From positions 1,178,001 to 1,242,000 of the forward strand of contig CP113940.1 in NCBI GenBank assembly GCA_029392475.1: DNA of 64,000 nt, in the 5' to 3' direction. This DNA comes from Streptococcaceae bacterium ESL0687. GTDB lineage: Bacteria > Bacillota > Bacilli > Lactobacillales > Streptococcaceae. Shown here piece after piece: positions 1 to 64,000 of the stretch. The translations under genes were made by a program, and so were the position numbers. The notes below the pieces were generated by a model. The model searched no databases, was not told the origin of the DNA, and saw only the letters and a program-made list of their open reading frames with translations. How positions within the stretch are numbered: the first letter of the stretch is position 1; the number at the start of each line of letters is the position of its first letter.

Positions 1-117
1 ATTTTTTAGTTCAATCTTCATAAGCTCGATATCATAGATTCTTTTACCCAGATAAATATAGATACCAAAACGCTTCAATAACTGCTGAACATCATAAAGA
101 TTTTTCATCATTTTCAT
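1..117 (-). CDS. yqgQ: YqgQ family protein (DUF910), N-terminal part
   Basis: Only the first 39 or so codons lie in the window; the gene continues past the left edge. The reverse strand reads MKMMKNLYDVQQLLKRFGIY and then IYLGKRIYDIELMKIELKN, which is the recognisable N-terminus of the small YqgQ/DUF910 proteins of Firmicutes (about 70 aa, function unknown). In Bacillus and lactococci this gene usually sits directly before glucokinase, so glk is expected just outside the window; that is inference. The start is uncertain. Position 117 suits the family length, 108 gives the shortest version, and an in-frame ATG at 135 has a weak GGG five bases upstream. None has a strong ribosome binding site. 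Confidence 0.75.
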   Translation of the reverse strand, partial: MKMMKNLYDVQQLLKRFGIYIYLGKRIYDIELMKIELKN

Positions 118-160
118 ATGTGACAAGGATATCATGAAAACCCTTTTTTTTCAAGGAAAG

Positions 161-189
161 AAAAAAGAAACCCCATATGCCGAGGCCTC
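161..189 (-). terminator. Terminator after dpr
   Basis: On the reverse strand GAGGCCTC and GGGGTTTC form an 8-bp stem (three or four G-U pairs) around a 7-nt loop, followed by TTTTTTC. It lies 14 bases past the dpr stop codon. Confidence 0.6.
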
Positions 190-202
190 TTACATACTTT
201 TC

Positions 203-664
203 TTACAGTCCTGGTGCACGGCCAATTTCAGACTCTAGCATCCAGATTGTTTTTTCAATTTCAGCGTTAGATGTAGTAAAGATATCAGATGTTACAGGGT
301 CACCTTCTTCATCAGAAACGGTAATACCTTGGTAGAATAACTCATCTAGGTACTTATAAGCTTCGATTACTTGCTCAATTCTTTCTTCGATAGTCTTGTC
401 CCAAGTAGCTTTTTCAAGTTTGATTTTTGAAAGTTCGTCAAATTCTTTAAGAGTTGAAACAGGACTTCCTCCGATTGTAATTAAACGTTCAGACAGTGTA
501 TCAAGAATACTGTTTAATTGATCCATGTAAGTGTCCATCTTTGGATGAAGTTTCATAAATCCTGGTCCACGCATATACCAGTGTACTTGGTGGATAAGCG
601 CACTTGCTTTTGATAAATCAGCAACTGATTGATTTAAAAGTTCCTTTGTTTTTTCTCTAGACAT
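203..664 (-). CDS. dpr: Dps-like peroxide resistance ferritin (Dpr)
   Basis: A 153-aa member of the Dps family: dodecameric mini-ferritins that oxidise Fe(II) with peroxide and store the iron, protecting DNA and enzymes from Fenton chemistry. This matters for catalase-negative lactic acid bacteria. The inter-subunit ferroxidase ligands are visible: the HW pair near residue 28, a second His in KLHPKMD about 12 residues later, and the D-x3-E pair in ILDTLSER. The length is typical. The start is an ATG with GAGGTATTTAA before it. It is monocistronic, with its own promoter (693-721) and terminator. Dpr of streptococci fits better than DNA-binding Dps because no basic N-terminal tail is present. 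Regulation by PerR is common in the family, but I did not find a clear Per box. Confidence 0.9.
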   Translation of the reverse strand: MSREKTKELLNQSVADLSKASALIHQVHWYMRGPGFMKLHPKMDTYMDQLNSILDTLSERLITIGGSPVSTLKEFDELSKIKLEKATWDKTIEERIEQVIEAYKYLDELFYQGITVSDEEGDPVTSDIFTTSNAEIEKTIWMLESEIGRAPGL

Positions 665-692
665 TTAAATACCTCAATCTTTCTATGCTTTA

Positions 693-721
693 ATTTTATG
701 ATAATAGGTAGTATTTTGCAA
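693..721 (-). promoter_or_regulatory. dpr promoter
   Basis: Reverse strand: TTGCAA (716-721), 17-bp spacer, TAAAAT (693-698), about 30 bp upstream of the dpr start. Confidence 0.6.
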
Positions 722-774
722 AAATTTGAATTAAAAATATTAATCTTTCTCGTATATATAATCGAGGTGATTAT

Positions 775-1419
775 ATGATTATTTATTTTATTTATGGAAG
801 TATTTTTGGATCCTTCTTCGGCCTTCTTATCGACCGATTTCCAGAAACTTCAATTCTTTTTCCGAATTCAAAATGTGATTCTTGTAAAACCAAACTTGCC
901 TTTTATGACCTAATTCCTATCCTTTCCCAGCTCTTTTTAAAATTTAAATGCAGATACTGTAAAAAGAGGACAAGTATTTGGTATTCTGCCCTTGAAATAG
1001 TTAGTGGAATCTATTTTTCCCTCTATTATTTACAAGTAATTAATTTTCCGCAACTTCTTTTGCTAGTCATGGCAACCATCCTTAGCCTTTACGATATTAG
1101 AAGTCAGACCTATCCTTTAGTTATCTGGATATTTTTTAATTTAATCTTTTTAATCTTTCTACCTATCAATTATCTTTTTGCTAGCTTTTTAGGTCTGGCC
1201 ATACTGGCTATGATTTTTGATTTTAAATTAGGAGCTGGTGATTTACTTTTTCTAGCCAGTCTGTCCTTATTTAACGATTACAATCAAATCTTACTGGTAA
1301 TCCAATTATCTTCCCTAGGTGCCATTTTTTATTCGGAATTTTTTAAAAGAAAAATTATTCCCTTTGTTCCCTTTTTATTTGCTGCCCAAATCATTATCAT
1401 GCTTTTTAAAAACCTGTAA
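775..1419 (+). CDS. comC: Type IV prepilin peptidase ComC (A24 family)
   Basis: A 214-aa polytopic membrane aspartyl protease that cleaves and N-methylates type IV pilin-like precursors; in Gram-positive cocci it processes the ComG pseudopilins of the DNA-uptake machine. Visible signature: N-terminal [12 protein letters not shown] region, a CxxC...CxxC zinc-type cytoplasmic loop (CDSC and CRYC), and both catalytic aspartates in YDIRSQTYP and in the [11 protein letters not shown] motif. Several hydrophobic segments follow. The start ATG has GAGGTGATT upstream. The 3' end overlaps dinB convergently by 14 bp, so neither gene has its own terminator here. A ComX-type promoter box would be expected; the upstream TCTCGTATA only weakly resembles the lactococcal TACGAATA core. 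Confidence 0.88.
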
Positions 1420-2470
1420 CGGTAACGCCTAAAAGCCTTATTCCTTTAGCAAAAACGTCATTAAATTCTTCTAGTAACTTGACTGCTCCCCTGTTGATTA
1501 TTTCAAAGTCATCTGTTTTTTCATCCCGAGTTAAGCGCTTGGTATGAGTTTCAAAATCGGAAGTTCTAAGTTTTAAAACAATGGTCTTACCCTTTAGTTT
1601 TTCTTTTTTGAGCGTTTGACTGACATTTTTGGCTAATGAAGAAATTTCTGCCACTATGTCTTCTTCCATGTACAAAAGCTTACCGTAGGTTCTCTCATTT
1701 CCCAGGGACTTCCTAATCCTACTGGCTTTTACTGGACTATTATTAATTCCGTGAGCTTTCAGGTAGAGGTCCCAACCAAGGACACCCAAATTATCAATTA
1801 GTTTTTGAGGATTAGCTTCAGCCAAATCAGACCCCGTATAAATCCCAAGGTCATTCAACCTTTCCTCAGTCCTTTTACCCACTCCATTAAATTTAGCAAT
1901 TGATAGATTTTCCAAAAAAACTTGAGCTTCGCCCGGAAGAATCAGGGTAAGTCCCCTTGGCTTTTCAAAATCACTTGCAAGCTTGGCTAAAAATTTATTA
2001 TAGGATACTCCAGCGGAACTAGTCAGATGAAGTTCATTATAGATATCATGTTGGATCATCTTAGCGACTTTAACGGCTGATAGGCTATTAACTTTATTTT
2101 CAGTTACATCCAAATAGGCTTCATCGAAGGCAATTCCCTCAACCAAATCTGTATAACGGTGGAAAATTTCATGGATCTGGCTTGATACTTGGCGGTACTT
2201 ACTATAATTTCCCGGTAAAAATTTTGCCTGGGGGCAAAGCTCGTAAGCCTCTTTGGCTGACATGGCTGAATGGATACCGTATTTTCTAGCCTCATAATTA
2301 CAAGTTGAAACTACTCCCCGGCCGCCACTCTCTAAAGGATTCCGGGCAATAACTAGAGGTTTACCAATAAGGGAGGGATCATCTCTTTCTTCGACTGAAG
2401 CATAAAAGGCATCCATGTCGATATGGATGATTTTACGACTGGTATCATTAATCAGCGGATATTCAAGCAT
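1406..2470 (-). CDS. dinB: DNA polymerase IV (Y family)
   Basis: A 354-aa translesion polymerase, low-fidelity and without proofreading, that extends mismatched or lesion-blocked primers. The N-terminal palm motif [12 protein letters not shown] carries the first metal-binding Asp, and FDEAYLDVT carries the catalytic Asp-Glu pair. The helix-hairpin-helix region follows ([15 protein letters not shown]), and a little-finger domain fills the C-terminus. The length is typical. GGGAGG lies about 6 bases before the ATG, and TATAAT (minus strand, near 2499) forms the promoter. The position next to pflB is also seen in streptococci and lactococci, where it is usually called dinP. No SOS (LexA/HdiR) operator could be assigned with confidence. 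Confidence 0.93.
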
Positions 2471-2572
2471 GGATAGCCTCCCTTCTTTTTACTATATTAT
2501 ACCAAATTTAACCCATCTCAAGATCTTCGACAACTTCCAAAATTTCATGTATAGACGGTTCATAAACCAAAG

Positions 2573-2604
2573 AAAAAAACTCCCAAAAGTGGGAGTCTTT
2601 TTTT
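2573..2604 (-). terminator. pflB terminator
   Basis: A perfect 7-bp stem (ACTCCCA/TGGGAGT, AAAG loop) flanked by A and T runs on both sides, two bases beyond the pflB stop. Confidence 0.9.
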
Positions 2605-2605
2605 C

Positions 2606-4915
2606 TTATTGAGCAGCCTCATCCATTGAAAGAACTTCGTGGAAGACACGTTTTGTTAATTCCTTACGTTGTTCTGGTCCAAGGTATTTAGTATTTACAC
2701 AGTAACCAGAGATACGTACGATTACATCTTCTCCGTTCATGATTTTTCCGTAAACATCATTAAGGTCCATAACGTTCAGGTTCATGTGTTGTCCACCATT
2801 GATGAAGTAAGCATCTAGGATGTCTACTAGATTTTCAATTTGTTCATCACGAGTTTTACCTAAGGCACGTGGTGATACTTGGGTAGTTAGTGAGATACCG
2901 TCATTTGCATGTTTAAACTCAAGTTTAGAAATTGAGTTTAAGTTTTGTAGCCATCCACCACGAGATGCAGGTAGTGGGTTAGCTCCTGGTGAGAAGAATT
3001 CGTATTCGTCATAGTTTACAGATCCGTCTTCATTTAGGAATACTCCGCGGTTAACTGGTGAGTGTCCAGTTTGTTTAGAGTAGGCAACATTTGAAGTGAT
3101 TGTAAGTAGAGATACTGTTGCTTCTGCGTTTTTGTATAGTTTGTGGCGCGCTAGTTTTTCATGGTACATCTTCATAACTAGTTTACCGATGTTGTCTACA
3201 CGGTCGTCATCTTCACCAAAGCGTGGGAATTCACCTTCAGTGATGTAGTCAACGATACGTCCATCTTCATTACGAACTGGTTTAACAGTAGCGTACTTGA
3301 TTGCTGAAATTGTGTCTACTACGTTTGCGAATCCACAGATACCAAATCCCATATTTGCACGTTGGTGTGAAGGTAGGAAGGCCATTTGAACTGCTTCGTA
3401 GTTGTACTTGTCAGTCATGTAGTGGATGATGTTTAGGGCATCAACATAAGTATCAGTCAGCCAGTCAAGAGACTTGTCGAAGTTTTCCATAACTTCATCA
3501 TATTCAAGAACATCTGATGTGATTGCATCAATATCAAATACCTTGTAGTCATGGTGGACATCATCATATCCTCCGTCAATACCAGTAAGAAGAGCCTTAA
3601 GTACGTTTACACGCGCTCCGAAGTACTGGATATTGTGACGTTTGTCTTCACTTTCAGGATCAAGTGGAGATACACAACATGAGATACAAGACATTTCTCC
3701 GTATCCGTCTTTGGCCATTGTTTCAACACCTTCATATTGGATTGAAGAGTGTTTGTGGCTCATGTTCATACAGTAGCGGCGGAAATTGTATGGAAGCTTG
3801 TCAGACCAAAGGACAGTAAGGTTTGGTTCTGGTGAGTTTCCGATGTTATCAAGAGTGTTTAGGAAACGGTAGTCCATCTTAGTTACACGGTGGCGTCCGT
3901 CGTTACCCATACCAGCCATTGAAGTTGTAATGAATGTTGGGTCTCCTGAATAGATTTGGTCGTAGGCTTTAGTACGGGCAAACTTGACTGAACGAAGTTT
4001 AAGTACAAAGTCATCTACGAATTCTTGGATTTCTTCTTCGGTGAAGGTTCCACGCTCAAGGTCACGTTGGGCGAAGATATCAAGTACGATTGGCACACGT
4101 CCAAGGGATGTTGCTGCTCCGTTGATTACACGAGCTGCTGCCATGAAGGCGATGTTTGTCCACTGGATAGCTTCCTTAACGTTCATAGCTGGTTTACGAA
4201 CATCTAATCCGTAAAGATCACCAAGTTTTGCAACTTCATCAAGAGCTTGATACTGAAGGTTGATTTCTTCACGTAGGCGGATTGATTCTTCGTCGATTTC
4301 AGTGATTGCATTCCAGTCAGCTGCTTTTTCTTTCATTAAGAAGTCAGCCCCGTAAAGTGCAAGACGAGCATAAACCCCAATAATACGTCCACGTGAGTAA
4401 GCATCTGGCAGACCAGTTACAGTGTGGGCGTGGCGGGCACGACGGATGTTTTGAGTGTAAGCACGGAAAATTCCGTCATTTACAGTCGTTACATATTTAG
4501 TAAAAATTTCGTGAATTTCTGGTGAAATTTCATAGCCATTTTCCTTAAGAGTAGTTTCTGCCATACGGATTCCACCTTTTGGCATTAAACTTAGACGGAA
4601 AGGTTCTGAATTTTGTAATCCATAGATAATATCTAAATCTTTGTCGATATAACCAGCTGGGATATCAGCAATACTTGCTACACGGTCTGTATCCATAGGG
4701 AAACGTGTTGCTTCGTAGTGGTCTTTAGTAGTTTCTAAAATCTCTTTAACTTTAAGGCTACGGGCAGTAGGTCCAGCTAAGAAAGATTCATCTCCATCGT
4801 ATGGTTCGTAGTTAGCATTTACGAAACGTGATACTGATACTTTTTCTTTCCAATCAAGGCCTTTGAATCCCTCCCAAGCCTTTTCAAATAAATCTTGAGT
4901 TACTTCAGTCTTCAT
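2606..4915 (-). CDS. pflB: Formate C-acetyltransferase (pyruvate formate-lyase)
   Basis: A 769-aa glycyl-radical enzyme converting pyruvate and CoA to acetyl-CoA and formate under anaerobiosis, the entry to mixed-acid fermentation. The catalytic Cys413-Cys414 pair is in SCISCCVSP, and the radical glycine is Gly737 in RISGYCVNT near the C-terminus. Length and spacing match the family. The start ATG has AAGGAGATGAATAG upstream. The activase gene pflA is not in the window. A perfect CcpA-type cre site lies about 70 bp upstream, suggesting carbon-source control. Acetyl-CoA made here feeds acetate kinase (41.6-42.8 kb) through phosphotransacetylase. Codon use looks strongly biased, as expected for an abundant protein. 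Confidence 0.97.
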
Positions 4916-4984
4916 CTATTCATCTCCTTCGGATAAATGACCACATCTGTGATCTGTTACATTTACAAATACATAATACCACAT

Positions 4985-4998
4985 AGTAATCGCTTTCA
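4985..4998 (-). promoter_or_regulatory. cre site (CcpA operator) upstream of pflB
   Basis: The reverse strand reads TGAAAGCGATTACT, matching the core consensus TGNAANCGNWNNCW at every fixed position. It sits 70-83 bp upstream of the pflB start, near the expected promoter. Confidence 0.65.
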
Positions 4999-5126
4999 CA
5001 AACTTAATGTGGTAGTTTTTGAAAAAACTTTTTTAGTACAGATTAATTTTTTAAGGAAACTGTATTATATTTTAGGAGATATTTCTTAGGAATTTTTAGA
5101 CATAAGACTTGCTATATCTAGAAATT

Positions 5127-5163
5127 AAAAATAAAACAGTTTTTAAAAGACTGTTTTATTTTG
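5127..5163. terminator. Bidirectional terminator-like hairpin in the pflB-fba gap
   Basis: AATAAAACAGT and ACTGTTTTATT form a long stem with T-rich flanks on both strands. It lies in a 415-bp gap between pflB and fba. On the reverse strand it follows a short open stretch ending in TAA at 5178-5180 that has no start codon, so it may be the terminator of a gene that has been lost. Confidence 0.6.
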
Positions 5164-5239
5164 TAGCTTTCAAACTATTACTTAATAGCTTTTTTAAAGA
5201 CTTCAAAAAGATATTTGGGCAGAATCAGATGATTTATTT

Positions 5240-5274
5240 AAATTTTAAATTTTAAATTTTAAATTTTAAATTTT
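5240..5274. repeat. 7-bp tandem repeat, five copies of AAATTTT
   Basis: Five perfect head-to-tail copies of AAATTTT occupy 35 bp in the pflB-fba intergenic region, between the fba terminator and the hairpin at 5127. No gene spans it. Such arrays change length by polymerase slippage. Confidence 0.95.
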
Positions 5275-5284
5275 CTATGTACAC

Positions 5285-5313
5285 AAAAAAGACCCACCGA
5301 AGTGAATCTTTTT
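5285..5313 (-). terminator. fba terminator
   Basis: On the reverse strand AAAAAGATTCAC and GTGGGTCTTTTT pair around a TTCG tetraloop and end in a T run. The hairpin starts 18 bases past the fba stop. Confidence 0.85.
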
Positions 5314-5330
5314 GAGTAGATTAATTCTAA

Positions 5331-6212
5331 TTAAGCTTTGTTAGCTGATCCGAATACGTCGATACGTTCTTCAACAGCTTCTTGGATAGCTTTAACACCT
5401 GGTGCTAGGAATTTACGTGGGTCGAATAATTTCTTAGCATCGTAAGCTTCTTCGTTTTGGTCATATTCGCGAGCGAATGCGCGTGTTGCGTTAGCAAATG
5501 CGATTTGACACTCAGTGTTAACGTTAACTTTAGCAACTCCAAGTTTGATAGCTTCTTGGATTTGTTCGTCAGGAATTCCTGATCCACCGTGAAGAACGAT
5601 TGGGAAGTTTGGAACTGCCGCAGTAAGTTTTTCAAGGTGTCCAAGGTCAAGACCAGTCCAGTTAGCTGGGTATGGTCCGTGGATGTTTCCGATACCAGCT
5701 GCAAGGAAGTCAATTCCAGTTTCAACCATAGCTACAGCGTCTTCGATTGGAGCAAGTTCACCAGCACCAACGATTCCGTCTTCTTCTCCACCGATAGTTC
5801 CAACTTCAGCTTCAACAGAGATACCTTTAGCGTGAGCAAGTTTTACAACTTCACGAGTTTTTTCAAGGTTTTCTTCGATTGGAAGGTGAGATCCGTCGAA
5901 CATAAGTGAAGTGTAACCAACTTCGATACACTCAAGAGCGTCATCGTAGTGACCGTGGTCAAGGTGGATTGCTACAGGAACAGTAATGTTCATTGATTCC
6001 ACTAGGTTTTCGATAAGGTTTTTAGCAGTTTTGTAACCACCCATGTATTTACCAGCACCCATTGAAGTTTGAACAAGAACTGGAGCTTGTTTAGCTTCTG
6101 CAGCACGTAGGATAGCTTGAGTCCACTCAAGGTTGTTTGTGTTGAATCCTCCGACAGCGTATCCGTTGTCGCGAGCTGCTTTTACAAATTTTTCAGCTGA
6201 AACGATTGGCAT
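5331..6212 (-). CDS. fba: Class II fructose-bisphosphate aldolase
   Basis: A 293-aa zinc-dependent aldolase that cleaves fructose-1,6-bisphosphate to dihydroxyacetone phosphate and glyceraldehyde-3-phosphate in glycolysis. The zinc-binding HLDHGHY motif is visible near residue 83, followed by the EAEVGTIGGEEDG loop and the phosphate-binding HGGSGIP and VNVNTE segments. Full length for the short class II (FbaA-type) group. GGAGGAATTAAA precedes the ATG. It is a single-gene unit with its own terminator, and the codon use is that of a highly expressed gene. Confidence 0.96.
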   Translation of the reverse strand: MPIVSAEKFVKAARDNGYAVGGFNTNNLEWTQAILRAAEAKQAPVLVQTSMGAGKYMGGYKTAKNLIENLVESMNITVPVAIHLDHGHYDDALECIEVGYTSLMFDGSHLPIEENLEKTREVVKLAHAKGISVEAEVGTIGGEEDGIVGAGELAPIEDAVAMVETGIDFLAAGIGNIHGPYPANWTGLDLGHLEKLTAAVPNFPIVLHGGSGIPDEQIQEAIKLGVAKVNVNTECQIAFANATRAFAREYDQNEEAYDAKKLFDPRKFLAPGVKAIQEAVEERIDVFGSANKA

Positions 6213-6323
6213 TTTAATTCCTCCAAATATTTTAAATTGAGAGCCATTCCCTCATACATTGGCATTATAACACTTTATGAAAAAATATTCTAGCTCAAGA
6301 TAAAAAAATGTTAAAGTACGCAC

Positions 6324-6357
6324 AAAAAAAGCAGAAAAACCCTAGGGTATCTTCTGC
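6324..6357 (-). terminator. Terminator after the 57-aa ORF
   Basis: Reverse strand GCAGAA...TTCTGC stem with an internal CCCTAGGG, then seven T. It supports the small gene at 6394-6567 being a real transcription unit. Confidence 0.75.
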
Positions 6358-6393
6358 CGGCTTAAACTTACCTCTGGCTACTCTTTGATAAAT

Positions 6394-6567
6394 TTAAGAA
6401 AATTCAAGCCAACTTTCAAGAAGCTCTATAAAATCTTCATACATGATTTTTTTAGTATGGGCAATCTCTGCACGCTGATAATCCTCATTCTTAGCAAAAA
6501 TTTCCTCAATTGTACTTTGGTTATGAGCCTGTTGTTTGAGTTTAAAAATCATCTGCTTTTTATCCAT
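6394..6567 (-). CDS. Small hypothetical protein, 57 aa
   Basis: I do not recognise this protein. The reverse strand encodes 57 residues starting MDKKQMIFKLKQQ and ending ESWLEFS. It is hydrophilic, rich in Glu, Lys, Gln and Ile, predicted largely helical, with no signal peptide or membrane segment. A strong ribosome binding site (AGGAGAAAAAAG) precedes the ATG and a good terminator follows the stop, so expression as a single gene is likely. The open frame on the other strand across the same bases encodes an unlikely Phe/Leu-rich sequence and is treated as a shadow. Size and composition would suit an antitoxin-like or regulatory partner, but nothing here shows that. Confidence 0.65.
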   Translation of the reverse strand: MDKKQMIFKLKQQAHNQSTIEEIFAKNEDYQRAEIAHTKKIMYEDFIELLESWLEFS

Positions 6568-6638
6568 CTTTTTTCTCCTGCTTATCTTTATCTTTTGCTC
6601 AAGTATAGCAAAAAAAGTTAACGCTTACAAAGATAAGA

Positions 6639-7397
6639 CTAGTAGCCAATTACAAGCTCCTCAATCTCAGAAAAAATTTTATCATCCACACTATTAATAT
6701 CTAGTAGATAAACCAGATTAAGGCGGGGATTAAAGATACCTAGTTTAGTAATATCTGCAAAATTTAAATTCCTTGAATGCTTACCCATCAAGTAATAAAT
6801 TGCTAGTTGGAGGGTATTTTTTGAAGTGGGTTTATTTTTAGAGACCTTAAAATCCCAAAGGGTATCTTTAGTTAAAAAATCACCGTCTCCATTAGTTATA
6901 GTTGAGGTATAGGCTCCGTCAAAGCGAAATCCCTCCTCAGTTACCGGTCCATATTTTTTTATAAAATCCAAAGAACGTTCAACCATTATCCTAATATTTG
7001 AAATAGTAGCTTCATCAGGCTTTATTTCTTCAATAGGAACAAAGCCTGCTTTTCCTGCCCGGTAAACAGTATCATATCCTGCAAGTTTACAGGCCGCAGC
7101 AATTGACTGATCATCAAGTCCCTTGATATTTTTTAAAATGGCCTGAGCCTTGTCCTCTTCTTCTGAACCTAGAATTCTTGCCCCATATAAGGAAATTTTA
7201 AAGGATTTCTCCGGATGGCCCGCATCCATAAAGCGTGTCAAATAATCAACAACTATCCCTACAAGACCTGGGGAAATATTTTCCTTATCAGAAAGCTCTT
7301 GACCACTTGAAAGTTCAAGCTGGATAAAGTTTTTTACCGGCAAGTAACCGCCACGGGGTTGCTTAACTTCTTGTAATCTTTGAGTAACTGTAACCAT
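6639..7397 (-). CDS. Hypothetical protein with PD-(D/E)XK nuclease-like core
   Basis: A 252-aa protein of unknown function. The C-terminal half shows the order expected of a PD-(D/E)XK nuclease fold of the RecB/AddB type: Asp171/Asp173 in GDGDFL, then WDFKVS with Asp182 and Lys184 after a short hairpin, then a QLAIYY motif (Gln197) on the following helix. The N-terminal half is helical and unassigned. I chose the ATG at 7397 because GGGAGGTTATTAAG lies directly before it; the longer frame has a hydrophobic non-family leader. The promoter TTGTAA-17-TATACT lies upstream (about 7424-7452). It stands alone between the thrS terminator and the 57-aa gene. The nuclease assignment rests on motif order only. 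Confidence 0.7.
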   Translation of the reverse strand: MVTVTQRLQEVKQPRGGYLPVKNFIQLELSSGQELSDKENISPGLVGIVVDYLTRFMDAGHPEKSFKISLYGARILGSEEEDKAQAILKNIKGLDDQSIAAACKLAGYDTVYRAGKAGFVPIEEIKPDEATISNIRIMVERSLDFIKKYGPVTEEGFRFDGAYTSTITNGDGDFLTKDTLWDFKVSKNKPTSKNTLQLAIYYLMGKHSRNLNFADITKLGIFNPRLNLVYLLDINSVDDKIFSEIEELVIGY

Positions 7398-7453
7398 CTT
7401 AATAACCTCCCATAAATTTATATTTTCAGTATAGTATATAATTTTTATAATTA

Positions 7454-7497
7454 CAAAAAACATCCCTCACTATTGTATTAGTGAAGGATGTTATTTT
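7454..7497 (-). terminator. thrS terminator
   Basis: Long stem AACATCCTTCACTA/TAGTGAGGGATGTT on the reverse strand followed by a T run, immediately after the thrS stop. Confidence 0.9.
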
Positions 7498-9444
7498 TTA
7501 AGCTTCTACTGGATCTTTACGAGAGTAGTTTGCGATGTCTGAAGTGATTGCGTCAACGAAGTCGTCAAGTTTAAGGACTTGTGTTTCCTTGCTTCCATAA
7601 CGGCGGACGTTTACTGTACCTTCTTCTTGTTCCTTGTCACCAACTACGATTTGGTAAGGGATTTTAGAAGTTTGGCTGGCACGAATTTTATAACCCATTT
7701 TTTCGTTACGTTCGTCTACTTCAAGGCGGATTCCTTTAGCCTTAAGGGCGTTTGCCACGTCCCAAGCGTAGTCTGCGTGGACTTCGTTTGAAACTGGGAT
7801 GATTGTTGCTTGAACAGGAGCTAGCCAAGTTGGGAAGGCACCCTTGTAAACTTCTGTTAGGTAGGCAACGAAACGTTCCATAGTTGAAACGATACCACGG
7901 TGGATAACGACTGGACGGTGGTTTTCTCCGTCAGCTCCCACGTATTCCAGTTCAAAGCGTTCAGGAAGAAGGAAGTCAAGCTGGATAGTTGAAAGAGTTT
8001 CTTCGTTTCCAAGAGCTGTCTTAACCTGTACGTCAAGTTTTGGTCCGTAGAAGGCTGCTTCTCCTTCAGCTTCAAAATAGTCAAGTTCAAGCTCATCCAT
8101 GGCTGCCTTAAGCATGGCTTGGGCATTTTCCCACATTGCATCATCGTCAAAGTACTTGTGAGTGTCGTTAGGGTCACGGTAGCTTAGACGGAAGCGGTAG
8201 TCGTCAATTCCGAAGTCTTTGTATACGGCAAGCATCAGCTCAAGAGTACGTTTGAATTCGTCCTTAATTTGATCAGGGCGGACAAATGTGTGTCCATCAT
8301 TCAGGGTCATTTCACGTACACGTTGTAGACCTGAAAGTGCTCCAGATTTTTCATAACGGTGCATCATTCCAAGTTCCGCCACACGGATTGGCAGTTCACG
8401 GTATGAACGGATGTGGTTTTTATAAACCATCATGTGGTGTGGGCAGTTCATTGGACGAAGAACAAGCTCTTCACCGTCACCCATGTCCATTGGTGGGAAC
8501 ATGTCTTCCTTATAGTGATCCCAGTGTCCTGAAGTCTTGTAAAGGCCGACATCAGCCATGATTGGAGTGTAGACGTGTTCGTATCCTAAGCTCAGTTCTT
8601 TATCAGTGATGTAGCGCTCGATTGTACGGCGGATTGTAGCCCCGTTTGGTAGCCAGAATGGAAGCCCACTACCAACCTCTTGGCTGACCATGAATAGGTC
8701 TAGTTCACGACCTAGTTTACGGTGGTCACGTTCTTTAGCCTCTTCGCGCATTTTCAGGTATTTCTTCATGTCCTTTTTATCGAACCAGGCTGTACCATAA
8801 ACACGTTGCATCATGTTGTTGTCAGAGTTTCCGCGCCAGTAAGCTCCAGCCACGTTAAGTAGGTCGAAGACTTGGATGCGGCCTGTTGATGGGACGTGAG
8901 GTCCACGGCAAAGGTCAGTGAATTCCCCTTGAGAATAGACAGTTAGGCCTTCACCAGCGTGCTCTTCGATAAGTTCAAGCTTGTAAGGATCGTCTGCAAA
9001 GATTTCACGGGCCTCATCTTTTGTAACCTCGCGGCGGATGGCAGGGTAGTTTTCCTTGACGATTTTCATCATCTCTTCTTGGATACGTGGAAGGTCTTCG
9101 TTGGTGATTTGTCCTGACTCATTGTCAGTATCGTAGTAGAATCCGTCTTGGATGGCAGGTCCTACACCAAGTTTAATGTTAGGGAAAAGACGACGGGCTG
9201 CTTGGGCAAAAAGGTGGGCAGCAGAGTGACGCAGTAAAGGTAGTGCGTCCTCGTGATCTGGTGTCACGATTTCAAGGCTTCCATCTTCAGTGATTGGGCG
9301 ATCCCAGTCGATTAGTTGGCCATTTAGTTTACCAGCAAGTGTCTTTTTAGCAAGTGACTTGCTGATTGATTCAGCGATTTCATAAGTAGTCACACCTGAT
9401 TGGTATTCGCGAGTAGCGCCATCAGGAAAAGTAATTTTTACCAT
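7498..9444 (-). CDS. thrS: Threonyl-tRNA synthetase
   Basis: A 648-aa class II aminoacyl-tRNA synthetase that charges tRNA-Thr. The domains run in order: TGS domain (residues 1-60), the editing/second additional domain with [10 protein letters not shown] (near 73) and the later [16 protein letters not shown] segment, the class II catalytic core with motif 2 ([13 protein letters not shown]) and the zinc-binding Cys/His residues, motif 3 ([13 protein letters not shown]) and an anticodon-binding C-terminus. GGAGATATAC precedes the ATG. It is the second gene of a unit led by a YkgJ-like gene and preceded by a T-box; no second T-box lies in the 57-bp gap between them, so both should respond to uncharged tRNA-Thr. 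Confidence 0.97.
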
Positions 9445-9501
9445 GTATATCTCCTTTTATTTTTATCTTGTTCTCTAGTTTTAAGACATCACGGTCGTAT
9501 G

Positions 9502-10011
9502 CTATTTCATGGCCTCACTTAATTTTTCAACAAAGAGGTAGGCTGCTGGGCAGTACTCTGTGTTTTTGAGGGTTAAGTGATTGATTTGATAAATCCTTTT
9601 GCGGTCAGTATGAGGAAACTCACGGCAGGCCTTGGGGCGGACACTGTAAATGTCGCAGAGATTATCACAACCCAGGAAAGGACAGGGCATGGACTGGAAG
9701 ACCTTGTCGCCATCTTCGTCAACCCGTAGGTAACTAGCCTCAAAGTCAGCTAGTTTCATGCGCTCTTTTTTAGCCACTCTTTCAATATCAGCCTCGGTCC
9801 ATAAGGGACCAAGCCCCTTGCAGCAGTTGGCACATTTGGTACAGTCGACTTCTGCAAAAACCTCATCATGAATGGCCTTGGTTAATTTGTCCAGATTCTT
9901 TGGTTTTTTCTTTTTAAGGTTGGCTAGGAATTTTTCATGGGTCTTTCTTTTTTGAAGGGCCAAATCCCTGTAGTAGTCTACATCTATTCTATTGTCAATT
10001 TCTTTAATCAT
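9502..10011 (-). CDS. YkgJ family cysteine cluster protein
   Basis: A 169-aa protein with the cysteine layout of the YkgJ (CxxCxxCC) family: CTKCANCC in the middle, then CPFLGCDNLC, RPKACREFPH and a final Cys in NTEYCPAA. The family is thought to bind a metal or an iron-sulfur cluster; no reaction is established. The start at 10011 (MIKEIDNRID) was chosen because the longer frame begins inside the T-box terminator stem; its binding site (GAAAGATG) is weak. It lies between the T-box leader and thrS, 57 bp before thrS, so it is expected to be induced on threonine shortage. The reason for that link is unknown. Confidence 0.8.
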   Translation of the reverse strand: MIKEIDNRIDVDYYRDLALQKRKTHEKFLANLKKKKPKNLDKLTKAIHDEVFAEVDCTKCANCCKGLGPLWTEADIERVAKKERMKLADFEASYLRVDEDGDKVFQSMPCPFLGCDNLCDIYSVRPKACREFPHTDRKRIYQINHLTLKNTEYCPAAYLFVEKLSEAMK

Positions 10012-10046
10012 CTTTACATCTTTCTCATGGCAAGTGGATTTTTGAG

Positions 10047-10261
10047 TATAAAAAAAGCCCAAGCCATGCTTAGGACGTCGTAACGTGGTACCACCTAGGT
10101 TTGGGTAAAACTACCCCTCTACTAGTCTTAACGCGACCCACGCACAAGGTTTCCCAAGTGTTTTTCTAAAGTAGTCTTGAACAAGTCCCTTTGATAGGCT
10201 TCCACCGTCCCCATCTCGCTTTAAAAGCTTAAATGCACAAGTTGTCTTTAAATCTATTATA
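10047..10261 (-). promoter_or_regulatory. T-box leader (threonine) with promoter
   Basis: The reverse strand carries the T-box core AGGTGGTACCACG at 10084-10096, followed by the attenuator ending TTGGGCTTTTTTT (about 10047-10057). Stem I features lie upstream (GCGAG near 10218, GACGGTGGAAG apical region). The best specifier candidate is ACT (Thr) in CAAGACTACTTT near 10166-10177, which agrees with thrS downstream but was assigned by eye. The promoter is TTGAAA (10278-10283), 16-bp spacer, TATAAT (10256-10261). Uncharged tRNA-Thr should stabilise the antiterminator. Confidence 0.88.
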
Positions 10262-10301
10262 TCCCTTTGAGTAAATTTTTCAAGTCATAAAATTCAATAA
10301 A

Positions 10302-10325
10302 AAAAACGACCTGAGGTCGTTTTTA
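10302..10325 (-). terminator. mntH terminator
   Basis: AAAACGACC/GGTCGTTTT with a 3-base loop, overlapping the mntH stop codon and followed by T on the reverse strand. Confidence 0.85.
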
Positions 10326-11663
10326 AAACATGCTGATAATCAGTTGGACATTTAAAACAGTAAGAACTGTTACTGCTATCCAAGCTAGAATAGAAAGAAT
10401 TCTCTTATTTTTAAATCTTTCACCCATGATTTTTTTGCTACTTGTAAAGTAGACTAAAGGAATCATTGAGGCTGGAAGGGCAATACTTAGAAAGACCTGA
10501 CTTCCAACCATAAGATCATCAAGGGCTCCTTCATTTCCATTATAGTAAATGGCACATGCAAGGACTGGAAGAACTGACAGGGCACGGGTTATAAGTCTTC
10601 TTGACCAGGCAGGAATTTTCAAGTGAATGAATCCTTCCATAACAACCTGTCCTGTAAGGGTTCCAGTAATTGTTGAATTTTGTCCACTGGCAAGAAGGGC
10701 TACTGCAAAAAGGGTTGAGAGAAGAGGACTGGCTACATCTCCTGCAATATTTTTATCTTTAAGGGCGTCATAAAGGGCTGTAAAGGTTCCAAGGTCTTCC
10801 TTGGTTCCATAAAACATGGCAGCCCCTAAAATTAGAAGCAGGCAGTTGATAATAAAGGCCACTGACAGCTGGATATTTGAATCCCAGGTTGAGAAACGAA
10901 CTGCACGCGCCACTTTTTCCTCATCCTGCCTGTCATACTTCCTACTTTGAGTTATTGATGAATGCAGGTAAAGATTATGAGGCATAACTGTTGCCCCTAC
11001 AATCCCAAGGGCCATTGTGAGCTCACCGCGGTTAAGGATTTGTTTTTTAGGAACGAATCCTTCTACAATTGAGGCAAAACTTGGATTAGAAAGAGCAACC
11101 TCGTACCCAAAGACCACCAAAATAACTCCAATTAGACTGATTACAATTGCTTCAATTTTCCTAAAGCCAAGTCTCATCATGAACAATAGAAGAAAGACAT
11201 CAAAGACTGTTAAAATTACCCCAAAGACAATCGGAATGTCAAAGAGAAGGTTAAGGGCTATGGCGCCTCCTATAACTTCTGCAATATCCGTTGCCATAAT
11301 TGCAAGTTCTGTTACAATCCAGAGAATAAATCCAACTCTTTTACTGGTATATTTTCTTGTCGCCTGGGCCAAATCAAGCCCTGTTACAATCCCAAGTTTT
11401 GCTGCCATATATTGAAGCAACATGGCAATAAGGCTTGAAAGCATGATAACTGATAGAAGAAGGTAACCATATTGAGACCCCCCGCCAATTGATGTAATCC
11501 AGTTCCCTGGATCCATATATCCAACAGCAACCAAAGCTCCTGGACCTGAAAAGGCCATGAGATTCTTCCAAAAACTATTGTCCTTTGGAACATCAACCGT
11601 TCCGTTGATCTCTTCAAGACTTGGACCATTAGCATACCTGGTAAAACTATTTTCTTTTTTCAC
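10323..11663 (-). CDS. mntH: Nramp manganese/divalent metal transporter MntH
   Basis: A 446-aa proton-coupled Mn(II)/Fe(II) importer of the Nramp family, with about 11 membrane helices. The metal-binding DPGNW motif of TM1 and the [10 protein letters not shown] motif of TM6 are both present, and the length is normal. The start codon is GTG at 11663 with AAGGATTAG upstream, giving a 20-30-residue cytosolic N-terminus. It is a single gene between two terminators. A strong promoter (TTTACA-17-TATAAT) is flanked upstream by a palindrome resembling MntR/DtxR-family boxes, so repression by manganese or iron is likely. Lactic acid bacteria use Mn for peroxide and superoxide defence, which fits with dpr nearby. 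Confidence 0.94.
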
Positions 11664-11740
11664 AACTACTAATCCTTTCGATTATTATTTTTTAAAACAT
11701 TACAATTTAAAATAAAGCTCCTACTTTTCAATACTAGTTC

Positions 11741-11792
11741 ATTATAGAAGATTAAATTATAGATGTAAAGAAAAAATTAAGGCTAACCTAAA
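11741..11792 (-). promoter_or_regulatory. mntH promoter and putative metal-regulator operator
   Basis: Reverse strand: -35 TTTACA (11764-11769), 17-bp spacer, -10 TATAAT (11741-11746). Just upstream of the -35, at 11777-11792, the sequence TTTAGGTTAGCCTTAA is an imperfect dyad close to the DtxR/MntR-type consensus (TTAGGTTAGCCTAA). No mntR gene is in the window. Confidence 0.65.
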
Positions 11793-11801
11793 CTTTTTTG
11801 T

Positions 11802-11826
11802 AAAAAAATTAGACCCAAGGTCTAAT
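11802..11826 (-). terminator. ylbG terminator
   Basis: ATTAGACC/GGTCTAAT stem with a 3-base loop, then a T run on the reverse strand, 7 bp after the ylbG stop. Confidence 0.88.
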
Positions 11827-11832
11827 CTTATT

Positions 11833-12084
11833 CTAATATTCTTCTGAAAAATTCATTTCAAGGTCTGGGAGAAAGCTTTCTTCGACTCCCTTAACAAAAT
11901 GAAGTCCCGCAAGTTCAGCCTTTATTTGCTCATAATCCTCTTCATTGACATAAATCTTTACATAACGCAGCCTTTTTGAGGTATAAACAAAATCACCATA
12001 TTTTTTAAGTCTTCTTACATGCTTGTAACTGTTATAGTAGACATATAAGGCCCTTCTTTTTTGGAGTTCAAATTTAACTTCCAC
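11833..12084 (-). CDS. ylbG: YlbG family protein (DUF2129)
   Basis: An 83-aa protein matching the small cytosolic YlbG family (DUF2129), function unknown, with the typical opening MEVKFELQKRRALYVYYN. The start is a GTG at 12084 behind a very purine-rich binding site (GAAGGGGGGAATCTT); the longer ATG-started frame runs inside ylbF and is not supported. It overlaps the ylbF 3' end by 11 bp, so the two are translationally coupled. The ylbF-ylbG order is conserved in Bacillus, where YlbF (RicF) works with YaaT and YmcA as a maturation factor for RNase Y. Confidence 0.85.
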   Translation of the reverse strand: MEVKFELQKRRALYVYYNSYKHVRRLKKYGDFVYTSKRLRYVKIYVNEEDYEQIKAELAGLHFVKGVEESFLPDLEMNFSEEY

Positions 12085-12502
12085 AAGATTCCCCCCTTCC
12101 GTGATGACCCTTTTTTGAAAACGGTAGTCCCTCATCAATACTTATATCTTCTGAGATAGTAGCTGCTATATCCCTAGTTAAATCAGCTAGAAGGCCCTGC
12201 AAATCATTTTCTGCAAGCCTTAATTTATAAACATGCTCATTGAGGTTTACCTCCCTCTGGAGCCCTCTTATCTCCCTTTGAAGCTCTTTTAACTCCGGCC
12301 GGTAGGGTAAATAAGCCTCATTTTCTGCTAAAAGTTGATTTTTTTCTAGTAGGTCTTTAAGCTGTTCTTGAAGAAAAATATCTGCTTCAAAATCCGCCTG
12401 GGCCTTCTTGTAATTATTCACCTGATCAAAGGATAAAAAGCTGGCAACTATTTTATCAATTACATCATCTATTTTTGCTAAACTTTCATTTACAATTAAC
12501 AT
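12074..12502 (-). CDS. ylbF: YlbF/YmcA (RicF-like) family regulator
   Basis: A 142-aa protein of the DUF964 (YlbF/YmcA) family. It is almost wholly helical and hydrophilic, with a heptad-like core (roughly residues 25-110), and ends in a Gly/His/Cys tail (KKGHHGRGESCGS). In B. subtilis the related YlbF forms a complex with YmcA and YaaT that binds iron-sulfur clusters and directs RNase Y cleavage. The C-terminal Cys here is a single residue and cannot be called a ligand. It is first in a two-gene unit with ylbG; the binding site before the ATG is weak. Confidence 0.8.
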   Translation of the reverse strand: MLIVNESLAKIDDVIDKIVASFLSFDQVNNYKKAQADFEADIFLQEQLKDLLEKNQLLAENEAYLPYRPELKELQREIRGLQREVNLNEHVYKLRLAENDLQGLLADLTRDIAATISEDISIDEGLPFSKKGHHGRGESCGS

Positions 12503-12628
12503 GCCCTTATTATAGCAAATATTTTAATTTGGCAAAGCTTTAACCCTATAACTTTCTCTAGTCCCTACTATAAAAAAGGCTATTTCTATGTTAAAATACT
12601 AATTAATGAAATTTTGAAAGAGGTTACC

Positions 12629-13291
12629 ATGGAAGAATATTTTGATAAACTATCTGCTAAAAATAAGGATTACTTAATCACTGTTTCAAGGCAGCTCAGT
12701 GAAAACGGAAAAAGTAAGGATCAAATTGATGAGATTTTTAAAGAGCATATAGATGAAATCATAAGCCATCAGGAAAGAGGGATTCCTGCCCGTAACTTCC
12801 TAGGTACTCCAAGTGCTTTTGCTGGTCAGTTCATCGAAAAAAATGACCAAGGAGCAAAGACTGAAAGTAAGACTGTAAACACTAACAAATACCTCATGTG
12901 GCTTGATAACTTCCTGTTACTTCTTGGAGTTCTTGCTGCTGTTAATGGTGGAGTTGGGCTTTTCAGTAAAAACCCTCAGACCTACGGAATAATAACCCTA
13001 TTAATTATGAGTGCAGGTGCAGGTCTTATCATGAGCCTCATGTACAATAATTTTTCTAAAAAGGATGAGCAAAAATCAGGTGGTCGTTTTAAATCATTTG
13101 CCTTTATGACCCTTGCTATGTTTGCCTGGATTGCAGTTTTTGTTCTTGCTTCCCTTCTGCCGCAAGCAATCAACCCAACCCCATCACCACTTGTAACCCT
13201 AATAATTGGTCTAGTGGCCCTAGTAGTCCGCTACTTTGTTAAAAAACACTATAACATTCAAAGCTCAATGACTAACTACCAGTCTAAATAA
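12629..13291 (+). CDS. DUF1129 family membrane protein
   Basis: A 220-aa protein. An N-terminal soluble helical domain of about 90 residues (MEEYFDKLSAKNKDYLITVS, then a GTPSAFAGQF turn) is followed by four hydrophobic segments (about residues 93-110, 120-137, 155-175 and 185-202). This is the layout of DUF1129, common in lactococci and streptococci and without known function. ATG 12629 is preferred over the upstream TTG because AGAGGTTACC lies directly before it. The N-terminal domain resembles the cytosolic domains of DUF1700/DUF1129 proteins often found beside PadR regulators, but no PadR gene is adjacent. It is monocistronic with a strong terminator shared with the convergent tetR. Confidence 0.75.
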   Translation: MEEYFDKLSAKNKDYLITVSRQLSENGKSKDQIDEIFKEHIDEIISHQERGIPARNFLGTPSAFAGQFIEKNDQGAKTESKTVNTNKYLMWLDNFLLLLGVLAAVNGGVGLFSKNPQTYGIITLLIMSAGAGLIMSLMYNNFSKKDEQKSGGRFKSFAFMTLAMFAWIAVFVLASLLPQAINPTPSPLVTLIIGLVALVVRYFVKKHYNIQSSMTNYQSK

Positions 13292-13294
13292 AAA

Positions 13295-13327
13295 GAAAAA
13301 GATAATCTAAATTAGATTATCTTTTTT
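13295..13327. terminator. Bidirectional terminator between DUF1129 gene and tetR
   Basis: AAAAAGATAATCTAA/TTAGATTATCTTTTT perfect stem with A and T runs on both sides. Confidence 0.9.
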
Positions 13328-13332
13328 ATTTT

Positions 13333-13902
13333 TTATGAGTTATTGATGGCTGTAAAAAAACCATTTAAAAACACATCAATAACAAGATCAGCAAGTTCTT
13401 CAGCACTTAGTTTATTATCCTCTTGGGTAAAGGACTTAAATGTTTGAATTAAAATATCAACAGAGTATAATCCGAGTAAGGAAGTTTTTTCATTTTTTTC
13501 AACTTCCAAGTGTCTATTGGAGAAGAAACTTTGATTGAGTTCCTTCTTTAATTTTTCAGAAAAACCTGACCCTGCATTATCACTTAAGAGGCAATTGATT
13601 TCTTTAGCGTAAATTTTAAGATGGTTTAGATGCTCAATAACATTTTCTCTTATAAAGTCTGTGTCATCATAGTTAAAGTCAGCTGGCCTTTTACCCTTCA
13701 TACCAGATAAAATTTCATCTTCCATTTCATCAATTAGGTTGTATTTATCTTCGTAGTACCTATAAAAGCTACTTCTATTTAATTCAGCCTGATTTACAAT
13801 GTCATTTATGGTTATCTGGTCGAATCTTTTATCAGCCATTAGACTTATCAGGGCAGATTTTATTTTCTTTCTGGTTGTTTCAGTTTTTTTGGTATATTCC
13901 AT
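13333..13902 (-). CDS. TetR family transcriptional regulator
   Basis: A 189-aa repressor-type protein. The N-terminal HTH (residues about 10-55) shows the TetR pattern TRKKIKSALISLMADKRFDQITINDIVNQAELNRSSFYRYY, split here as it reads through. The C-terminal ligand domain is poorly conserved, as usual. ATG 13902 was chosen because GGAGGGATT precedes it. It is divergent from a DHA2-type multidrug exporter with a 24-bp palindrome in the 152-bp spacer, the standard design of a drug-sensing repressor controlling itself and an efflux pump. The effector cannot be read from the sequence. Confidence 0.88.
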   Translation of the reverse strand: MEYTKKTETTRKKIKSALISLMADKRFDQITINDIVNQAELNRSSFYRYYEDKYNLIDEMEDEILSGMKGKRPADFNYDDTDFIRENVIEHLNHLKIYAKEINCLLSDNAGSGFSEKLKKELNQSFFSNRHLEVEKNEKTSLLGLYSVDILIQTFKSFTQEDNKLSAEELADLVIDVFLNGFFTAINNS

Positions 13903-13940
13903 AATCCCTCCAACCTCCACATTTTAGCACAAATTTATAT

Positions 13941-13964
13941 AATATGTCTTATTTAAGACATATT
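13941..13964. promoter_or_regulatory. TetR-type operator palindrome
   Basis: Perfect inverted repeat: AATATGTCTTA (13941-13951), TT, TAAGACATATT (13954-13964), in the spacer between the divergent tetR and exporter genes. It lies where it could cover the tetR promoter. Confidence 0.8.
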
Positions 13965-14054
13965 GATGATTTTTGAACTAGAAAATAACTTGTAAGAGGC
14001 CTATAATTTAAAAAGTTTTATTAAGTAATTTTTAAGAAAGGATTTACAGATCAA

Positions 14055-15569
14055 ATGAATGAAACTAACAAAAATTATGACATTCATGGAAAAGAATATA
14101 ACCGCTACGGCGTTCTCTTCCTGATATTGATTGCGACTTTTGCGGGGGCCCTTATGCAGACCTCACTTGGTACTGCTATACCTACCCTAATGAAGGCTTT
14201 TGATATCGACTTAAATACTGCCCAACAGGCAACAACCTGGTTCCTCCTTGCTAATGGAATCATGGTTCCATTATCGGCCTTTCTGGCTACTAAGGTATCG
14301 ACAAAATGGCTCCATATCTTTGCCTATGCTACCTTATTAATTGGGATTTTAGCAACTGCTCTAACGCCTGAGAATAGTTCATCTTGGTGGATCTTTATCA
14401 TCGGACGTGTCCTTGCTGCGATTGCAGTTGGTATTATGATGCCCCTCATGCAAATTGTTATATTAAACATGTTTGCTCCTAAAGAACGCGCACTTGCCAT
14501 GGGGCTTAGTGGGCTTGTAGTTGGTATGGCACCAGCCATTGGGCCAACTCTATCTGGATGGATTCTTGAAAAAGATCATATCATTTTCGGTTTAACAATT
14601 TCTAATTCTTGGAGAACTATCTTCGTTATCCCTGCAATTGTAATTGGTATCGCCCTTGTTCTTGCACCATTCTTGATGAAAGACATCATCCATACTAAAA
14701 ATATTAAACTGGACTACCCGTCTCTTATCCTATCAGTTGTTGGTTTCGGTGCCTTCCTTTGGGGATTCACAAACGTTGCCTCACATGGTTGGAGCGACTT
14801 CGCACGCGTTATCCTTCCAATTGCAAGTGGTGTCCTACTTCTCGTAATTTTTGCATTTAGACAACTTAAACTACCTGAACCTTTCCTTGATATTAAGGTC
14901 TTCAAGGTTAAAGAATTTACAATTCCAACTATTGGATTAATCCTTTCAACCATGGCCATGTTCGGAGTTGAGATGATGCTTCCAACTTATATGCAAAATA
15001 TACATGGTTTATCACCTCTAAATTCAGGTCTTGCCCTTCTACCAGGTGCCCTTATGATTGGTCTAATGTCTCCAGTAAATGGTATCCTTTATAATAAGGT
15101 TGGAGTTAAGAAGATGGCCTTCCTTGGTTTCATCATCTTAGGACTTGGTACCCTACCATTTGTCTTCCTAACTGAAGCTACTCCAGTTAGCCTGATTGTT
15201 GTCTTATATGGAATTAGGATGTTTGCTGTTGCCATGCTTATGATGCCTCTTACAACATCTGCTATGGCAGCTCTACCAGTTGAAAAAGCAACCCACGGTA
15301 CTGCAGCTAACAATACTTTAAGACAGATTGCTTCATCAGTTGTTGTTGCCCTTCTAACTTCAATCACTCAAAACATTATCAATACTAATACACCAGCATC
15401 TTCACTTAAGGAAGCAAATCCTATGGAGTATGCAGATAAAATGCTTATTGCTTCTATGGACGGTTTCCGTGTAGCCTTTGCTGTAGGTTTAAGTTTTGCG
15501 GTTATTGGACTAATCTTTGCCTTCTTCCTAAAAGGAAATAAAAATACAGATAGTGAGGGAGAAAAATAA
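14055..15569 (+). CDS. DHA2 family drug:H+ antiporter (MFS, 14 TM)
   Basis: A 504-aa major facilitator of the DHA2/EmrB-QacA group with about 14 hydrophobic segments. Family motifs are visible: TTWFLLANGIMVPLSAFLATKVSTKW (motif A-like loop after TM2), LAAIAVGIMMPLMQ, and the motif C-like GLVVGMAPAIGPTLSGW in TM5. Such pumps extrude lipophilic drugs or bile salts using the proton gradient; the substrate cannot be inferred. The AAAGGA site is rather far (about 13 bases) from the ATG. The next gene begins directly after the stop codon, so the pair is translationally coupled. Regulation by the adjacent TetR through the palindrome at 13941-13964 is likely. Confidence 0.9.
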   Translation: MNETNKNYDIHGKEYNRYGVLFLILIATFAGALMQTSLGTAIPTLMKAFDIDLNTAQQATTWFLLANGIMVPLSAFLATKVSTKWLHIFAYATLLIGILATALTPENSSSWWIFIIGRVLAAIAVGIMMPLMQIVILNMFAPKERALAMGLSGLVVGMAPAIGPTLSGWILEKDHIIFGLTISNSWRTIFVIPAIVIGIALVLAPFLMKDIIHTKNIKLDYPSLILSVVGFGAFLWGFTNVASHGWSDFARVILPIASGVLLLVIFAFRQLKLPEPFLDIKVFKVKEFTIPTIGLILSTMAMFGVEMMLPTYMQNIHGLSPLNSGLALLPGALMIGLMSPVNGILYNKVGVKKMAFLGFIILGLGTLPFVFLTEATPVSLIVVLYGIRMFAVAMLMMPLTTSAMAALPVEKATHGTAANNTLRQIASSVVVALLTSITQNIINTNTPASSLKEANPMEYADKMLIASMDGFRVAFAVGLSFAVIGLIFAFFLKGNKNTDSEGEK

Positions 15570-16340
15570 ATGATACTTTATATTATAGTTGCCCTAACAA
15601 TTTTAAGCTTCCTAAGTTGGCTAGTTCTTAAGAACAAAGTCCTAAGAGTAACCCTTGGAAGTATTTCAACAATCTTACTTTTTGGAGCAGTTGGCCTTCT
15701 TTCTCTTAATATGTCTGACCACTACGGCATGGAAGAAAAAACTGTTACAAGTGAAACAAGTGATATTTTTACAGCAGGTGATACTTCATCTCCTGCCAAT
15801 ATGTTAATTGCTAACCAAATCGGTAGCGACTCTGGAAATTATGCCATGGTCTTTCGTGACCAGGCTAGTGATGCACAGGCCAGTGCCCACTTTGTTCCAA
15901 ATCAAGATGATATCGTAAACTCTGTTAAAAAATCTGCTAGCTATGAATTATCAGATTCAGCTAAAAGTGCAAATATAGTCACCAAAAAAACTTACTGGGT
16001 TTATAAGTCAGATTTCTATAAGAATCTGTTTGAATTAAAGACAGATGATGAGGATATTAACTTAATCTCTGAGAAGACAACTGTTAACTTGCCTAAGGAT
16101 AGCTGGGTAGTTCTATCAGCTGATCAGGCTAAAAAACTTGGTGAAAAACAAGCCAGCGTAACAGATGAGCAAAAGGCTGCTCAAAAAACTGCCATGGAAA
16201 CTGCTATTAAAACAAAGGTTGCAGAATACATGGCTCAAAATAAAAATGCCAGCAAGGAAGATATTGAAGCATTTACAAAAACTGAAGCAACTAAACTTGC
16301 TGTTGAATCAATCAATACCGCCCTTAAAGGACTTAATTAA
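15570..16340 (+). CDS. DUF4811 domain protein, exporter-linked
   Basis: A 256-aa protein with two N-terminal membrane helices (about residues 2-18 and 28-48) and a long extracytoplasmic or cytosolic Lys/Asp-rich domain ending in a helical tail. It matches the DUF4811 proteins that accompany EmrB/QacA-type exporters in lactobacilli and lactococci; no activity is known. The ATG follows the exporter stop with no gap, and its binding site (GGGAG) lies within the exporter's last codons. An accessory role for the pump is inferred from this fixed pairing. It is followed by a strong bidirectional terminator. Confidence 0.78.
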   Translation: MILYIIVALTILSFLSWLVLKNKVLRVTLGSISTILLFGAVGLLSLNMSDHYGMEEKTVTSETSDIFTAGDTSSPANMLIANQIGSDSGNYAMVFRDQASDAQASAHFVPNQDDIVNSVKKSASYELSDSAKSANIVTKKTYWVYKSDFYKNLFELKTDDEDINLISEKTTVNLPKDSWVVLSADQAKKLGEKQASVTDEQKAAQKTAMETAIKTKVAEYMAQNKNASKEDIEAFTKTEATKLAVESINTALKGLN

Positions 16341-16348
16341 AAACAAAG

Positions 16349-16379
16349 AAAAAACTTCAAGAAATCTTGAAGTTTTTTT
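16349..16379. terminator. Bidirectional terminator
   Basis: AAAAACTTCAAGA/TCTTGAAGTTTTT with an AA loop, serving the DUF4811 gene and the convergent rlmN. Confidence 0.92.
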
Positions 16380-16382
16380 CTT

Positions 16383-17450
16383 TTATGCTTGGACTTTTTC
16401 GTCCTTTAATTGTTTACTTCTTAGCTGACCACAAGCTGCATCGATATCTGTTCCATGTTCCTGACGAATAACACAGTTGATTCCATTCTTCTTAAGAATA
16501 TCATAGAAGGCTAGGACATCTTCTTTTGAAGACCTGCTGTATTGGTCGTGTTCACTTACTGGGTTGTAAGGAATTAAGTTAACATAAACTAACTTTTTCT
16601 TATCCTTTAATAGGTCAGCAAGCTCTTGGGCATGGTGACGTCTATCATTAACACCTGAAAGCATAATGTACTCAAATGTTACACGGCGGTTAGTTTCTTC
16701 GATGTAATAGTCAATTGCTTCAAACAGTTTTTCGATTGGAAAACTTCTGTTGATACGCATGATGCTTGTACGAACATCATTGTTTGGAGCGTGAAGACTA
16801 ACTGCAAGGTTAACCTGAAGACCATTGTGGGCAAATTCACGGATCTTTGGTGCAAGTCCTGAAGTTGATACAGTGATATGACGAGCTCCAATTGCAAGGC
16901 CATTGTCATCATTGATGGTATAAAGGAAGTTTGTTACATTATCATAGTTGTCAAATGGTTCACCAATACCCATTACTACCACGTGGCTTACACGTTCATC
17001 TTGACCACGTTTATCGAAGTATTTTTGCACCAACATGATTTGGGCAACAATTTCTCCAGCTGTAAGGTCACGTTGTTTTTTCAATAGACCACTAGCACAG
17101 AAGGTACAACCAATGTTACAACCTACCTGGGTTGTTACACAAACTGAAAGACCATATTTTTGGCGCATTAAGACTGTTTCAATTAACATACCATCAGGCA
17201 GTTCAAACAAGTATTTAACTGTTCCATCAGCTGATTCCTGGATTACCTTCTCTTCAAGTGGATTAATCACAAAATTCTCTTCCAATTTTTCAAGTAAGTC
17301 CTTAGAAAGATTGGTCATTTGTGAAAATTCATCAACACGTTTCCTGTAAAGCCACTCCCAAATTTGCTTGGCACGGAATTTTTTTTGACCTGCCTCTAGG
17401 ACCCAGTCAGTTAATTGAGCTCGAGTTAGCCCGTAGATTGAATTTTTCAT
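16383..17450 (-). CDS. rlmN: 23S rRNA/tRNA adenine C2-methyltransferase RlmN
   Basis: A 355-aa radical-SAM enzyme that methylates C2 of A2503 in 23S rRNA and A37 in some tRNAs. The cluster motif CNIGCTFC (Cys111, Cys115, Cys118) and the C-terminal catalytic Cys in DIDAACGQL are present, with the N-terminal RNA-binding segment [16 protein letters not shown] 17450 (MKNSIYGL) matches family starts; AAAGGA is upstream at a long spacing. It is probably the last gene of a yunD-like/yutD/rlmN unit, since no terminator is seen between yutD and rlmN. Confidence 0.95.
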
Positions 17451-17523
17451 TATTTTTATTTTTTCCTTTGTATCTTTAGTCAATTTCTCAGTCTATCATC
17501 TTTTTCAGAACTTGACAATAGCT

Positions 17524-18225
17524 TTATTTAGATTCTTGGTCATCTTTTTGAATGATTGTAAAAGTCTGCTTCCCTTTTTTACTAGTTTTGCTAGCTTTTT
17601 CAGAACTCAACTTTCTTCTACTTGGCTCATGCTTTTTATCAGTAACCTTGAATTTTCTTTCCTGGGTATGGGCTGTCTTGGAACTTGTCCTACGGTTACT
17701 TTTAACCCTTCTCTTGTCTTCAGAAATTCTCTTATTATTTTTAGCAAACAAGGCGTCTTTTTTAGGAAGGTCAAGTTTAACACCTTCGGTTTCCAGGACT
17801 TTCTTGGCTGATTTTTCACCCTCTAGGATTTGCATTTCTGTATAAAGAGGATGATCCTCCCTATTTTTTTCCCTAGCCCTTAAGCGCTTGATGATAAAAA
17901 AGGCACACCCGTAGTTACAATATTCATCCAAATAATCTTGAACTGCTGATATTTTTTGCTCATCTGCAATTCTCTTGCGGGAACTTGAATAAAATCCTTT
18001 AAGCCTAAGTTGCTCATGACCCCAGTCCCCTAAAATGTAGTCATATTTAGCTAGGATATCAGAAAATCGTTGGGCTAATTTTTCAGAATCATAGGCTTCC
18101 TTGTAGTTGTAAACCAGCTTAAAAACCTTATCCCCAATTAAAATATCATCACCTTTTGAAATAACCGCCTCACCCTTAAAGCGATTATAATTTTTCATCT
18201 CTTCTGGTATATCTTTCCTATTCAT
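17524..18225 (-). CDS. yutD: YutD family protein (DUF1027) with basic C-terminal tail
   Basis: A 233-aa protein. Residues about 30-120 match the YutD family, with the signature YDYILGDWGHEQLRLKGFY and a CNYGCAFFI segment; the function is unknown. From about residue 150 the protein is a low-complexity tail rich in Lys, Arg, Ser and Thr (for example RRVKSNRRTSSKTAHTQERK), longer than in Bacillus YutD and probably disordered and RNA-binding. It overlaps the end of the upstream nucleotidase gene by 8 bp, indicating translational coupling. Its place beside rlmN suggests a ribosome- or RNA-related role, which is inference. Confidence 0.82.
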   Translation of the reverse strand: MNRKDIPEEMKNYNRFKGEAVISKGDDILIGDKVFKLVYNYKEAYDSEKLAQRFSDILAKYDYILGDWGHEQLRLKGFYSSSRKRIADEQKISAVQDYLDEYCNYGCAFFIIKRLRAREKNREDHPLYTEMQILEGEKSAKKVLETEGVKLDLPKKDALFAKNNKRISEDKRRVKSNRRTSSKTAHTQERKFKVTDKKHEPSRRKLSSEKASKTSKKGKQTFTIIQKDDQESK

Positions 18226-19561
18226 CTTCTCCCCTTAGATAAGTGTAAACAATTTCCCGCAAAAATTTTGGAAATAAAATCTCTGCTCGGCCATTTTTCT
18301 TTAAACTTGGAAAATACTTGGCGAAATAATACTGGTCTGGCATGGCAAACTGATAAGTTAAATCATCTTTAATTTCTTGACCATTATACAAGAAACCACC
18401 ATCAGATGTTTTTTCAATTCCGCAGAAGATAAGTTCACCAAATATTTTACCCCTAAAGCCCATACCATGAATGGCTTGACCTTTAAGTAGTCCTGCTACT
18501 TCAACTAACTCAGCAAGAATTTCCTTGAAGGCTTGACCTTCTACTTCATACCTAACTAGTCTCATTGAATGGGGCAAAATTCTCAAAAGTTCTGCTGGAC
18601 TTATTTTTTCAGGTAGGTCATAAACAATAAGACCACTATTTAAAATAGCAGCAGGAACCTTAGCATAATCAGCAAAAACCTGGCCAATAAAATGGCTGGC
18701 CTCATAAGTTGGACTGACATTTGTAAACTGCTGGCCCAGGGAAATATCTCCTCTTGACTCAAGCAACTTTTCACCCTTTAAGAGCCAGGAATTTGTCGTA
18801 GTTAAATCAGACTTGCGTGAAGGTAGGATATTAGTCGGAAGGGCAATTATTTCGGACTTTTGAAGCTTTTTATGGTCATCAAAGGTTAGAATAATTTGGC
18901 CAACGTACTCCCCGTAACTTCCAGCAGCAGCCATCAAGGTGCCATTTTTTTCAACCCCTTCTTCAAAGACATGGTGGGTATGAGCCCCAAGGATTAAATC
19001 TACCTTGTATTTGTCAGCAATCTCTTCATCATATCTTATTCCCAAATGGCTAAGCAAAATTACAAAATCACAATTAAGATTATCAAGATCATCAAGCATT
19101 CTTTCAAGAGATACCAGAGGGTCTTCAATCTCCCAACCAAAGGGATTGTAAGCCCTGGGATAGGGATAGGTCAGACCCAGGATTCCAATCTTTAAACCGG
19201 ATTCTGTTTGAACAATCAATTTGTCCTGGGCCCAGAAAGGAAGCTCCCCTTTCTCCTTTAAATTAGATAGGATGACAGGGAAATTAGCATTCTCATAAAG
19301 GGCGTTTAAGGCATCATGATCAAGGCTAAGCCCTTCATTATTTCCAATTGTAGCTCCGGTCAGGCCAAGTCGATTTAAAAAATCAACATTCGCCCTTCCA
19401 AAAGTTGCCTCAGTCAAAGGATGACTTCGGTCTACATTATCACCAATATCAAAGGCCAGGGTATGATCATCCTTATTATCCCTAAAAAAACGTTCAATTT
19501 TTGGTAATTTTTCAAAGTGCGAATGAAGATCATTTATGTGTAAAATCTTTATTTGTTCCAT
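18218..19561 (-). CDS. 5'-nucleotidase/metallophosphatase family protein (YunD-like)
   Basis: A 447-aa cytosolic member of the UshA/YunD metallophosphatase family. The metal ligands appear in order: LHINDLHSH (residues 6-14), FDIGDNVDRS, GNNEG (in place of GNHE), ILLSHLG and GAHTHH. A C-terminal 5'-nucleotidase domain binds the substrate base. No signal peptide is present, unlike UshA. The N for H change in the GNHE motif is worth noting, although YunD-type proteins often vary there. ATG 19561 has GAAGGTTACT upstream. An extended -10 TGTTATAAT near 19589-19597 gives the promoter. It heads the unit with yutD and rlmN. Confidence 0.88.
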   Translation of the reverse strand: MEQIKILHINDLHSHFEKLPKIERFFRDNKDDHTLAFDIGDNVDRSHPLTEATFGRANVDFLNRLGLTGATIGNNEGLSLDHDALNALYENANFPVILSNLKEKGELPFWAQDKLIVQTESGLKIGILGLTYPYPRAYNPFGWEIEDPLVSLERMLDDLDNLNCDFVILLSHLGIRYDEEIADKYKVDLILGAHTHHVFEEGVEKNGTLMAAAGSYGEYVGQIILTFDDHKKLQKSEIIALPTNILPSRKSDLTTTNSWLLKGEKLLESRGDISLGQQFTNVSPTYEASHFIGQVFADYAKVPAAILNSGLIVYDLPEKISPAELLRILPHSMRLVRYEVEGQAFKEILAELVEVAGLLKGQAIHGMGFRGKIFGELIFCGIEKTSDGGFLYNGQEIKDDLTYQFAMPDQYYFAKYFPSLKKNGRAEILFPKFLREIVYTYLRGEDE

Positions 19562-19591
19562 AGTAACCTTCCTTCTTTGATATCCCCCCAA

Positions 19592-20216
19592 TTATAACAC
19601 AAATGATATTACAGTTTAATGGAGGTCTCCTTGCAATTTGTCAACAAAACTAATAATTATTCATTAATAAAATTTTTTGTAGATAGTGAATATTTTGGTT
19701 TTACCGAATATTTAGAAAAATTAAAATGCAATTTCTATATTTTCCATTGATTGTTAAATAACTAACAAAAATTTCCGTAATATTGTTTTTTATTCCTTGT
19801 AAATCCGAAACTAGTTGATATGTCAAGCGGTTTCCTAAAAAATCCTTTATTTTAAAGCCTTTGAGGGACTACTATCTTTTGTAAAAGTTCCTTTAAACTG
19901 TCTACTAATCAAAAAAAATCCTATAATTTTCCGTAGCAATTTATTGACAAATACGAATAATTATCCTTAAATGTTACATTTTATTTTCATTTCTAAAATA
20001 ATATTCCTTTTTTTGAATAAAAATACTATAATACTAAGGCTGGTGTTTAATTAAGTCACTTTTCTATTTTTTCTTAATAAATATAGTAAAAATAAATATC
20101 ATTTTATAAAAATGTTAGTTTATTTAAATGTTTTGAAGATTAATATGTTATACTATTACATACATCAGTCGTCATAATATAAAAAGATTAATAAAATAAA
20201 ACTTAGAGGTATAGAA
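19592..20216. other. AT-rich 0.6 kb intergenic region
   Basis: No convincing gene is seen on either strand. The left end holds the promoter of the YunD-like gene. The right end holds an extended -10 promoter (TGTTATACT, 20146-20154) and ribosome binding site (AGAGG) for the BlaI/CopY gene. In between are scattered -10/-35-like words, including TTGACA at 19943, but no hairpin-T-run pairs. The region could hold an unrecognised small RNA or a worn-out gene. Confidence 0.5.
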
Positions 20217-20558
20217 ATGCAAAAAATCAATCCTAAAGAATTAGAAATCCTAGACATCCTTTGGAACAAAGACATCCCAATGACTTCAAAAGACATCCTT
20301 GAAGCTGAGCCAGTTCTTGTTATGAGTACTATCCAAAGCACTCTTAAAAAACTTCTTAAAAAGGAACTTGTTGTAGTTGATGGAATCACTTACTCAGGTA
20401 CTGTACTTACTCGTACTTACGTTCCAACTATCTCTCAAGAAGAATTTGTTCTTCGCCAATACAAAGGACTTGATGCTACTAAACTTGTATCACTTGTTCT
20501 TGAAAATGTTAGCGACCGCGCTGCTAAAACTGCAGAAATTAAAGAAATCATTGGTTAA
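20217..20558 (+). CDS. BlaI/MecI/CopY family transcriptional regulator (orphan)
   Basis: A 113-aa regulator. The N-terminal winged helix (residues 1-75) matches the BlaI/MecI/CopY family: NPKELEILDILWNKDIPMTSKDIL, then STIQSTLKKLLKKELV. The C-terminal 40 residues form the dimerisation helices. The CopY metal motif (CxCx4CxC) is absent, so copper sensing is unlikely. No blaR1-type protease, beta-lactamase or copper pump lies nearby, so its targets are elsewhere or are itself. The codon use is unusually biased, like that of abundant proteins, which is odd for a repressor. A single gene with a strong terminator. Confidence 0.88.
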   Translation: MQKINPKELEILDILWNKDIPMTSKDILEAEPVLVMSTIQSTLKKLLKKELVVVDGITYSGTVLTRTYVPTISQEEFVLRQYKGLDATKLVSLVLENVSDRAAKTAEIKEIIG

Positions 20559-20564
20559 TATATA

Positions 20565-20597
20565 AAAAAACCTGTCCCCATTAGGGGGCAGGTTTTA
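20565..20597. terminator. Bidirectional terminator
   Basis: AAAACCTGTCCCC/GGGGGCAGGTTTT with an ATTA loop, between the BlaI/CopY gene and the convergent sepM. Confidence 0.92.
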
Positions 20598-21692
20598 TTT
20601 ATTTTCTCTCAGATAAGTTAGAGCATCATTTACATTTTTTACCGGAATAATTTTCATGTCTGTCTTTAATTTTTTAGCGGCTGCTAGGGCTTCTTCATAA
20701 TTAGTTTTAATACTTGGATCAGCCTTTTTCATATCATCGGTAATTTCATCATCTGGTGCGAAAAAGATTTTAGCACCACTTTTACTTGCCGTAGCAATCT
20801 TCTTATCAATACCACCAATGCGACCAACAGTACCATCTCGCTCTATGGTTCCAGTCCCTGCAATCTTTTGACCATGCCTTAAATCTTCACCCGTTAACTG
20901 TTCATAAATTTCCAGGGTGAACATTAGTCCCGCACTAGGTCCTCCAATTGATCCTGCATCAATCGTAACTTCTGGATCACTCTTAACTTCTGTCTTATCA
21001 ACTAGGCTAATCCCAATCCCATTTTTTCCGTTGCTGAGTTTGATAATCTTTCCAGTAGCTGTTTTTTGAACTCCGCTATCAAGAAAGGTTATCTCAACCT
21101 GATCATCAACTGACTTTTGACCAACATAATCCATCAAATCCTTGGATGATTCAAAGGTCTTACCATCTACTTGGGTTAAGGTATCTGCAACATGAAGAAC
21201 ATTTTTAAAGGTCGAATTATCTGTAACTTCTAAGACATAAACTCCCATGTACTTAAGATCAAAAGGTTTATCAGCCAATTTAAAGGCCTCGTAAATAGCT
21301 GTATTTTGGGCATTTTCCATGTAAAAGAGATTCATGCGGTTATAGTCTTCATCACTTGAACCCCCCATAAGTTCCTTGGAACTATAGATGCTTATAAAAC
21401 TATTGAACTTGGACTCGGCTACACTTAGAAGATTGGCCCGGCCAATGGCAACAGTTGTTAGATTAAAGCTTCCATCTGATTCATCCTTACTTTGTCCACC
21501 TATTTTGACCATGGAAGAAAGATTCTCAGTTGTTCCTGGTAGCTCTACATAGTAGCCAGGAAGGGGCAGCAAGATAACAACCAAAGTCAGAAGACCAACC
21601 AAAAATATTTTTAGGTGGATGGATGAAAAAAGTCCAGCTTTTTTTTTCTTTTGAATTAAAGGATCCTTATCCTTATCCCTATCTTTAGTCAT
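20595..21692 (-). CDS. sepM: SepM/YlbL family PDZ-Lon membrane protease
   Basis: A 365-aa membrane-anchored serine protease. A charged N-terminus (about 20 residues) leads into one transmembrane helix (about 24-45). A PDZ-like domain follows (about 130-215), then a Lon-type S16 protease domain with the catalytic Ser in GGPSAGLMF and the catalytic Lys in IGGIDKKIATA. In Streptococcus mutans SepM trims the competence peptide CSP outside the cell; in Bacillus YlbL is a quality-control protease. The substrate here is unknown. It overlaps coaD by 8 bp and ends the rsmD-coaD-sepM unit, an order shared with B. subtilis ylbH-ylbI-ylbL. Confidence 0.9.
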   Translation of the reverse strand: MTKDRDKDKDPLIQKKKKAGLFSSIHLKIFLVGLLTLVVILLPLPGYYVELPGTTENLSSMVKIGGQSKDESDGSFNLTTVAIGRANLLSVAESKFNSFISIYSSKELMGGSSDEDYNRMNLFYMENAQNTAIYEAFKLADKPFDLKYMGVYVLEVTDNSTFKNVLHVADTLTQVDGKTFESSKDLMDYVGQKSVDDQVEITFLDSGVQKTATGKIIKLSNGKNGIGISLVDKTEVKSDPEVTIDAGSIGGPSAGLMFTLEIYEQLTGEDLRHGQKIAGTGTIERDGTVGRIGGIDKKIATASKSGAKIFFAPDDEITDDMKKADPSIKTNYEEALAAAKKLKTDMKIIPVKNVNDALTYLRENK

Positions 21693-22170
21693 TGGTATTC
21701 TCCATTTCTTTTAAGATATTATCTGGAAGGTAAGGCTTTACATCTCCTCCAAGCTTGAAAATCTCTTTAATTCTACTACTACTGATATACTGCAGGTCAG
21801 CCCTTACCGGTAGAAAAATGGTTTCAACCCCAGTAAGCCTATGATTGAAAAAAGCCATCTCACATTCATAGTTTAAATCTATACTATTTCTAATACCCCG
21901 GACTAGACTTGTAACTTCTAAATCTCTTGCAATCTCGGCAGTTAAAGCCTGAGCATGAACAATAACCTTAACATTTTCATAAGAGTCAGTTGCCTGCTCA
22001 ATCATTTTTTTCCGCTTTTCCGTAGTAAAAAAGGGATTTTTGCTGTCATTATTAAAAATTCCAACATATAAAGTATCAAAGATGCACGAAGCCCTTTTTA
22101 TAATGTCCAGATGACCATTTGTAAGAGGATCAAAAGATCCTGTAAAAAGGCCTATTTTCTTATTATCCAT
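21685..22170 (-). CDS. coaD: Phosphopantetheine adenylyltransferase
   Basis: A 161-aa nucleotidyltransferase that joins ATP and 4'-phosphopantetheine to dephospho-CoA, the fourth step of CoA synthesis. The N-terminal GLFTGSFDPLTNGHLDII contains the T/HxGH motif, and a YISSSRIKE motif is near the C-terminus. Family alignment favours ATG 22170 (MDNKKIGLF). An upstream in-frame ATG at 22185, two bases after the rsmD stop, would add five residues. It sits between rsmD and sepM with almost no gaps, so the three are co-transcribed. Confidence 0.95.
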   Translation of the reverse strand: MDNKKIGLFTGSFDPLTNGHLDIIKRASCIFDTLYVGIFNNDSKNPFFTTEKRKKMIEQATDSYENVKVIVHAQALTAEIARDLEVTSLVRGIRNSIDLNYECEMAFFNHRLTGVETIFLPVRADLQYISSSRIKEIFKLGGDVKPYLPDNILKEMENTND

Positions 22171-22187
22171 GTACTTCTCTTCCATAG

Positions 22188-22748
22188 CTAGTTTTCCATA
22201 GTTATTTTTTCATAGATAGTAATCTTACTAATCCCGTAAACCTTGGTTTTTATCTGCTCAAGCCCTGCAATCTCTTCTGGTAGATCAACTTTTTTATCAG
22301 TCTCACAAACAATAAGGGCAGCCTCATTTATTAAATCAAGTTCTTTAATGAGTTCAATATCATGAATGATTTCCTCCTTGGCATAAGGGGGATCCAAAAG
22401 GATAAGGTCAAATTTTTTCTTCCCGCTTAGAGCCTTCAAAGCCTTTTCAGCTGGCATCTTGAGTAGGTCAAACTTCTGACTCTCCTTGGTCATCTTAATA
22501 TTTTCACTGATTATCTTTTGGGCCCTAAAATCACGCTCCACAAGGGTTGCCTGATCCATACCCCGGCTTATTGCTTCAATTCCAAGGGATCCACTTCCAG
22601 AAAAAAGATCCAAAACTTGACCCCCATCAAAGTAAGGTCCAATCATATTGAAAATTGCACCTTTAACCTTGTCAGTTGTCGGTCTAGTTGTCCTTCCTTC
22701 TAAAGATTTTAAGGGACGCCCCCCGTATTCACCTGCTACTACTCTCAT
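22188..22748 (-). CDS. rsmD: 16S rRNA guanine-N2 methyltransferase RsmD
   Basis: A 186-aa SAM-dependent methyltransferase that makes m2G966 in 16S rRNA. The SAM-binding loop LDLFSGSGSLGIEA and the catalytic DPPY in LLDPPYAKEE are visible, and the N-terminus MRVVAGEYGGRPL is typical. ATG 22748 has GGAGATAAAA before it; the upstream ATG would lie inside that site. It heads the rsmD-coaD-sepM unit. The methylated site lies near the decoding centre; the enzyme acts on assembled 30S particles in E. coli. Confidence 0.95.
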   Translation of the reverse strand: MRVVAGEYGGRPLKSLEGRTTRPTTDKVKGAIFNMIGPYFDGGQVLDLFSGSGSLGIEAISRGMDQATLVERDFRAQKIISENIKMTKESQKFDLLKMPAEKALKALSGKKKFDLILLDPPYAKEEIIHDIELIKELDLINEAALIVCETDKKVDLPEEIAGLEQIKTKVYGISKITIYEKITMEN

Positions 22749-22845
22749 TTTTATCTCCATCTTTCTTTTGGATTATTTTACCATAAAATTTACTAGAAAG
22801 ACTAAAGAATAAAATCAAGGTAGTTAAAAAGCACTGATACAAGGG

Positions 22846-23370
22846 TTATTCCCTAGATTTAAGCTCTTTAAGCCTATTCATCAAAGCCTCTTTATCCGCT
22901 GAATTAGAAATAATAATAGGATTTTTTAGATTATTTTCGGCCAAGGCTTGCGACAATTTTTTATCATAATTAAAAGAAATCTTCAAGAATTCCAGGTATT
23001 CCAGGTCAAATTTTTCCCTGAAATTTTCAGGCATATCAGGCCTGGTAGCCTTTGATTTTCGAAATCGGAAACTCCTCCTGATAATTCTAAACATTCTCTT
23101 ATACCTTGGACAGGTTAGAACAATTACCAAATCAGCATCTTTTAGTCTGAGGTCCAAGGTTTTCAAATAGTTGCCATCAATCAACCAGGAATCATGCTCT
23201 TTTATAAAGGCTTCCTGCTGGCTGTGAAAAAAGAGCTCAGCTTCTTTTGAATAATCAGTCTTATGCCAAATACTATCCAAATAAAGGGTTGGTATTTTTA
23301 AGCTCTCTTCTAACTCACGGGCTAGAGTTGACTTACCGCTTCCAGGTGGACCCAATAAAACTAATTTCAT
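22846..23370 (-). CDS. P-loop NTPase, FlaR/DNA-topology-modulation family
   Basis: A 174-aa P-loop protein related to adenylate kinases. Walker A is GPPGSGKST (residues 7-15), DSIWH follows near 32-36, and the lid-like region is rich in Arg (RMFRIIRRSFRFRKSKATR). Such proteins are annotated as FlaR or DNA topology modulation protein, but that function was never firmly shown; a nucleotide kinase is as likely. AAGGAGACG precedes the ATG. It stands between rsmD and the large helicase gene, 44 bp downstream of nothing obvious, with a short spacer on each side; co-transcription with the helicase is not possible as that gene ends just upstream of it on the same strand with a 44-bp gap, so read-through from the helicase is conceivable. 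Confidence 0.75.
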   Translation of the reverse strand: MKLVLLGPPGSGKSTLARELEESLKIPTLYLDSIWHKTDYSKEAELFFHSQQEAFIKEHDSWLIDGNYLKTLDLRLKDADLVIVLTCPRYKRMFRIIRRSFRFRKSKATRPDMPENFREKFDLEYLEFLKISFNYDKKLSQALAENNLKNPIIISNSADKEALMNRLKELKSRE

Positions 23371-23414
23371 CCATCGTCTCCTTCTTAAAAAGCTATCTAT
23401 ACTTAACCAGGCCC

Positions 23415-26273
23415 TTAACTAGTAAGGTATCTAAAGAGGTCATCATCAACAGGGCTTATAAATTCAAAATCAATTTCGACTGCTTTTTCAAACTGCCCAT
23501 TTGATCTTGGAATTTGGCACTCATGAACTGTCTGCAAAAGCGGCCTTGCCTGACCAACAAAATAAGAACTAGTTTCCTTTTCAGCATCGGATTTTTTAAT
23601 GAAAACGTAAATTTCCAGACCATTAGCCTCATAGTTTAAAAGGGCCTCAATTTCAGGACTTTTAAGACTCCTTTTGGCCTTGGAAAACCAATTTATCCTA
23701 TTTTTTCCGGTAAATCTATTCTCATAAAGAGTCTGAGTACTTGATAATTCATCAACTCTTGACATGGTGATAAAGATCATCATTTTTTTCTTATCTGGCC
23801 GAATTTTGTAACCTGCAATGGCTAAATCCACCTCCTGGTGGTCAAAATTAAGAAAACGGGTAACATCCCTCTTATCGTATTTCTGAGCGGGAGTGAAGGC
23901 CTTCTTATTGTCAAAATCCTTATTTTTATAAAGGGCAAGGGTTAAATAATCCTCAAAAGACTCCCTGAACAGTTGATTTTTCAAGGCACTTACAAGAAAA
24001 ATGCTTGGACTGATAATTCCTGCTAAGTCATTATAATCTATCAAAGGAATAGAATAGGTTTTGGCATAGTTAGAAACCCAGAAGGACATATCTAGAACCT
24101 TAATTAGAGTTCTAAAAGTTTCATCATCCATCAGGACCTGTTCATGCTCGCAAACCTCTAAAAATTCTTCTTTTCCTAACTCATCTTTCCTTAGAAATGA
24201 TTGTAAGAGAAGGAGCTCACCTTTTGACTTTCCAGCTAAAAGCTCCCGGCCCATAAAACGGAGGATACTTGTTTCATCAAAACTTAATTGAGGAATAGAT
24301 GGTTCAAGCTTGGCTAAAAACCCTGGATAAGTGTCATACCTAGTTGCTAGAGTATAGGTACTGGCCTCACCCAAGTATTCAAAATCCATAAGTTTTGGAA
24401 TACGACCAACCCTATTTTTGAGATTGAGGTAGGCATCCCGCAAGAATTTCATGCTGTCTAGCTTGGCACTATTAATAGACTCATAAATTCTTTTTCTTGC
24501 AACCTCTTCGAAATTTATGGTCGAAAGGCCTGGAGTGTAGTCACTTGAAAACAAGTCATACCTCAAACTATCCTTACTGCTAGATTTATGACCTGATAAG
24601 GCCATAGGAATCAAATAATTATTTTTATAATTTCCAATAAAATCAAGTACAACTACATAATCCTTAGTTGGCGAAAGTCTAAGTCCTCGCCCCAGTTGCT
24701 GGATAAAGATAATACTTGATTCAGTATTTCTTAGCATGACCACCTGATTGACCTTTGGAATATCAATTCCCTCATTGAAGATATCCCTGCTAATAATATA
24801 GTCAAGCTCTCCCTTTTCTAGGGCCTCAACCGTTTTAACCCTCTTACTAGTACTATCACTAGCTGAAAGGGCGCAAGTCCTGTAACCGCGCATATTTAAA
24901 AGCTTACTTAAGCTCTCACCTTCCTTGACTGATGAACAGAAAATTAATCCACAAGTCTGTTCTGCTGAACTGCCATAATAATCTAATTTTGCAGTAATAT
25001 GGTCAATTCTTTCCTCATTTAGAAGATCCTTCAAGGGACTCTTCTCATCAATCACCTGTCCGTCACAAGTATAGTCTGAGACTCCGTAATAATGAAAGGG
25101 TGTTAAAAGTCCCTGGTCCAAGGCATCTTCCAGGCGAATTTCATGGGCAATATTATAGTCAAAAAGCTCAAAAATATTGGAATCATCATTTCTTTCAGGG
25201 GTTGCTGTCATTCCTAGAAGAAAGTCTGGTGTAAAATAATCAAGAACCTTTAAGTAGGAATCAGATCCTGCCCTATGGGCTTCATCAATAATAATATAGT
25301 CAAAACGATCTCTAGTAAAATCAAGAAGATTTTCCCCCTTTGATAAGGACTGAACGGTCGCAAATAGATAGGGTTTATTAACATCTTTTGTCTGAGAAGA
25401 GTAAAATCCGTAATCCGAAGGTCGGCCGCCTACAAGCTTTTGAATGGTCGCCATAGCATCCCGTAAAATCTGTTCCCTATGAACCACAAAAAGGAAGCGC
25501 CGGGGTTTATATTTATCTAAATCAAAGGCAGAAAGGTAGGTCTTACCCGTTCCTGTTGCAGCTATTAAAAGAGCTTTTTTTAGGCCCTTGGAACGTGAAT
25601 CTTCAAGACCTTTTAAGGCCCTAAGCTGCATCACATTAGGGCTGATTTTAACTTCACTATCAGGTAATTCAGCGGGTAATTTCAAAGTCTTTTCTAGGGG
25701 CTTGTAATTTTTTTGATAGCTATCAATAAAGTCTTGATCTAAGTCAATTGACTCTTGCCAGAGATCTTCAAAAGACTGGTCCATCTGCCTAGCAAAATCA
25801 CTGCTCGCATCTTTTTTGATCAGAGTGTTCCACTCTAAATTAGTCTTTAAGGCTGTCTCAGTAAGATTGGATGAGCCAGTCAAATAGCTTCTATAATTGC
25901 AATTGCCTTTTACGAAGCTGTAGCTCTTCAGATGAAAACCGTCCTGGAGATTTATGCGTACATGCAAATTAGGTATTTTTTTAAGTTCCCTAAAAACTTG
26001 TGGGCTATTAAAGGCCAAGTAGGTTGATGTTACGAGGCGACCATGGATTCCAGCATCATTTAAGTCTGAAAGGGCACTTTTTATCATGGCAAGGCCAGAC
26101 ATGGTCACAAAGGCAACAGCAATAGTAAAACTTTGACAGTCTCTTAATTCAGCCAGCAGACTGGCAAGAACTGTCTCGTGTGTATTTTTTTTATTAGTAA
26201 TAAGGGCAGGTTCAAATTCAGCTCTTTCAGCTGACTGAGAAAAACTAGTCCCCAAATTCAAGTCATTGTCCAT
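23415..26273 (-). CDS. HKD-nuclease / superfamily II helicase / DUF3427 protein
   Basis: A 952-aa multidomain enzyme. Residues about 30-180 form a phospholipase-D-like (HKD) nuclease domain with His114-x-Lys116, GSSN at 133-136 and Glu147. A superfamily II helicase follows: Walker A GTGKT near 241-245, DEAH at 330-333, MTATP, and the motif VI-like QQLGRGLRLS. The C-terminal region (about 780-940) matches DUF3427. Such fusions act on nucleic acids and occur in both housekeeping and defence settings; no reaction is established. Start 26273 (MDNDLNLG) lies 7 nt after TAAGAT preceded by TGT, with no usable ribosome binding site, so a leaderless transcript is possible. No modification gene or partner is adjacent. 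Confidence 0.88.
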   Translation of the reverse strand: MDNDLNLGTSFSQSAERAEFEPALITNKKNTHETVLASLLAELRDCQSFTIAVAFVTMSGLAMIKSALSDLNDAGIHGRLVTSTYLAFNSPQVFRELKKIPNLHVRINLQDGFHLKSYSFVKGNCNYRSYLTGSSNLTETALKTNLEWNTLIKKDASSDFARQMDQSFEDLWQESIDLDQDFIDSYQKNYKPLEKTLKLPAELPDSEVKISPNVMQLRALKGLEDSRSKGLKKALLIAATGTGKTYLSAFDLDKYKPRRFLFVVHREQILRDAMATIQKLVGGRPSDYGFYSSQTKDVNKPYLFATVQSLSKGENLLDFTRDRFDYIIIDEAHRAGSDSYLKVLDYFTPDFLLGMTATPERNDDSNIFELFDYNIAHEIRLEDALDQGLLTPFHYYGVSDYTCDGQVIDEKSPLKDLLNEERIDHITAKLDYYGSSAEQTCGLIFCSSVKEGESLSKLLNMRGYRTCALSASDSTSKRVKTVEALEKGELDYIISRDIFNEGIDIPKVNQVVMLRNTESSIIFIQQLGRGLRLSPTKDYVVVLDFIGNYKNNYLIPMALSGHKSSSKDSLRYDLFSSDYTPGLSTINFEEVARKRIYESINSAKLDSMKFLRDAYLNLKNRVGRIPKLMDFEYLGEASTYTLATRYDTYPGFLAKLEPSIPQLSFDETSILRFMGRELLAGKSKGELLLLQSFLRKDELGKEEFLEVCEHEQVLMDDETFRTLIKVLDMSFWVSNYAKTYSIPLIDYNDLAGIISPSIFLVSALKNQLFRESFEDYLTLALYKNKDFDNKKAFTPAQKYDKRDVTRFLNFDHQEVDLAIAGYKIRPDKKKMMIFITMSRVDELSSTQTLYENRFTGKNRINWFSKAKRSLKSPEIEALLNYEANGLEIYVFIKKSDAEKETSSYFVGQARPLLQTVHECQIPRSNGQFEKAVEIDFEFISPVDDDLFRYLTS

Positions 26274-26330
26274 CTCTACTATCTTAACAAGAAGGAGCAA
26301 AAAAATCCACAAATAAGAAATAAAATAAGA

Positions 26331-26356
26331 AAAAACCCTGGATTTCCAGGGTTTTT
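26331..26356. terminator. valS terminator
   Basis: AAAAACCCTGGA/TCCAGGGTTTTT with a TT loop, seven bases past the valS stop. Confidence 0.93.
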
Positions 26357-26362
26357 ATTGTT

Positions 26363-29017
26363 TTATAGGCTTTCAAGCTCAGCAATGCGGGCTACAGTTG
26401 TATCAAATTTGTTTTGGTAGTCGGCCTGTTTATCTTTTTCCTTTTGGACGATTTCAGGTTTTGCGTTGGCCACAAAGCGCTCGTTTGAAAGTTTCTTAGA
26501 AACCATGCCAAGCTCTTTTTCCCACTTGTCTTTTTCCTTGTTCAGACGAATAATTTCGTCTTCGATGTTGATCAGGTCAGCCAGTGGCAGGTAGATTTCA
26601 GCGTCAGATAGAATTGAAGTCATAGCTTTTGCTGGAACCTCTAAGTTAGACGATATTTCAAGGGTTTCAGGGTTTGTAAAACGACGGAGGTAGTTTTCGT
26701 TTGCCTTGAAAAAGCCTTCAATTTCAGGGTTTTTAGCCTTGATTAAAATGGTGATTGGCTTACTTGGAGCAACGTTAACCTCACTACGTGAATTACGGAC
26801 GCTTCTGATAACCTCTTTAAGAACCTCAACCCCATGAGCTGATTCTGCATCTGTGAACTCAGGGCGAACTGTTGGGTAGACAGCAGTTACAAGAGTAGCT
26901 TCAGTGTGCGGGATGTTTTCGAAGATTTCTTCAGTAACAAAAGGCATGATTGGGTGAAGGAGGCGAAGGATTTGGTCAAGAACGTGAGTTAGGACGCTTC
27001 TTGTAACCTCTTTTTCCTCTTCATTGTCCCCGTAAAGAACCTCTTTTGTAAGCTCAATGTACCAGTCAGCGAACTCGTCCCAGATGAAGTTATAAAGGGC
27101 GCGACCAGCTTCACCAAACTCAAACTTGTCAAAGTTTTCGGTAACTTTTTCAATTGTTTCGTTCAGGCGAGTTAGGATCCAGCGGTCAGTAACGTTACCT
27201 GCAGTGCGGTTGGCTACTTTTTCAAGGTTGGCTGCAATCTCTTCAACTGTCAGGTCTTCATTGTTCATGATGATGTAACGGCTGACGTTCCAGATCTTGT
27301 TGATGAAGTTCCAGGCAGCATCCATCTTCTCATAAGAGAAACGAACGTCTTGACCAGGGGCTGATCCGTTTGATAGGAACCAACGAAGGGCATCTGCCCC
27401 GTATTTTTCAATAACATCCATTGGGTCAATCCCGTTCCCAAGAGACTTAGACATCTTACGGCCTGACTCATCACGGATAAGTCCGTGGATAAGGGTGTTC
27501 TTGAATGGAGCTTTTCCTGTAAACTCAAGAGACTGGAAGATCATACGGCTCACCCAGAAGAAGATGATGTCATAACCTGTAACCAAAGTATTAGTTGGGA
27601 AGTAACGCTTAAAGTCTTCAGACTCTTCATCTGGCCAACCCATAGTTGAAAATGGCCATAGGGCACTTGAGAACCAAGTGTCTAAGACATCTGGATCTTG
27701 TTCCCAGTTTTCGGCGTCAGCTGGTGCTTCCATACCAACGTACATCTCTCCAGTTTCCTTATGGTACCAAGCTGGAATTTGGTGACCCCACCAAAGTTGG
27801 CGTGAGATTACCCAGTCGTGGACATTGTCCATCCATTGTAGGAAGGTATCGTTAAAACGTTCTGGGAAAAAGTTAACCTTGTCGTCAGTTTCCTGATTTT
27901 TAACGGCGTTCGCAGCCAGTTCTTCCATCTTAACAAACCATTGGGTTGATAGACGGGCCTCAACTGGAACTCCAGTACGCTCAGAATGTCCAACACTGTG
28001 GACAATCGGTTCGATTTTTACCAGGTTTCCGCTCTCTTTTAGTTTTTCGATGACAGCTTTTCTTGCCTCGAAGCGGTCAAGTCCGTCCAAGTCTCCTGCA
28101 AGTTCATTCATACTTCCATCAGGATTCATAACATTAACCTGTGGAAGATTGTGGCGACGGCCGACCTCAAAGTCATTAGGGTCGTGGGCTGGTGTGATCT
28201 TAACTACCCCAGTTCCAAATTCTGGATCAGCGTGCTCGTCACCGACAATCGGGATTGGCTTATTAACAAGTGGTAGGATTACATTTTGTCCAATAAAATC
28301 CTTGTAGCGAGGGTCTTCTGGGTTTACAGCAACGGCAACGTCCCCAAACATTGTTTCTGGACGGGTTGTCGCAACTTCAAGACTTCCTTGACCGTTTTCA
28401 AGCTCATAGGTCATGTGGTAGAAGGCACCTTCAACGTCCTTGTGGATTACCTCGATGTCGCTAAGTGCTGTGCGGGCAGCTGGATCCCAATTGATGATGT
28501 ATTCTGCGCGGTAAATAAGCCCCTTATTATAAAGATTTACAAAGACCTTGCGGACTGCCTCAGAGAGACCTGCATCTAAAGTAAAACGTTCACGTGAGTA
28601 GTCAAGTGAAAGTCCTAGTTTACCCCACTGTTCTTTAATGGTAGCGGCATATTCATCCTTCCATTCCCAGACTTTTTCTATGAATTTTTCACGTCCAAGG
28701 TCATATCTTGTAATTCCGTCTTCACGCAGGCGTTCTTCAACTTTGGCCTGAGTGGCAATCCCTGCGTGGTCCATACCTGGAAGCCATAAAGTGTCAAAGC
28801 CTTGCATCCGTTTTTGGCGGATAATCATGTCTTGTAGGGTTGTATCCCAGGCATGTCCAAGGTGGAGCTTACCTGTTACATTTGGTGGTGGAATTACGAT
28901 GCTGTAAGGTTCAGCATTCACGTCACCTGATGGTTTGAAGACGTCTGCTTCAAGCCATTTTTCATAGCGTCCTGCTTCAACTTCTTGTGGATTGAATTTT
29001 GTCGAAAGTTCAGTCAT
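26363..29017 (-). CDS. valS: Valyl-tRNA synthetase
   Basis: An 884-aa class I synthetase. The HIGH motif appears as LHLGHAW near residue 54 and KMSKS as [11 protein letters not shown] near residue 520. The CP1 editing domain lies between them, with the [10 protein letters not shown] motif. An anticodon-binding domain and a C-terminal coiled-coil arm (last 65 residues, rich in Lys and Glu) complete the protein. AGAGGATAAATT precedes the ATG. Expression is controlled by the T-box leader at 29060-29251, with a candidate GTA (Val) specifier. Monocistronic. Confidence 0.97.
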
Positions 29018-29066
29018 AATTTATCCTCTTATATTTTATTTGAGTTTTTCAGGTATTTGAGAGTAG

Positions 29067-29274
29067 CAAAAAGCACCCCAACCGAGTCAGGGTGCTTCCG
29101 CACGGTACCACCTGTATTGCAGTTTCCTGCCACTCATTTATTAACTTATTTAGACACAAGCTACCTTCCTTTACCTTCAATAGAACCTTTCAGCAACCAG
29201 TTCCTCTCTTGAATTTCCGAATAAAGTACTCCTCTTGATTTTTCTAGTTTAGCAAATTTACCTACTAATTACAA
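29067..29274 (-). promoter_or_regulatory. T-box leader (valine) with promoter
   Basis: The reverse strand has the T-box core AGGTGGTACCGTG at 29101-29113, followed by the terminator AAGCACCC...GGGTGCTTTTT (29069-29097). A GAGAG K-turn element and GAAC/GTTC apical stem lie upstream. Two GTA triplets (in GAAGGTAAAG and GAAGGTAGC, about 29163-29185) are candidate valine specifiers; which one is used cannot be settled by eye. Promoter: TTGTAA (29269-29274), 17 bp, TAAACT (29246-29251). Confidence 0.9.
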
Positions 29275-29282
29275 GCAAGCAA

Positions 29283-29534
29283 CTAATAGTTAAGCATATC
29301 CATTAAACCATCTGGTAGATCATGAAAACCTTTGCCTGCATGAAGATTTGCAAACTTCATCAGTAAAAATTGGTAGGCATCAAGACGGCTTTCATAACGG
29401 ATAACTGCTTCACGAGCTCGCTCGTCACCTTCGTCTGCCACTTTTTGAGCTTCTTTAACAGCCATTTCATTAACCTTTACTTGGGTTTCAACCCATTCTT
29501 CAAACTCTTTTAAAAATTCTTGTTCGTAAGTCAT
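29283..29534 (-). CDS. DUF1912 family protein
   Basis: An 83-aa acidic, helical protein that closely resembles the DUF1912 family of streptococci and lactococci (MTYEQEFLKEFEEWVETQV at the start, YESRLDAYQFLL in the middle, GKGFHDLPDG near the end). The function is unknown. It follows the GNAT gene by 19 bp and is probably the third gene of the rlmD-GNAT-DUF1912 unit, with GGAGAAAAA before the ATG. The valS T-box promoter begins only about 10 bp past its stop. No terminator is visible, so read-through into valS is possible. Confidence 0.85.
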   Translation of the reverse strand: MTYEQEFLKEFEEWVETQVKVNEMAVKEAQKVADEGDERAREAVIRYESRLDAYQFLLMKFANLHAGKGFHDLPDGLMDMLNY

Positions 29535-29553
29535 TTTTTCTCCAAATCTATTC

Positions 29554-30066
29554 TTAACTATCTAATAAGCACTGGTAGGCCAGACGCTTACCTTCAAATT
29601 TAACCACACCCTGGTACTTAAAACCTACTTTAAGTAGGGCTGCCTGCATGATTTTATTAGCAGGATGGGTATCTACCCTTATGTCTTCAAAACCTTTGCT
29701 ACTAGCTAGGGAAAAGATATTTGACCACATGTAGGACATAAGGCCTTGGCCCCTGAAGCTATCATGGATTGCAATTCTATGGACACTAAGGTATCTTTTA
29801 TCCCCCTGCCACTTACCTTCTGTTATCTTCTCGTAGGCTTCTTCAGGTCCTTCAATCACTACGCAGTAACCAGCTAACTGATTATTTACTAAAAGAATAT
29901 AAGGGCTAGTATGACTTGCATCCAGATCCATTTGAATATCATCTCTTGAAGGGTATTCACCCTGCCACTGGTCTATTCCTTGATCTTTAAGGAAAATGCG
30001 AGCACCTTCTATAAGCTCCATTATTTGTAAAATATCTTCCTGCCTAGCTGGTCTTAAATATATCAT
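29554..30066 (-). CDS. GNAT family N-acetyltransferase
   Basis: A 170-aa acetyl-CoA-dependent transferase. The acetyl-CoA-binding motif A is visible as SVHRIAIHDSFRGQGLMSYMW (residues about 95-115, split RGQGL core), with the upstream beta strand YCVVIEGPEE and the downstream HPANKIMQAALLKVGFKYQG. The substrate is unknown. It starts three bases after the rlmD stop, with AGAGGTAGATA as binding site inside the rlmD 3' end, so it is translationally coupled. This suggests co-regulation with rRNA modification but does not define a role. Confidence 0.82.
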   Translation of the reverse strand: MIYLRPARQEDILQIMELIEGARIFLKDQGIDQWQGEYPSRDDIQMDLDASHTSPYILLVNNQLAGYCVVIEGPEEAYEKITEGKWQGDKRYLSVHRIAIHDSFRGQGLMSYMWSNIFSLASSKGFEDIRVDTHPANKIMQAALLKVGFKYQGVVKFEGKRLAYQCLLDS

Positions 30067-30069
30067 TAT

Positions 30070-31425
30070 CTACCTCTTTGTAAGCTTAACAACGGCCTCT
30101 GTACGGCTAGTTTGCGGAAACATATCCACGGACTGGATATATTCAATCTTATAGGCCTGAGCAAGTTTTACCAAATCACGCGCAAGGGTCGAAACATTAC
30201 AGGAAACATAAACCATTTTACTAGGCCTGTACTTAAGGATTACATCAAGTAGTTTATCATCAACACCTGTTCTTGGTGGGTCAACAATCAAAGCATCAGC
30301 CCGGAAGCCTTCAGAATACCATTTTGGAATAATATCCTCAGCTGCTCCCACCTCATAATGAGTATTATCAAAGCCTAGATTTTGAGCATTCTTTTTGGCA
30401 TCTTCAATCCCTTGGGGAATGATGTCCATGCCCCTTACAGATTTAACTCGTCCTGCAAAGGCTAGACCAATGGTCCCAACTCCGCAATAGGCATCAATTA
30501 TATTATCATCTTTTCCTACATCAAGAGCCTTCACAGCCTCTCCATATAAGGTATTGGTCTGTTTACTGTTAAGCTGGTAAAAGGCCCTCGGACTTAGAGA
30601 AAATTCATAATCAAGAACTCCCTCTTCAATTGTTTCCTGCCCCCAGAGAAGCTCTGTCTTCTCCCCGTAAATTTCACTTGTCTTTCTAACATTAATATTT
30701 AGAGCAATTGTCCTAATCTCAGGATTTTCTTTGACCAGATCGGCAATTAGAGAACTTAAATTTAAATTTTTACTACTAATAAAGACCAGCTGAACCTGAT
30801 TACTCTTTTGACCATGACGAATCATCACTGTCCTTAAGCCTTGATTTTTCCTCTCATCATAAAGACTAATCTTGCATTTTTCAATTAGTCTTCTAACATC
30901 ATTTAGGATCTTTTGAGTAAGTTTGTCCTGAACCAGGCAGTCATCAATATCAATAAGCCTGTGGCTATTTTCAGCATAAAGGCCTGCTAGAACCTTACCT
31001 GAAAATTCCCTGGTTTGGAATTGAAGTTTATTTCTATAATGCCAAGGATTATCCATCCCCTTGGTTGCCTTCAAATCATAAGATTCAAAACCTTCTGGCT
31101 TAAATTTATTTAAGGCCTGACGTAGAATGTCCCTCTTATACTCAAGTTGAGCTGGATAGGCGAGATGCATGATTTGACAACCTCCACAAGTTGAATAAAC
31201 CTTGCAGGCTGGAACCACCCTATTTTTTGATTTTTTATTAATCTTTACGATTTTTGCTTCAACATAATTTTTTTTAACTAAGGTAATCTGAGAAAAAACC
31301 TCTTCACCCTTTAGGGCACCGCGAACAAACACTGTCTGTCCCTTGTAATTTCCGATACCTTCACCATTAATTCCCATTTTTTTTATTTTCAAAGGAATTT
31401 TTTGACCTGCTTTTAAATATACCAT
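30070..31425 (-). CDS. rlmD: 23S rRNA (uracil-5) methyltransferase, RumA/RlmD family
   Basis: A 451-aa SAM-dependent RNA m5U methyltransferase. An N-terminal TRAM domain (residues 5-60) is followed by the iron-sulfur cysteines [11 protein letters not shown], the SAM-binding region [14 protein letters not shown], the DPPR motif (VDPPRTGVD) and the catalytic Cys in [14 protein letters not shown]. The target is U1939 in E. coli RlmD; Bacillus RlmCD also modifies U747, so exact sites here are open. The start codon lies 6 nt after an extended -10 (TGTTATAAT) with no Shine-Dalgarno, which predicts a leaderless mRNA. It heads the unit with a GNAT and DUF1912. Confidence 0.92.
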
Positions 31426-31431
31426 ATAGAA

Positions 31432-31440
31432 ATTATAACA
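31432..31440 (-). promoter_or_regulatory. Extended -10 promoter, leaderless rlmD
   Basis: Reverse strand TGTTATAAT, then six bases (TTCTAT), then the rlmD ATG. Transcription from this box would begin at or next to the start codon. Confidence 0.6.
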
Positions 31441-31662
31441 AATGGATAGGTAGCAAGCTAGTTTTTTACAAATTTAATCTAAGAATTGACCCTTAATTTG
31501 CATGTTAATTTTTTATCAAAATTTCCCAAGTTCTCAATATTGGTAGCGCAACCATTGCCGCCATAAAAACCTTTACCAGGAATTTTAAAAGTGCAAAATT
31601 GTTGCTAAAAAATTTACTTTTGTGTAAGATATAACTATCTTAAAGAATTTAGAGGAAAAGCG

Positions 31663-32994
31663 ATGAGAACTGTTATTATCGGTACCAACCATGCTGGTAT
31701 TGCGGCTGCAAATACCCTTTTAGATAACTATCCCGATCAAGAAGTTGTAATGATTGATCGCAATTCTAACTTAAGTTACCTAGGTTGTGGGACTGCCCTT
31801 TGGGTTGGTCGTCAAATCGATGGTTACGAAGGTTTATTTTATACCAATGAAGAAACCTTTATTCATAAGGGCGCTGAAATCCATATGGAAACAGTTGTTG
31901 ACCGCATCGATTTCGATAATAAAAAGGTCTATACTACAAATCTTGATGGTAAGGAAAGCATCATAGACTACGATAAACTAGTACTAGCGACTGGATCTCG
32001 TCCTATTATCCCAAATATTCCTGGAAAAGACTTGGAAGGTCTCCACTTCCTAAAACTCTTCCAAGAAGGGCAAGAAGTTGATAAAGATTTAAGCCGTGAT
32101 GAGGTCAAAACTGTAGCTGTTATTGGTGCAGGTTATATCGGTGTTGAAATTGCAGAAGCTGCTCGCCGCCGCGGGAAAAATGTTCTTTTATTTGACGCTG
32201 CAACTACCTCTCTTGCTTCATACTACGATGAAGACTTTGCCAAACTTATGGATAAAAATCTTGAAGACAATGGAATTGAACTTCATTTTGGTGAACTAGC
32301 TACAGCTTATGAAGGAGACAAGCGAGTTGAACGTTTAGTAACTGACAAGGGCAGCTATGATGTCGATATGGTGATAAATGCTATTGGATTTACTGCTAAT
32401 GCAGCCCTTGGTGCAGACAAGCTTGAAACTTTTACAAACGGAGCATATTTAGTCGATAAGCACCAACAAACAAGTAATCCAGATGTTTACGCTGTTGGGG
32501 ACTGTGCTACCATCTACTCAAATGCCCTCCAAGATACTACCTATATTGCCCTTGCATCAAATGCTGTTCGTTCAGGACTTGTTGCTGGTCACAATATTGG
32601 AGGTACTGAGGTTGATGCTATTGGGGTACAGGGATCAAATGGAATCTCAATTTTCGGTCTAGATCTTGTATCTACCGGTCTATCTGTCAAGGCAGCAGAA
32701 CGTTTTGGCTTTGAAGTTCTCTCAACTGAATATGAAGATTTACAAAAACCTGAATTTATCAAGGAAGGTAATGCCATGGTTAAGATAAAGATTGTTTATG
32801 ATAAAAACAATCGCCGTATCTTAGGAGCACAGCTTGCTTCAACCTATGACATTTCAGCTAATATCCACATGTTTAGCTTGGCTATTCAGGAAGGTCTAAC
32901 AATTGATAAACTTAAACTTTTAGACATTTTCTTCCTACCTCACTTCAACCAACCATACAACTACATTACAATGGCTGCTTTATCTGCAGAATAA
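31663..32994 (+). CDS. noxE: NADH oxidase (water-forming, Nox-2 type)
   Basis: A 443-aa FAD-dependent pyridine nucleotide-disulfide oxidoreductase. The FAD-binding Rossmann motif GTNHAGIAAAN opens the protein, the redox cysteine is Cys42 in YLGCGTALW, and the NADH-binding GAGYIGVEIAEAA lies near residue 155. The FAD-contact YAVGDCA and the C-terminal interface domain complete it. A single active-site Cys fits the four-electron oxidase (2 NADH + O2 to 2 NAD+ + 2 H2O) rather than glutathione reductase; CoA-disulfide reductase is a less likely alternative. AGAGGAAAAGCG precedes the ATG. It regenerates NAD+ under aeration. A terminator follows directly. Confidence 0.92.
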   Translation: MRTVIIGTNHAGIAAANTLLDNYPDQEVVMIDRNSNLSYLGCGTALWVGRQIDGYEGLFYTNEETFIHKGAEIHMETVVDRIDFDNKKVYTTNLDGKESIIDYDKLVLATGSRPIIPNIPGKDLEGLHFLKLFQEGQEVDKDLSRDEVKTVAVIGAGYIGVEIAEAARRRGKNVLLFDAATTSLASYYDEDFAKLMDKNLEDNGIELHFGELATAYEGDKRVERLVTDKGSYDVDMVINAIGFTANAALGADKLETFTNGAYLVDKHQQTSNPDVYAVGDCATIYSNALQDTTYIALASNAVRSGLVAGHNIGGTEVDAIGVQGSNGISIFGLDLVSTGLSVKAAERFGFEVLSTEYEDLQKPEFIKEGNAMVKIKIVYDKNNRRILGAQLASTYDISANIHMFSLAIQEGLTIDKLKLLDIFFLPHFNQPYNYITMAALSAE

Positions 32995-32998
32995 TCAA

Positions 32999-33038
32999 GA
33001 AATCACTACCAGTTAGTCAATTGGTGGTGATTTTTTTT
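32999..33038 (+). terminator. noxE terminator
   Basis: AAATCACTACCA/TGGTGGTGATTT stem with a 10-base loop, then eight T. Confidence 0.88.
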
Positions 33039-33044
33039 GACAAA

Positions 33045-33147
33045 ATTAAAATAGGAATAGAAAAAAATTTTTCCATTCCTATTCCACAAAAACAAATACA
33101 ATACTCTATCTTAAATTAAAACAAGTATCGACGGTGTACAAAGCCGT
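33045..33147 (-). ncRNA. Candidate small RNA between noxE and recX
   Basis: No protein fits here, but the reverse strand has the parts of a small transcription unit. There is an extended -10 TGCTATAAT (33154-33162), a predicted start near 33147, a small hairpin (ACGGC...CCGT) at the 5' end, and a 16-bp inverted repeat with one mismatch (arms 33050-33065 and 33068-33083). That repeat is followed by TTTTAATTTTG. The expected RNA is about 100 nt. No family was recognised, and there is no good -35 box. It is a sequence-pattern prediction only. Confidence 0.4.
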
Positions 33148-33314
33148 AAGGAAATTATAGCATATTTTATAGCCAATGTGTCATTTTAATTACAATATTT
33201 CAAATTTTTTTACAAAATATAACAAATGTATCATTAGAAAGCTGCTCAAACCCATTTATATCACTTTCAAACAAATAATAACTATTTAAGCTCTTTTTTC
33301 GTATAATATAGCAT

Positions 33315-34109
33315 ATGATAAAAATTATAAAAATCGAAAAGAAAAAAAGACTATACAAGGTAGAATTTGATAAATCTGAAACCATCTATGTCACAGAAGA
33401 TACCATCGTAAGGTACATGATGTCAAAGGGTTCTGAATTTTCAGAGGCTGACCTTAAAGAAATTACCGACTTTGCCAATTTTTCCAGGGAGAAGAATCTT
33501 GCCATCTACTATATTAGCTTTAAAATGCGAACTAAGATGGAGGTTATTCTTTACCTAAAAGAGCATAAAATAGACAACCACCAAATCGCAAAGATCATAA
33601 CCAGCTTAGAAGAAAGTAAATACATTAATGATGAGAACTACACCGAATCCTTCATTAATTCTAAGATTAATAGTCAAGGTACGGGGCCCCAACAAATCAA
33701 ACAAAAACTACTGGCAAAGGGGATTTCAAGGGACCTTGTTGAAAGTAAATTAGCTGACCTCCTTGGCTATGACAAACAACTCGAACTAGCCCAGGAGCTG
33801 GCTGAAAAATTAGTCATGCAAAAGTATCAAAAATTACCCCTAAAAATGCTTAAAATAAAAATAAGCCAAAACCTTATTAATAAAGGTTTCAGCTATGATA
33901 TTGCTAAGGAGGCGTTAACTGCTTTAGATTTAGAGAGTGATTCCCAAATAGAAGACGAGCTCTTTGAAAAAGACTTCAATAAAATCCTAAAGAGATATCA
34001 AAATAAATATACAGGCTACGACTTAAAACAGAGGATAACAGCTGCCCTTGCCCGAAAAGGTTATGACTTTGATCTAATAAATAGAAACTTAAGAGAATTT
34101 GACTTTTAG
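33315..34109 (+). CDS. recX: Recombination regulator RecX
   Basis: A 264-aa, all-helical protein of the RecX family, which binds RecA filaments and modulates strand exchange and SOS. It has the characteristic three-helix repeats: YYISFKMRTKMEVILYLKEHKI (first repeat), GPQQIKQKLLAKGIS (second), and YDLKQRITAALARKGYDFDLINR (third). Each is shorter than the 20-residue stretches they belong to. Long RecX forms such as this are typical of Lactobacillales. The start ATG is 7 nt after TATAAT (33302-33307) with no Shine-Dalgarno; the start is supported by the family N-terminus, so the mRNA may be leaderless. It converges on rsuA with only two bases between the stops. Confidence 0.9.
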   Translation: MIKIIKIEKKKRLYKVEFDKSETIYVTEDTIVRYMMSKGSEFSEADLKEITDFANFSREKNLAIYYISFKMRTKMEVILYLKEHKIDNHQIAKIITSLEESKYINDENYTESFINSKINSQGTGPQQIKQKLLAKGISRDLVESKLADLLGYDKQLELAQELAEKLVMQKYQKLPLKMLKIKISQNLINKGFSYDIAKEALTALDLESDSQIEDELFEKDFNKILKRYQNKYTGYDLKQRITAALARKGYDFDLINRNLREFDF

Positions 34110-34111
34110 AA

Positions 34112-34816
34112 TCAATCAAAATAAGGAATCAGCCTTCTTATTTCCTCTTCTGTCAGTTCACGAAAATAACCGACTGCCAAATCAGGATCCAAATTCAAGG
34201 GACCAAATTTAATTCGCTTTAATTCCAAAACAAGCTTACCCCTAGCCAGAAACATTTTTCGCACCTGGCGATTTTTCCCTTCAGATATCTGAACCTGGGC
34301 CTCATGAGTGGATTTAAGATCAAGATATGCTTCCTTTAATCTGACGTCACCATCAATTGTGACCCCCTCTTTAAAGGCGATTACATCATCTGGACTTAAA
34401 GCTTCCTTGGTCTTTACCTGATAAATTTTATCAACATGATTTTCTGGATTAAGCATCCTTCGTCCTAAAGGACCATTATCAGTTAGTAGGAGGAGGCCCG
34501 TTGTCCAAAAATCAAGGCGACCAACTGAATATAAATCCTTCTGACTAGTGTCTCCTAGTAGATCAAAAACTGTAGGATGCTTGTCGTCTTTATTAGCACA
34601 GACGGTTTGAACTGGCTTATTTAACATGTAATAGCTGTGGGGCCAAAAATCAATAAGACAACCATTATAGGTAACCTCTTGTACCCTACTATCAACATTT
34701 TGACTTATCTTATAGGCTGTATGGCCATCAATTAGGACCAATCCCTTTTTAATGGCCTGCCTTGCCTCTTTTTTATTAATTTCTTGCGTTTTAATTAATA
34801 ATTCATCAATTCTCAA
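34112..34816 (-). CDS. rsuA: 16S rRNA pseudouridine synthase, RsuA family
   Basis: A 234-aa pseudouridine synthase. An N-terminal S4-like RNA-binding domain (MRIDELLIKTQEINKKEARQ, residues 1-60) is followed by the catalytic domain. The catalytic Asp is in GRLDFWTTGLLLLT, with the family motif LxxGKNRQVRKM (ISEGKNRQVRKM). RsuA makes pseudouridine 516 in 16S rRNA; RluB/RluE paralogues cannot be fully excluded. The start codon is TTG at 34816, supported by the family N-terminus MRID; the binding site (AAAGAGA) is close and weak. It has no visible terminator and meets recX head-on. Confidence 0.88.
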   Translation of the reverse strand: MRIDELLIKTQEINKKEARQAIKKGLVLIDGHTAYKISQNVDSRVQEVTYNGCLIDFWPHSYYMLNKPVQTVCANKDDKHPTVFDLLGDTSQKDLYSVGRLDFWTTGLLLLTDNGPLGRRMLNPENHVDKIYQVKTKEALSPDDVIAFKEGVTIDGDVRLKEAYLDLKSTHEAQVQISEGKNRQVRKMFLARGKLVLELKRIKFGPLNLDPDLAVGYFRELTEEEIRRLIPYFD

Positions 34817-34904
34817 TCTCTTTACTTGACCTTTTTTTCCCTTTAATATATTCTAATACTACATTTTAAACAATTTACAGATAAAATAAAAGGGGGAAAT
34901 TGAG

Positions 34905-35213
34905 ATGGCTTTTACGAACACAACCAGCCGGGCTGCAAGCTTCGGTATCGCTTCAAGTTTGCCAAGTCAAGTTATTGATACTTTCTGGTATATTATAGAC
35001 AATAACTTGAAGGGAGTCTTTGTTTTAGAGTCTCTAATTAATTTTGAGCTCGTTGATGATGATAACTACTTAAGTATCGTCTTTTCTCAAGACGGTTCCC
35101 CCGATAAAATTAAATTTGATTTCAACTATCCGTTTAATAAAAGTTGGCCAACAGACATTCACGTCATTGACCGAATGGGACGTGAAACAGTCCTTCTTCC
35201 AAGTGAGATGTAG
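34905..35213 (+). CDS. DUF960 family protein
   Basis: A 102-aa cytosolic protein matching DUF960 of streptococci and lactococci: MAFTNTTSRAASFGIA at the start, DTFWYIIDNNLKGVF in the middle, and VIDRMGRETVLLP at the end. The function is unknown. The predicted fold is mixed alpha/beta with no membrane segment. A strong site (GGGGGAAATTGAG) precedes the ATG and a perfect bidirectional terminator follows. It is a single gene between rsuA and comEB. Confidence 0.85.
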   Translation: MAFTNTTSRAASFGIASSLPSQVIDTFWYIIDNNLKGVFVLESLINFELVDDDNYLSIVFSQDGSPDKIKFDFNYPFNKSWPTDIHVIDRMGRETVLLPSEM

Positions 35214-35214
35214 T

Positions 35215-35247
35215 AAAAAGAACCTATCTAGTAGATAGGTTCTTTTT
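35215..35247. terminator. Bidirectional terminator
   Basis: AAAAAGAACCTATCT/AGATAGGTTCTTTTT with an AGT loop, shared by the DUF960 gene and the convergent comEB. Confidence 0.93.
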
Positions 35248-35253
35248 TATTGA

Positions 35254-35736
35254 TTAATATAATTCTCCAAAGGATAATTTTTCAAAGTAAGCTGGATCAA
35301 GTTTAACCTGTTCTACTGCTACACCCATTTGATCAATTAACTTACTGGCATAGGCATCATTTCTATAGTCATTTAGGTAGTAAATTTTCTTAATACCTGC
35401 TTGAAGAATAGCCTTGGTACATGGAAGACAAGGAAAATGAGTCACATAAATTTCTGCCCCTTCAGTTGAGATACCAAATTTAGCACACTGCAAAAGGGCA
35501 TTCATTTCAGCATGGATGGTTCTAATACAGTGACCATCGACCACATAACATCCCTCATCTATACAGTGGTCATCTCCTTTAACAGAACCATTATAGCCAC
35601 CTGCAATTATCCTTGAATCTTTAACAAGGGCTGCTCCCACCTCAAGTCTAGTACAGGTACTTCGAAGGGATAAAAGTAAAACCTGGGCAATAAAATACTG
35701 GTTCCAAGGGATACGCTTATTTTTTTCAGTCGCCAT
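35254..35736 (-). CDS. comEB: dCMP deaminase ComEB
   Basis: A 160-aa zinc-dependent deaminase that converts dCMP to dUMP for thymidylate synthesis. The zinc and catalytic motif HAEMNALLQ and the second zinc motif PCLPC are both present, with an additional CxxC-like cluster typical of the ComEB group (CTRLEVGAALVKD region and the DHCIDEGC segment). ATG 35736 has AGGATGTAGGATA upstream. In Bacillus it lies in the comE operon, but it is not needed for competence; here it stands alone, away from comEA and comEC. Confidence 0.9.
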   Translation of the reverse strand: MATEKNKRIPWNQYFIAQVLLLSLRSTCTRLEVGAALVKDSRIIAGGYNGSVKGDDHCIDEGCYVVDGHCIRTIHAEMNALLQCAKFGISTEGAEIYVTHFPCLPCTKAILQAGIKKIYYLNDYRNDAYASKLIDQMGVAVEQVKLDPAYFEKLSFGELY

Positions 35737-35797
35737 TATCCTACATCCTTTCAAATTTATTTAATTTTAGCTAATTCTAGTTAACTTCATTATTTAA

Positions 35798-35823
35798 CAA
35801 AAAAGAACCAGCAAAGCTGGCCC
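35798..35823 (-). terminator. rpsR terminator
   Basis: Reverse strand GGCCAGC/GCTGGTT stem with a TTT loop and a T6 tract, 15 bp past the rpsR stop. Confidence 0.88.
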
Positions 35824-35837
35824 TCATTTATTACTTT

Positions 35838-36083
35838 TTAGTTTTCGTCATTTGCAACGAATGGAAGTAAAGCCATAACACGTGCACGTTTGATAGCGTT
35901 AACTACTTTACGTTGGTTTTTAGCTGAAGTTCCAGTTACACGACGAGGTAAAATTTTACCACGTTCGCTGATGAAACGTTTTAAAAGTTCAGTGTCTTTG
36001 TAATCAACATGTTCGATTTTATTAGCTGCGATAAAATCAACTTTTTTGCGACGTTTGAATCCGCCACGACGTTGTTGAGCCAT
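35838..36083 (-). CDS. rpsR: 30S ribosomal protein S18
   Basis: An 81-aa ribosomal protein that binds the platform of the small subunit next to S6. The basic N-terminus ([17 protein letters not shown]) and the conserved [21 protein letters not shown] region are visible. ATG 36083 is chosen by family length and GGAGAAATAAT before it; the longer open frame is spurious. It is third in the rpsF-ssb-rpsR operon, the standard bacterial order. Confidence 0.97.
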
Positions 36084-36131
36084 ATTATTTCTCCTTATAT
36101 TATATTTTTCTACATCCAAGTATGCTTATAC

Positions 36132-36680
36132 TTAAAATGGTAGGTCATCATCTGAAATATTCATCGGATTTCCGCCACCGAAAGGATCTGAATCATTTCG
36201 ACCGAAATCAGGAATTTTAACATCTGATGCACCGTAAGAGTTATTATTCATCTCTGAGGCTTGGTATCCCCCATTTGATGAACCATAAGCATTATTGTTT
36301 ACCTGCGGAGCCTGATAGCCTCCGCCTGATGACGGGCCACCTTGACTCTCGCGTACTGCACGACTTTCAAGGAAACTTACATTGTCAGCAACTACTTCTG
36401 TTACATACACACGCTGACCTTGCTGGTTTTCATAATTACGAGTTTGGATTCTTCCAGTTACACTAAGAAGATTTCCTTTTTTCGCACCGAAACGAGCCAA
36501 GAATTCTGCCGTATTTCTCCACGCAACAACGTTGATGAAATCCGCATCATATTCACCCTTTTGGTTTTTAAAATTACGAGTAACAGCCAGGGTAAAGCTT
36601 GCATTTGATTGTCCATTAGCAGTCTGACGAAGTTCAATATCCTTAGTCAAACGTCCCACTAGCACTACGTTATTAATCAT
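36132..36680 (-). CDS. ssb: Single-stranded DNA-binding protein
   Basis: A 182-aa SSB. The OB fold occupies residues 1-105 ([18 protein letters not shown] at the start, [14 protein letters not shown] in the middle). A Gly/Asn/Ser/Tyr-rich linker follows, and the acidic tail DDDLPF mediates protein contacts. Its place between rpsF and rpsR marks it as the housekeeping SSB rather than a competence or phage copy. AGGAGGACC lies before the ATG. Confidence 0.97.
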
Positions 36681-36715
36681 ATAAGATGGTCCTCCTATGA
36701 TCTACTAAAATAGAA

Positions 36716-37009
36716 TTAAGCTTCTACCTTAACGATCATGTGACGAAGAATGTCGCCGTTGATTTTAGCAAGACGATCAAATTCGCTTGTTGCTGCTGCG
36801 TCTGTAGCTGCTTCGATATTTACAATGTGGTATAAACCTTCATTGAAGTTTTTGATTTCGTAAGCAAGACGACGTTTTTCCCAGTCTTTTGATTCGATAA
36901 TAGTAGCACCATTATCAGTCAAAATCCCATCAAAACGCTCAACTAGAGCTTTTTTAGCTTCCTCATCAATGTTTGGACGGATAATATAAAGAATTTCGTA
37001 CTTAGTCAT
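36716..37009 (-). CDS. rpsF: 30S ribosomal protein S6
   Basis: A 97-aa ribosomal protein of ferredoxin-like fold, binding 16S rRNA together with S18. The opening [20 protein letters not shown] and the [16 protein letters not shown] region are typical. GAGGAGGAAAAA precedes the ATG. It is the first gene of rpsF-ssb-rpsR. The leader between promoter and gene can form two hairpins within a closing stem and may bind the S6-S18 complex for feedback control. Confidence 0.97.
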
Positions 37010-37020
37010 TGAATTTTTTC

Positions 37021-37092
37021 CTCCTCTTTTGGTCTAATGACGTCCTGTATTTCCAGGACGTAAGTGAGGTATACTCACAGACCACCATTATA
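37021..37092 (-). promoter_or_regulatory. rpsF promoter and structured leader (S6:S18-type candidate)
   Basis: The reverse strand has TTGCCT-17-TATAAT (the -10 at 37087-37092) and a predicted start near 37080-37083. The leader folds as GGTCT/AGACC closing stem (37079-37083 with 37031-37035). This encloses GTGAG/CTCAC (37064-37078) and ACGTCCTG/CAGGACGT (37040-37061) hairpins. Most bacteria regulate this operon through an S6:S18 RNA motif; identity with that motif was not confirmed. Confidence 0.55.
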
Positions 37093-37125
37093 TCAATAAA
37101 TGATCAAAAAGGCAAGCTCTTTTAT

Positions 37126-37155
37126 AAAAAAATCCTCCCAATTATGGAAGGATTT
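37126..37155 (-). terminator. uppP terminator
   Basis: Reverse strand AATCCTTCC/GGGAGGATT stem followed by T7, a few bases past the uppP stop. Confidence 0.88.
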
Positions 37156-37160
37156 GTTGA

Positions 37161-38003
37161 CTAAAAGAGTCCTAAGATAAATTTAATGGCTGCATAAGCA
37201 AGAAGAATTAAACCAAGGACAATCCGGTACTTCCCGAAAATAGTAAAATCATGCTTCTTGATGTAATCCATAAGGAATTTAATAACCACAACTGAAACGA
37301 CAAAGGCCGTAAAACTTGCAATAAGAAGAACTAAAAACTCTTTCCCTGAAAGTGTTTCCCCGTTTTTAATAAACTTAAGGACCTTAATAGCCGATCCACC
37401 AAACATGGCTGGAATGGCCAAGAAGAAGGTAAATTCAGCCGCAACGTAACGGCTGGCCCCAAGAATTATAGCTCCTAAAATAGTAACTCCGCTCCTACTA
37501 GTACCTGGCATAAGGGCCAGAACCTGGAAAATTCCAATATAGAAGGCAAAAAGGTAAGGCATTTTATTTAGGCTGGTTACTGTAGGTATTTGACTCTTAG
37601 CCCATTTTTCAACATAGATAAAGGCAAAACCATATAAAATAAGCATGAGGGCAACACTTACAAAGTTATAAAAATGTGCCTCAAACCAGTCGTCAAGCTT
37701 GATTCCAACAATTGCAGCAGGAATGGAAGCAATTAAGACCTTAACCCACAAGCGCCAAGTATTTCTTTTTTCGATATAATTTTTCTTAGCATCAAAGGGA
37801 TTTAGCTTATCAAAAAAGATAAGTACCACTGCCATAATCGCCCCCAACTGAATTACGACATTAAACATGGATTTAAAAGCTTCACTTGCATTTAACTTTA
37901 CAAATTCTTCCGCCAAGATCAAGTGCCCCGTACTTGAAATTGGTAGCCATTCGGTAATTCCTTCAATAATTCCTAAAAAAATTGCCTTGAGTATCTCTAA
38001 CAT
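37161..38003 (-). CDS. uppP: Undecaprenyl-diphosphatase
   Basis: A 280-aa polytopic membrane phosphatase (BacA/UppP) that removes one phosphate from undecaprenyl diphosphate, recycling the lipid carrier for cell-wall synthesis; overexpression gives bacitracin resistance. The motif [18 protein letters not shown] (residues about 12-30) contains the catalytic Glu residues, and [10 protein letters not shown] near 170 is the phosphate-binding segment. About eight hydrophobic helices. GGAGTTTT precedes the ATG. A single gene with its own terminator. Confidence 0.95.
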
Positions 38004-38119
38004 AAAACTCCAATCTATAAAAAAATTTTTATTGTAACTATTATAACAAACTGCCTTCTGTATAGCTATTTAAATTTTTTTCTGGTCTAAACAAGTAAAC
38101 TTCTTTTTTTCAGTCCACC

Positions 38120-38392
38120 TTTACTTATAGGTAAAATAATGCTAGAATCATCTGTATAATTAAATAAATATAGAGTTTAGAGGTTGCATCTTTTATTAAG
38201 CCTGTTGAGTTTTGTGGAACATTGACACAGGTCTAGGAAAAGTTGCCGAAAAAATCACCTGCCACCTCAGGTTATTTTTGGGTCGGATTGTAAATAACAT
38301 CCGAACTGTCTTGGTTATCGGCCAAGTTGTGCTTTACTTACTTAATAAGCCTATTCTATCCTCTTCTTCCAAGGGGATTTTTCTATTTTTAT
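38120..38392 (+). promoter_or_regulatory. Lysine riboswitch (L box) with promoter and terminator
   Basis: Promoter TTTACT-17-TAGAAT (38120-38148), or the nearby TATAAT at 38155. The aptamer (about 38170-38312) has the L-box landmarks in order: AGAGGTTGC, the GTGGAACATTGACACAGG arm, GGAAAAGTTGCCGAA, GGGTCGGAT...ATCCGAACTGTC. The expression platform ends in ATCCTCTT/AAGGGGAT (38358-38378) plus a T-rich tract, about 30 bp before the transporter gene. Lysine binding should favour termination. Confidence 0.85.
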
Positions 38393-38422
38393 TTAAAAAT
38401 AATATTATTTTTAGGAGCTGTG

Positions 38423-39979
38423 ATGAAAAAATTACTAAACATCCTACTACCACTTCTTGCAATCTTTGCCTTTTCTATAAGTGCACAGGCTGATCAAGGG
38501 GAATTTCGTGTAGGAATGGAAGCTGGTTATCCACCTTTTAACTGGACCCAGAAAACTGACGCCAATGGAGCTGTAAAAATCGATGGAAGCGACCAGTATG
38601 CTAATGGATACGATGTCCAAATTGCTAAAAAAATCGCTGACAAGCTGGATAAAAAACTTGTCATTGTAAAAACCAAGTGGGACGGTTTGGTACCTGCCCT
38701 AACTTCTGGAAAAATTGATGCCATCATTGCCGGGATGAGCCCGACAGCTGAAAGAAGAAAAGAAGTTGATTTTTCGGATAATTACTATACTAGTCATCTT
38801 GTTATTGTTGTTAATAAAAACGGAAAATATGCTGACGCAACTAAATTATCTGACTTTGCTGGTGCAAAAATCACTGCCCAACAGGGAACCTTCCACTATG
38901 ATTTGATTTCTCAAATCCCAGGTGTACAAAAAGAACAAGCCATGTCAGACTTTTCTGCCATGCGTGTAGCCCTTCAATCAGGAACAATTGATGGATATGT
39001 TGGTGAGCGTCCTGAGGGAATCACAGCTCAAGCTGCTAACGATTCATTTAAAATGATTCAATTTGCTGATGGTGATGGTTTTGTTACTGATCCAGATGAT
39101 ACTCAAACTGCTGTTGGTGTCCGCAAGGGAGACAAAGACCTTCCAGTAATCAATCAGGTTCTCGCTTCAATCTCTGATGATGAGCGCACAAAGATTATGG
39201 ATCAAATGACTGCCCTTCAAGATCACCCAGATAAAAAAACTGGTTGGTGGAATCAAGTATTTGCTATCGCCAAAGAAAATGGTAGTGAGTTTATTAAAGC
39301 TGCAGGAGTTACCCTTTATATTTCCTTAATCGGGACAATAATTGGGACCTTAATCGGACTTCTAATTGGAGTTTATAGAACTGCTCCAAAAGCTGCCAAT
39401 GCAGTCCTTGCCTTCTTCCAAAAACTTCTAAACTGGATTATTAACATCTACATCGAAGTTTTCCGCGGAACTCCAATGATTGTACAGGCTATGGTTTTAT
39501 ATTACGGTACAGCTCAAGCCTTCGGAATCAACATGGACCGTACTCTTGCTGGTCTTGTAATCGTCTCAATCAATACAGGGGCCTACATGAGTGAGATTGT
39601 TCGTGGTGGTATCCTATCAGTTGACAAGGGACAATTTGAAGCTGCAAGTGCTCTTGGAATGAACCACTCACAAACAATGATTAAAATTGTTTTACCTCAG
39701 GTTATTAGAAACATCCTTCCTGCAACAGGTAACGAATTCGTAATCAACATTAAAGATACATCTGTTCTTAATGTAATCTCTGTAAGTGAGCTCTTCTTCC
39801 AAGGGAACACTGTAGCCCAACAAAATTACCAATACTTCCAAACATTTGCCATCATCTCAGTAATCTACTTTGTTCTAACATTTACTGTTACAAGAGTTCT
39901 AAGATTTGTTGAACGAAAACTTGATTCTGATACTCATACAACTGGGGCAAATCAAATGCAAGTGGGGGATAAAAAATAA
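38423..39979 (+). CDS. Amino-acid ABC transporter, fused substrate-binding protein and permease
   Basis: A 518-aa fusion. A signal peptide ([20 protein letters not shown], cleaved near AQA/DQGEF) is followed by a family-3 solute-binding domain (about residues 30-265, [13 protein letters not shown] and [10 protein letters not shown]). A GlnP-type permease domain follows (about 285-500) with the EAA loop [19 protein letters not shown]. Fused binding protein-permeases are common in lactococci for polar amino acids. A lysine riboswitch upstream makes lysine the likely substrate (the LysXY type predicted from L boxes). Arginine or glutamine specificity cannot be excluded from sequence. ATG 38423 has AGGAGCTGTG. 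The stop overlaps the ATPase start (TAATG). Confidence 0.9.
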
Positions 39980-40716
39980 TGGCAGAAAAAGTATTAGAAA
40001 TTAAACACCTAAAAAAATCATTTGGAGAAAATGAAGTTTTAAAAGATATTAGCATGAATATCAACAAGGGTGAGGTTATCTCAATCATTGGATCTTCAGG
40101 ATCAGGTAAATCGACCTTCTTAAGATCAATTAACCTCCTTGAGGTTCCAAGTGGTGGTGAGATCCTTTACCACGGGGAAAATGTCCTACAAAAAGGATAC
40201 GACCTTCCTAAATATAGAACTCATCTAGGTATGGTTTTCCAATCATTTAACCTTTTTGAAAACTTAAATGTCCTTGAAAATCTGATTGTTGCTCAAACAA
40301 CAGTCCTAAAAAGAAACCGAGATGAGGCTAAGAAAATTGCCATTGCTAACCTTACAAAGGTTGGCATGGACGCTTTTGTAAATGCTAAGCCCCGTCAACT
40401 ATCAGGAGGACAAAAGCAGCGTGTGGCAATTGCTCGTGCCCTTTCAATGAATCCTGAGGTTATTCTTTTTGATGAACCAACAAGTGCCCTTGACCCTGAA
40501 ATGGTTGGAGAAGTTCTTGGTATTATGAAAGACGTTGCAAAATCAGGTATTACAATGGTCATTGTAACCCATGAGATGGAATTTGCCAGAGAAGTTTCTG
40601 ACAAGGTAATCTTCATGGACAAGGGAGTGATCGCTGAGGAAGGTAACCCAGAAGACATCTTTACCAATCCAAAAGAAGAAAGAACCCGTGAGTTTCTATC
40701 ACGTTATCTTAAATAA
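39979..40716 (+). CDS. Amino-acid ABC transporter ATPase
   Basis: A 245-aa ATP-binding subunit of the polar amino-acid uptake class (GlnQ/ArtP-like). Walker [10 protein letters not shown] (about residues 37-45), Q-loop MVFQSFNLF, signature [15 protein letters not shown], Walker [12 protein letters not shown] and the H-loop TH are all intact. It overlaps the preceding permease gene by one base and shares its lysine riboswitch, so it powers that transporter. A strong terminator follows. Confidence 0.94.
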
Positions 40717-40721
40717 AAAGA

Positions 40722-40752
40722 AAAAAACCAAGTGGGATGAACTTGGTTTTTT
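40722..40752. terminator. Bidirectional terminator
   Basis: AAAAACCAAGT/ACTTGGTTTTTT stem with a 7-base loop, between the ABC ATPase and convergent folT. Confidence 0.9.
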
Positions 40753-40755
40753 CTT

Positions 40756-41328
40756 TTAGTTTAAAATATATTTTCTAATAACTGGAATTCTTTGTAGGGC
40801 AGGTACTAAGACCATGATAATTACAACCCTGATTGGAATTTCTAAGATTTTGAAAATTCTTCCTTGGACAAAGAATTGAACCTTGAAAGATACCCCGTAG
40901 TAAATTTGAATTAAAAGCGGAGTGAAGATAAAGGTTCCAGCAAGCATGATAACAATCACTGCTAAACTTGTATAAACCCAATCTTTTACATTCTTGGCAT
41001 CAAGCTTTTTCTTATAAAAGAATAATCCGTAAAGGAATCCTAAAAAGGCTTGAAGGAGACTAAATCCCCAAATAAAGCTAGAACCTGCACCATCCCCGGT
41101 TACTATCTTAATGAAGTCTGAAAGAATGAAAACAATCGGGCTTACAATTGGGCCTGCAATGGCACCGATTATAGTATCTGGAATGAAGGAAAAAGTTAAT
41201 TTTAAATTCCCTGGAATAATCCAGATTGATAATTTTTCAATAATAAATTTTAAGGCCATAAGCATGGCAAGGGCTACAGTCAGCCTCGTTGATGCTTCAG
41301 GTAAGTATTTGTTGACAATTTTTTGCAT
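40756..41328 (-). CDS. folT: Folate ECF transporter S component FolT
   Basis: A 190-aa membrane protein with about six hydrophobic segments, resembling the FolT substrate-capture subunits of energy-coupling-factor transporters. The segment LKLTFSFIPDTIIGAIAGP and the later GFSLLQAFLGFLYGLFFY match the FolT pattern. The ECF ATPases and EcfT are encoded elsewhere, as usual for group II systems. A tetrahydrofolate riboswitch in the leader (about 41388-41482) strongly supports folate as substrate. GAGGAGAGCTCA precedes the ATG; this site can pair with an upstream AGCTC, so translation may be gated. Confidence 0.88.
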   Translation of the reverse strand: MQKIVNKYLPEASTRLTVALAMLMALKFIIEKLSIWIIPGNLKLTFSFIPDTIIGAIAGPIVSPIVFILSDFIKIVTGDGAGSSFIWGFSLLQAFLGFLYGLFFYKKKLDAKNVKDWVYTSLAVIVIMLAGTFIFTPLLIQIYYGVSFKVQFFVQGRIFKILEIPIRVVIIMVLVPALQRIPVIRKYILN

Positions 41329-41332
41329 TGAG

Positions 41333-41509
41333 CTCTCCTCTTTTTTGGTGAGCTGTTAAAAATTTTCTGGACATACCACATAATTTTTCACAGCGAATGC
41401 GTTTCACAAACCGCACCATTAGGCTTCGTTCCAGGGCAACATCCCATCCCGTGGACACTTGACGCTTGTAAAACTACTCTGTAATAGATATTACCTGACG
41501 ATTATAACA
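41333..41509 (-). promoter_or_regulatory. Tetrahydrofolate (THF) riboswitch with promoter
   Basis: An extended -10 TGTTATAAT (41501-41509) drives a leader. Its reverse-strand sequence has the THF-aptamer landmarks in order: GAGTAG, GCGTCAAGTG, GGGATGGGATGTTG, AACGAAGCC, GGTGCGGT and AACGC (about 41388-41482). Downstream, AGCTC (near 41350) can pair with GAGCT at the folT ribosome binding site (41331-41335 region), a plausible translational switch. Confidence 0.82.
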
Positions 41510-41550
41510 CATTTATTAGGCAAAATAATTGCTTCTCTAAAAGAAAACAT

Positions 41551-41580
41551 AAAAAAACAAATCATCAGATTGACGATTTG
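41551..41580 (-). terminator. ackA terminator
   Basis: Reverse strand CAAATCGTCA/TGATGATTTG stem, ATC loop, then T7. Confidence 0.88.
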
Positions 41581-41592
41581 CCTTCTTGTTAA

Positions 41593-42783
41593 TTATTTTG
41601 TAAAAATTTCAACGTCACGCGCAATAACTAATTCTTCATCAGTTGGAACTGAGAGAACTTTAACTGCTGAATCAGCTGTTGAAATAACTCCTTCATAACC
41701 ACGGATATTTTTTTCTGGATCAATTTCGATACCAAACCAGCTTAGACCTTCAGCTATTTCGGCTCTTAATTCAGGCGAATTTTCACCAATTCCAGCTGTA
41801 AAGATGATTGCATGAGCTCCGTTTAAAACAGCCAAGTACTGACCAATGTATTTTTTTATTCGGTCAATGTACATACCGTAGGCAAGTTCAGCCTTTTTAT
41901 TTCCTGCTTCAATCCCAGCTGTGATATCACGCATATCACTTGATATTTCACTAACTCCTAAAAGACCAGATTCCTTATTCAACATGTCTACAACGTCTTG
42001 AGCCGTAGCAAGTTTTTCATCTCTTTCAATAATATAAGGGAAAATTGAAGGATCGATATCTCCTGAACGAGTTCCCATCATGATTCCAGCAAGGGGGGTG
42101 AATCCCATTGAGGTATCAACTGATTTACCACCATCAACTGCTGTAATTGAAGCTCCGTTACCTAGATGACAGCTAATCAGTTTCAGGTCTTCAATTTTTT
42201 GACCTAAAATCTCAGCAGCCTTTTGACTTACATACTGGTGGCTTGTCCCGTGAGCACCGTACTTACGGACTGCATAGTCAGTATAGTATTTATTTGGCAT
42301 AGGGTAGCGGAAGGCCTGGTCGGGCATGGTTGTGTGGAAGGCTGTATCAAAGACTGCAACACTTGTAATATCAGGTAAAAGCTCTTTAAAGGCTTTAATT
42401 CCAGCTAGATTGGCTGGATTGTGAAGGGGAGCTAAGGGAGCAAGTTTATCAATCTCTTCCATTACCTGGTTATCAATCAGGGTTGATTTTTTGAAGATTT
42501 CTCCTCCAGCAACCACCCTGTGTCCAACACCTGTGATTTCATCATATGAAGAAATTATTCCAAATTTAATAAGGTCATTCAAAAGAATTTTTACAGCTTC
42601 TTCATGGTTAGGAATATCAAAAGTTTTTGTGTCAGCCTGGTCTCCCCACTTAACAGTTGAAATTGAATCAGATAAACCGATTCGCTCGATAATACCTTTT
42701 GCTAGAACCTCTTCTTCTGGCATCTTGTATAATTGCCATTTAAGACTTGAACTACCAGCATTTATCGCAATTGTTTTTGACAT
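41593..42783 (-). CDS. ackA: Acetate kinase
   Basis: A 396-aa kinase converting acetyl phosphate and ADP to acetate and ATP, the energy-yielding end of mixed-acid fermentation. The signatures [13 protein letters not shown] at the N-terminus, GHRVVAGG, the DTAFHTTMP segment and the ATP-binding [13 protein letters not shown] are present. Full length. It follows a YtxK-like methyltransferase gene by about 78 bp, a pairing also found in Bacillus (ytxK-ackA) and streptococci. With pflB in the same window it provides ATP when sugars are limiting. Lactococci often carry two ackA copies; only one is seen here. Confidence 0.96.
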
Positions 42784-42861
42784 TTATTTGAATCTCCTCT
42801 TCTAAAGATATAAAGATAAAAGTTAAAAGTTAGAAACTTTATTGGTGTTATTTTGTTAATA

Positions 42862-43797
42862 TTATAACATATTTTCCTTAAATTCTCGCATGAAATCTTG
42901 GATTAGAGCTGAATCTGTCAGAGAAGATAGGTTATAAACAAAGGTTGGTTTTTTAGCTTCATTTTTATCAAAAACAAAGATTGCCTTAGGACTTGATTTA
43001 AATAAATTCTGCGGCAGAGCAATTAAGGCAGCAAGGCTTCCAGCTTCTTTCAACCAACCCTTAAGTTCAGATGCCTGCTCACTTGTCATCAGATCAAGTG
43101 GGGCCAAAAAGATTCCAAGACCGTCTTCTTTTAAGTGCTTAAGACCTTGTTCCATCAAAAGATGGTGGGCATAGGTATGACCCTCACCTGTATTTGCAAC
43201 CTGAAAGTTTTTAGCCTCCTGATCATCTGGGTAGAAACCGACAGGAAGATCACTAACTAGGACGTCAACTGGATCAACTAACAGAGGTTTAACCGCATCC
43301 TGTTGCATGTATTCAATGTCATAATCAGCCACATCTGCCATACTGGCAGCTAAATCAATCAAGAGGTCATCGACTTCGATTCCAAGAATTTGAAGCTTGC
43401 GGTCAAGACCCGTTGAAATAGTTGCTGTCATATTACCAGTACCTGAACCAAATTCAGCAATTGAAAGGTCACCGCTTGGTTTCATGGTATTGATAATAAA
43501 ATTAATGATGTAGGCAATACTGTCCGGTGTAAACTGATGGTTGGCCTGAAGTTTGGCTGTCTGTCCTCCTTTGATAAGGACAAATTGAAAGGCCTTTTGC
43601 CACTCTTTTTGATTGAGTTTTAAAGCTTTCAACTTTTGGTTATTTTCATCAACCAGCTTGTTGTCAGATTTTCCTTCCACATAGGCTACATTTTGTTCAA
43701 TCAAAGCCTCGTAAAAATGAGTGTGTAACTCTTGTTCTAAGGTTTGAGTATTTTCAATAATCAGGTTAAAAGCCTGTTCTACTTTTTCAATATTCAT
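42862..43797 (-). CDS. ytxK: Class I SAM-dependent methyltransferase, YtxK-like
   Basis: A 311-aa protein of the N6-adenine-type methyltransferase fold. An N-terminal helical domain (about 1-100) is followed by the SAM loop AEFGSGTGNMTATI, the acidic EVDD, and a DLPVGFYPDD segment in place of the canonical NPPY. The target is unknown; a DNA or protein target was proposed for relatives, without proof. The C-terminal part holds LMEQGLKHLKEDGLGIFLAP. ATG 43797 has GGGAGGTAGAATA and overlaps the stop of the upstream GNAT gene by one base. Co-transcribed with the GNAT gene and possibly ackA. Confidence 0.85.
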   Translation of the reverse strand: MNIEKVEQAFNLIIENTQTLEQELHTHFYEALIEQNVAYVEGKSDNKLVDENNQKLKALKLNQKEWQKAFQFVLIKGGQTAKLQANHQFTPDSIAYIINFIINTMKPSGDLSIAEFGSGTGNMTATISTGLDRKLQILGIEVDDLLIDLAASMADVADYDIEYMQQDAVKPLLVDPVDVLVSDLPVGFYPDDQEAKNFQVANTGEGHTYAHHLLMEQGLKHLKEDGLGIFLAPLDLMTSEQASELKGWLKEAGSLAALIALPQNLFKSSPKAIFVFDKNEAKKPTFVYNLSSLTDSALIQDFMREFKENML

Positions 43798-44291
43798 TAT
43801 TCTACCTCCCATATCATATTAAACCACTCACCACCCCCTAAGGTTGAAGTGGATTTCCCTTCATAGGTAAAGCCCTTTTTCTCATAATACTTAATCAAAT
43901 AATCATGACAGGTAAGAGTTATAGCCTCGCGCCCTGTCTTTGTAGCTAAATCCTTAAAGGCCAGAAGAAGAGCATCTCCCAGTCCCTGCCCCTGAAAATC
44001 ATCATCAATTGAAAGACTTGTTATGGCAAGATATCCACCTGTTTCAGGATTTTTCTCAACATGCTCAAACAATTCATCTGACAAGTACTTATCGGAAATA
44101 ACTGCCCCTTCAATATAACCTGCAAAATTTCCTGCAATTTCTGCAACCAAAAAGGTATCAGCTGTTGTTTGAATACGCTCTTTCATGGCTCTTTTGCTTG
44201 TTGCTTCATGCCCAAAATTGGCCTCTTCAACTCGCATAACATTTTCAAGATCAGAAGCTACAACCTGTCTGATTACTAATTTATTATCCAT
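43797..44291 (-). CDS. GNAT family N-acetyltransferase
   Basis: A 164-aa acetyltransferase. Motif A reads LAITSLSIDDDFQGQGLGDALL (Q/RxxGxG core QGQGLG), followed by LTCHDYLIKYYEKKGFTYEG, the motif B region. It resembles the arylalkylamine-acetyltransferase-like GNATs of lactic acid bacteria; the substrate is unknown. The stop codon overlaps the ytxK-like start (TAATG), indicating translational coupling. It heads the GNAT-ytxK(-ackA) group. Confidence 0.82.
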   Translation of the reverse strand: MDNKLVIRQVVASDLENVMRVEEANFGHEATSKRAMKERIQTTADTFLVAEIAGNFAGYIEGAVISDKYLSDELFEHVEKNPETGGYLAITSLSIDDDFQGQGLGDALLLAFKDLATKTGREAITLTCHDYLIKYYEKKGFTYEGKSTSTLGGGEWFNMIWEVE

Positions 44292-44384
44292 ATCTCATAC
44301 TTCCTTTTTCTTAACTATCAGACTGATTATACCATGCCTTATAAGTGATTAAAATTATTAAGAGTTTACCTTATAAACATACAA

Positions 44385-44409
44385 AATAAAAAAGCCACCG
44401 AAGTGGCTC
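44385..44409 (-). terminator. rpsO terminator
   Basis: AGCCAC/GTGGCT stem with a TTCG tetraloop on the reverse strand and a T6 tail. Confidence 0.9.
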
Positions 44410-44418
44410 CTTATCGAA

Positions 44419-44688
44419 TTAACGACGTAGTCCAAGTGAAGAAATTAGTTCACGGTAACGTTGAACGTCTTTTTCACGTAGGTATCCTAGAAGGTTACGA
44501 CGGTGTCCGATTTTTTTCATAAGTCCACGGTAAGTAGCGTGGTCTTTTTTATGCTCTTTAATGTGTCCGTTTAGGTGGTTGATTTCCCAAGTAAGTACAG
44601 CGATTTGTACTTCAGGTGAACCAGTGTCCCCTTCGTGACGTGCGTATTGAGCGATGATTTCATTTTTTTTCTCTTTTGAAATTGCCAT
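44419..44688 (-). CDS. rpsO: 30S ribosomal protein S15
   Basis: An 89-aa primary rRNA-binding protein of the small subunit, organising the central domain. The family sequence is clear ([35 protein letters not shown]). ATG 44688 gives [10 protein letters not shown] with GGAGAAATATA before it; the longer frame is not real. Upstream, a hairpin GGC...GCC (44730-44752) in the leader might bind S15 for feedback, as in other bacteria. That is inferred from position only. Confidence 0.97.
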
Positions 44689-44892
44689 TATATTTCTCCT
44701 TTTTTGTAAGTACATCCGAGTTAACGTTTGGCGTGCGTTTTACCAAGATGCCTTCTTGTAGAAAACTACTCACTTATGATAAACTATTATTATAGAAATT
44801 TCAAGTATTGGAATATTTTTTTGTGCATTTAACTTGCAATTTAAAGTAAAAAGTGTCAGATTATAAGTATGAATTACACGGAGGAACATAAA

Positions 44893-45504
44893 TTGAACAA
44901 AATTAAACATTTAACATCTGCCAGTCATCTCATTGATATGAAGGATGTTATCAGAGAAGGAAATCCAACCCTAAGAGAGGTTGCTTCTGATGTTGAACTT
45001 CCCCTAACCGATGAAAATATCATCCTGGGCGAAAAGATGCTTAACTTTTTAAAACATTCTCAAGATCCCGTTATGGCTGAAAGGATGAAACTTCGTCCAG
45101 GAGTAGGAATTGCTGCCCCTCAGCTTGATGTGTCAAGAAAGATTATTGCAGTCCTTGTACCAAAGGAAGATTCAGGTGATGACGCAGCAAATGATGCCTA
45201 TAGCCTGGAAGAAATCATGTATAACCCACGCGTGGTTTCTCACTCTGTGCAAAATGCAGCCCTTGCTGACGGTGAAGGATGCCTGTCAGTTGACCGCGAG
45301 GTACCAGGATATGTTATCCGCCATGCCCGCGCAACTGTTGAATATTTCGATAAAAATGGTGAGAAAAAACGAATTAAGCTTAAAGGATTTAACGCTATCG
45401 TTGTCCAACATGAGATTGACCACATCAATGGTATCATGTTCTACGACCGTATCAATGAGAAAAACCCATTTGCCCTTCCGGAAGATCTTTTAATCATTGA
45501 ATAA
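44893..45504 (+). CDS. def: Peptide deformylase
   Basis: A 203-aa iron-type metalloenzyme that removes formyl from nascent N-termini. The three motifs are intact: [18 protein letters not shown] (with the metal-binding Cys) and HEIDHING (two metal-binding His and the catalytic Glu). Residues around [17 protein letters not shown] match the lactococcal type II enzyme. I chose the TTG at 44893 because GGAGGAACATAA lies directly upstream and the family starts here; an in-frame ATG at 44869 would add eight residues and has no binding site. A strong bidirectional terminator follows. Confidence 0.95.
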
Positions 45505-45508
45505 TAAG

Positions 45509-45541
45509 AAAAAACTTCTATCAAATGATAGGAGTTTTTTT
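45509..45541. terminator. Bidirectional terminator
   Basis: AAAAAACTTCTATCA/TGATAGGAGTTTTTT with an AA loop; it extends into the end of the convergent membrane-protein gene. Confidence 0.9.
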
Positions 45542-45868
45542 GATTACCTGTCCAAGAAGCCAGCCTGTAACTGTTCCTAAAATAATAGCAAGCATTCCGT
45601 AAGGACTTGAAATTAGACAATTCAGCAAAAGTCCCACACCCAGACCAAAAAGGGTGAGCATAGTAGAAACTTGCTCCCTTTTAAGTTCATATTTTCCTCT
45701 AAGAGCAAGCACTGTACCGATGAGACCTAGAAAATAACCAAGTGAAATTCCAACATTCAGCCAATAAAGATTATTGCCTAAAAAGATTCCTAAAATATTT
45801 CCCGCAGCGACCCCCATCAGCAAGCAGATAACCATACTATAATCCCAAATACTTGTTTTTGATGTCAT
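45521..45868 (-). CDS. Hypothetical membrane protein, 115 aa
   Basis: I do not recognise the family. The protein has four hydrophobic segments (about residues 10-30, 32-52, 66-84 and 88-108), with Gly-rich helices (MGVAAGNILGIFLGNN, YFLGLIGTVLALRGK) that suggest tight helix packing. There is a short charged loop (RGKYELKREQ) between the second and third. No signal peptide or catalytic motif. ATG 45868 has GGAGGTTTGT. Its stop lies inside the stem of the def terminator, so the two genes end in each other's terminator. It is a single gene between def and tyrS. Confidence 0.7.
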   Translation of the reverse strand: MTSKTSIWDYSMVICLLMGVAAGNILGIFLGNNLYWLNVGISLGYFLGLIGTVLALRGKYELKREQVSTMLTLFGLGVGLLLNCLISSPYGMLAIILGTVTGWLLGQVIKKTPII

Positions 45869-45926
45869 ACAAACCTCCATTCTTTATTAAATCACAAGAG
45901 CATGTGAAAGTAAAAAACTAGCAAGG

Positions 45927-45959
45927 AAAAAGACCTGCCTTATCAGACAGATCTTTTTG
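45927..45959 (-). terminator. tyrS terminator
   Basis: AAAAAGATCTG/CAGGTCTTTTT stem on the reverse strand, just past the tyrS stop. Confidence 0.8.
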
Positions 45960-45965
45960 GGTATC

Positions 45966-47219
45966 CTAGTAAGTTAGGATGAAGTATTTTTTCTTACCAC
46001 GACGAATTACAGTCATCTCGCCTTCCAGCTTGTCTGCATCAGTTAATTCGTAGTTGGTATCTTGGATTCTTTCACCGTTCACATAGATTGCCCCATTTTG
46101 GACATCCTCACGAGCCTGACGTTTAGAGTTTACCACACCAGATTGCACAAGAATTTCAACCAAGTTTAGGTTATCATCAGCTTGAACTTGGTAGCTTGGC
46201 ACATCTTTTAGACCCTGTTTAATTTCTTTAACAGAAAGTTCCTTGATGTTTCCGCTGAAGAGCATTTGTGAGATTTTCACAGCCTGCTCGTAAGCTTCTT
46301 CTCCGTGGACAAGAGTTACCACTTCTTTAGCAAGAGTCTTTTGAGCCAGACGCTCATGTGGAGCTTCTTCAAACTGACGTTCAATTTCAGCAATCTCTTC
46401 AAGGCTTAGGAAGGTGAAGATCTTCATGAATTTGATGGCGTCAGCATCAGCCACATTCAGCCAGAACTGGTAGAACTCGTAAGGTGAAGTCTTTTCAGGG
46501 TCAAGCCAAACTGCATTTCCTTCAGACTTACCGAATTTCTTACCTGTTGAGTCAGTGATTAGTGGTACTGTGATAACGTGGGCCTCTTTGCCTGACTTCT
46601 TACGAATAAGGTCAGTTCCAGCTACCATGTTCCCCCACTGATCAGATCCACCAATTTGGAGGGTTACGTTATCGCGCTCATTAAGTTCGTAGAAGTCGTA
46701 ACCTTGGAGGATTTGGTAGGCGAATTCAGTGTATGAAATCCCTGTTTCAATCCGGCGTTTTACAGACTCCTTGCTCATCATGTAGTTGATAGTATAGTAC
46801 TTACCAACATCACGCAAGAAATCAAGCACATTCATCTGGCTAAACCAGTCGTAGTTGTTGGCCACTTTGGCTGCATTTTCTCCCTCAAAACTCAGGAAGC
46901 GTTCAAGTTGGCTCTTGATACCTGCACTCCACTCTTTTACCGTTTCAGTTGTTTGTAAAGAGCGCTCAGCGTCTTTAAAGCTTGGGTCACCAATCATTCC
47001 AGTAGCCCCACCAACTAGAGCCACTGGCTTGTGACCAGCAATTTGAAGCCTTCTCATGTTTAGGATTGGAACCAAGTGTCCCAGGTGAAGACTATCTGCC
47101 GTTGGGTCATAGCCGGTATAGAAAGAAACACTTCCCTCCTTTAATGCCTTGCGTAATGCTTCTTCGTCAGTTGTTTGAAAAACCAGGCCGCGTTCGACCA
47201 GCTCGTCAAAAATTTCCAT
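45966..47219 (-). CDS. tyrS: Tyrosyl-tRNA synthetase
   Basis: A 417-aa class I synthetase of the TyrRS-S group. [16 protein letters not shown] contains the HIGH motif (HLGH), KFGKS stands for KMSKS, and a C-terminal S4-like RNA-binding domain (about 350-417, [23 protein letters not shown]) is present. AAGGAGG lies before the ATG, and an extended -10 TGTTATAAT drives it. No T-box is present in the 131-bp divergent spacer, unlike thrS and valS here. The divergent partner is pbp1b, as in streptococci. Confidence 0.96.
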
Positions 47220-47306
47220 GCTATAACCTCCTTTTAAAATAAATGATAATAGCTTAATTATAACAAAATAATTACCAGATTGGCATGAACTTTTAAATTT
47301 TTTTAT

Positions 47307-47344
47307 ATTGCCTGTTAGGCAATTATTAACAAATTTGGTATAAT
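47307..47344 (+). promoter_or_regulatory. pbp1b extended -10 promoter and upstream palindrome
   Basis: A perfect inverted repeat ATTGCCT-GTT-AGGCAAT (47307-47323) overlaps the expected -35 position. The extended -10 TGGTATAAT is at 47336-47344, six bases before the pbp1b ATG. Confidence 0.6.
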
Positions 47345-47350
47345 TCTATT

Positions 47351-49747
47351 ATGAACAGAAACGATAGTGAAAAGGGTGGCAGAAAGCCGTCAAAAAGAAA
47401 TAGAAAAAGTGCAACCAAACCAGCACCTAAACTTAAGTTTAGCAACTACTTTAATATTGCCTTTTTATCAGTCCGAGGGGTTATATTTACTATTTTAATT
47501 ATAGTTTTCTTGGGGGGACTGTTTGTTGGATCGATGGGAATAGGCTATTTTGCCAGTCTCATTGATGAGGTTAACGTTCCGGATAAGGATGAACTTACCC
47601 AAAAAATTAATAATATCCACGGTACCTCAAATCTTGTTTATAATAATAATAGTGTCATTTCACCTATTTCTTCTGATTTAGTGAGAACAAAAATCAGCAG
47701 TCAGCAAATTTCACAAAATATTAAAAACGCCATTATTTCAACTGAGGATGAAAACTTTGAAAGCCATAATGGTGTTGTACCAAAGGCTGTTTTAAGGGCC
47801 ACAATCGGTGCAACAATTGGAGTTGGAAGCTCAAGTGGTGGATCAACTATTACCCAGCAGTTAATCAAGCAACAAATTTTGGGTGATAGTCCAACCTTTA
47901 AACGGAAGGCTTCTGAAATTGTTTATGCCCGTGCCGTTGAAAAGGATTTTTCAAAAGATGAAATCCTAACTGACTACCTCAATGTATCACCTTTTGGTCG
48001 TAATAATAAGGGCCAAAACATTGCTGGTGTCGAAGAGGCTGCTATGGGAATTTTTGGCAAACATGCCTCAGAAGTTAATGTGCCTCAGGCTGCCTTCATC
48101 GCAGGGCTTCCGCAAAGTCCTATTACCTACAGTCCTTACGCAGCTGACGCAAGCCTTAAAGACGGAGACAATCTTTCTTATGGTCTAGCCCGTAAGGATG
48201 CCGTACTATTTAATATGTACCGTAAGGGCTACATTAGCCAGGAAGAATACGAGCAGTACAAGGCTTATAATTTAACAAATGACTTTTTAAAACCAAGTTA
48301 CTCAGAAACAGCTAGCCACGACTATCTTTACTATACAGTAATCAGTGAGGCCATTGATCATGTCTATGATTACCTAATAGCTGAAGACAAGGTTTCTGAA
48401 AGTGATCAAAAGAATGATTCAACCAAGGAAAAATACCAAAAACTGGCCCTTCAAAAATTACAGCAAGGTGGATACACTGTTCAATCAACAATTGATCAAA
48501 ATATCCATACAGCCATGCAAAATGCTGTAGCAAATTATGGTGGCTACCTAGACGATGGAACTGGTGAGGTTCAGACAGGAAATGTCCTCATGGACAATAA
48601 AACAGGTGCTGTTCTTGGATTTGTTGGTGGCCGTGACTACCAGGAAAATCAGAATAACCATGCCTTTGACACCAAGAGAAGTCCAGGTTCTAGTATCAAA
48701 CCAATCCTTGCTTACGCTCCTGCCATTGACCAAGGTATCATTGGAAGTAAGAGCCGTTTGAGTAACTATCCAACCAACTATTCAAGTGGTCAACCTATCC
48801 TTCACGTTGGAGACCGAGGAACCAATGAAATGATGACCCTCCAAGATGCCCTTGATGCTTCTTGGAATATCCCAGCCTACTGGACCTATCAAACCCTTCT
48901 AAAAGAAGGAAAACCTGCCCAACCTTACATGGAAAAAATGAACTATCAGATAGATAATTACTATATTGAAAGTTTACCTATGGGAGGTGGTATTGACCAA
49001 ACTGTTGTCCAACAAACTAACGGTTTCCAAACCTTAGCCAATAACGGACAGTACCAGGAGCAACATGTCGTTCAAAAAATTACTGACGATACCGGTAAGG
49101 TTATCTATGAATGGAAGTCTAATCCTGTCAAGGTCTTCTCAAGAGCAACAGCCTCTATTATGAATGAACTTTTAAGAGGTCCTGTTCGCTCTAAGAAAAC
49201 AACAAAATTCCTTGACTATTTAGCAGCTGTAAATCCAAGTCTTGTCGACGCTGTTGACTGGACCGGAAAAACAGGTACAAGTGATGACTACGGAGATGCT
49301 TGGCTTATTCTTTCAACTCCTACCGTGACACTTGGTGGATGGATCGGCCACGACAACAATACCTCAATGGCTCCTCTGACAGGTTATGCCAACAACGGAA
49401 ATTATATGGCAAACCTTGTTAGTGCTATAAATAGCGCTAGTCCTAATATTTTCGGAAATGGTCAAAAATTCAAGATTGATACCAGTGCAACTGAAAGTAA
49501 AGTTTTAGTATCAACAGGTGAAAAACCAGGTAAGGTAACTGGTGGATCTTTAAACAATGTTGATGTAACTGGTGAAACAACAAGTAGTTACTGGGCTACA
49601 AGTAAGGGAGCCCCTACTACCCAATACAAATTTGCTATTGGAGGTTCTGATGCCAATTATGCAGATGCTTGGTCTAAAATTATTGGATCAACATCTTCTA
49701 ACACTAATTCATCTACACCAGCAAGCTCAAGTAGTGAGAGTCACTAA
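47351..49747 (+). CDS. pbp1b: Class A penicillin-binding protein 1b
   Basis: A 798-aa bifunctional peptidoglycan synthase. A basic cytosolic tail (1-35) and one transmembrane helix (about 48-72) precede the GT51 glycosyltransferase domain (about 95-270), with the catalytic Glu in STEDENFESH and the GGSTITQQLIKQ motif. The transpeptidase domain (about 370-680) has SxxK as SPGSSIKP, SWN as the SxN-type motif, and KTG as TGKTGTSDD. A Ser/Thr/Asn-rich tail ends the protein. The ATG lies six bases after TATAAT with no Shine-Dalgarno, so the mRNA may be leaderless. Divergent from tyrS. Confidence 0.93.
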   Translation: MNRNDSEKGGRKPSKRNRKSATKPAPKLKFSNYFNIAFLSVRGVIFTILIIVFLGGLFVGSMGIGYFASLIDEVNVPDKDELTQKINNIHGTSNLVYNNNSVISPISSDLVRTKISSQQISQNIKNAIISTEDENFESHNGVVPKAVLRATIGATIGVGSSSGGSTITQQLIKQQILGDSPTFKRKASEIVYARAVEKDFSKDEILTDYLNVSPFGRNNKGQNIAGVEEAAMGIFGKHASEVNVPQAAFIAGLPQSPITYSPYAADASLKDGDNLSYGLARKDAVLFNMYRKGYISQEEYEQYKAYNLTNDFLKPSYSETASHDYLYYTVISEAIDHVYDYLIAEDKVSESDQKNDSTKEKYQKLALQKLQQGGYTVQSTIDQNIHTAMQNAVANYGGYLDDGTGEVQTGNVLMDNKTGAVLGFVGGRDYQENQNNHAFDTKRSPGSSIKPILAYAPAIDQGIIGSKSRLSNYPTNYSSGQPILHVGDRGTNEMMTLQDALDASWNIPAYWTYQTLLKEGKPAQPYMEKMNYQIDNYYIESLPMGGGIDQTVVQQTNGFQTLANNGQYQEQHVVQKITDDTGKVIYEWKSNPVKVFSRATASIMNELLRGPVRSKKTTKFLDYLAAVNPSLVDAVDWTGKTGTSDDYGDAWLILSTPTVTLGGWIGHDNNTSMAPLTGYANNGNYMANLVSAINSASPNIFGNGQKFKIDTSATESKVLVSTGEKPGKVTGGSLNNVDVTGETTSSYWATSKGAPTTQYKFAIGGSDANYADAWSKIIGSTSSNTNSSTPASSSSESH

Positions 49748-49764
49748 TCTCGCTAATTATCAAT

Positions 49765-49801
49765 AAAAAAGTTACTTGGTATCTACCAAGTAACTTTTTT
49801 T
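49765..49801. terminator. Bidirectional terminator
   Basis: AAAAAAGTTACTTGG/CCAAGTAACTTTTTT stem with a six-base loop, serving pbp1b and convergent thiI. Confidence 0.93.
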
Positions 49802-49802
49802 A

Positions 49803-51020
49803 TTAAAGAAAATCAGCCAAAATTTCTTCTTCTTGAGATTTATTAGTACCTTCTTTTTCAACAGTTGAGATCATGATGCCGTCAACTGCACGTTTAACAA
49901 GACCTTCTACATCCATACGGCTTTCATAGGCCATGGCATGTTTTAATTTAGGATTTGTTTTAGGACTCGGTGGAGCAAAAATAGTACAGCAGTCTTCATA
50001 CGGTTCAATTGAGATTTCAAAGGTATCAATATCTTGGGCGATTTCAATGATTTCAAGCTTGTCCATGGTTACAACCGGACGGATGACAGGCGTGTTTGTC
50101 ACCTCATTAATTACCACCATGCTGCCTAATGTTTGGCTGGCAACCTGGCCCAGGCTTTCTCCGTTAATAATGATTGACCCTTCACGGCGATTGCGAATTT
50201 CATCAGTCACACGCATCATGAAACGACGGGTAATGGTCATCAGATATGCTTGAGGAACTTTTTCCTTGATTTCTTCTTGAATCTCAGTGAAAGGAACCTC
50301 GATAAATTGGATGTTTCCACCAAATGAAGTTAGCTTTTCAGTCAGGCGTTTTGCCTTATCAAGGGCACCTGGGCTTGTATAAGGAGGGCTGGCAAAGTGG
50401 ACGGCCTCGATTTCAACCCCGCGTTTTAGGGCTAAATATCCTGCAACTGGCGAGTCAATCCCACCTGAAAGCATAAGCATCCCGCGCCCACTGGTTCCAA
50501 CTGGAAGTCCACCAGCTCCCTTGATTGTCTCATAAGACAGGTAGCAGGCATCAGGACGGATTTCCACACGAAGGTTAAGGTCTGGAGCCTTCATCTGCAC
50601 CTTAGCATATTCAATAGTATCGAAGACTACTCCCCCTAGTTCGCGGTTAAGTTCAGTACTGTCTAGCTCAAAGTTGTGGTCACTTCTTTTGGCTGTAATC
50701 TTGAAGGTCATCCCTTCTTTATAGATGTCAGTCATAAGTTCTGCAACGGCTGCCTTAATAGCAGGGACAGTCTTTTCAACCTTGATTGAAGGTGAGAAGT
50801 TTTGAATCCCAAAGACCTTGGTCAAACGCTCTGCCACTTCTTCATAAGGTGCCCCATTTAAGATGATATGGGTGCGGTCGCGCTGGGCGTCGATTGTAAG
50901 TTCAGGCAGATCAGCCAGAACCTGTTTAATATTGCGGGCCAGGCGGCCGATAAATTTACCGCGGTTTTTCCCCTTGGTTGAAAGCTCGCCGTAGCGAACC
51001 ATAATTTCTGTATAATTCAT
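49803..51020 (-). CDS. thiI: tRNA 4-thiouridine synthetase ThiI
   Basis: A 405-aa sulfurtransferase that makes 4-thiouridine at tRNA position 8. It has an N-terminal ferredoxin-like domain and THUMP domain (residues about 1-165, opening [20 protein letters not shown]) and a PP-loop ATPase core with [18 protein letters not shown] near 185. No rhodanese domain, as in Firmicutes, so sulfur comes from the adjacent desulfurase. The desulfurase gene lies 10 bp upstream; the two form one unit. The CCTIF segment near residue 345 carries Cys residues. A role in thiamine thiazole synthesis is less likely without the rhodanese domain. Confidence 0.94.
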
Positions 51021-51030
51021 ATTTTTCCTC

Positions 51031-52173
51031 TTATCTAATCTTTTGGAATTTTTGACGAAGGTGGGTGAGCGCCGTTAGAAACTGCTCAACCTCAACCATG
51101 TTGTTCTCGTCGTCGAGACTAATGCGAACAGCGCTTGTGGCAAGGTCCGGTTTTACATTCATGGCAATCAGAGTACTTGCGGCTGCTCCCGCCTTAGAGC
51201 TGCAGGCGCTTGTAGTTGATACAAAAATGTCTTTTTCTTCAAGAGCATGGACTAGAACTTCTCCTCGAACACCCTTGATACCAAAGGTAATAATATTTGG
51301 TACGAAGTTTTCCCGTCCCGAGAAGATGACGATATCATCATGTTTTTCAAGTTCTGTTAGGATAACTTCTTTTAGGGCTGAAAGACGTTTAAGTTTTGCT
51401 TCTTGGTTATCAAGAGTCATTCGCAGGGCACGGGCTGTGGATGCAATTCCTGCCAGGTTTTCAGTCGTTGACCGCATGTTGCCCTCTTGCCCCCCACCAG
51501 TTAGAAGACTTTCAAGCTTCTTACCCTCCTTGATGTAGGCAAGTCCAACTCCTCTGACCCCGTGGAATTTGTGGCTTGAAAAACTAGCAAGATCTACTCG
51601 GTCTGGCAGGAAGTTGGCACGTTCTGTTTTCCCGATGGCTTGGACGGCATCAACATGGAAGCTGACCTTAGGACGGTCTTTTAAAAGTTCTGAGATTTCA
51701 GCAAGAGGTTGGATACTTCCAATCTCATTGTTTACGGCCATGACAGAGACTAAAATGGTGTCATCACGAAGAAGTCCCTCAAGTTTTTTGACATCGACAA
51801 AACCATGGCGATCTACTGGCGCATAGTCAACCTCAAAACCATGTTTAGAAAGCCAGTCAGCTGATTCTTTTACGGCTGGGTGTTCAATTGATGAAACAAT
51901 GATGTGTTTGCCGTATTTAGCCTTTTCAAAGGCCACACCCTTTAACAGCCAGTTGTCTGACTCAGTTCCACCACTGGTGAAAAAGATCTCAGTTGGTTTA
52001 ACCTCTAAAAGCTCTGCAATCTGCTTGCGGCTCATATCTAAAAGTTTTGTAGCTGTTGCCCCCAAACTATGAAGGCTACTTGGGTTCCCCCAAATTCTTT
52101 GAGCCACGTCTGTATATGTTTTTAAAACCTGTGGATAAGGCCTTGTTGTCGCAGCATTATCAAAATAAATCAC
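51031..52173 (-). CDS. Cysteine desulfurase, IscS/NifS family (NifZ-like)
   Basis: A 380-aa PLP enzyme that removes sulfur from cysteine as an enzyme persulfide. It opens with [12 protein letters not shown], has the PLP-binding lysine in SFSSHKFHG, a His in SSIEHPA and HVDAVQ, and the active Cys in STTSACSSK. The GTG at 52173 is chosen for GAGGAGAAAACC upstream and the family start [10 protein letters not shown]. Directly followed by thiI, matching the NifZ-ThiI pair of Bacillus dedicated to s4U, so it is probably not the suf or isc enzyme. Confidence 0.92.
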
Positions 52174-52293
52174 GGTTTTCTCCTCTAATTTTAAATTTAT
52201 ACAGGTTATCCTGTAAATAAGCACTAACTAGTATAGCAAAAAAATAGGTCACTTTATATGTCAATCTCATGAATTTCTTTTTTCTCTTTTTTC

Positions 52294-52330
52294 AATAAAA
52301 AAAATCAGTGTTTCCACTGATTAATTTTTA
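52294..52330 (-). terminator. Antiporter terminator
   Basis: AATCAGTG/CACTGATT stem with a TTTC loop overlapping the antiporter stop, flanked by A7 on the plus strand (T on the reverse strand). Confidence 0.85.
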
Positions 52331-54381
52331 TTACCCTTGTAGTCCAAATAGTCATAAAGTAGGCTACTATACTCCTCATTCATTGAATAATCTTCCAGGG
52401 TATTTACATTTTTTCGAAGTTTACGAGCCTTGGCAGAGGTTATCTCCCCTCTGTTCTCATACTCAGCTATTATCTTTCTTTCTAGATAATAACCCCTGGT
52501 CATCTCATCAATATTATTAGGCTTGTACCTTGAAATAAGGCGTTTAGTAAAGTCACCGTCAGCAACAATTTCAGCTGATCTTAATCTATTTGCAGTCAAA
52601 AGATTAATCAAATAGGGATCATAAATATCAGTCAAGTTGTAAAAGGCTGATAAAATTAATTCCGTATTTTCTAGATATAAATCTTTCAACTCCTGCTTAA
52701 CCTCAGGGCTAACTTTCTGAATATTAGAGCTTTCTTTTTTCTTGCGGCGCCCCAAGTGAACAAGCTCTGCCAGAACCAGGTGAACGGATCTAAAGAGAAT
52801 GGTTAGGGCGAAGGTTAGAGAAGAAACCAGATTATGCTTGATTGATCTTTCAAGCTCCTTGAGGTAGCCGTGATAAATCCTATAAGTATAAATAGAAATA
52901 TCCCCGTCTGTATAAGCTCGGTCAAGACTGTCTTCTTCAATCCTTAAAGCCATCAGCTGCAGGTCATTGAAATCCTGGGTGGCTTCTTCACTTTCCTGCA
53001 TCAGAATTAGCTGCTGGATTCGGTTGGTGTAGTTATCTATTGTCGCATAGTAACCGTCCTTAACCCGGGCCTTGGCTAAATCTTCCTGAAGGGCTTCAAC
53101 CACATCATTTAAGATAGAAATCTGACTAAAGTAGTTAACATTTCTTTCCTTTTTAGGAGCAATCAAAGGTAGGATAATAATTCCTGAAAGAAATGATAAA
53201 AGAGTAACACCCGCTGTTGTAAAAATCATCATGTTATACTTTTGGGCCATAGCCTGCGGGATTAACATGATGGTCGCAATACTAACTGTCCCCTTGACCC
53301 CTGCAAAGGTCAAAAGATTTATATCACTCCTGTATCTTTCAAAGGGTTGCTTTCTCTTAAGACTTACAAACTTATAAAAGATTGAAAGGATTGTATATCT
53401 GGTCGCAAATAACACTAGTGTTAAAACAATAATAATAACTAATAACTTGGAATTACTGTAGGTGTTATTTTTAAGAACCGGTAGGGCGATTGATTCAAGC
53501 TCTATTCCAAGGAATAAAAAGACGACCCCGTTAAGAATGAAAACAATCATATCCCAAATGGTACTTGATACCCGGTTAACCTGGGCGTCAAAGAGGGTGA
53601 TTTTTTTAAATCCAGCCGCCTGCATAATTCCTGCCACAACGACTGCGATAATCCCTGAAACACCAACTAATTCTGAAATACTGAAGGCCATAAGAGGCAT
53701 AATAAGCTCCAACAAGAGATAACCAACCACATCCTGGGCTGCTACATCTTCCATCAAAGATAAGATGGTGCTATTAAGCCAGGAAACCAGATACCCAATT
53801 AGGGCACCACCTAGGGCTGATACAATAAATTGAAAACTTGCATTTGTTATGGAAAACTTACCTGTGGTTAAGGCTAAAATAGCAAACTGGAAGGCGATGA
53901 TTCCACTGGCATCATTTAAAAGTCCCTCACCTGATAGGATATTTCTTATCCTTTTAGGAAAGTCAAATCTCGAGGCTAAAGAAGACACTGCCACTGCATC
54001 GGTCGGACCAAGACTTGCCCCGATAGCCACACAGGCTGCCAGAGGAATAGCTGGAAAGAAGGAATGAGTTACAAATCCAATCACAAAGGCTGTTATAAAG
54101 ACAACAGCTAAGACAAGAACTAAAACAGTCCTTGAATGTTTCATAATACCAGGAACGTCAGCCTCTTCTCCCTCCCTAAAAAGGAGGGGAGCAATTCCAA
54201 AGGCTAGAAACATTTCGGGGTCAAACTTTAGCATCTCATCTGCCCCAGAATAGGCCAGAAGCATACCAAAGACAACCTGGATAAAGGGCAGGGGAATTTT
54301 AGGAAATACTCGGTTAATTATATTTGATAAGATCAAAGCAAGGAAAAAACCGATGATAATAAACATAAGATGATGGTCCAT
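52321..54381 (-). CDS. Na+/H+ antiporter, CPA1 family
   Basis: A 686-aa monovalent cation:proton antiporter of the NhaK/YjcE-like branch. About 12 hydrophobic segments fill residues 1-410. The characteristic TM5 region LGPTDAVAVSSLASRFDFPKR contains the ion-binding Asp, and GEGLLNDASGIIAF follows (as GEGLLND...). The remaining 270 residues are a cytosolic helical domain rich in charged residues, of a length common in lactococcal and streptococcal members. Sodium or potassium specificity cannot be told. AAGGAGAGATTA precedes the ATG. It follows the small basic protein gene by 26 bp, probably as one unit, and contributes to pH homeostasis. Confidence 0.9.
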   Translation of the reverse strand: MDHHLMFIIIGFFLALILSNIINRVFPKIPLPFIQVVFGMLLAYSGADEMLKFDPEMFLAFGIAPLLFREGEEADVPGIMKHSRTVLVLVLAVVFITAFVIGFVTHSFFPAIPLAACVAIGASLGPTDAVAVSSLASRFDFPKRIRNILSGEGLLNDASGIIAFQFAILALTTGKFSITNASFQFIVSALGGALIGYLVSWLNSTILSLMEDVAAQDVVGYLLLELIMPLMAFSISELVGVSGIIAVVVAGIMQAAGFKKITLFDAQVNRVSSTIWDMIVFILNGVVFLFLGIELESIALPVLKNNTYSNSKLLVIIIVLTLVLFATRYTILSIFYKFVSLKRKQPFERYRSDINLLTFAGVKGTVSIATIMLIPQAMAQKYNMMIFTTAGVTLLSFLSGIIILPLIAPKKERNVNYFSQISILNDVVEALQEDLAKARVKDGYYATIDNYTNRIQQLILMQESEEATQDFNDLQLMALRIEEDSLDRAYTDGDISIYTYRIYHGYLKELERSIKHNLVSSLTFALTILFRSVHLVLAELVHLGRRKKKESSNIQKVSPEVKQELKDLYLENTELILSAFYNLTDIYDPYLINLLTANRLRSAEIVADGDFTKRLISRYKPNNIDEMTRGYYLERKIIAEYENRGEITSAKARKLRKNVNTLEDYSMNEEYSSLLYDYLDYKGNKN

Positions 54382-54407
54382 TAATCTCTCCTTGTCCTAG
54401 TTATTTT

Positions 54408-54731
54408 TTAATTTTCACGAGTTTTAGTAAAATCGCGGTATACATTTTTATATTTTTGCTTAAAAAGAGCTTTTTGAGCTGCCAATTTTTCGTCCAAGTC
54501 AGAACATGATTTGTTGTCAATCTTTCGTTGGCAACGTTTAAATTCAAGTTGGGCAGCACGACGCTTCATTTTAGCTTTTTTTGTCTCAGCAGAAGCAAAA
54601 CGTTCATAAAACTTTTCCTTGTATTTAAGAGGTTTTTGGCTCTCTTCACTAACATCCAATCGCTCCAAATAACGTTTGCGCATAGTTTCTAAACGTTCCA
54701 GAAATTCTTTTTCTGAGATATTTTTCCTCAT
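54408..54731 (-). CDS. Hypothetical basic coiled-coil protein, 107 aa
   Basis: I do not recognise the family. The protein is extremely rich in Lys, Arg and Glu (for example KKAKMKRRAAQLEFKRCQRK), wholly helical by composition, with heptad-like spacing suggesting coiled coil; there are two Cys residues (one in FKRCQRK, one in KSCSDLD). No membrane segment. GGAGTGTAATA precedes the ATG. It lies 26 bp upstream of the antiporter gene and is probably co-transcribed with it. RNA or ribosome binding would fit the charge, but nothing proves it. Confidence 0.7.
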   Translation of the reverse strand: MRKNISEKEFLERLETMRKRYLERLDVSEESQKPLKYKEKFYERFASAETKKAKMKRRAAQLEFKRCQRKIDNKSCSDLDEKLAAQKALFKQKYKNVYRDFTKTREN

Positions 54732-54894
54732 TATTACACTCCAAAAAATTTGTAGGGTGGATTTTTTTCCACAGTCAATGAGTTATTCTACTACTATCTA
54801 TCTTAAAAAGCAAGAGATTAAAAGCTAAAGATTAATAAATATTTTACAGTTTTATTTTTAAAGAGTAAGATAAAAATATAGAAAAGGAGTGCTT

Positions 54895-55347
54895 ATGGAA
54901 GAAGAATACAAAAAAATATTAGTCGGTGTTGATGGTAGTGATGAGGCAGATGTAGCCTTTAAAAAAGCCATTCACGCAGCCCTTAGAAACAAGGCTCAAC
55001 TTATTATTGCAAATATTATTGATTCCCGTGCCTTCCAAGGTCTTTCAGGCTTTGAAGGTGTTATTGCTGAAGATGCCCTTAAGTCCTCAAAGGAATTTAT
55101 GAAAAAATACGAGGACGAGGCTCGTGAAAAGGGACTTAAAGATGTTAAAAGCTATATTGAATTTGGAAGTCCAAGGGCCATGCTTTCAGATACTATCCCC
55201 ACTGAAGAAAAGGTTGACCTGATAATGGTCGGTTCAACAGGACAGACAGCCATTGAAAGACTTTTAATTGGAAGTGTTGCTGAATACATTATTCGCCATG
55301 CACCTTGTGATGTCTTAGTTGTCCGTGATAAAAAGAATAATAAATAA
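54895..55347 (+). CDS. Universal stress protein UspA family
   Basis: A 150-aa USP-fold protein. The opening KILVGVDGSDEADVAFKKA and the ATP-binding GSTGQTAIERLLIGSVAEYI (G-2x-G-9x-GS/T pattern) place it in the nucleotide-binding subgroup. The C-terminal strand PCDVLVVRD is typical. ATG 54895 has AAGGAGTGCTT; the GTG six bases upstream is inside that site. Monocistronic, with a strong terminator shared with rpsA. It is likely induced in stationary phase or stress, by family. Confidence 0.92.
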   Translation: MEEEYKKILVGVDGSDEADVAFKKAIHAALRNKAQLIIANIIDSRAFQGLSGFEGVIAEDALKSSKEFMKKYEDEAREKGLKDVKSYIEFGSPRAMLSDTIPTEEKVDLIMVGSTGQTAIERLLIGSVAEYIIRHAPCDVLVVRDKKNNK

Positions 55348-55373
55348 AAAAAAGAAGCTATAAGCTTCTTTTT
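55346..55373. terminator. Bidirectional terminator
   Basis: AAAAAGAAGCT/AGCTTCTTTTT with an ATA loop, between the USP gene and convergent rpsA. Confidence 0.9.
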
Positions 55374-55383
55374 AAAATACTTT

Positions 55384-56613
55384 TTAGTCAAGTTTGAAAT
55401 CTTCACCTAGGAAGTCCGCAAGTGAGAATCCTTCTTGAGTTTCTGGAAGTTCGTAATCACGTTGTACTTTACGTTTGTTGTTACGACGTGGTTTGTTTGA
55501 ACGTTCTGAACGTCCTTCGTTATCAGAGTCTTGACGTGGAGCACGTGCTGGTGCTTCTTCAAGAGCTTTGATTGAAAGTGATACACGTTCTTCTTCAGGT
55601 TTAACATCAAGAACTTTAACTTTAACTTCTTGACCAGCTGTAAGAACATCTTTTGGATTTTCAACACGAGTGTGTGAAATTTGTGAGATGTGAACTAATC
55701 CTTCAACACCTGGGAAAATTTCAACAAAGGCACCGAAGTCTGTAAGGCGTTTAACAACACCATCAAGAACAGTTCCAGCAGCAGCTTTTTCTTCAATGTT
55801 TTCCCATGGTCCAGGTGTAGTTGCTTTAAGTGATAGTGAGATACGGTTAGCATCTTCATCAACTTTAAGAACTTTAACTTGTACTTGGTCACCTACAGAT
55901 ACAACATCTTTAGGGCTTCTTACACGTCCGTGAGCAAGCTCAGTAACGTGAACAAGTCCGTCAACACCACCAAGGTCTACGAAAGCACCGAAGTCTGTTA
56001 AACGTGCTACAGTTCCTTCAACGATTGAACCTTCAGCGATTTTCGCAAATACTTCTTTACGAGCTTCTGCTGCTGATTCTTCAACTACTGCTTTACGAGA
56101 AAGGATGAAGCGGTTTTCAGAAGCGTTAACTTCGATGATTTTAGCTTCAACTTCTTGACCTACGAATTTAGCAGTATCACGAACAAAATATGTGTCAATC
56201 ATAGATGCTGGGATGAATCCACGTACACCTTGATAATCCACTGAAAGTCCACCTTTAACGTTCTTAAGAACTTTAACTGTTACAACTTCACCTTCTTTAC
56301 CTTCAAGAGCAGTCCATGCTTTACGAGCATCAAGACGTTTCTTAGAAAGTAGGAATACTGTTGCACCTTCAGATTCTTTACCAACGATTTGTTTTACAAC
56401 TAAAAGTTCTAATTCATCACCTGATTTTACAAAAGTATTTATATCAGCGTCACGATCACTTGTAAGTTCACGTAAAGTAAGGACACCTTCAACACCAGTT
56501 CCAACGATAGCTACAGAAGCTTGGTCGCCGTCTACTGAAAGGATCTCACCTTTAACGATGTCACCAACTTTGACATCTCCAACGCTGTTTAATAGTTCTT
56601 CAAATTCATTCAT
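55384..56613 (-). CDS. rpsA: 30S ribosomal protein S1 homologue
   Basis: A 409-aa protein with four S1 RNA-binding domains (about residues 15-85, 100-175, 190-260 and 275-345). The best conserved copies read VARLTDFGAFVDLGGVDGLVH and VKRLTDFGAFVEIFPGVEGLVH, each broken here only by sequence. Firmicute S1 is shorter than the six-domain E. coli protein and binds mRNA or ribosomes more loosely. A basic tail (residues 350-395, PRRNNKRK) and an acidic end (ADFLGEDFKLD) follow. GAGGAAGAAATTTTATA precedes the ATG. Strongly biased codon use marks high expression. In lactococci with leaderless or weak-SD mRNAs, S1 activity is of interest. Confidence 0.93.
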   Translation of the reverse strand: MNEFEELLNSVGDVKVGDIVKGEILSVDGDQASVAIVGTGVEGVLTLRELTSDRDADINTFVKSGDELELLVVKQIVGKESEGATVFLLSKKRLDARKAWTALEGKEGEVVTVKVLKNVKGGLSVDYQGVRGFIPASMIDTYFVRDTAKFVGQEVEAKIIEVNASENRFILSRKAVVEESAAEARKEVFAKIAEGSIVEGTVARLTDFGAFVDLGGVDGLVHVTELAHGRVRSPKDVVSVGDQVQVKVLKVDEDANRISLSLKATTPGPWENIEEKAAAGTVLDGVVKRLTDFGAFVEIFPGVEGLVHISQISHTRVENPKDVLTAGQEVKVKVLDVKPEEERVSLSIKALEEAPARAPRQDSDNEGRSERSNKPRRNNKRKVQRDYELPETQEGFSLADFLGEDFKLD

Positions 56614-56792
56614 TATAAAATTTCTTCCTCCTACGACTTAACTGACACACAGTCTTAAATAGATTTTAACACATAAACTAAAAAAATAAAAGAAATATTG
56701 TCTTTATTAATTCAACAACAAAAAAAGAACACAAAAAAACACAAAAATTTGTTTTTAGGCCTTGCATTTATTTTCAACTATTATTTTTGAAT

Positions 56793-56818
56793 AAAAAAAG
56801 ACACCCGAAGGTGTCTTC
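56793..56818 (-). terminator. rpmE2 terminator
   Basis: GACACC/GGTGTC stem with a TTCG tetraloop on the reverse strand, then T7. Confidence 0.9.
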
Positions 56819-56834
56819 CACAGAAAATAACAAA

Positions 56835-57098
56835 TTATTCTGCAGCGTTTTCGTCTTTGAGACCGTATTTTTTGTTGAAACGATCCACACGTCCGTCGGC
56901 TTGCGTGAATTTTTGACGTCCTGTGTAGAATGGGTGTGAATCACTTGAGATTTCAACACGAATTAGTGGATAAGTGTTTCCGTCTTCCCATTCAACTGTT
57001 TCTTTAGAAGATTTAGTTGATCCGCTAAGGAATTTAAAACCAGTTGTTGTATCCATGAATACTACTGGTCCATAATTAGGATGGATATCTTTTTTCAT
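56835..57098 (-). CDS. rpmE2: 50S ribosomal protein L31, type B
   Basis: An 87-aa L31 of the type B group, which lacks the zinc-binding Cys motif of type A. The start [16 protein letters not shown] and the [14 protein letters not shown] segment are characteristic. Type B forms replace the zinc form when zinc is scarce in species with both; streptococci and lactococci commonly have only this one. AAAGGAAAAAGACA precedes the ATG. The leader carries two hairpins (57118-57138 and 57149-57162) that may be an L31 autoregulatory element. Confidence 0.96.
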
Positions 57099-57117
57099 TG
57101 TCTTTTTCCTTTCTGCC

Positions 57118-57162
57118 CTGGAATGTTTGCCACTCCAGAGATTAGTAGGGCTAAAATTAGCC
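57118..57162 (-). promoter_or_regulatory. Possible L31 leader RNA
   Basis: Two hairpins in the rpmE2 5' region: GGCTAA/TTAGCC (57149-57162) and CTGGA/TCCAG (57118-57138), the second just upstream of the ribosome binding site. L31 leaders are common in Firmicutes, but this was not matched to a model. Confidence 0.35.
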
Positions 57163-57215
57163 GTGCACGTAATAGTTTATCAGTTTTTTATCTTTTTTGC
57201 AATATAAATTATTTT

Positions 57216-58475
57216 TTATTCTTCAATAATTTTTATATCAACACCAAGACCTGTCATTTTTTCAACAACATTATCATAGCCCCTTAAAATAAATTCAATA
57301 TTATTTATTTTAGTTTGACCGCTAGCCATAATGGCCGCATTCATAAGAGCTGCTCCTGCACGAAGGTCAGTTGCTGTAACTTCTGCTCCGTGAAGGGCTA
57401 CTGGTCCCTTATAGGTTACCATGTCATTATCTACTCTAATGTCAGCTCCCATTTTAGCAAGCTCAGGAACATGATTTACCCTTTTTTCGTAGATGGTGTC
57501 TATAATTTTACCTTGACCATGGCTGGTAAGAAGAAGGGGAGTTACTGGCTGCTGTAAGTCAGTTGCAAATCCTGGATAAGGTACTGTCTTAATATTGATA
57601 GCCTTAAGGTTAGATGATTTTTTAATCTCAATCGAATCTTCCCTAATAATCATATTAACACCCATTTCCTCAAGTTTAGCCAAAAATGATTCCAGGTGTT
57701 CATAGATTACGTTATTGACAATAACGCCTTCACCGTAAGCTGCTGCAAGGGAAATATAGGTACCAGCTTCAATCCTGTCTGGAATAACAGTATGTCTAGC
57801 CCCACCTAATTTTTTAACTCCATTAATTCTAATCTCATCAGTCCCTGCACCCTTGATATCTGCTCCCATGTTGTTTAACAGGGTGGCTACATCAATTATT
57901 TCAGGCTCACGGGCTGCATTTTCAATGACCGTGCGACCTTCTGCCTTAACTGCTGCAAGCATAGTGTTAATGGTTGCTCCCACTGAGACCATGTCCATAT
58001 AAATATGAGTTCCCTTTAGATCTTTTCCGTCTGTCGTAAGGTGCATGGCATTGTCCTGGTAAGTCATTCGAGCACCCAGGGCTTCAAATGCCTTAATATG
58101 AAGGTCAATTGGACGGGGACCAAGGTCGCACCCTCCAGGTAGACCTACTGTAGCCTCACCAAATTTTCCTAAAAGAGCTCCGTTGAAATAATAAGAGGCT
58201 CTAAGGCTGTTGATTTTACCATAAGGAAGAGGCATGCTTTTAACACCCCTTGGGTCAATTGTTAAAACTTCTCCCTGACGGTCAATTTTTGCTCCAATAA
58301 TTTCCATTATTTCAATTAGGCTTGCCACATCGGAAATATCTGGAACACCTTCTAAGGTAATAATATCATCTGCTAAAATAGCTGCTGGAATTAAGGCTAC
58401 AATACTGTTTTTTGCTCCAGATATTGTTACCTCACCCTTGATAGGATTACCACCATTAATTAATATTTTTTTCAT
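57216..58475 (-). CDS. murA: UDP-N-acetylglucosamine 1-carboxyvinyltransferase
   Basis: A 419-aa enolpyruvyl transferase, first committed step of peptidoglycan synthesis and target of fosfomycin. The N-terminal [15 protein letters not shown] segment (with the catalytic Lys), the active-site Cys in [14 protein letters not shown], and the Arg-bearing [12 protein letters not shown] near the C-terminus are intact. Low-GC Gram-positives usually have two paralogues (MurA and MurZ); which this is cannot be decided here. The binding site before the ATG is weak (GCGAGAAATAGATAA). A single gene between rpmE2 and the DHH phosphoesterase. Confidence 0.94.
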
Positions 58476-58545
58476 TTATCTATTTCTCGCTATATTTTAG
58501 TAACATAAGCTATTCTATCACAGATGGGATAATTTTTATATAAAA

Positions 58546-59475
58546 TTATTTACCAGCTACAGCTTCTTGTAACTCTTTATAGATTTGATTGTTTTCAGTA
58601 AGGCTTGTACTCTTGGCACCACTTGCAAAGATGTGACCCCCTCCGTCATGCCTTTTGGCTATCTGATTTATAACTGTTGACTTACTTCTTAGATTGACCC
58701 TGTAATAACCTTCTGGCTGCTCAACAAATAAAACCCATGATTCAACCGATGATATCCTGCCAGGCGCTCCAACAATAGCACTAACCTCACTCTCACTTAC
58801 TCCGTATTTTTTTAATACATCCTGGGTGATTGTAATCTGTGCTGCTCCGTTTTTATCAATTTCAAGATTTTCATAAAGGTAACCTTGAAGTTTGGCAATC
58901 CTTAAATCTACGCTATCCATCCTGCGAGCAAGACCTGCAAAATCAAAGTCTTCCTCCCTTAAGATTGAAGCAATCATCATTGTTTTTGAGCTTGTTGATG
59001 GATATAAAAAGCGGCCCGTATCACCAACAATCCCTGCATAAAGCATCCTTGCGCTCTTGCCATTTAATTTTAAGTCATAGGTTAGGGCAAAGTCAGCAAT
59101 GAGCTCACTAGCTGATGAGGCTGTGTCCTCAACATAGTAAATATCCCCGTAGGCGTCATCATTAGGGTGGTGGTCAATCTTAATTAGAAAGTCTCCTGTT
59201 GACCAGCGGTCATCATCAATTCTTGGCGTATTGGCTGTGTCACAGACAATGACTAAGGCGCCGTCATATGTATCATCACTTATTTGATCCATCTCAGCAA
59301 GATAAGTCAGGCTTGGCTCATCATAACCTACTGCATAGACCTTTTTATCTGGAAAATTTTCTTTAATAATTTCCTTCAAACCAACCTGACTACCCAAGGC
59401 GTCTGGATCTGGTTTTTGGTGGCGATGGATTATTAATGTGTCATATTCTTTAATTTTTTTATAAATTTCAATCAT
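58546..59475 (-). CDS. nrnA: DHH/DHHA1 phosphoesterase, NrnA-like
   Basis: A 309-aa protein of the NrnA/YtqI family: a bifunctional nanoRNase that degrades 2-5-nt RNAs and dephosphorylates pAp. The N-terminal DHH domain has IIHRHQKPDPDALGSQ (metal-binding His/Asp), VCDTANTPR and KIDHHPND (the DHH triad). The DHHA1 domain ends with RHDGGGHIFASGA. The length matches. AGTAGGAGAAAGAA precedes the ATG, 12 bp after the ytoI-like stop. In Bacillus ytqI also sits near ytoI, supporting the assignment. GdpP is excluded as there are no membrane or PAS/GGDEF regions. Confidence 0.9.
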   Translation of the reverse strand: MIEIYKKIKEYDTLIIHRHQKPDPDALGSQVGLKEIIKENFPDKKVYAVGYDEPSLTYLAEMDQISDDTYDGALVIVCDTANTPRIDDDRWSTGDFLIKIDHHPNDDAYGDIYYVEDTASSASELIADFALTYDLKLNGKSARMLYAGIVGDTGRFLYPSTSSKTMMIASILREEDFDFAGLARRMDSVDLRIAKLQGYLYENLEIDKNGAAQITITQDVLKKYGVSESEVSAIVGAPGRISSVESWVLFVEQPEGYYRVNLRSKSTVINQIAKRHDGGGHIFASGAKSTSLTENNQIYKELQEAVAGK

Positions 59476-59487
59476 TTCTTTCTCCTA

Positions 59488-60771
59488 CTACTGAATTTGT
59501 ATAGTTACAAGTGCCTTGCTTACAATTTTATAGCCCAGGTAAACCTCTATATCAATGATAGCCTCGCGCCTGCTTTCAGATATTACTTTGGGATAAATTT
59601 CAAGTACATCGTCAATATTTACGGCATCGATAAAATAAACATTTAATTGGTCAACTAAAATATTTTTATTTTTAGTTTTGGTCATAAGTCTACCTGCTAT
59701 ATTTGAAATAATTTCAACAAGCACTCCATTAGATATATTCCCTGCCCCGTTCATCATTAAGGGATCCACCTTAAAGGTATAGTGATTTTGAACCTCATTT
59801 ATAAGGGTAGCCAAATTATCACTCATGGTATGAGAGAACTGATTTTGTTCCTCAGACTCTTGGAGACTTCTTAGAACATCAATTTTACTTACAAGACCCA
59901 GAAAAAGTTTTTCACGGCTAACAACAGGTAAAAGTTCGAATCCATCAAAAATCATCCTTTGACTGGCGCTTGCAACCGTCGTATCAAGAAAAACAGTTAT
60001 CGGATTTCTTGTCATAATCTTATCAATGGTAAGATTTGAAGCTTTTCCGACCACATCTCTCATAGTAACAATTCCAACAACCATATGATGCTGGTTAACA
60101 ACAACAAAGCGGCTACTGTTGGTCTTTTTGACCAAATCATTGTAGTCTTTTACAGTGCTTGTCTCATTTAGACTGGTAATATTTTCCTGGTAGATATCTC
60201 CCACTGTTAGGATATCCTTTTTAATGAGCTCATTACTAAGGGCCCGGTTAATCCTGCTGGCGACAGTAAAGGTATCAAAGGTTGTTCGCATAATGGGAAC
60301 CTTGACCTTATCAGCAAAAACTAGTACCTCTTCCTCAATTGGAAATCCCCCCGTTACAAGAACAGCATTGTTTTCTTTGAGGGCTAAAATCTGAATATCC
60401 TTTCGGTCACCTACAATTAGAAGGCCACCAACTGAAAGATATTTCTTTATATTTTCCTTGGTCATGGCACCGATGGCAAATTTATTAAACTCCCGGTCCA
60501 TCCCATCACGGCCGCCGATAACCTCAGCATTTGAAATTTTAGCAATCTCCTCATAGGTCAAACGCTCAATAATTTTTTGTTCCTTGGTTGCAATCCTAAT
60601 TGTTCCTGCCCGGTCAACAACTGCTACAAGTCCACGTCTTTCCGCTTCCTTAATGGCCCTGTAAGCTGTTCCATCACTAACTGAAAGCTTCTGCGAAAGA
60701 CCACGGACACTAACCTTTTGACCAACCTTTAAATCTTCAATGTATTCAATAATTTCCTGGTGTTTACTCAT
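59488..60771 (-). CDS. ytoI: YtoI-like regulator: HTH, DRTGG, CBS pair and hotdog domain
   Basis: A 427-aa multidomain protein. An N-terminal winged-helix segment (residues 1-65, VSVRGLSQKLSVSDGTAYRA) is followed by a DRTGG domain (about 70-185), a CBS pair (about 190-310, TRNPITVFLDTTVASASQRM) and a C-terminal hotdog domain (about 325-427). This order is that of B. subtilis YtoI. CBS pairs usually bind adenine nucleotides, so nucleotide- or second-messenger-sensing control of DNA binding is plausible but unproven. It overlaps the upstream GNAT by 8 bp and is followed 12 bp later by nrnA. AAAGGAAA precedes the ATG. Confidence 0.88.
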   Translation of the reverse strand: MSKHQEIIEYIEDLKVGQKVSVRGLSQKLSVSDGTAYRAIKEAERRGLVAVVDRAGTIRIATKEQKIIERLTYEEIAKISNAEVIGGRDGMDREFNKFAIGAMTKENIKKYLSVGGLLIVGDRKDIQILALKENNAVLVTGGFPIEEEVLVFADKVKVPIMRTTFDTFTVASRINRALSNELIKKDILTVGDIYQENITSLNETSTVKDYNDLVKKTNSSRFVVVNQHHMVVGIVTMRDVVGKASNLTIDKIMTRNPITVFLDTTVASASQRMIFDGFELLPVVSREKLFLGLVSKIDVLRSLQESEEQNQFSHTMSDNLATLINEVQNHYTFKVDPLMMNGAGNISNGVLVEIISNIAGRLMTKTKNKNILVDQLNVYFIDAVNIDDVLEIYPKVISESRREAIIDIEVYLGYKIVSKALVTIQIQ

Positions 60772-61324
60772 TTTCCTTTAAATAATCTGCTCTTTCTATC
60801 TGGTACTCAGAAAATAATACAATTTCCTTGGTATATTTATTTGAAGACTTGTATTCCTTAATTTTTTTCATTTGAGCCTTTTCTGCCACTCTCTTACTAG
60901 CAAGATTTCTAAAATCAGCTACTAAATCAAGACTCTTAAGGCCAAATTCCCTAAAGGAAAAATCAATTAAGGTTCTAAGAGCCTCCGTTACAATCCCCTG
61001 ACCCCAATAGTTTTTATTAATCACGTAACCTATAGTAGCAGAGGCCCTCTTTTGATTAACTTTAATAAAATCAATGGTCCCAATCATTTTTTTCTCACTT
61101 TTAAGCTCAATAGCCCATTTACCTAGAGGTTTTTCCATAAAGTGGCTAGCAATTGAAAGCTCAGTTTCAGCTAAATTTTTATGGGGCGGAAAAATAAAAA
61201 TTAGATTTTCAGGATCTGAAGCATACTCATACATGTCCCTTGCATCCTGAATTCTTAACGGCCTTAAAATAAGCCTAGGTGTTTCAATAATATTGTACCT
61301 AGCAAGCTCTACTAAAATATTCAT
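60764..61324 (-). CDS. GNAT N-acetyltransferase, RimJ/RimL type
   Basis: A 186-aa acetyltransferase of the RimJ/RimL group, which modify ribosomal proteins or small amines. Family pattern: ETPRLILRPLRIQDARDMYEYASD at the start (read in two parts), the acetyl-CoA loop NYWGQGIVTEALRTLI, and FGLKSLDLVADFRNLASKRVAEK. The substrate is unknown. AGGGGGTATAT lies before the ATG. It heads the group with ytoI and nrnA and is divergent from the YueI gene with a 63-bp spacer holding both promoters. Confidence 0.84.
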   Translation of the reverse strand: MNILVELARYNIIETPRLILRPLRIQDARDMYEYASDPENLIFIFPPHKNLAETELSIASHFMEKPLGKWAIELKSEKKMIGTIDFIKVNQKRASATIGYVINKNYWGQGIVTEALRTLIDFSFREFGLKSLDLVADFRNLASKRVAEKAQMKKIKEYKSSNKYTKEIVLFSEYQIERADYLKENE

Positions 61325-61374
61325 ATATACCCCCTAGCAAATAGTATATTCTAGCCTTATTGTACCATATTTGC

Positions 61375-61380
61375 TATAAT
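61375..61380 (+). promoter_or_regulatory. Extended -10 promoter, leaderless yueI
   Basis: TTTGCTATAAT ends at 61380 (extended -10 TGCTATAAT), with seven bases (GCGGGGC) before the ATG at 61388. The GGGG is too close to the ATG to act as a Shine-Dalgarno. Confidence 0.55.
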
Positions 61381-61387
61381 GCGGGGC

Positions 61388-61843
61388 ATGGACACTAATA
61401 TAAATGATCGATTGGAGCGTTCTGCTTTAGGTGAGGGGCGTTTTAATCCAGACGAACAAAAAAAATACCTAAATACCTTCCGGGAAAGAATTATTTTAAC
61501 TATTAACTTTGAGGATGCCAAGAAAAAAGAAGTTATCGATAATTTTGATCCGGTTTTATCAGACATTGAAGGTAAGTACGACAACATTGCAGTCAAGATT
61601 AATGGAAATTTAAGCGATAGTATCAGTATGAAATACAAAAAAATTGCCAAAGATCATAATATACCTGCTACTATCATCTCAACTCCGCTTACCGCATCAA
61701 GATTTGGTGTTATTGTTCATTCGAACATAGCCTTAAATGCTGACCACTTCGATATTTATGAACGCTACACCAACCTTTTAAAGGCCAAGGAAATTATTAA
61801 AAAGAAAAAAAAGGAAGGCTTTTTGAAAAGACTTTTCAAATAA
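61388..61843 (+). CDS. yueI: YueI family protein (DUF1694)
   Basis: A 151-aa soluble protein of the YueI/DUF1694 family, function unknown. Recognisable segments: NDRLERSALGEGRFNPDEQKKY at the start (in two pieces), FGVIVHSNIALN late, and a Lys-rich tail (KKKKKEGFLKRLFK) peculiar to cocci. The family has an alpha/beta fold. ATG 61388 was chosen; the ATG at 61379 is part of the -10 box itself. The start has no usable Shine-Dalgarno and lies 7 nt after TATAAT, predicting a leaderless mRNA. A terminator follows at 61860. Confidence 0.82.
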   Translation: MDTNINDRLERSALGEGRFNPDEQKKYLNTFRERIILTINFEDAKKKEVIDNFDPVLSDIEGKYDNIAVKINGNLSDSISMKYKKIAKDHNIPATIISTPLTASRFGVIVHSNIALNADHFDIYERYTNLLKAKEIIKKKKKEGFLKRLFK

Positions 61844-61859
61844 CCTCCCGAGATTAAGG

Positions 61860-61883
61860 GCTAACTTGCAGTTAGCTTTTTTT
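61860..61883 (+). terminator. yueI terminator
   Basis: GCTAACT/AGTTAGC stem, TGC loop, then T7. Confidence 0.9.
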
Positions 61884-61891
61884 ATTTGCAC

Positions 61892-61970
61892 AAAAAAAGG
61901 CACATACCCCACCTACTTAGTGCTGCTACCGTCAGGTCCTGACACGCTTCGTAAATAAGATATTGCCTCG
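61892..61970 (-). ncRNA. ffs: Small signal recognition particle RNA (4.5S type)
   Basis: The reverse strand holds the apical SRP helix 8: GTGTCAGGACC, a TGAC tetraloop, then GGTAGCAGCAC, matching the CAGG..GG-AGCAGC consensus. Outer strands pair GGCA/TGCC, ATATC/GGTAT and TTAC/GTAG. The 3' end runs into TTTTTTT (61892-61898). The promoter is an extended -10 TGTTATAAT (61977-61985), placing the start near 61970. The RNA joins Ffh for membrane-protein targeting. A URRC-type loop (UGAC) replaces the usual GGAA. It lies just past tadA. Confidence 0.92.
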
Positions 61971-61989
61971 GGTTTAATTATAACACAGT

Positions 61990-62478
61990 CTATTTTTTTC
62001 GTCTAGCCTTAAAAAATTTTTTCATGATTGTACTACATTCTTCTTCGAGTAGACCAGATTCCACCTGCACCCTGTGGTTAAGTCTTGGATCTTCTAAAAT
62101 TTGATAAAGGGAAACTGCTCCCCCAAATTTTTGATTAGTTGCACCAAAATATACCTGAGGAATCCTTGCCATACCAATTGCTCCTGCGCACATGACACAA
62201 GGTTCAATCGTTACAAACATGGCACAGTCAGTTAGGCGCCAATTTCCTATAAACTCGTTGGCAAGATTAATGGCACATACCTCTGCATGATCAACTGCCT
62301 TTTGTTGCAATTCCCTTTGGTTAAAGGATCTGGCTATAACTTTCCCCTCTTTTACAATTACAGCACCAATTGGAACCTCTTCATTATCAAAGGCCTTTTG
62401 GGCCTCAAGGAGGGCCTCATGCATGTAATATTCTTTTTCTTCTTGGCTAAAAACTAGCTCTTTATCATCAGATTTCAT
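61990..62478 (-). CDS. tadA: tRNA adenosine(34) deaminase TadA
   Basis: A 162-aa zinc deaminase that converts A34 to inosine in tRNA-Arg(ACG). The zinc/catalytic HAEVCAINLA and PCVMCAGAI motifs are intact. ATG 62478 (MKSDDKELVF) lies in the last codons of the MBL gene, overlapping it by 11 bp; the longer frame reads through MBL sequence. The binding site (GGG at about -9) is weak, so translation is likely coupled to the MBL gene. TadA next to the SRP RNA is typical of streptococci. Confidence 0.94.
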   Translation of the reverse strand: MKSDDKELVFSQEEKEYYMHEALLEAQKAFDNEEVPIGAVIVKEGKVIARSFNQRELQQKAVDHAEVCAINLANEFIGNWRLTDCAMFVTIEPCVMCAGAIGMARIPQVYFGATNQKFGGAVSLYQILEDPRLNHRVQVESGLLEEECSTIMKKFFKARRKK

Positions 62479-63244
62479 TAAAATCCCATTTTTTGTGAGG
62501 AGCTGCAAGTTCAACTGGAATTGATCCAGCCTCATCTTGTGCCTCCTGTAAAAGACTTTCTAAATAATTTTCCTTAGCAATATGTTCTGGCGCGTGTTGC
62601 GGAAGGTGGGTTAAAACCAAAAGATCAACAGAGGCCTCTCTAGCAATTTTTCCTGCTTCATAGCTTGTAAGATGGGCCGGGTGATGCTCCATACCCTTAA
62701 AGAGATAAACATCTGCTAAAAACATCTGTGCATCCCGTGTAAAATCAACAAGCTCATCAAACCAACCAGTATCACCTGTAAAGACTAAAGTCTGACCAGT
62801 CTTTCGCTCAACTATTCTCATTGCGTAGCAGACAACTGGGTGGACTGTTTTTATAAAGGTAATATCAAAGGGCCCAATCTTTTGCAGACCTGAAACATTA
62901 TAAGCATGACCTTCAGAAACATCCTTTAAAGTCAGACGCTTAAAACTTACAGGGTCCTCATCATGGCCATAAATATCAAGAATTTTTCCGTCCCACTGAT
63001 TTTTTGGCCACAACTGGCGGTACTGCTGAAGTACACCTAAATCTGCAATATGATCCTGATGATAGTGGCTAATAATTACCGCATCAAGTTCTAATGGTGA
63101 TAGTTCATGTTCAAGTTCAGTAACAGCACGGCTTCCCGCATCAATCAAAAGATTAAAACCAGATTCACTAGTCAAAAGATAGCTGGTTGTCCCAGCATCC
63201 TTATAGGGATATCCTCCCCAACATCCTAAAGTCGTTAATTTCAT
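62468..63244 (-). CDS. Metallo-beta-lactamase fold hydrolase (YhfI-like)
   Basis: A 258-aa MBL-fold protein of the RNase Z/YhfI branch. The metal motif reads SHYHQDHIADL (HxHxDH), with further ligands in FTGDTGWFDE and LTHLPQHAP. The N-terminus MKLTTLGCWGGYPYKDAGTTS (first 20 residues) is typical of YhfI-type enzymes, whose substrate is unknown; they are not proven nucleases. GGGAGGTTATCTACA precedes the ATG; an extended -10 TGCTATAAT lies upstream near 63279-63287. Overlaps tadA. Confidence 0.87.
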   Translation of the reverse strand: MKLTTLGCWGGYPYKDAGTTSYLLTSESGFNLLIDAGSRAVTELEHELSPLELDAVIISHYHQDHIADLGVLQQYRQLWPKNQWDGKILDIYGHDEDPVSFKRLTLKDVSEGHAYNVSGLQKIGPFDITFIKTVHPVVCYAMRIVERKTGQTLVFTGDTGWFDELVDFTRDAQMFLADVYLFKGMEHHPAHLTSYEAGKIAREASVDLLVLTHLPQHAPEHIAKENYLESLLQEAQDEAGSIPVELAAPHKKWDFNEI

Positions 63245-63291
63245 TGTAGATAACCTCCCTTAAAGATTTAATAAGCCCATTATAGCAAAAT

Positions 63292-63321
63292 AAATACCCT
63301 TGGTCGCAACCAAGGGTATTT
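63292..63321 (-). terminator. Terminator after the methionine transport genes
   Basis: A perfect 12-bp stem AAATACCCTTGG/CCAAGGGTATTT with a six-base loop; the reverse strand continues TTTATTTTG. It lies about 220 bp past the metI stop. The rest of the 298-bp gap (63322-63542) holds only a 7-bp-arm palindrome at 63373-63388, a 13-codon open frame at 63332, and AT-rich sequence. Confidence 0.7.
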
Positions 63322-63331
63322 AAGGAGTTTT

Positions 63332-63373
63332 ATGAAAAAGAAAAGTTTACTGATAATTAAATCAGTAGGATAA
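63332..63373 (+). CDS. Possible 13-aa peptide ORF
   Basis: ATG at 63332 has an ideal AAGGAG four to five bases upstream and encodes MKKKSLLIIKSVG, then TAA. The stop codon abuts the palindrome AGTCGTA-TG-TACGACT (63373-63388). The peptide is short, basic at its start and hydrophobic in the middle, like a leader or signalling peptide. No convincing plus-strand promoter is seen and the region may simply be chance. Confidence 0.2.
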   Translation: MKKKSLLIIKSVG

Positions 63374-63542
63374 GTCGTATGTACGACTATTTAAGGGCTG
63401 AGGCTAGTATATAAATCAAACCTTAAAGAAACCTTAAAATAATTTTATTTTACATAAAGTTTATTTATTATCAAATTATAATTAAAAATTTTACAATAAT
63501 TTGAAGCTTACAAGTGTGAAAAAAGTAATTTCCACCTTATAA

Positions 63543-64000
63543 TCAGGCTTTCCCATTTTTACTGGCCAGTTTAATGGTTAAATTACCTATTAATTGGGTT
63601 ATAAAGACCAATAAAAGAATTATCAATAGTGCAACAAGAGTTACATCATTGTGATATCTTTGATATCCCTTAGAGATGGCAAGCTGGCCAAGCCCACCAC
63701 CACCTACTGCACCAGCCATTGCAGTAAGTCCAATTATTGAAATCATTGTGAAATTACAAGCCCTGATAATAGGAACAAGTCCCTCTCTCAAATAAACCCT
63801 GAAAATAATTCCTGAATCACTAACACCCATTGATTTTGCGGCTTCAACAACTCCTGGATTAACCTCCAAAAGGGCATTTTGAATTTGACGGGCAAAGAAG
63901 GGAACAGTCCCTACAACTAGCGGTACAATAGCAGCTGTTGTTCCAACAATTGTTCCAACAATAAGCCTAGTGAAAGGAAAAATTACAGCAAGTAAGATAA
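63543..64000 (-). CDS. metI: Methionine ABC transporter permease MetI, C-terminal part
   Basis: The gene runs off the right edge; about 152 codons are present. It belongs to the MetI/MetP permease family of D/L-methionine importers. Visible: VPFFARQIQNALLEVNPGVVEAAKSMGVSD (EAA loop region, given in two parts), and SIIGLTAMAGAVGGGGLGQLAI followed by KGYQRYHNDVT, which is diagnostic. Several membrane helices. The apparent TTG start at 63869 is internal, as the family sequence continues upstream to the window end. The ATPase (MetN) and binding protein are expected outside the window, upstream. Confidence 0.9.
   Translation of the reverse strand, partial: ILLAVIFPFTRLIVGTIVGTTAAIVPLVVGTVPFFARQIQNALLEVNPGVVEAAKSMGVSDSGIIFRVYLREGLVPIIRACNFTMISIIGLTAMAGAVGGGGLGQLAISKGYQRYHNDVTLVALLIILLLVFITQLIGNLTIKLASKNGKA

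What the first reader, a model, noticed from the sequence alone, without database searches (positions are those of the whole stretch)
23415..26273. Large HKD-nuclease + SF2 helicase + DUF3427 protein, standing alone
One chain joins a phospholipase-D-type nuclease, a complete DEAH helicase and DUF3427. The order resembles enzymes of restriction or anti-phage systems, yet no methyltransferase or partner gene is adjacent and the neighbours are housekeeping. It could be a single-gene defence system or an undescribed DNA-repair enzyme. Its start also lacks a Shine-Dalgarno and follows TGTTAAGAT by seven bases.
Basis: partly seen in the sequence, partly recalled or inferred. Interest (0 to 1): 0.6.

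Follow-up and report, generated by a model that had tools for sequence, protein, structure and literature searches.

The report
Restriction enzyme for methylated DNA
The gene encodes a relative of the staphylococcal enzyme SauUSI, which destroys incoming DNA carrying methylated cytosines, so it is an ordinary single-gene defence; what is unusual is that this genus lacks the small nucleotide-cleaning gene that nearly always sits beside it in other bacteria.

Summary
In detail: one 952-aa chain with a PLD nuclease, an SF2 DEAH motor and DUF3427. It is not undescribed. It matches the solved type IV restriction enzyme SauUSI over its whole length (724 bits, 41% identity) and PADLOC's mREase_IV model (737 bits). 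The C-terminal domain is predicted to fold as an SRA domain, best match SauUSI (Z 17.8). Type IV enzymes need no methyltransferase, so standing alone among housekeeping genes is expected. The gene lies at the same place in 4/4 Floricoccus genomes, is under purifying selection (dN/dS 0.09), and is patchy in the family (31/295 genomes).

Two things are unusual. First, SauUSI-like enzymes with an SRA domain are nearly always next to a Nudix hydrolase resembling NudG (a 5-methyl-dCTPase). Adjacency is near-universal in Bacilli, and the Nudix is otherwise almost absent from Streptococcaceae. All Floricoccus lack it. Second, the pocket Asp proposed to read the flipped cytosine is Asn in all four Floricoccus. 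The genome also carries a Sau3AI-type system (GATm5C), which SauUSI's known site (Sm5CNGS) would not hit.

Verdict: new member of a known kind. The Nudix pairing was found on the way; I found only one passing mention of it in the literature.

The parts
23415..26273 (-). [quoted passage not shown]
25719..26273 (-). N-terminal PLD-type nuclease domain (residues 1-185)
   Evidence: Pfam PLDc_2 51-172; 40% identical to SauUSI here
25926..25934 (-). HxK catalytic motif, H114 and K116 (SauUSI H119 and K121)
   Evidence: invariant in 110 of 112 rows, 2 gaps
25833..25868 (-). second catalytic block, N136 of GSSN to E147
   Evidence: invariant in 110 of 112 rows, 2 gaps; catalytic role inferred from other PLD nucleases
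24474..25646 (-). SF2 helicase-like motor (residues 210-600)
   Evidence: ResIII and Helicase_C; 53% identical to SauUSI
25539..25553 (-). Walker A GTGKT (241-245)
25275..25286 (-). Walker B DEAH (330-333)
24678..24701 (-). motif VI QQLGRGLR (525-532), arginine finger R532 (SauUSI R544)
   Evidence: R invariant in 112 of 112 rows
23889..24473 (-). helical coupler (residues 601-795)
   Evidence: by alignment with the SauUSI coupler described in PMC7913695; 27% identical
23418..23888 (-). target recognition domain, SRA fold (residues 796-952)
   Evidence: AlphaFold2 pLDDT 86 (residues 790-952); VIA Z 17.8 to SauUSI, about 10-11 to SUVH6, SUVH5, AspBHI, MspJI
23718..23720 (-). N852, at the position of SauUSI D858 (proposed cytosine contact); Asn in all four Floricoccus, Asp or Glu in nearly all relatives
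26281..26289 (-). TGTTAAGAT, extended -10-like element 7 nt before the ATG (probable leaderless transcript)
   Evidence: sequence and its recurrence in the other Floricoccus; inferred function
26331..26356 (.). terminator-like hairpin after valS, U-rich on both strands

Best explanation
The protein is a SauUSI-family type IV restriction endonuclease that protects the cell from incoming DNA carrying modified cytosine. By analogy with SauUSI, the C-terminal SRA domain flips a 5-methyl- or 5-hydroxymethyl-cytosine out of the helix; this switches on the SF2 motor, which translocates on DNA with ATP; and the N-terminal PLD nuclease dimer then makes double-strand breaks. Shown here: full-length homology and domain order, conserved nuclease and motor residues, the predicted SRA fold with most of the pocket kept, purifying selection, and no Nudix partner. 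Inferred: the activity, the target base, and the leaderless expression.
For: Full-length match to SauUSI (PDB 7clg) at 724 bits, 1.8e-216, and to PADLOC mREase_IV over 16-951 at 737 bits. Pfam order PLDc_2, ResIII, Helicase_C, DUF3427. H114, K116, N136, E147, T245 and R532 kept. Pocket residues Y822, F834, I835 and W862 kept. Predicted SRA fold, Z 17.8 to SauUSI and about 10 to 5mC-binding SRA domains. dN/dS 0.086 overall and 0.067 in the SRA domain. Same locus in 4/4 Floricoccus; patchy in the family, 31/295. The one resident m5C methyltransferase found (PF00145) lies beside a Sau3AI-family enzyme, so it should make GATm5C (target inferred from the family), which lies outside the SauUSI site Sm5CNGS (PMC7913695).
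Against: The Asp proposed to bond with the flipped cytosine is Asn here, and the inserting Met829 is Ala820 (a variable position). The Nudix partner that accompanies almost all relatives is absent. SRA identity to SauUSI is only 31%. No activity was measured.
Confidence: 0.85

Rival explanations
1. A SauUSI-type enzyme whose target base has shifted: with Asn instead of Asp in the pocket it may read a different modified pyrimidine or a narrower set, no longer endangers the cell through 5-methyl-dCTP, and so could lose the Nudix partner.
For: Asn at SauUSI D858 in all four Floricoccus against 139 Asp, 14 Glu and one other Asn among the rows read. The SRA domain has the lowest dN/dS, so this is not decay. 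Nudix absent genome-wide. Resident GATm5C methyltransferase tolerated.
Against: The one other Asn-bearing relative (L165) keeps its Nudix, and other relatives without a Nudix (L164, L168, L170) keep Asp, so the two traits do not covary in general. Asn can also pair with cytosine (chemistry, own knowledge). In UHRF1 the loss of the SRA Asp (D469G) was reported both as loss of function and as normal binding to hemimethylated DNA (PMC5012860). GATm5C lies outside the SauUSI motif anyway.
Confidence: 0.2
2. A housekeeping DNA-repair nuclease-helicase rather than defence.
For: Present at the same locus in 4/4 Floricoccus among housekeeping genes and under purifying selection.
Against: Absent from most Streptococcaceae (264/295). 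Close relatives occur on plasmids and in Streptococcus share the valS-adjacent spot with decayed copies or another restriction system. Closest solved relative is a restriction enzyme; repair-helicase matches cover the motor only.
Confidence: 0.04
3. A degenerate or crippled copy: without its Nudix partner and with changed residues, the enzyme no longer works.
For: Partner gene missing; V121 and N852 are unusual.
Against: Intact frame in 4/4 genomes across about 41% divergence, dN/dS 0.07-0.10 in every domain tested, catalytic residues kept.
Confidence: 0.05

Closest known systems
SauUSI (S. aureus; PDB 7clg; PMC7913695)
   Same: Length, PLD nuclease - SF2 motor - helical coupler - SRA order, HxK, motor motifs, pocket Y/F/I/W; single gene.
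   Different: 41% identity overall, 31% in the SRA domain; D858 is N852, M829 is A820, E126 is V121; no Nudix neighbour, whereas the staphylococcus-like loci with 58-60% identity to SauUSI have one.
PADLOC mREase_IV (PDLC03658)
   Same: 737 bits over residues 16-951.
   Different: None visible at profile level.
SRA-type modification-dependent enzymes MspJI, AspBHI, LpnPI and reader proteins SUVH5/6, UHRF1
   Same: SRA fold of the recognition domain (Z about 8-11).
   Different: Other nuclease folds (MspJI family) or not nucleases; no SF2 motor.
CglI / NgoAVII (PLD nuclease plus SF2 ATPase R-M systems)
   Same: Same kinds of nuclease and motor (PMC7913695).
   Different: Two subunits, B3 recognition domain, act on unmodified sites.
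NudG/Orf135 and Bacteroides Q5LBB1 (5-methyl-(d)CTP hydrolases), for the partner of relatives
   Same: Closest characterised solved relatives of the Nudix found beside SauUSI homologues; same APADxP block.
   Different: Absent from Floricoccus; substrate of the SauUSI-linked Nudix itself was not measured.

Membership tests
SauUSI-type type IV restriction enzyme | full-length homology to SauUSI | tested here: met
   724 bits, residues 13-951; PADLOC mREase_IV 737 bits
SauUSI-type type IV restriction enzyme | PLD nuclease active-site residues | tested here: met
   H114, K116, N136, E147 kept; acidic residue at SauUSI E126 is Val but this column is variable in the family
SauUSI-type type IV restriction enzyme | SF2 motor with Walker A, DEAH and motif VI | tested here: met
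SauUSI-type type IV restriction enzyme | SRA-fold target recognition domain | tested here: met
   model pLDDT 86; Z 17.8 to 7clg
SauUSI-type type IV restriction enzyme | 5mC pocket residues | tested here: inconclusive
   Y, F, I, W kept; the Asp contact is Asn
SauUSI-type type IV restriction enzyme | no cognate methyltransferase at the locus | tested here: met
   no methyltransferase of DNA beside the gene
SauUSI-type type IV restriction enzyme | own genome free of m5C in its target context | tested here: inconclusive
   only PF00145 methyltransferase found is in a Sau3AI-family system, expected GATm5C, outside Sm5CNGS; specificity of both enzymes inferred
SauUSI-type type IV restriction enzyme | ATP-dependent cleavage of 5mC/5hmC DNA | not testable with these tools
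   needs biochemistry
SauUSI-Nudix gene pair | adjacent NudG-like Nudix hydrolase | tested here: not met
   absent at the locus and genome-wide in 4/4 Floricoccus
RadD / Rad25-type repair helicase | homology beyond the motor | tested here: not met
   matches limited to about residues 211-555 and below the curated cut-off

The most novel reading that the evidence does not exclude
SauUSI-type enzymes normally work as a two-gene unit with a Nudix hydrolase that destroys 5-methyl- and 5-hydroxymethyl-dCTP, so that the base which triggers the nuclease is kept out of the cell's own DNA (or denied to phages that need it). Floricoccus is a natural exception in which the partner was lost and the reading pocket changed, possibly shifting what the nuclease recognises.
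Probability: 0.35. Interest if true: 0.65.

Novelty: new member of a known kind. Interest (0 to 1): 0.38.

Why it matters
The gene itself adds one more type IV barrier to DNA uptake, of use to anyone who wants to transform Floricoccus (use Dcm-negative DNA). Its missing partner drew attention to a near-universal pairing of SauUSI-like enzymes with a NudG-like Nudix. If that enzyme removes modified dCTP, it explains how a cell can carry a nuclease triggered by a base that could enter its own DNA from recycled nucleotides. The idea can be tested in laboratory strains.

Tried and rejected
DNA-repair reading: RadD and Rad25 similarity covers the motor only. Shared ancestry of the valS location with Streptococcus: the tree puts the Floricoccus enzymes with Lactococcus, Enterococcus and Carnobacterium, not with Streptococcus, so the shared spot looks like repeated use of one site. 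Nudix loss tied to Asp-to-Asn in general: not so, each occurs without the other. A hidden Nudix elsewhere in Floricoccus: best match only 31 bits over 68 residues. Full sigma-70 promoter: none. G003's own m5C methyltransferase resembles M.HhaI and has no named neighbour, so its target stayed unknown. Repeats around the gene: only short chance-level families and the terminator hairpin. Xu et al. 2011, the first SauUSI paper, is not in the library.

Full report
Observation. The ORF is real and intact: window 23415-26273, minus strand, 952 aa. Pfam gives PLDc_2, ResIII, Helicase_C and full-length DUF3427 in that order. The same block precedes the start in the three other Floricoccus genomes, so a leaderless transcript is likely, though unproven; the consensus scan found no complete promoter.

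What it is. The best solved relative is SauUSI of Staphylococcus aureus (PDB 7clg), matched end to end at 724 bits; identity is 41% overall, 53% in the motor and 31% in the SRA domain. PADLOC's type IV model covers 16-951 at 737 bits. Nuclease residues H114, K116, N136 and E147 and motor residues T245 and R532 are kept. The last 163 residues were modelled (pLDDT 86); the model matches SauUSI's recognition domain (Z 17.8) and then SRA domains that bind 5mC or 5hmC, such as SUVH6, SUVH5, AspBHI and MspJI, at Z about 10-11. SauUSI cuts DNA with Sm5CNGS sites using ATP-driven translocation and a PLD nuclease dimer (PMC7913695). Type IV enzymes have no methyltransferase, so the absence of one here is expected.

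Distribution. By the named records, the genus is Floricoccus. All four genomes have the gene between valS and a P-loop kinase - rsmD - coaD block. Within the family 31 of 295 genomes have it. dN/dS between this genome and its nearest relative is 0.086, and 0.067 in the SRA domain. The tree places the Floricoccus enzymes as one clade with Lactococcus, Enterococcus and Carnobacteriaceae. Many Streptococcus copies also sit beside valS but form a separate clade, so this looks like a re-used site.

The missing partner. Comparing neighbourhoods showed a ~130-aa Nudix gene next to the enzyme in 23 of 26 loci, the three exceptions being Floricoccus. In a scan of 103 loci (a few are duplicates) 95 had it adjacent and 2 nearby; of the six without it five rows are Floricoccus and one Oceanobacillus. 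In a class-wide sample 25 of 29 loci had it adjacent, and 19 of 20 more distant relatives had it close by. Across Streptococcaceae, 26 of the 27 non-Floricoccus genomes with the enzyme have the Nudix, and only two genomes have it alone (Fisher p 1e-33; genomes are related, so this p is optimistic). One of those two carries a decayed fragment of the enzyme, the other an m5C restriction system in the space between valS and the Nudix. In a phylum-wide sample 11 of 13 SRA-type enzymes have the Nudix adjacent, against 0 of 22 shorter relatives of ~800 aa; the six of these that were read end in an unrelated C-terminus. Two adjacent pairs on plasmids, one in Bacteroidota, show that the pair can be mobile.

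What the partner may do (inference). All 141 orthologues keep the Nudix box, and 140 have Asp at the position where MutT has Asn and NudG has Asp. Apart from 5x1x, annotated only as MutT, the closest solved relatives are a Bacteroides enzyme, 3gwy, and E. coli NudG. NudG hydrolyses 5-methyl-dCTP, and Bacteroides Q5LBB1 (very probably 3gwy) hydrolyses 5-methyl-(d)CTP and 5-hydroxymethyl-dCTP at about 5e6 per M per s (PMC5158307). These are the triphosphates of the two bases that SauUSI attacks. The likely role is to keep those bases out of the cell's own DNA, or to starve phages that use them. The pairing has been noted once, in a figure legend on Streptococcus (PMC7641849); I found no account of its extent or meaning in the held library, which is not the whole literature.

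Floricoccus as exception. No orthologue of the Nudix is present in any of the four genomes. They share one further oddity: Asn at SauUSI D858, the residue proposed to contact the flipped cytosine, where other relatives have Asp (139 rows) or Glu (14), with one other Asn. The two traits do not go together elsewhere, and in UHRF1 the importance of the corresponding Asp is disputed (PMC5012860), so a changed target is possible but not shown. The genome also carries a Sau3AI-family restriction gene next to an m5C methyltransferase, as do two of the other three Floricoccus. GATm5C is outside SauUSI's motif, so the two systems can coexist without any change of target.

Verdict. A confirmed observation, a known kind of enzyme, and an interpretation that was half right. 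The novelty lies in the comparative finding rather than in the gene itself.

Noticed in passing
relatives, for example L121, L125, L014, L207, L209 (Nudix genes beside SauUSI homologues): NudG-like Nudix hydrolase adjacent to SRA-type SauUSI homologues across Bacillota and on a Bacteroidota plasmid, but not beside the shorter relatives without an SRA domain.
   Followed up: yes
own genome C1:54565-57465 (L117:7554-10466): Sau3AI-family type II system with its m5C methyltransferase, next to rpsI/rplM; in G003 another R-M cassette with an HhaI-like methyltransferase occupies the same spot.
   Followed up: partly
L197 (G088) 7026-14970: Streptococcus genome in which an m5C methyltransferase system lies between valS and an orphan Nudix, as if it had replaced the SauUSI homologue.
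   Followed up: partly
L198 (G068) 6576-6994: Decayed remnants of SauUSI homologue and Nudix at the valS site, next to a CRISPR-Cas9 locus.
   Followed up: partly
window 22846-23370: P-loop kinase of the 'DNA topology modulation' type directly downstream of the enzyme in all four Floricoccus, duplicated in two; whether it is linked to the enzyme is unknown.
   Followed up: partly
window 20217-20558: BlaI-like regulator without the adjacent ~450-aa membrane protein (BlaR1-like by my reading) seen in the two other Floricoccus lineages (L119, L120).
   Followed up: no
window 26331-26356: Strong hairpin with U-runs on both strands after valS, conserved in the closest relative.
   Followed up: no
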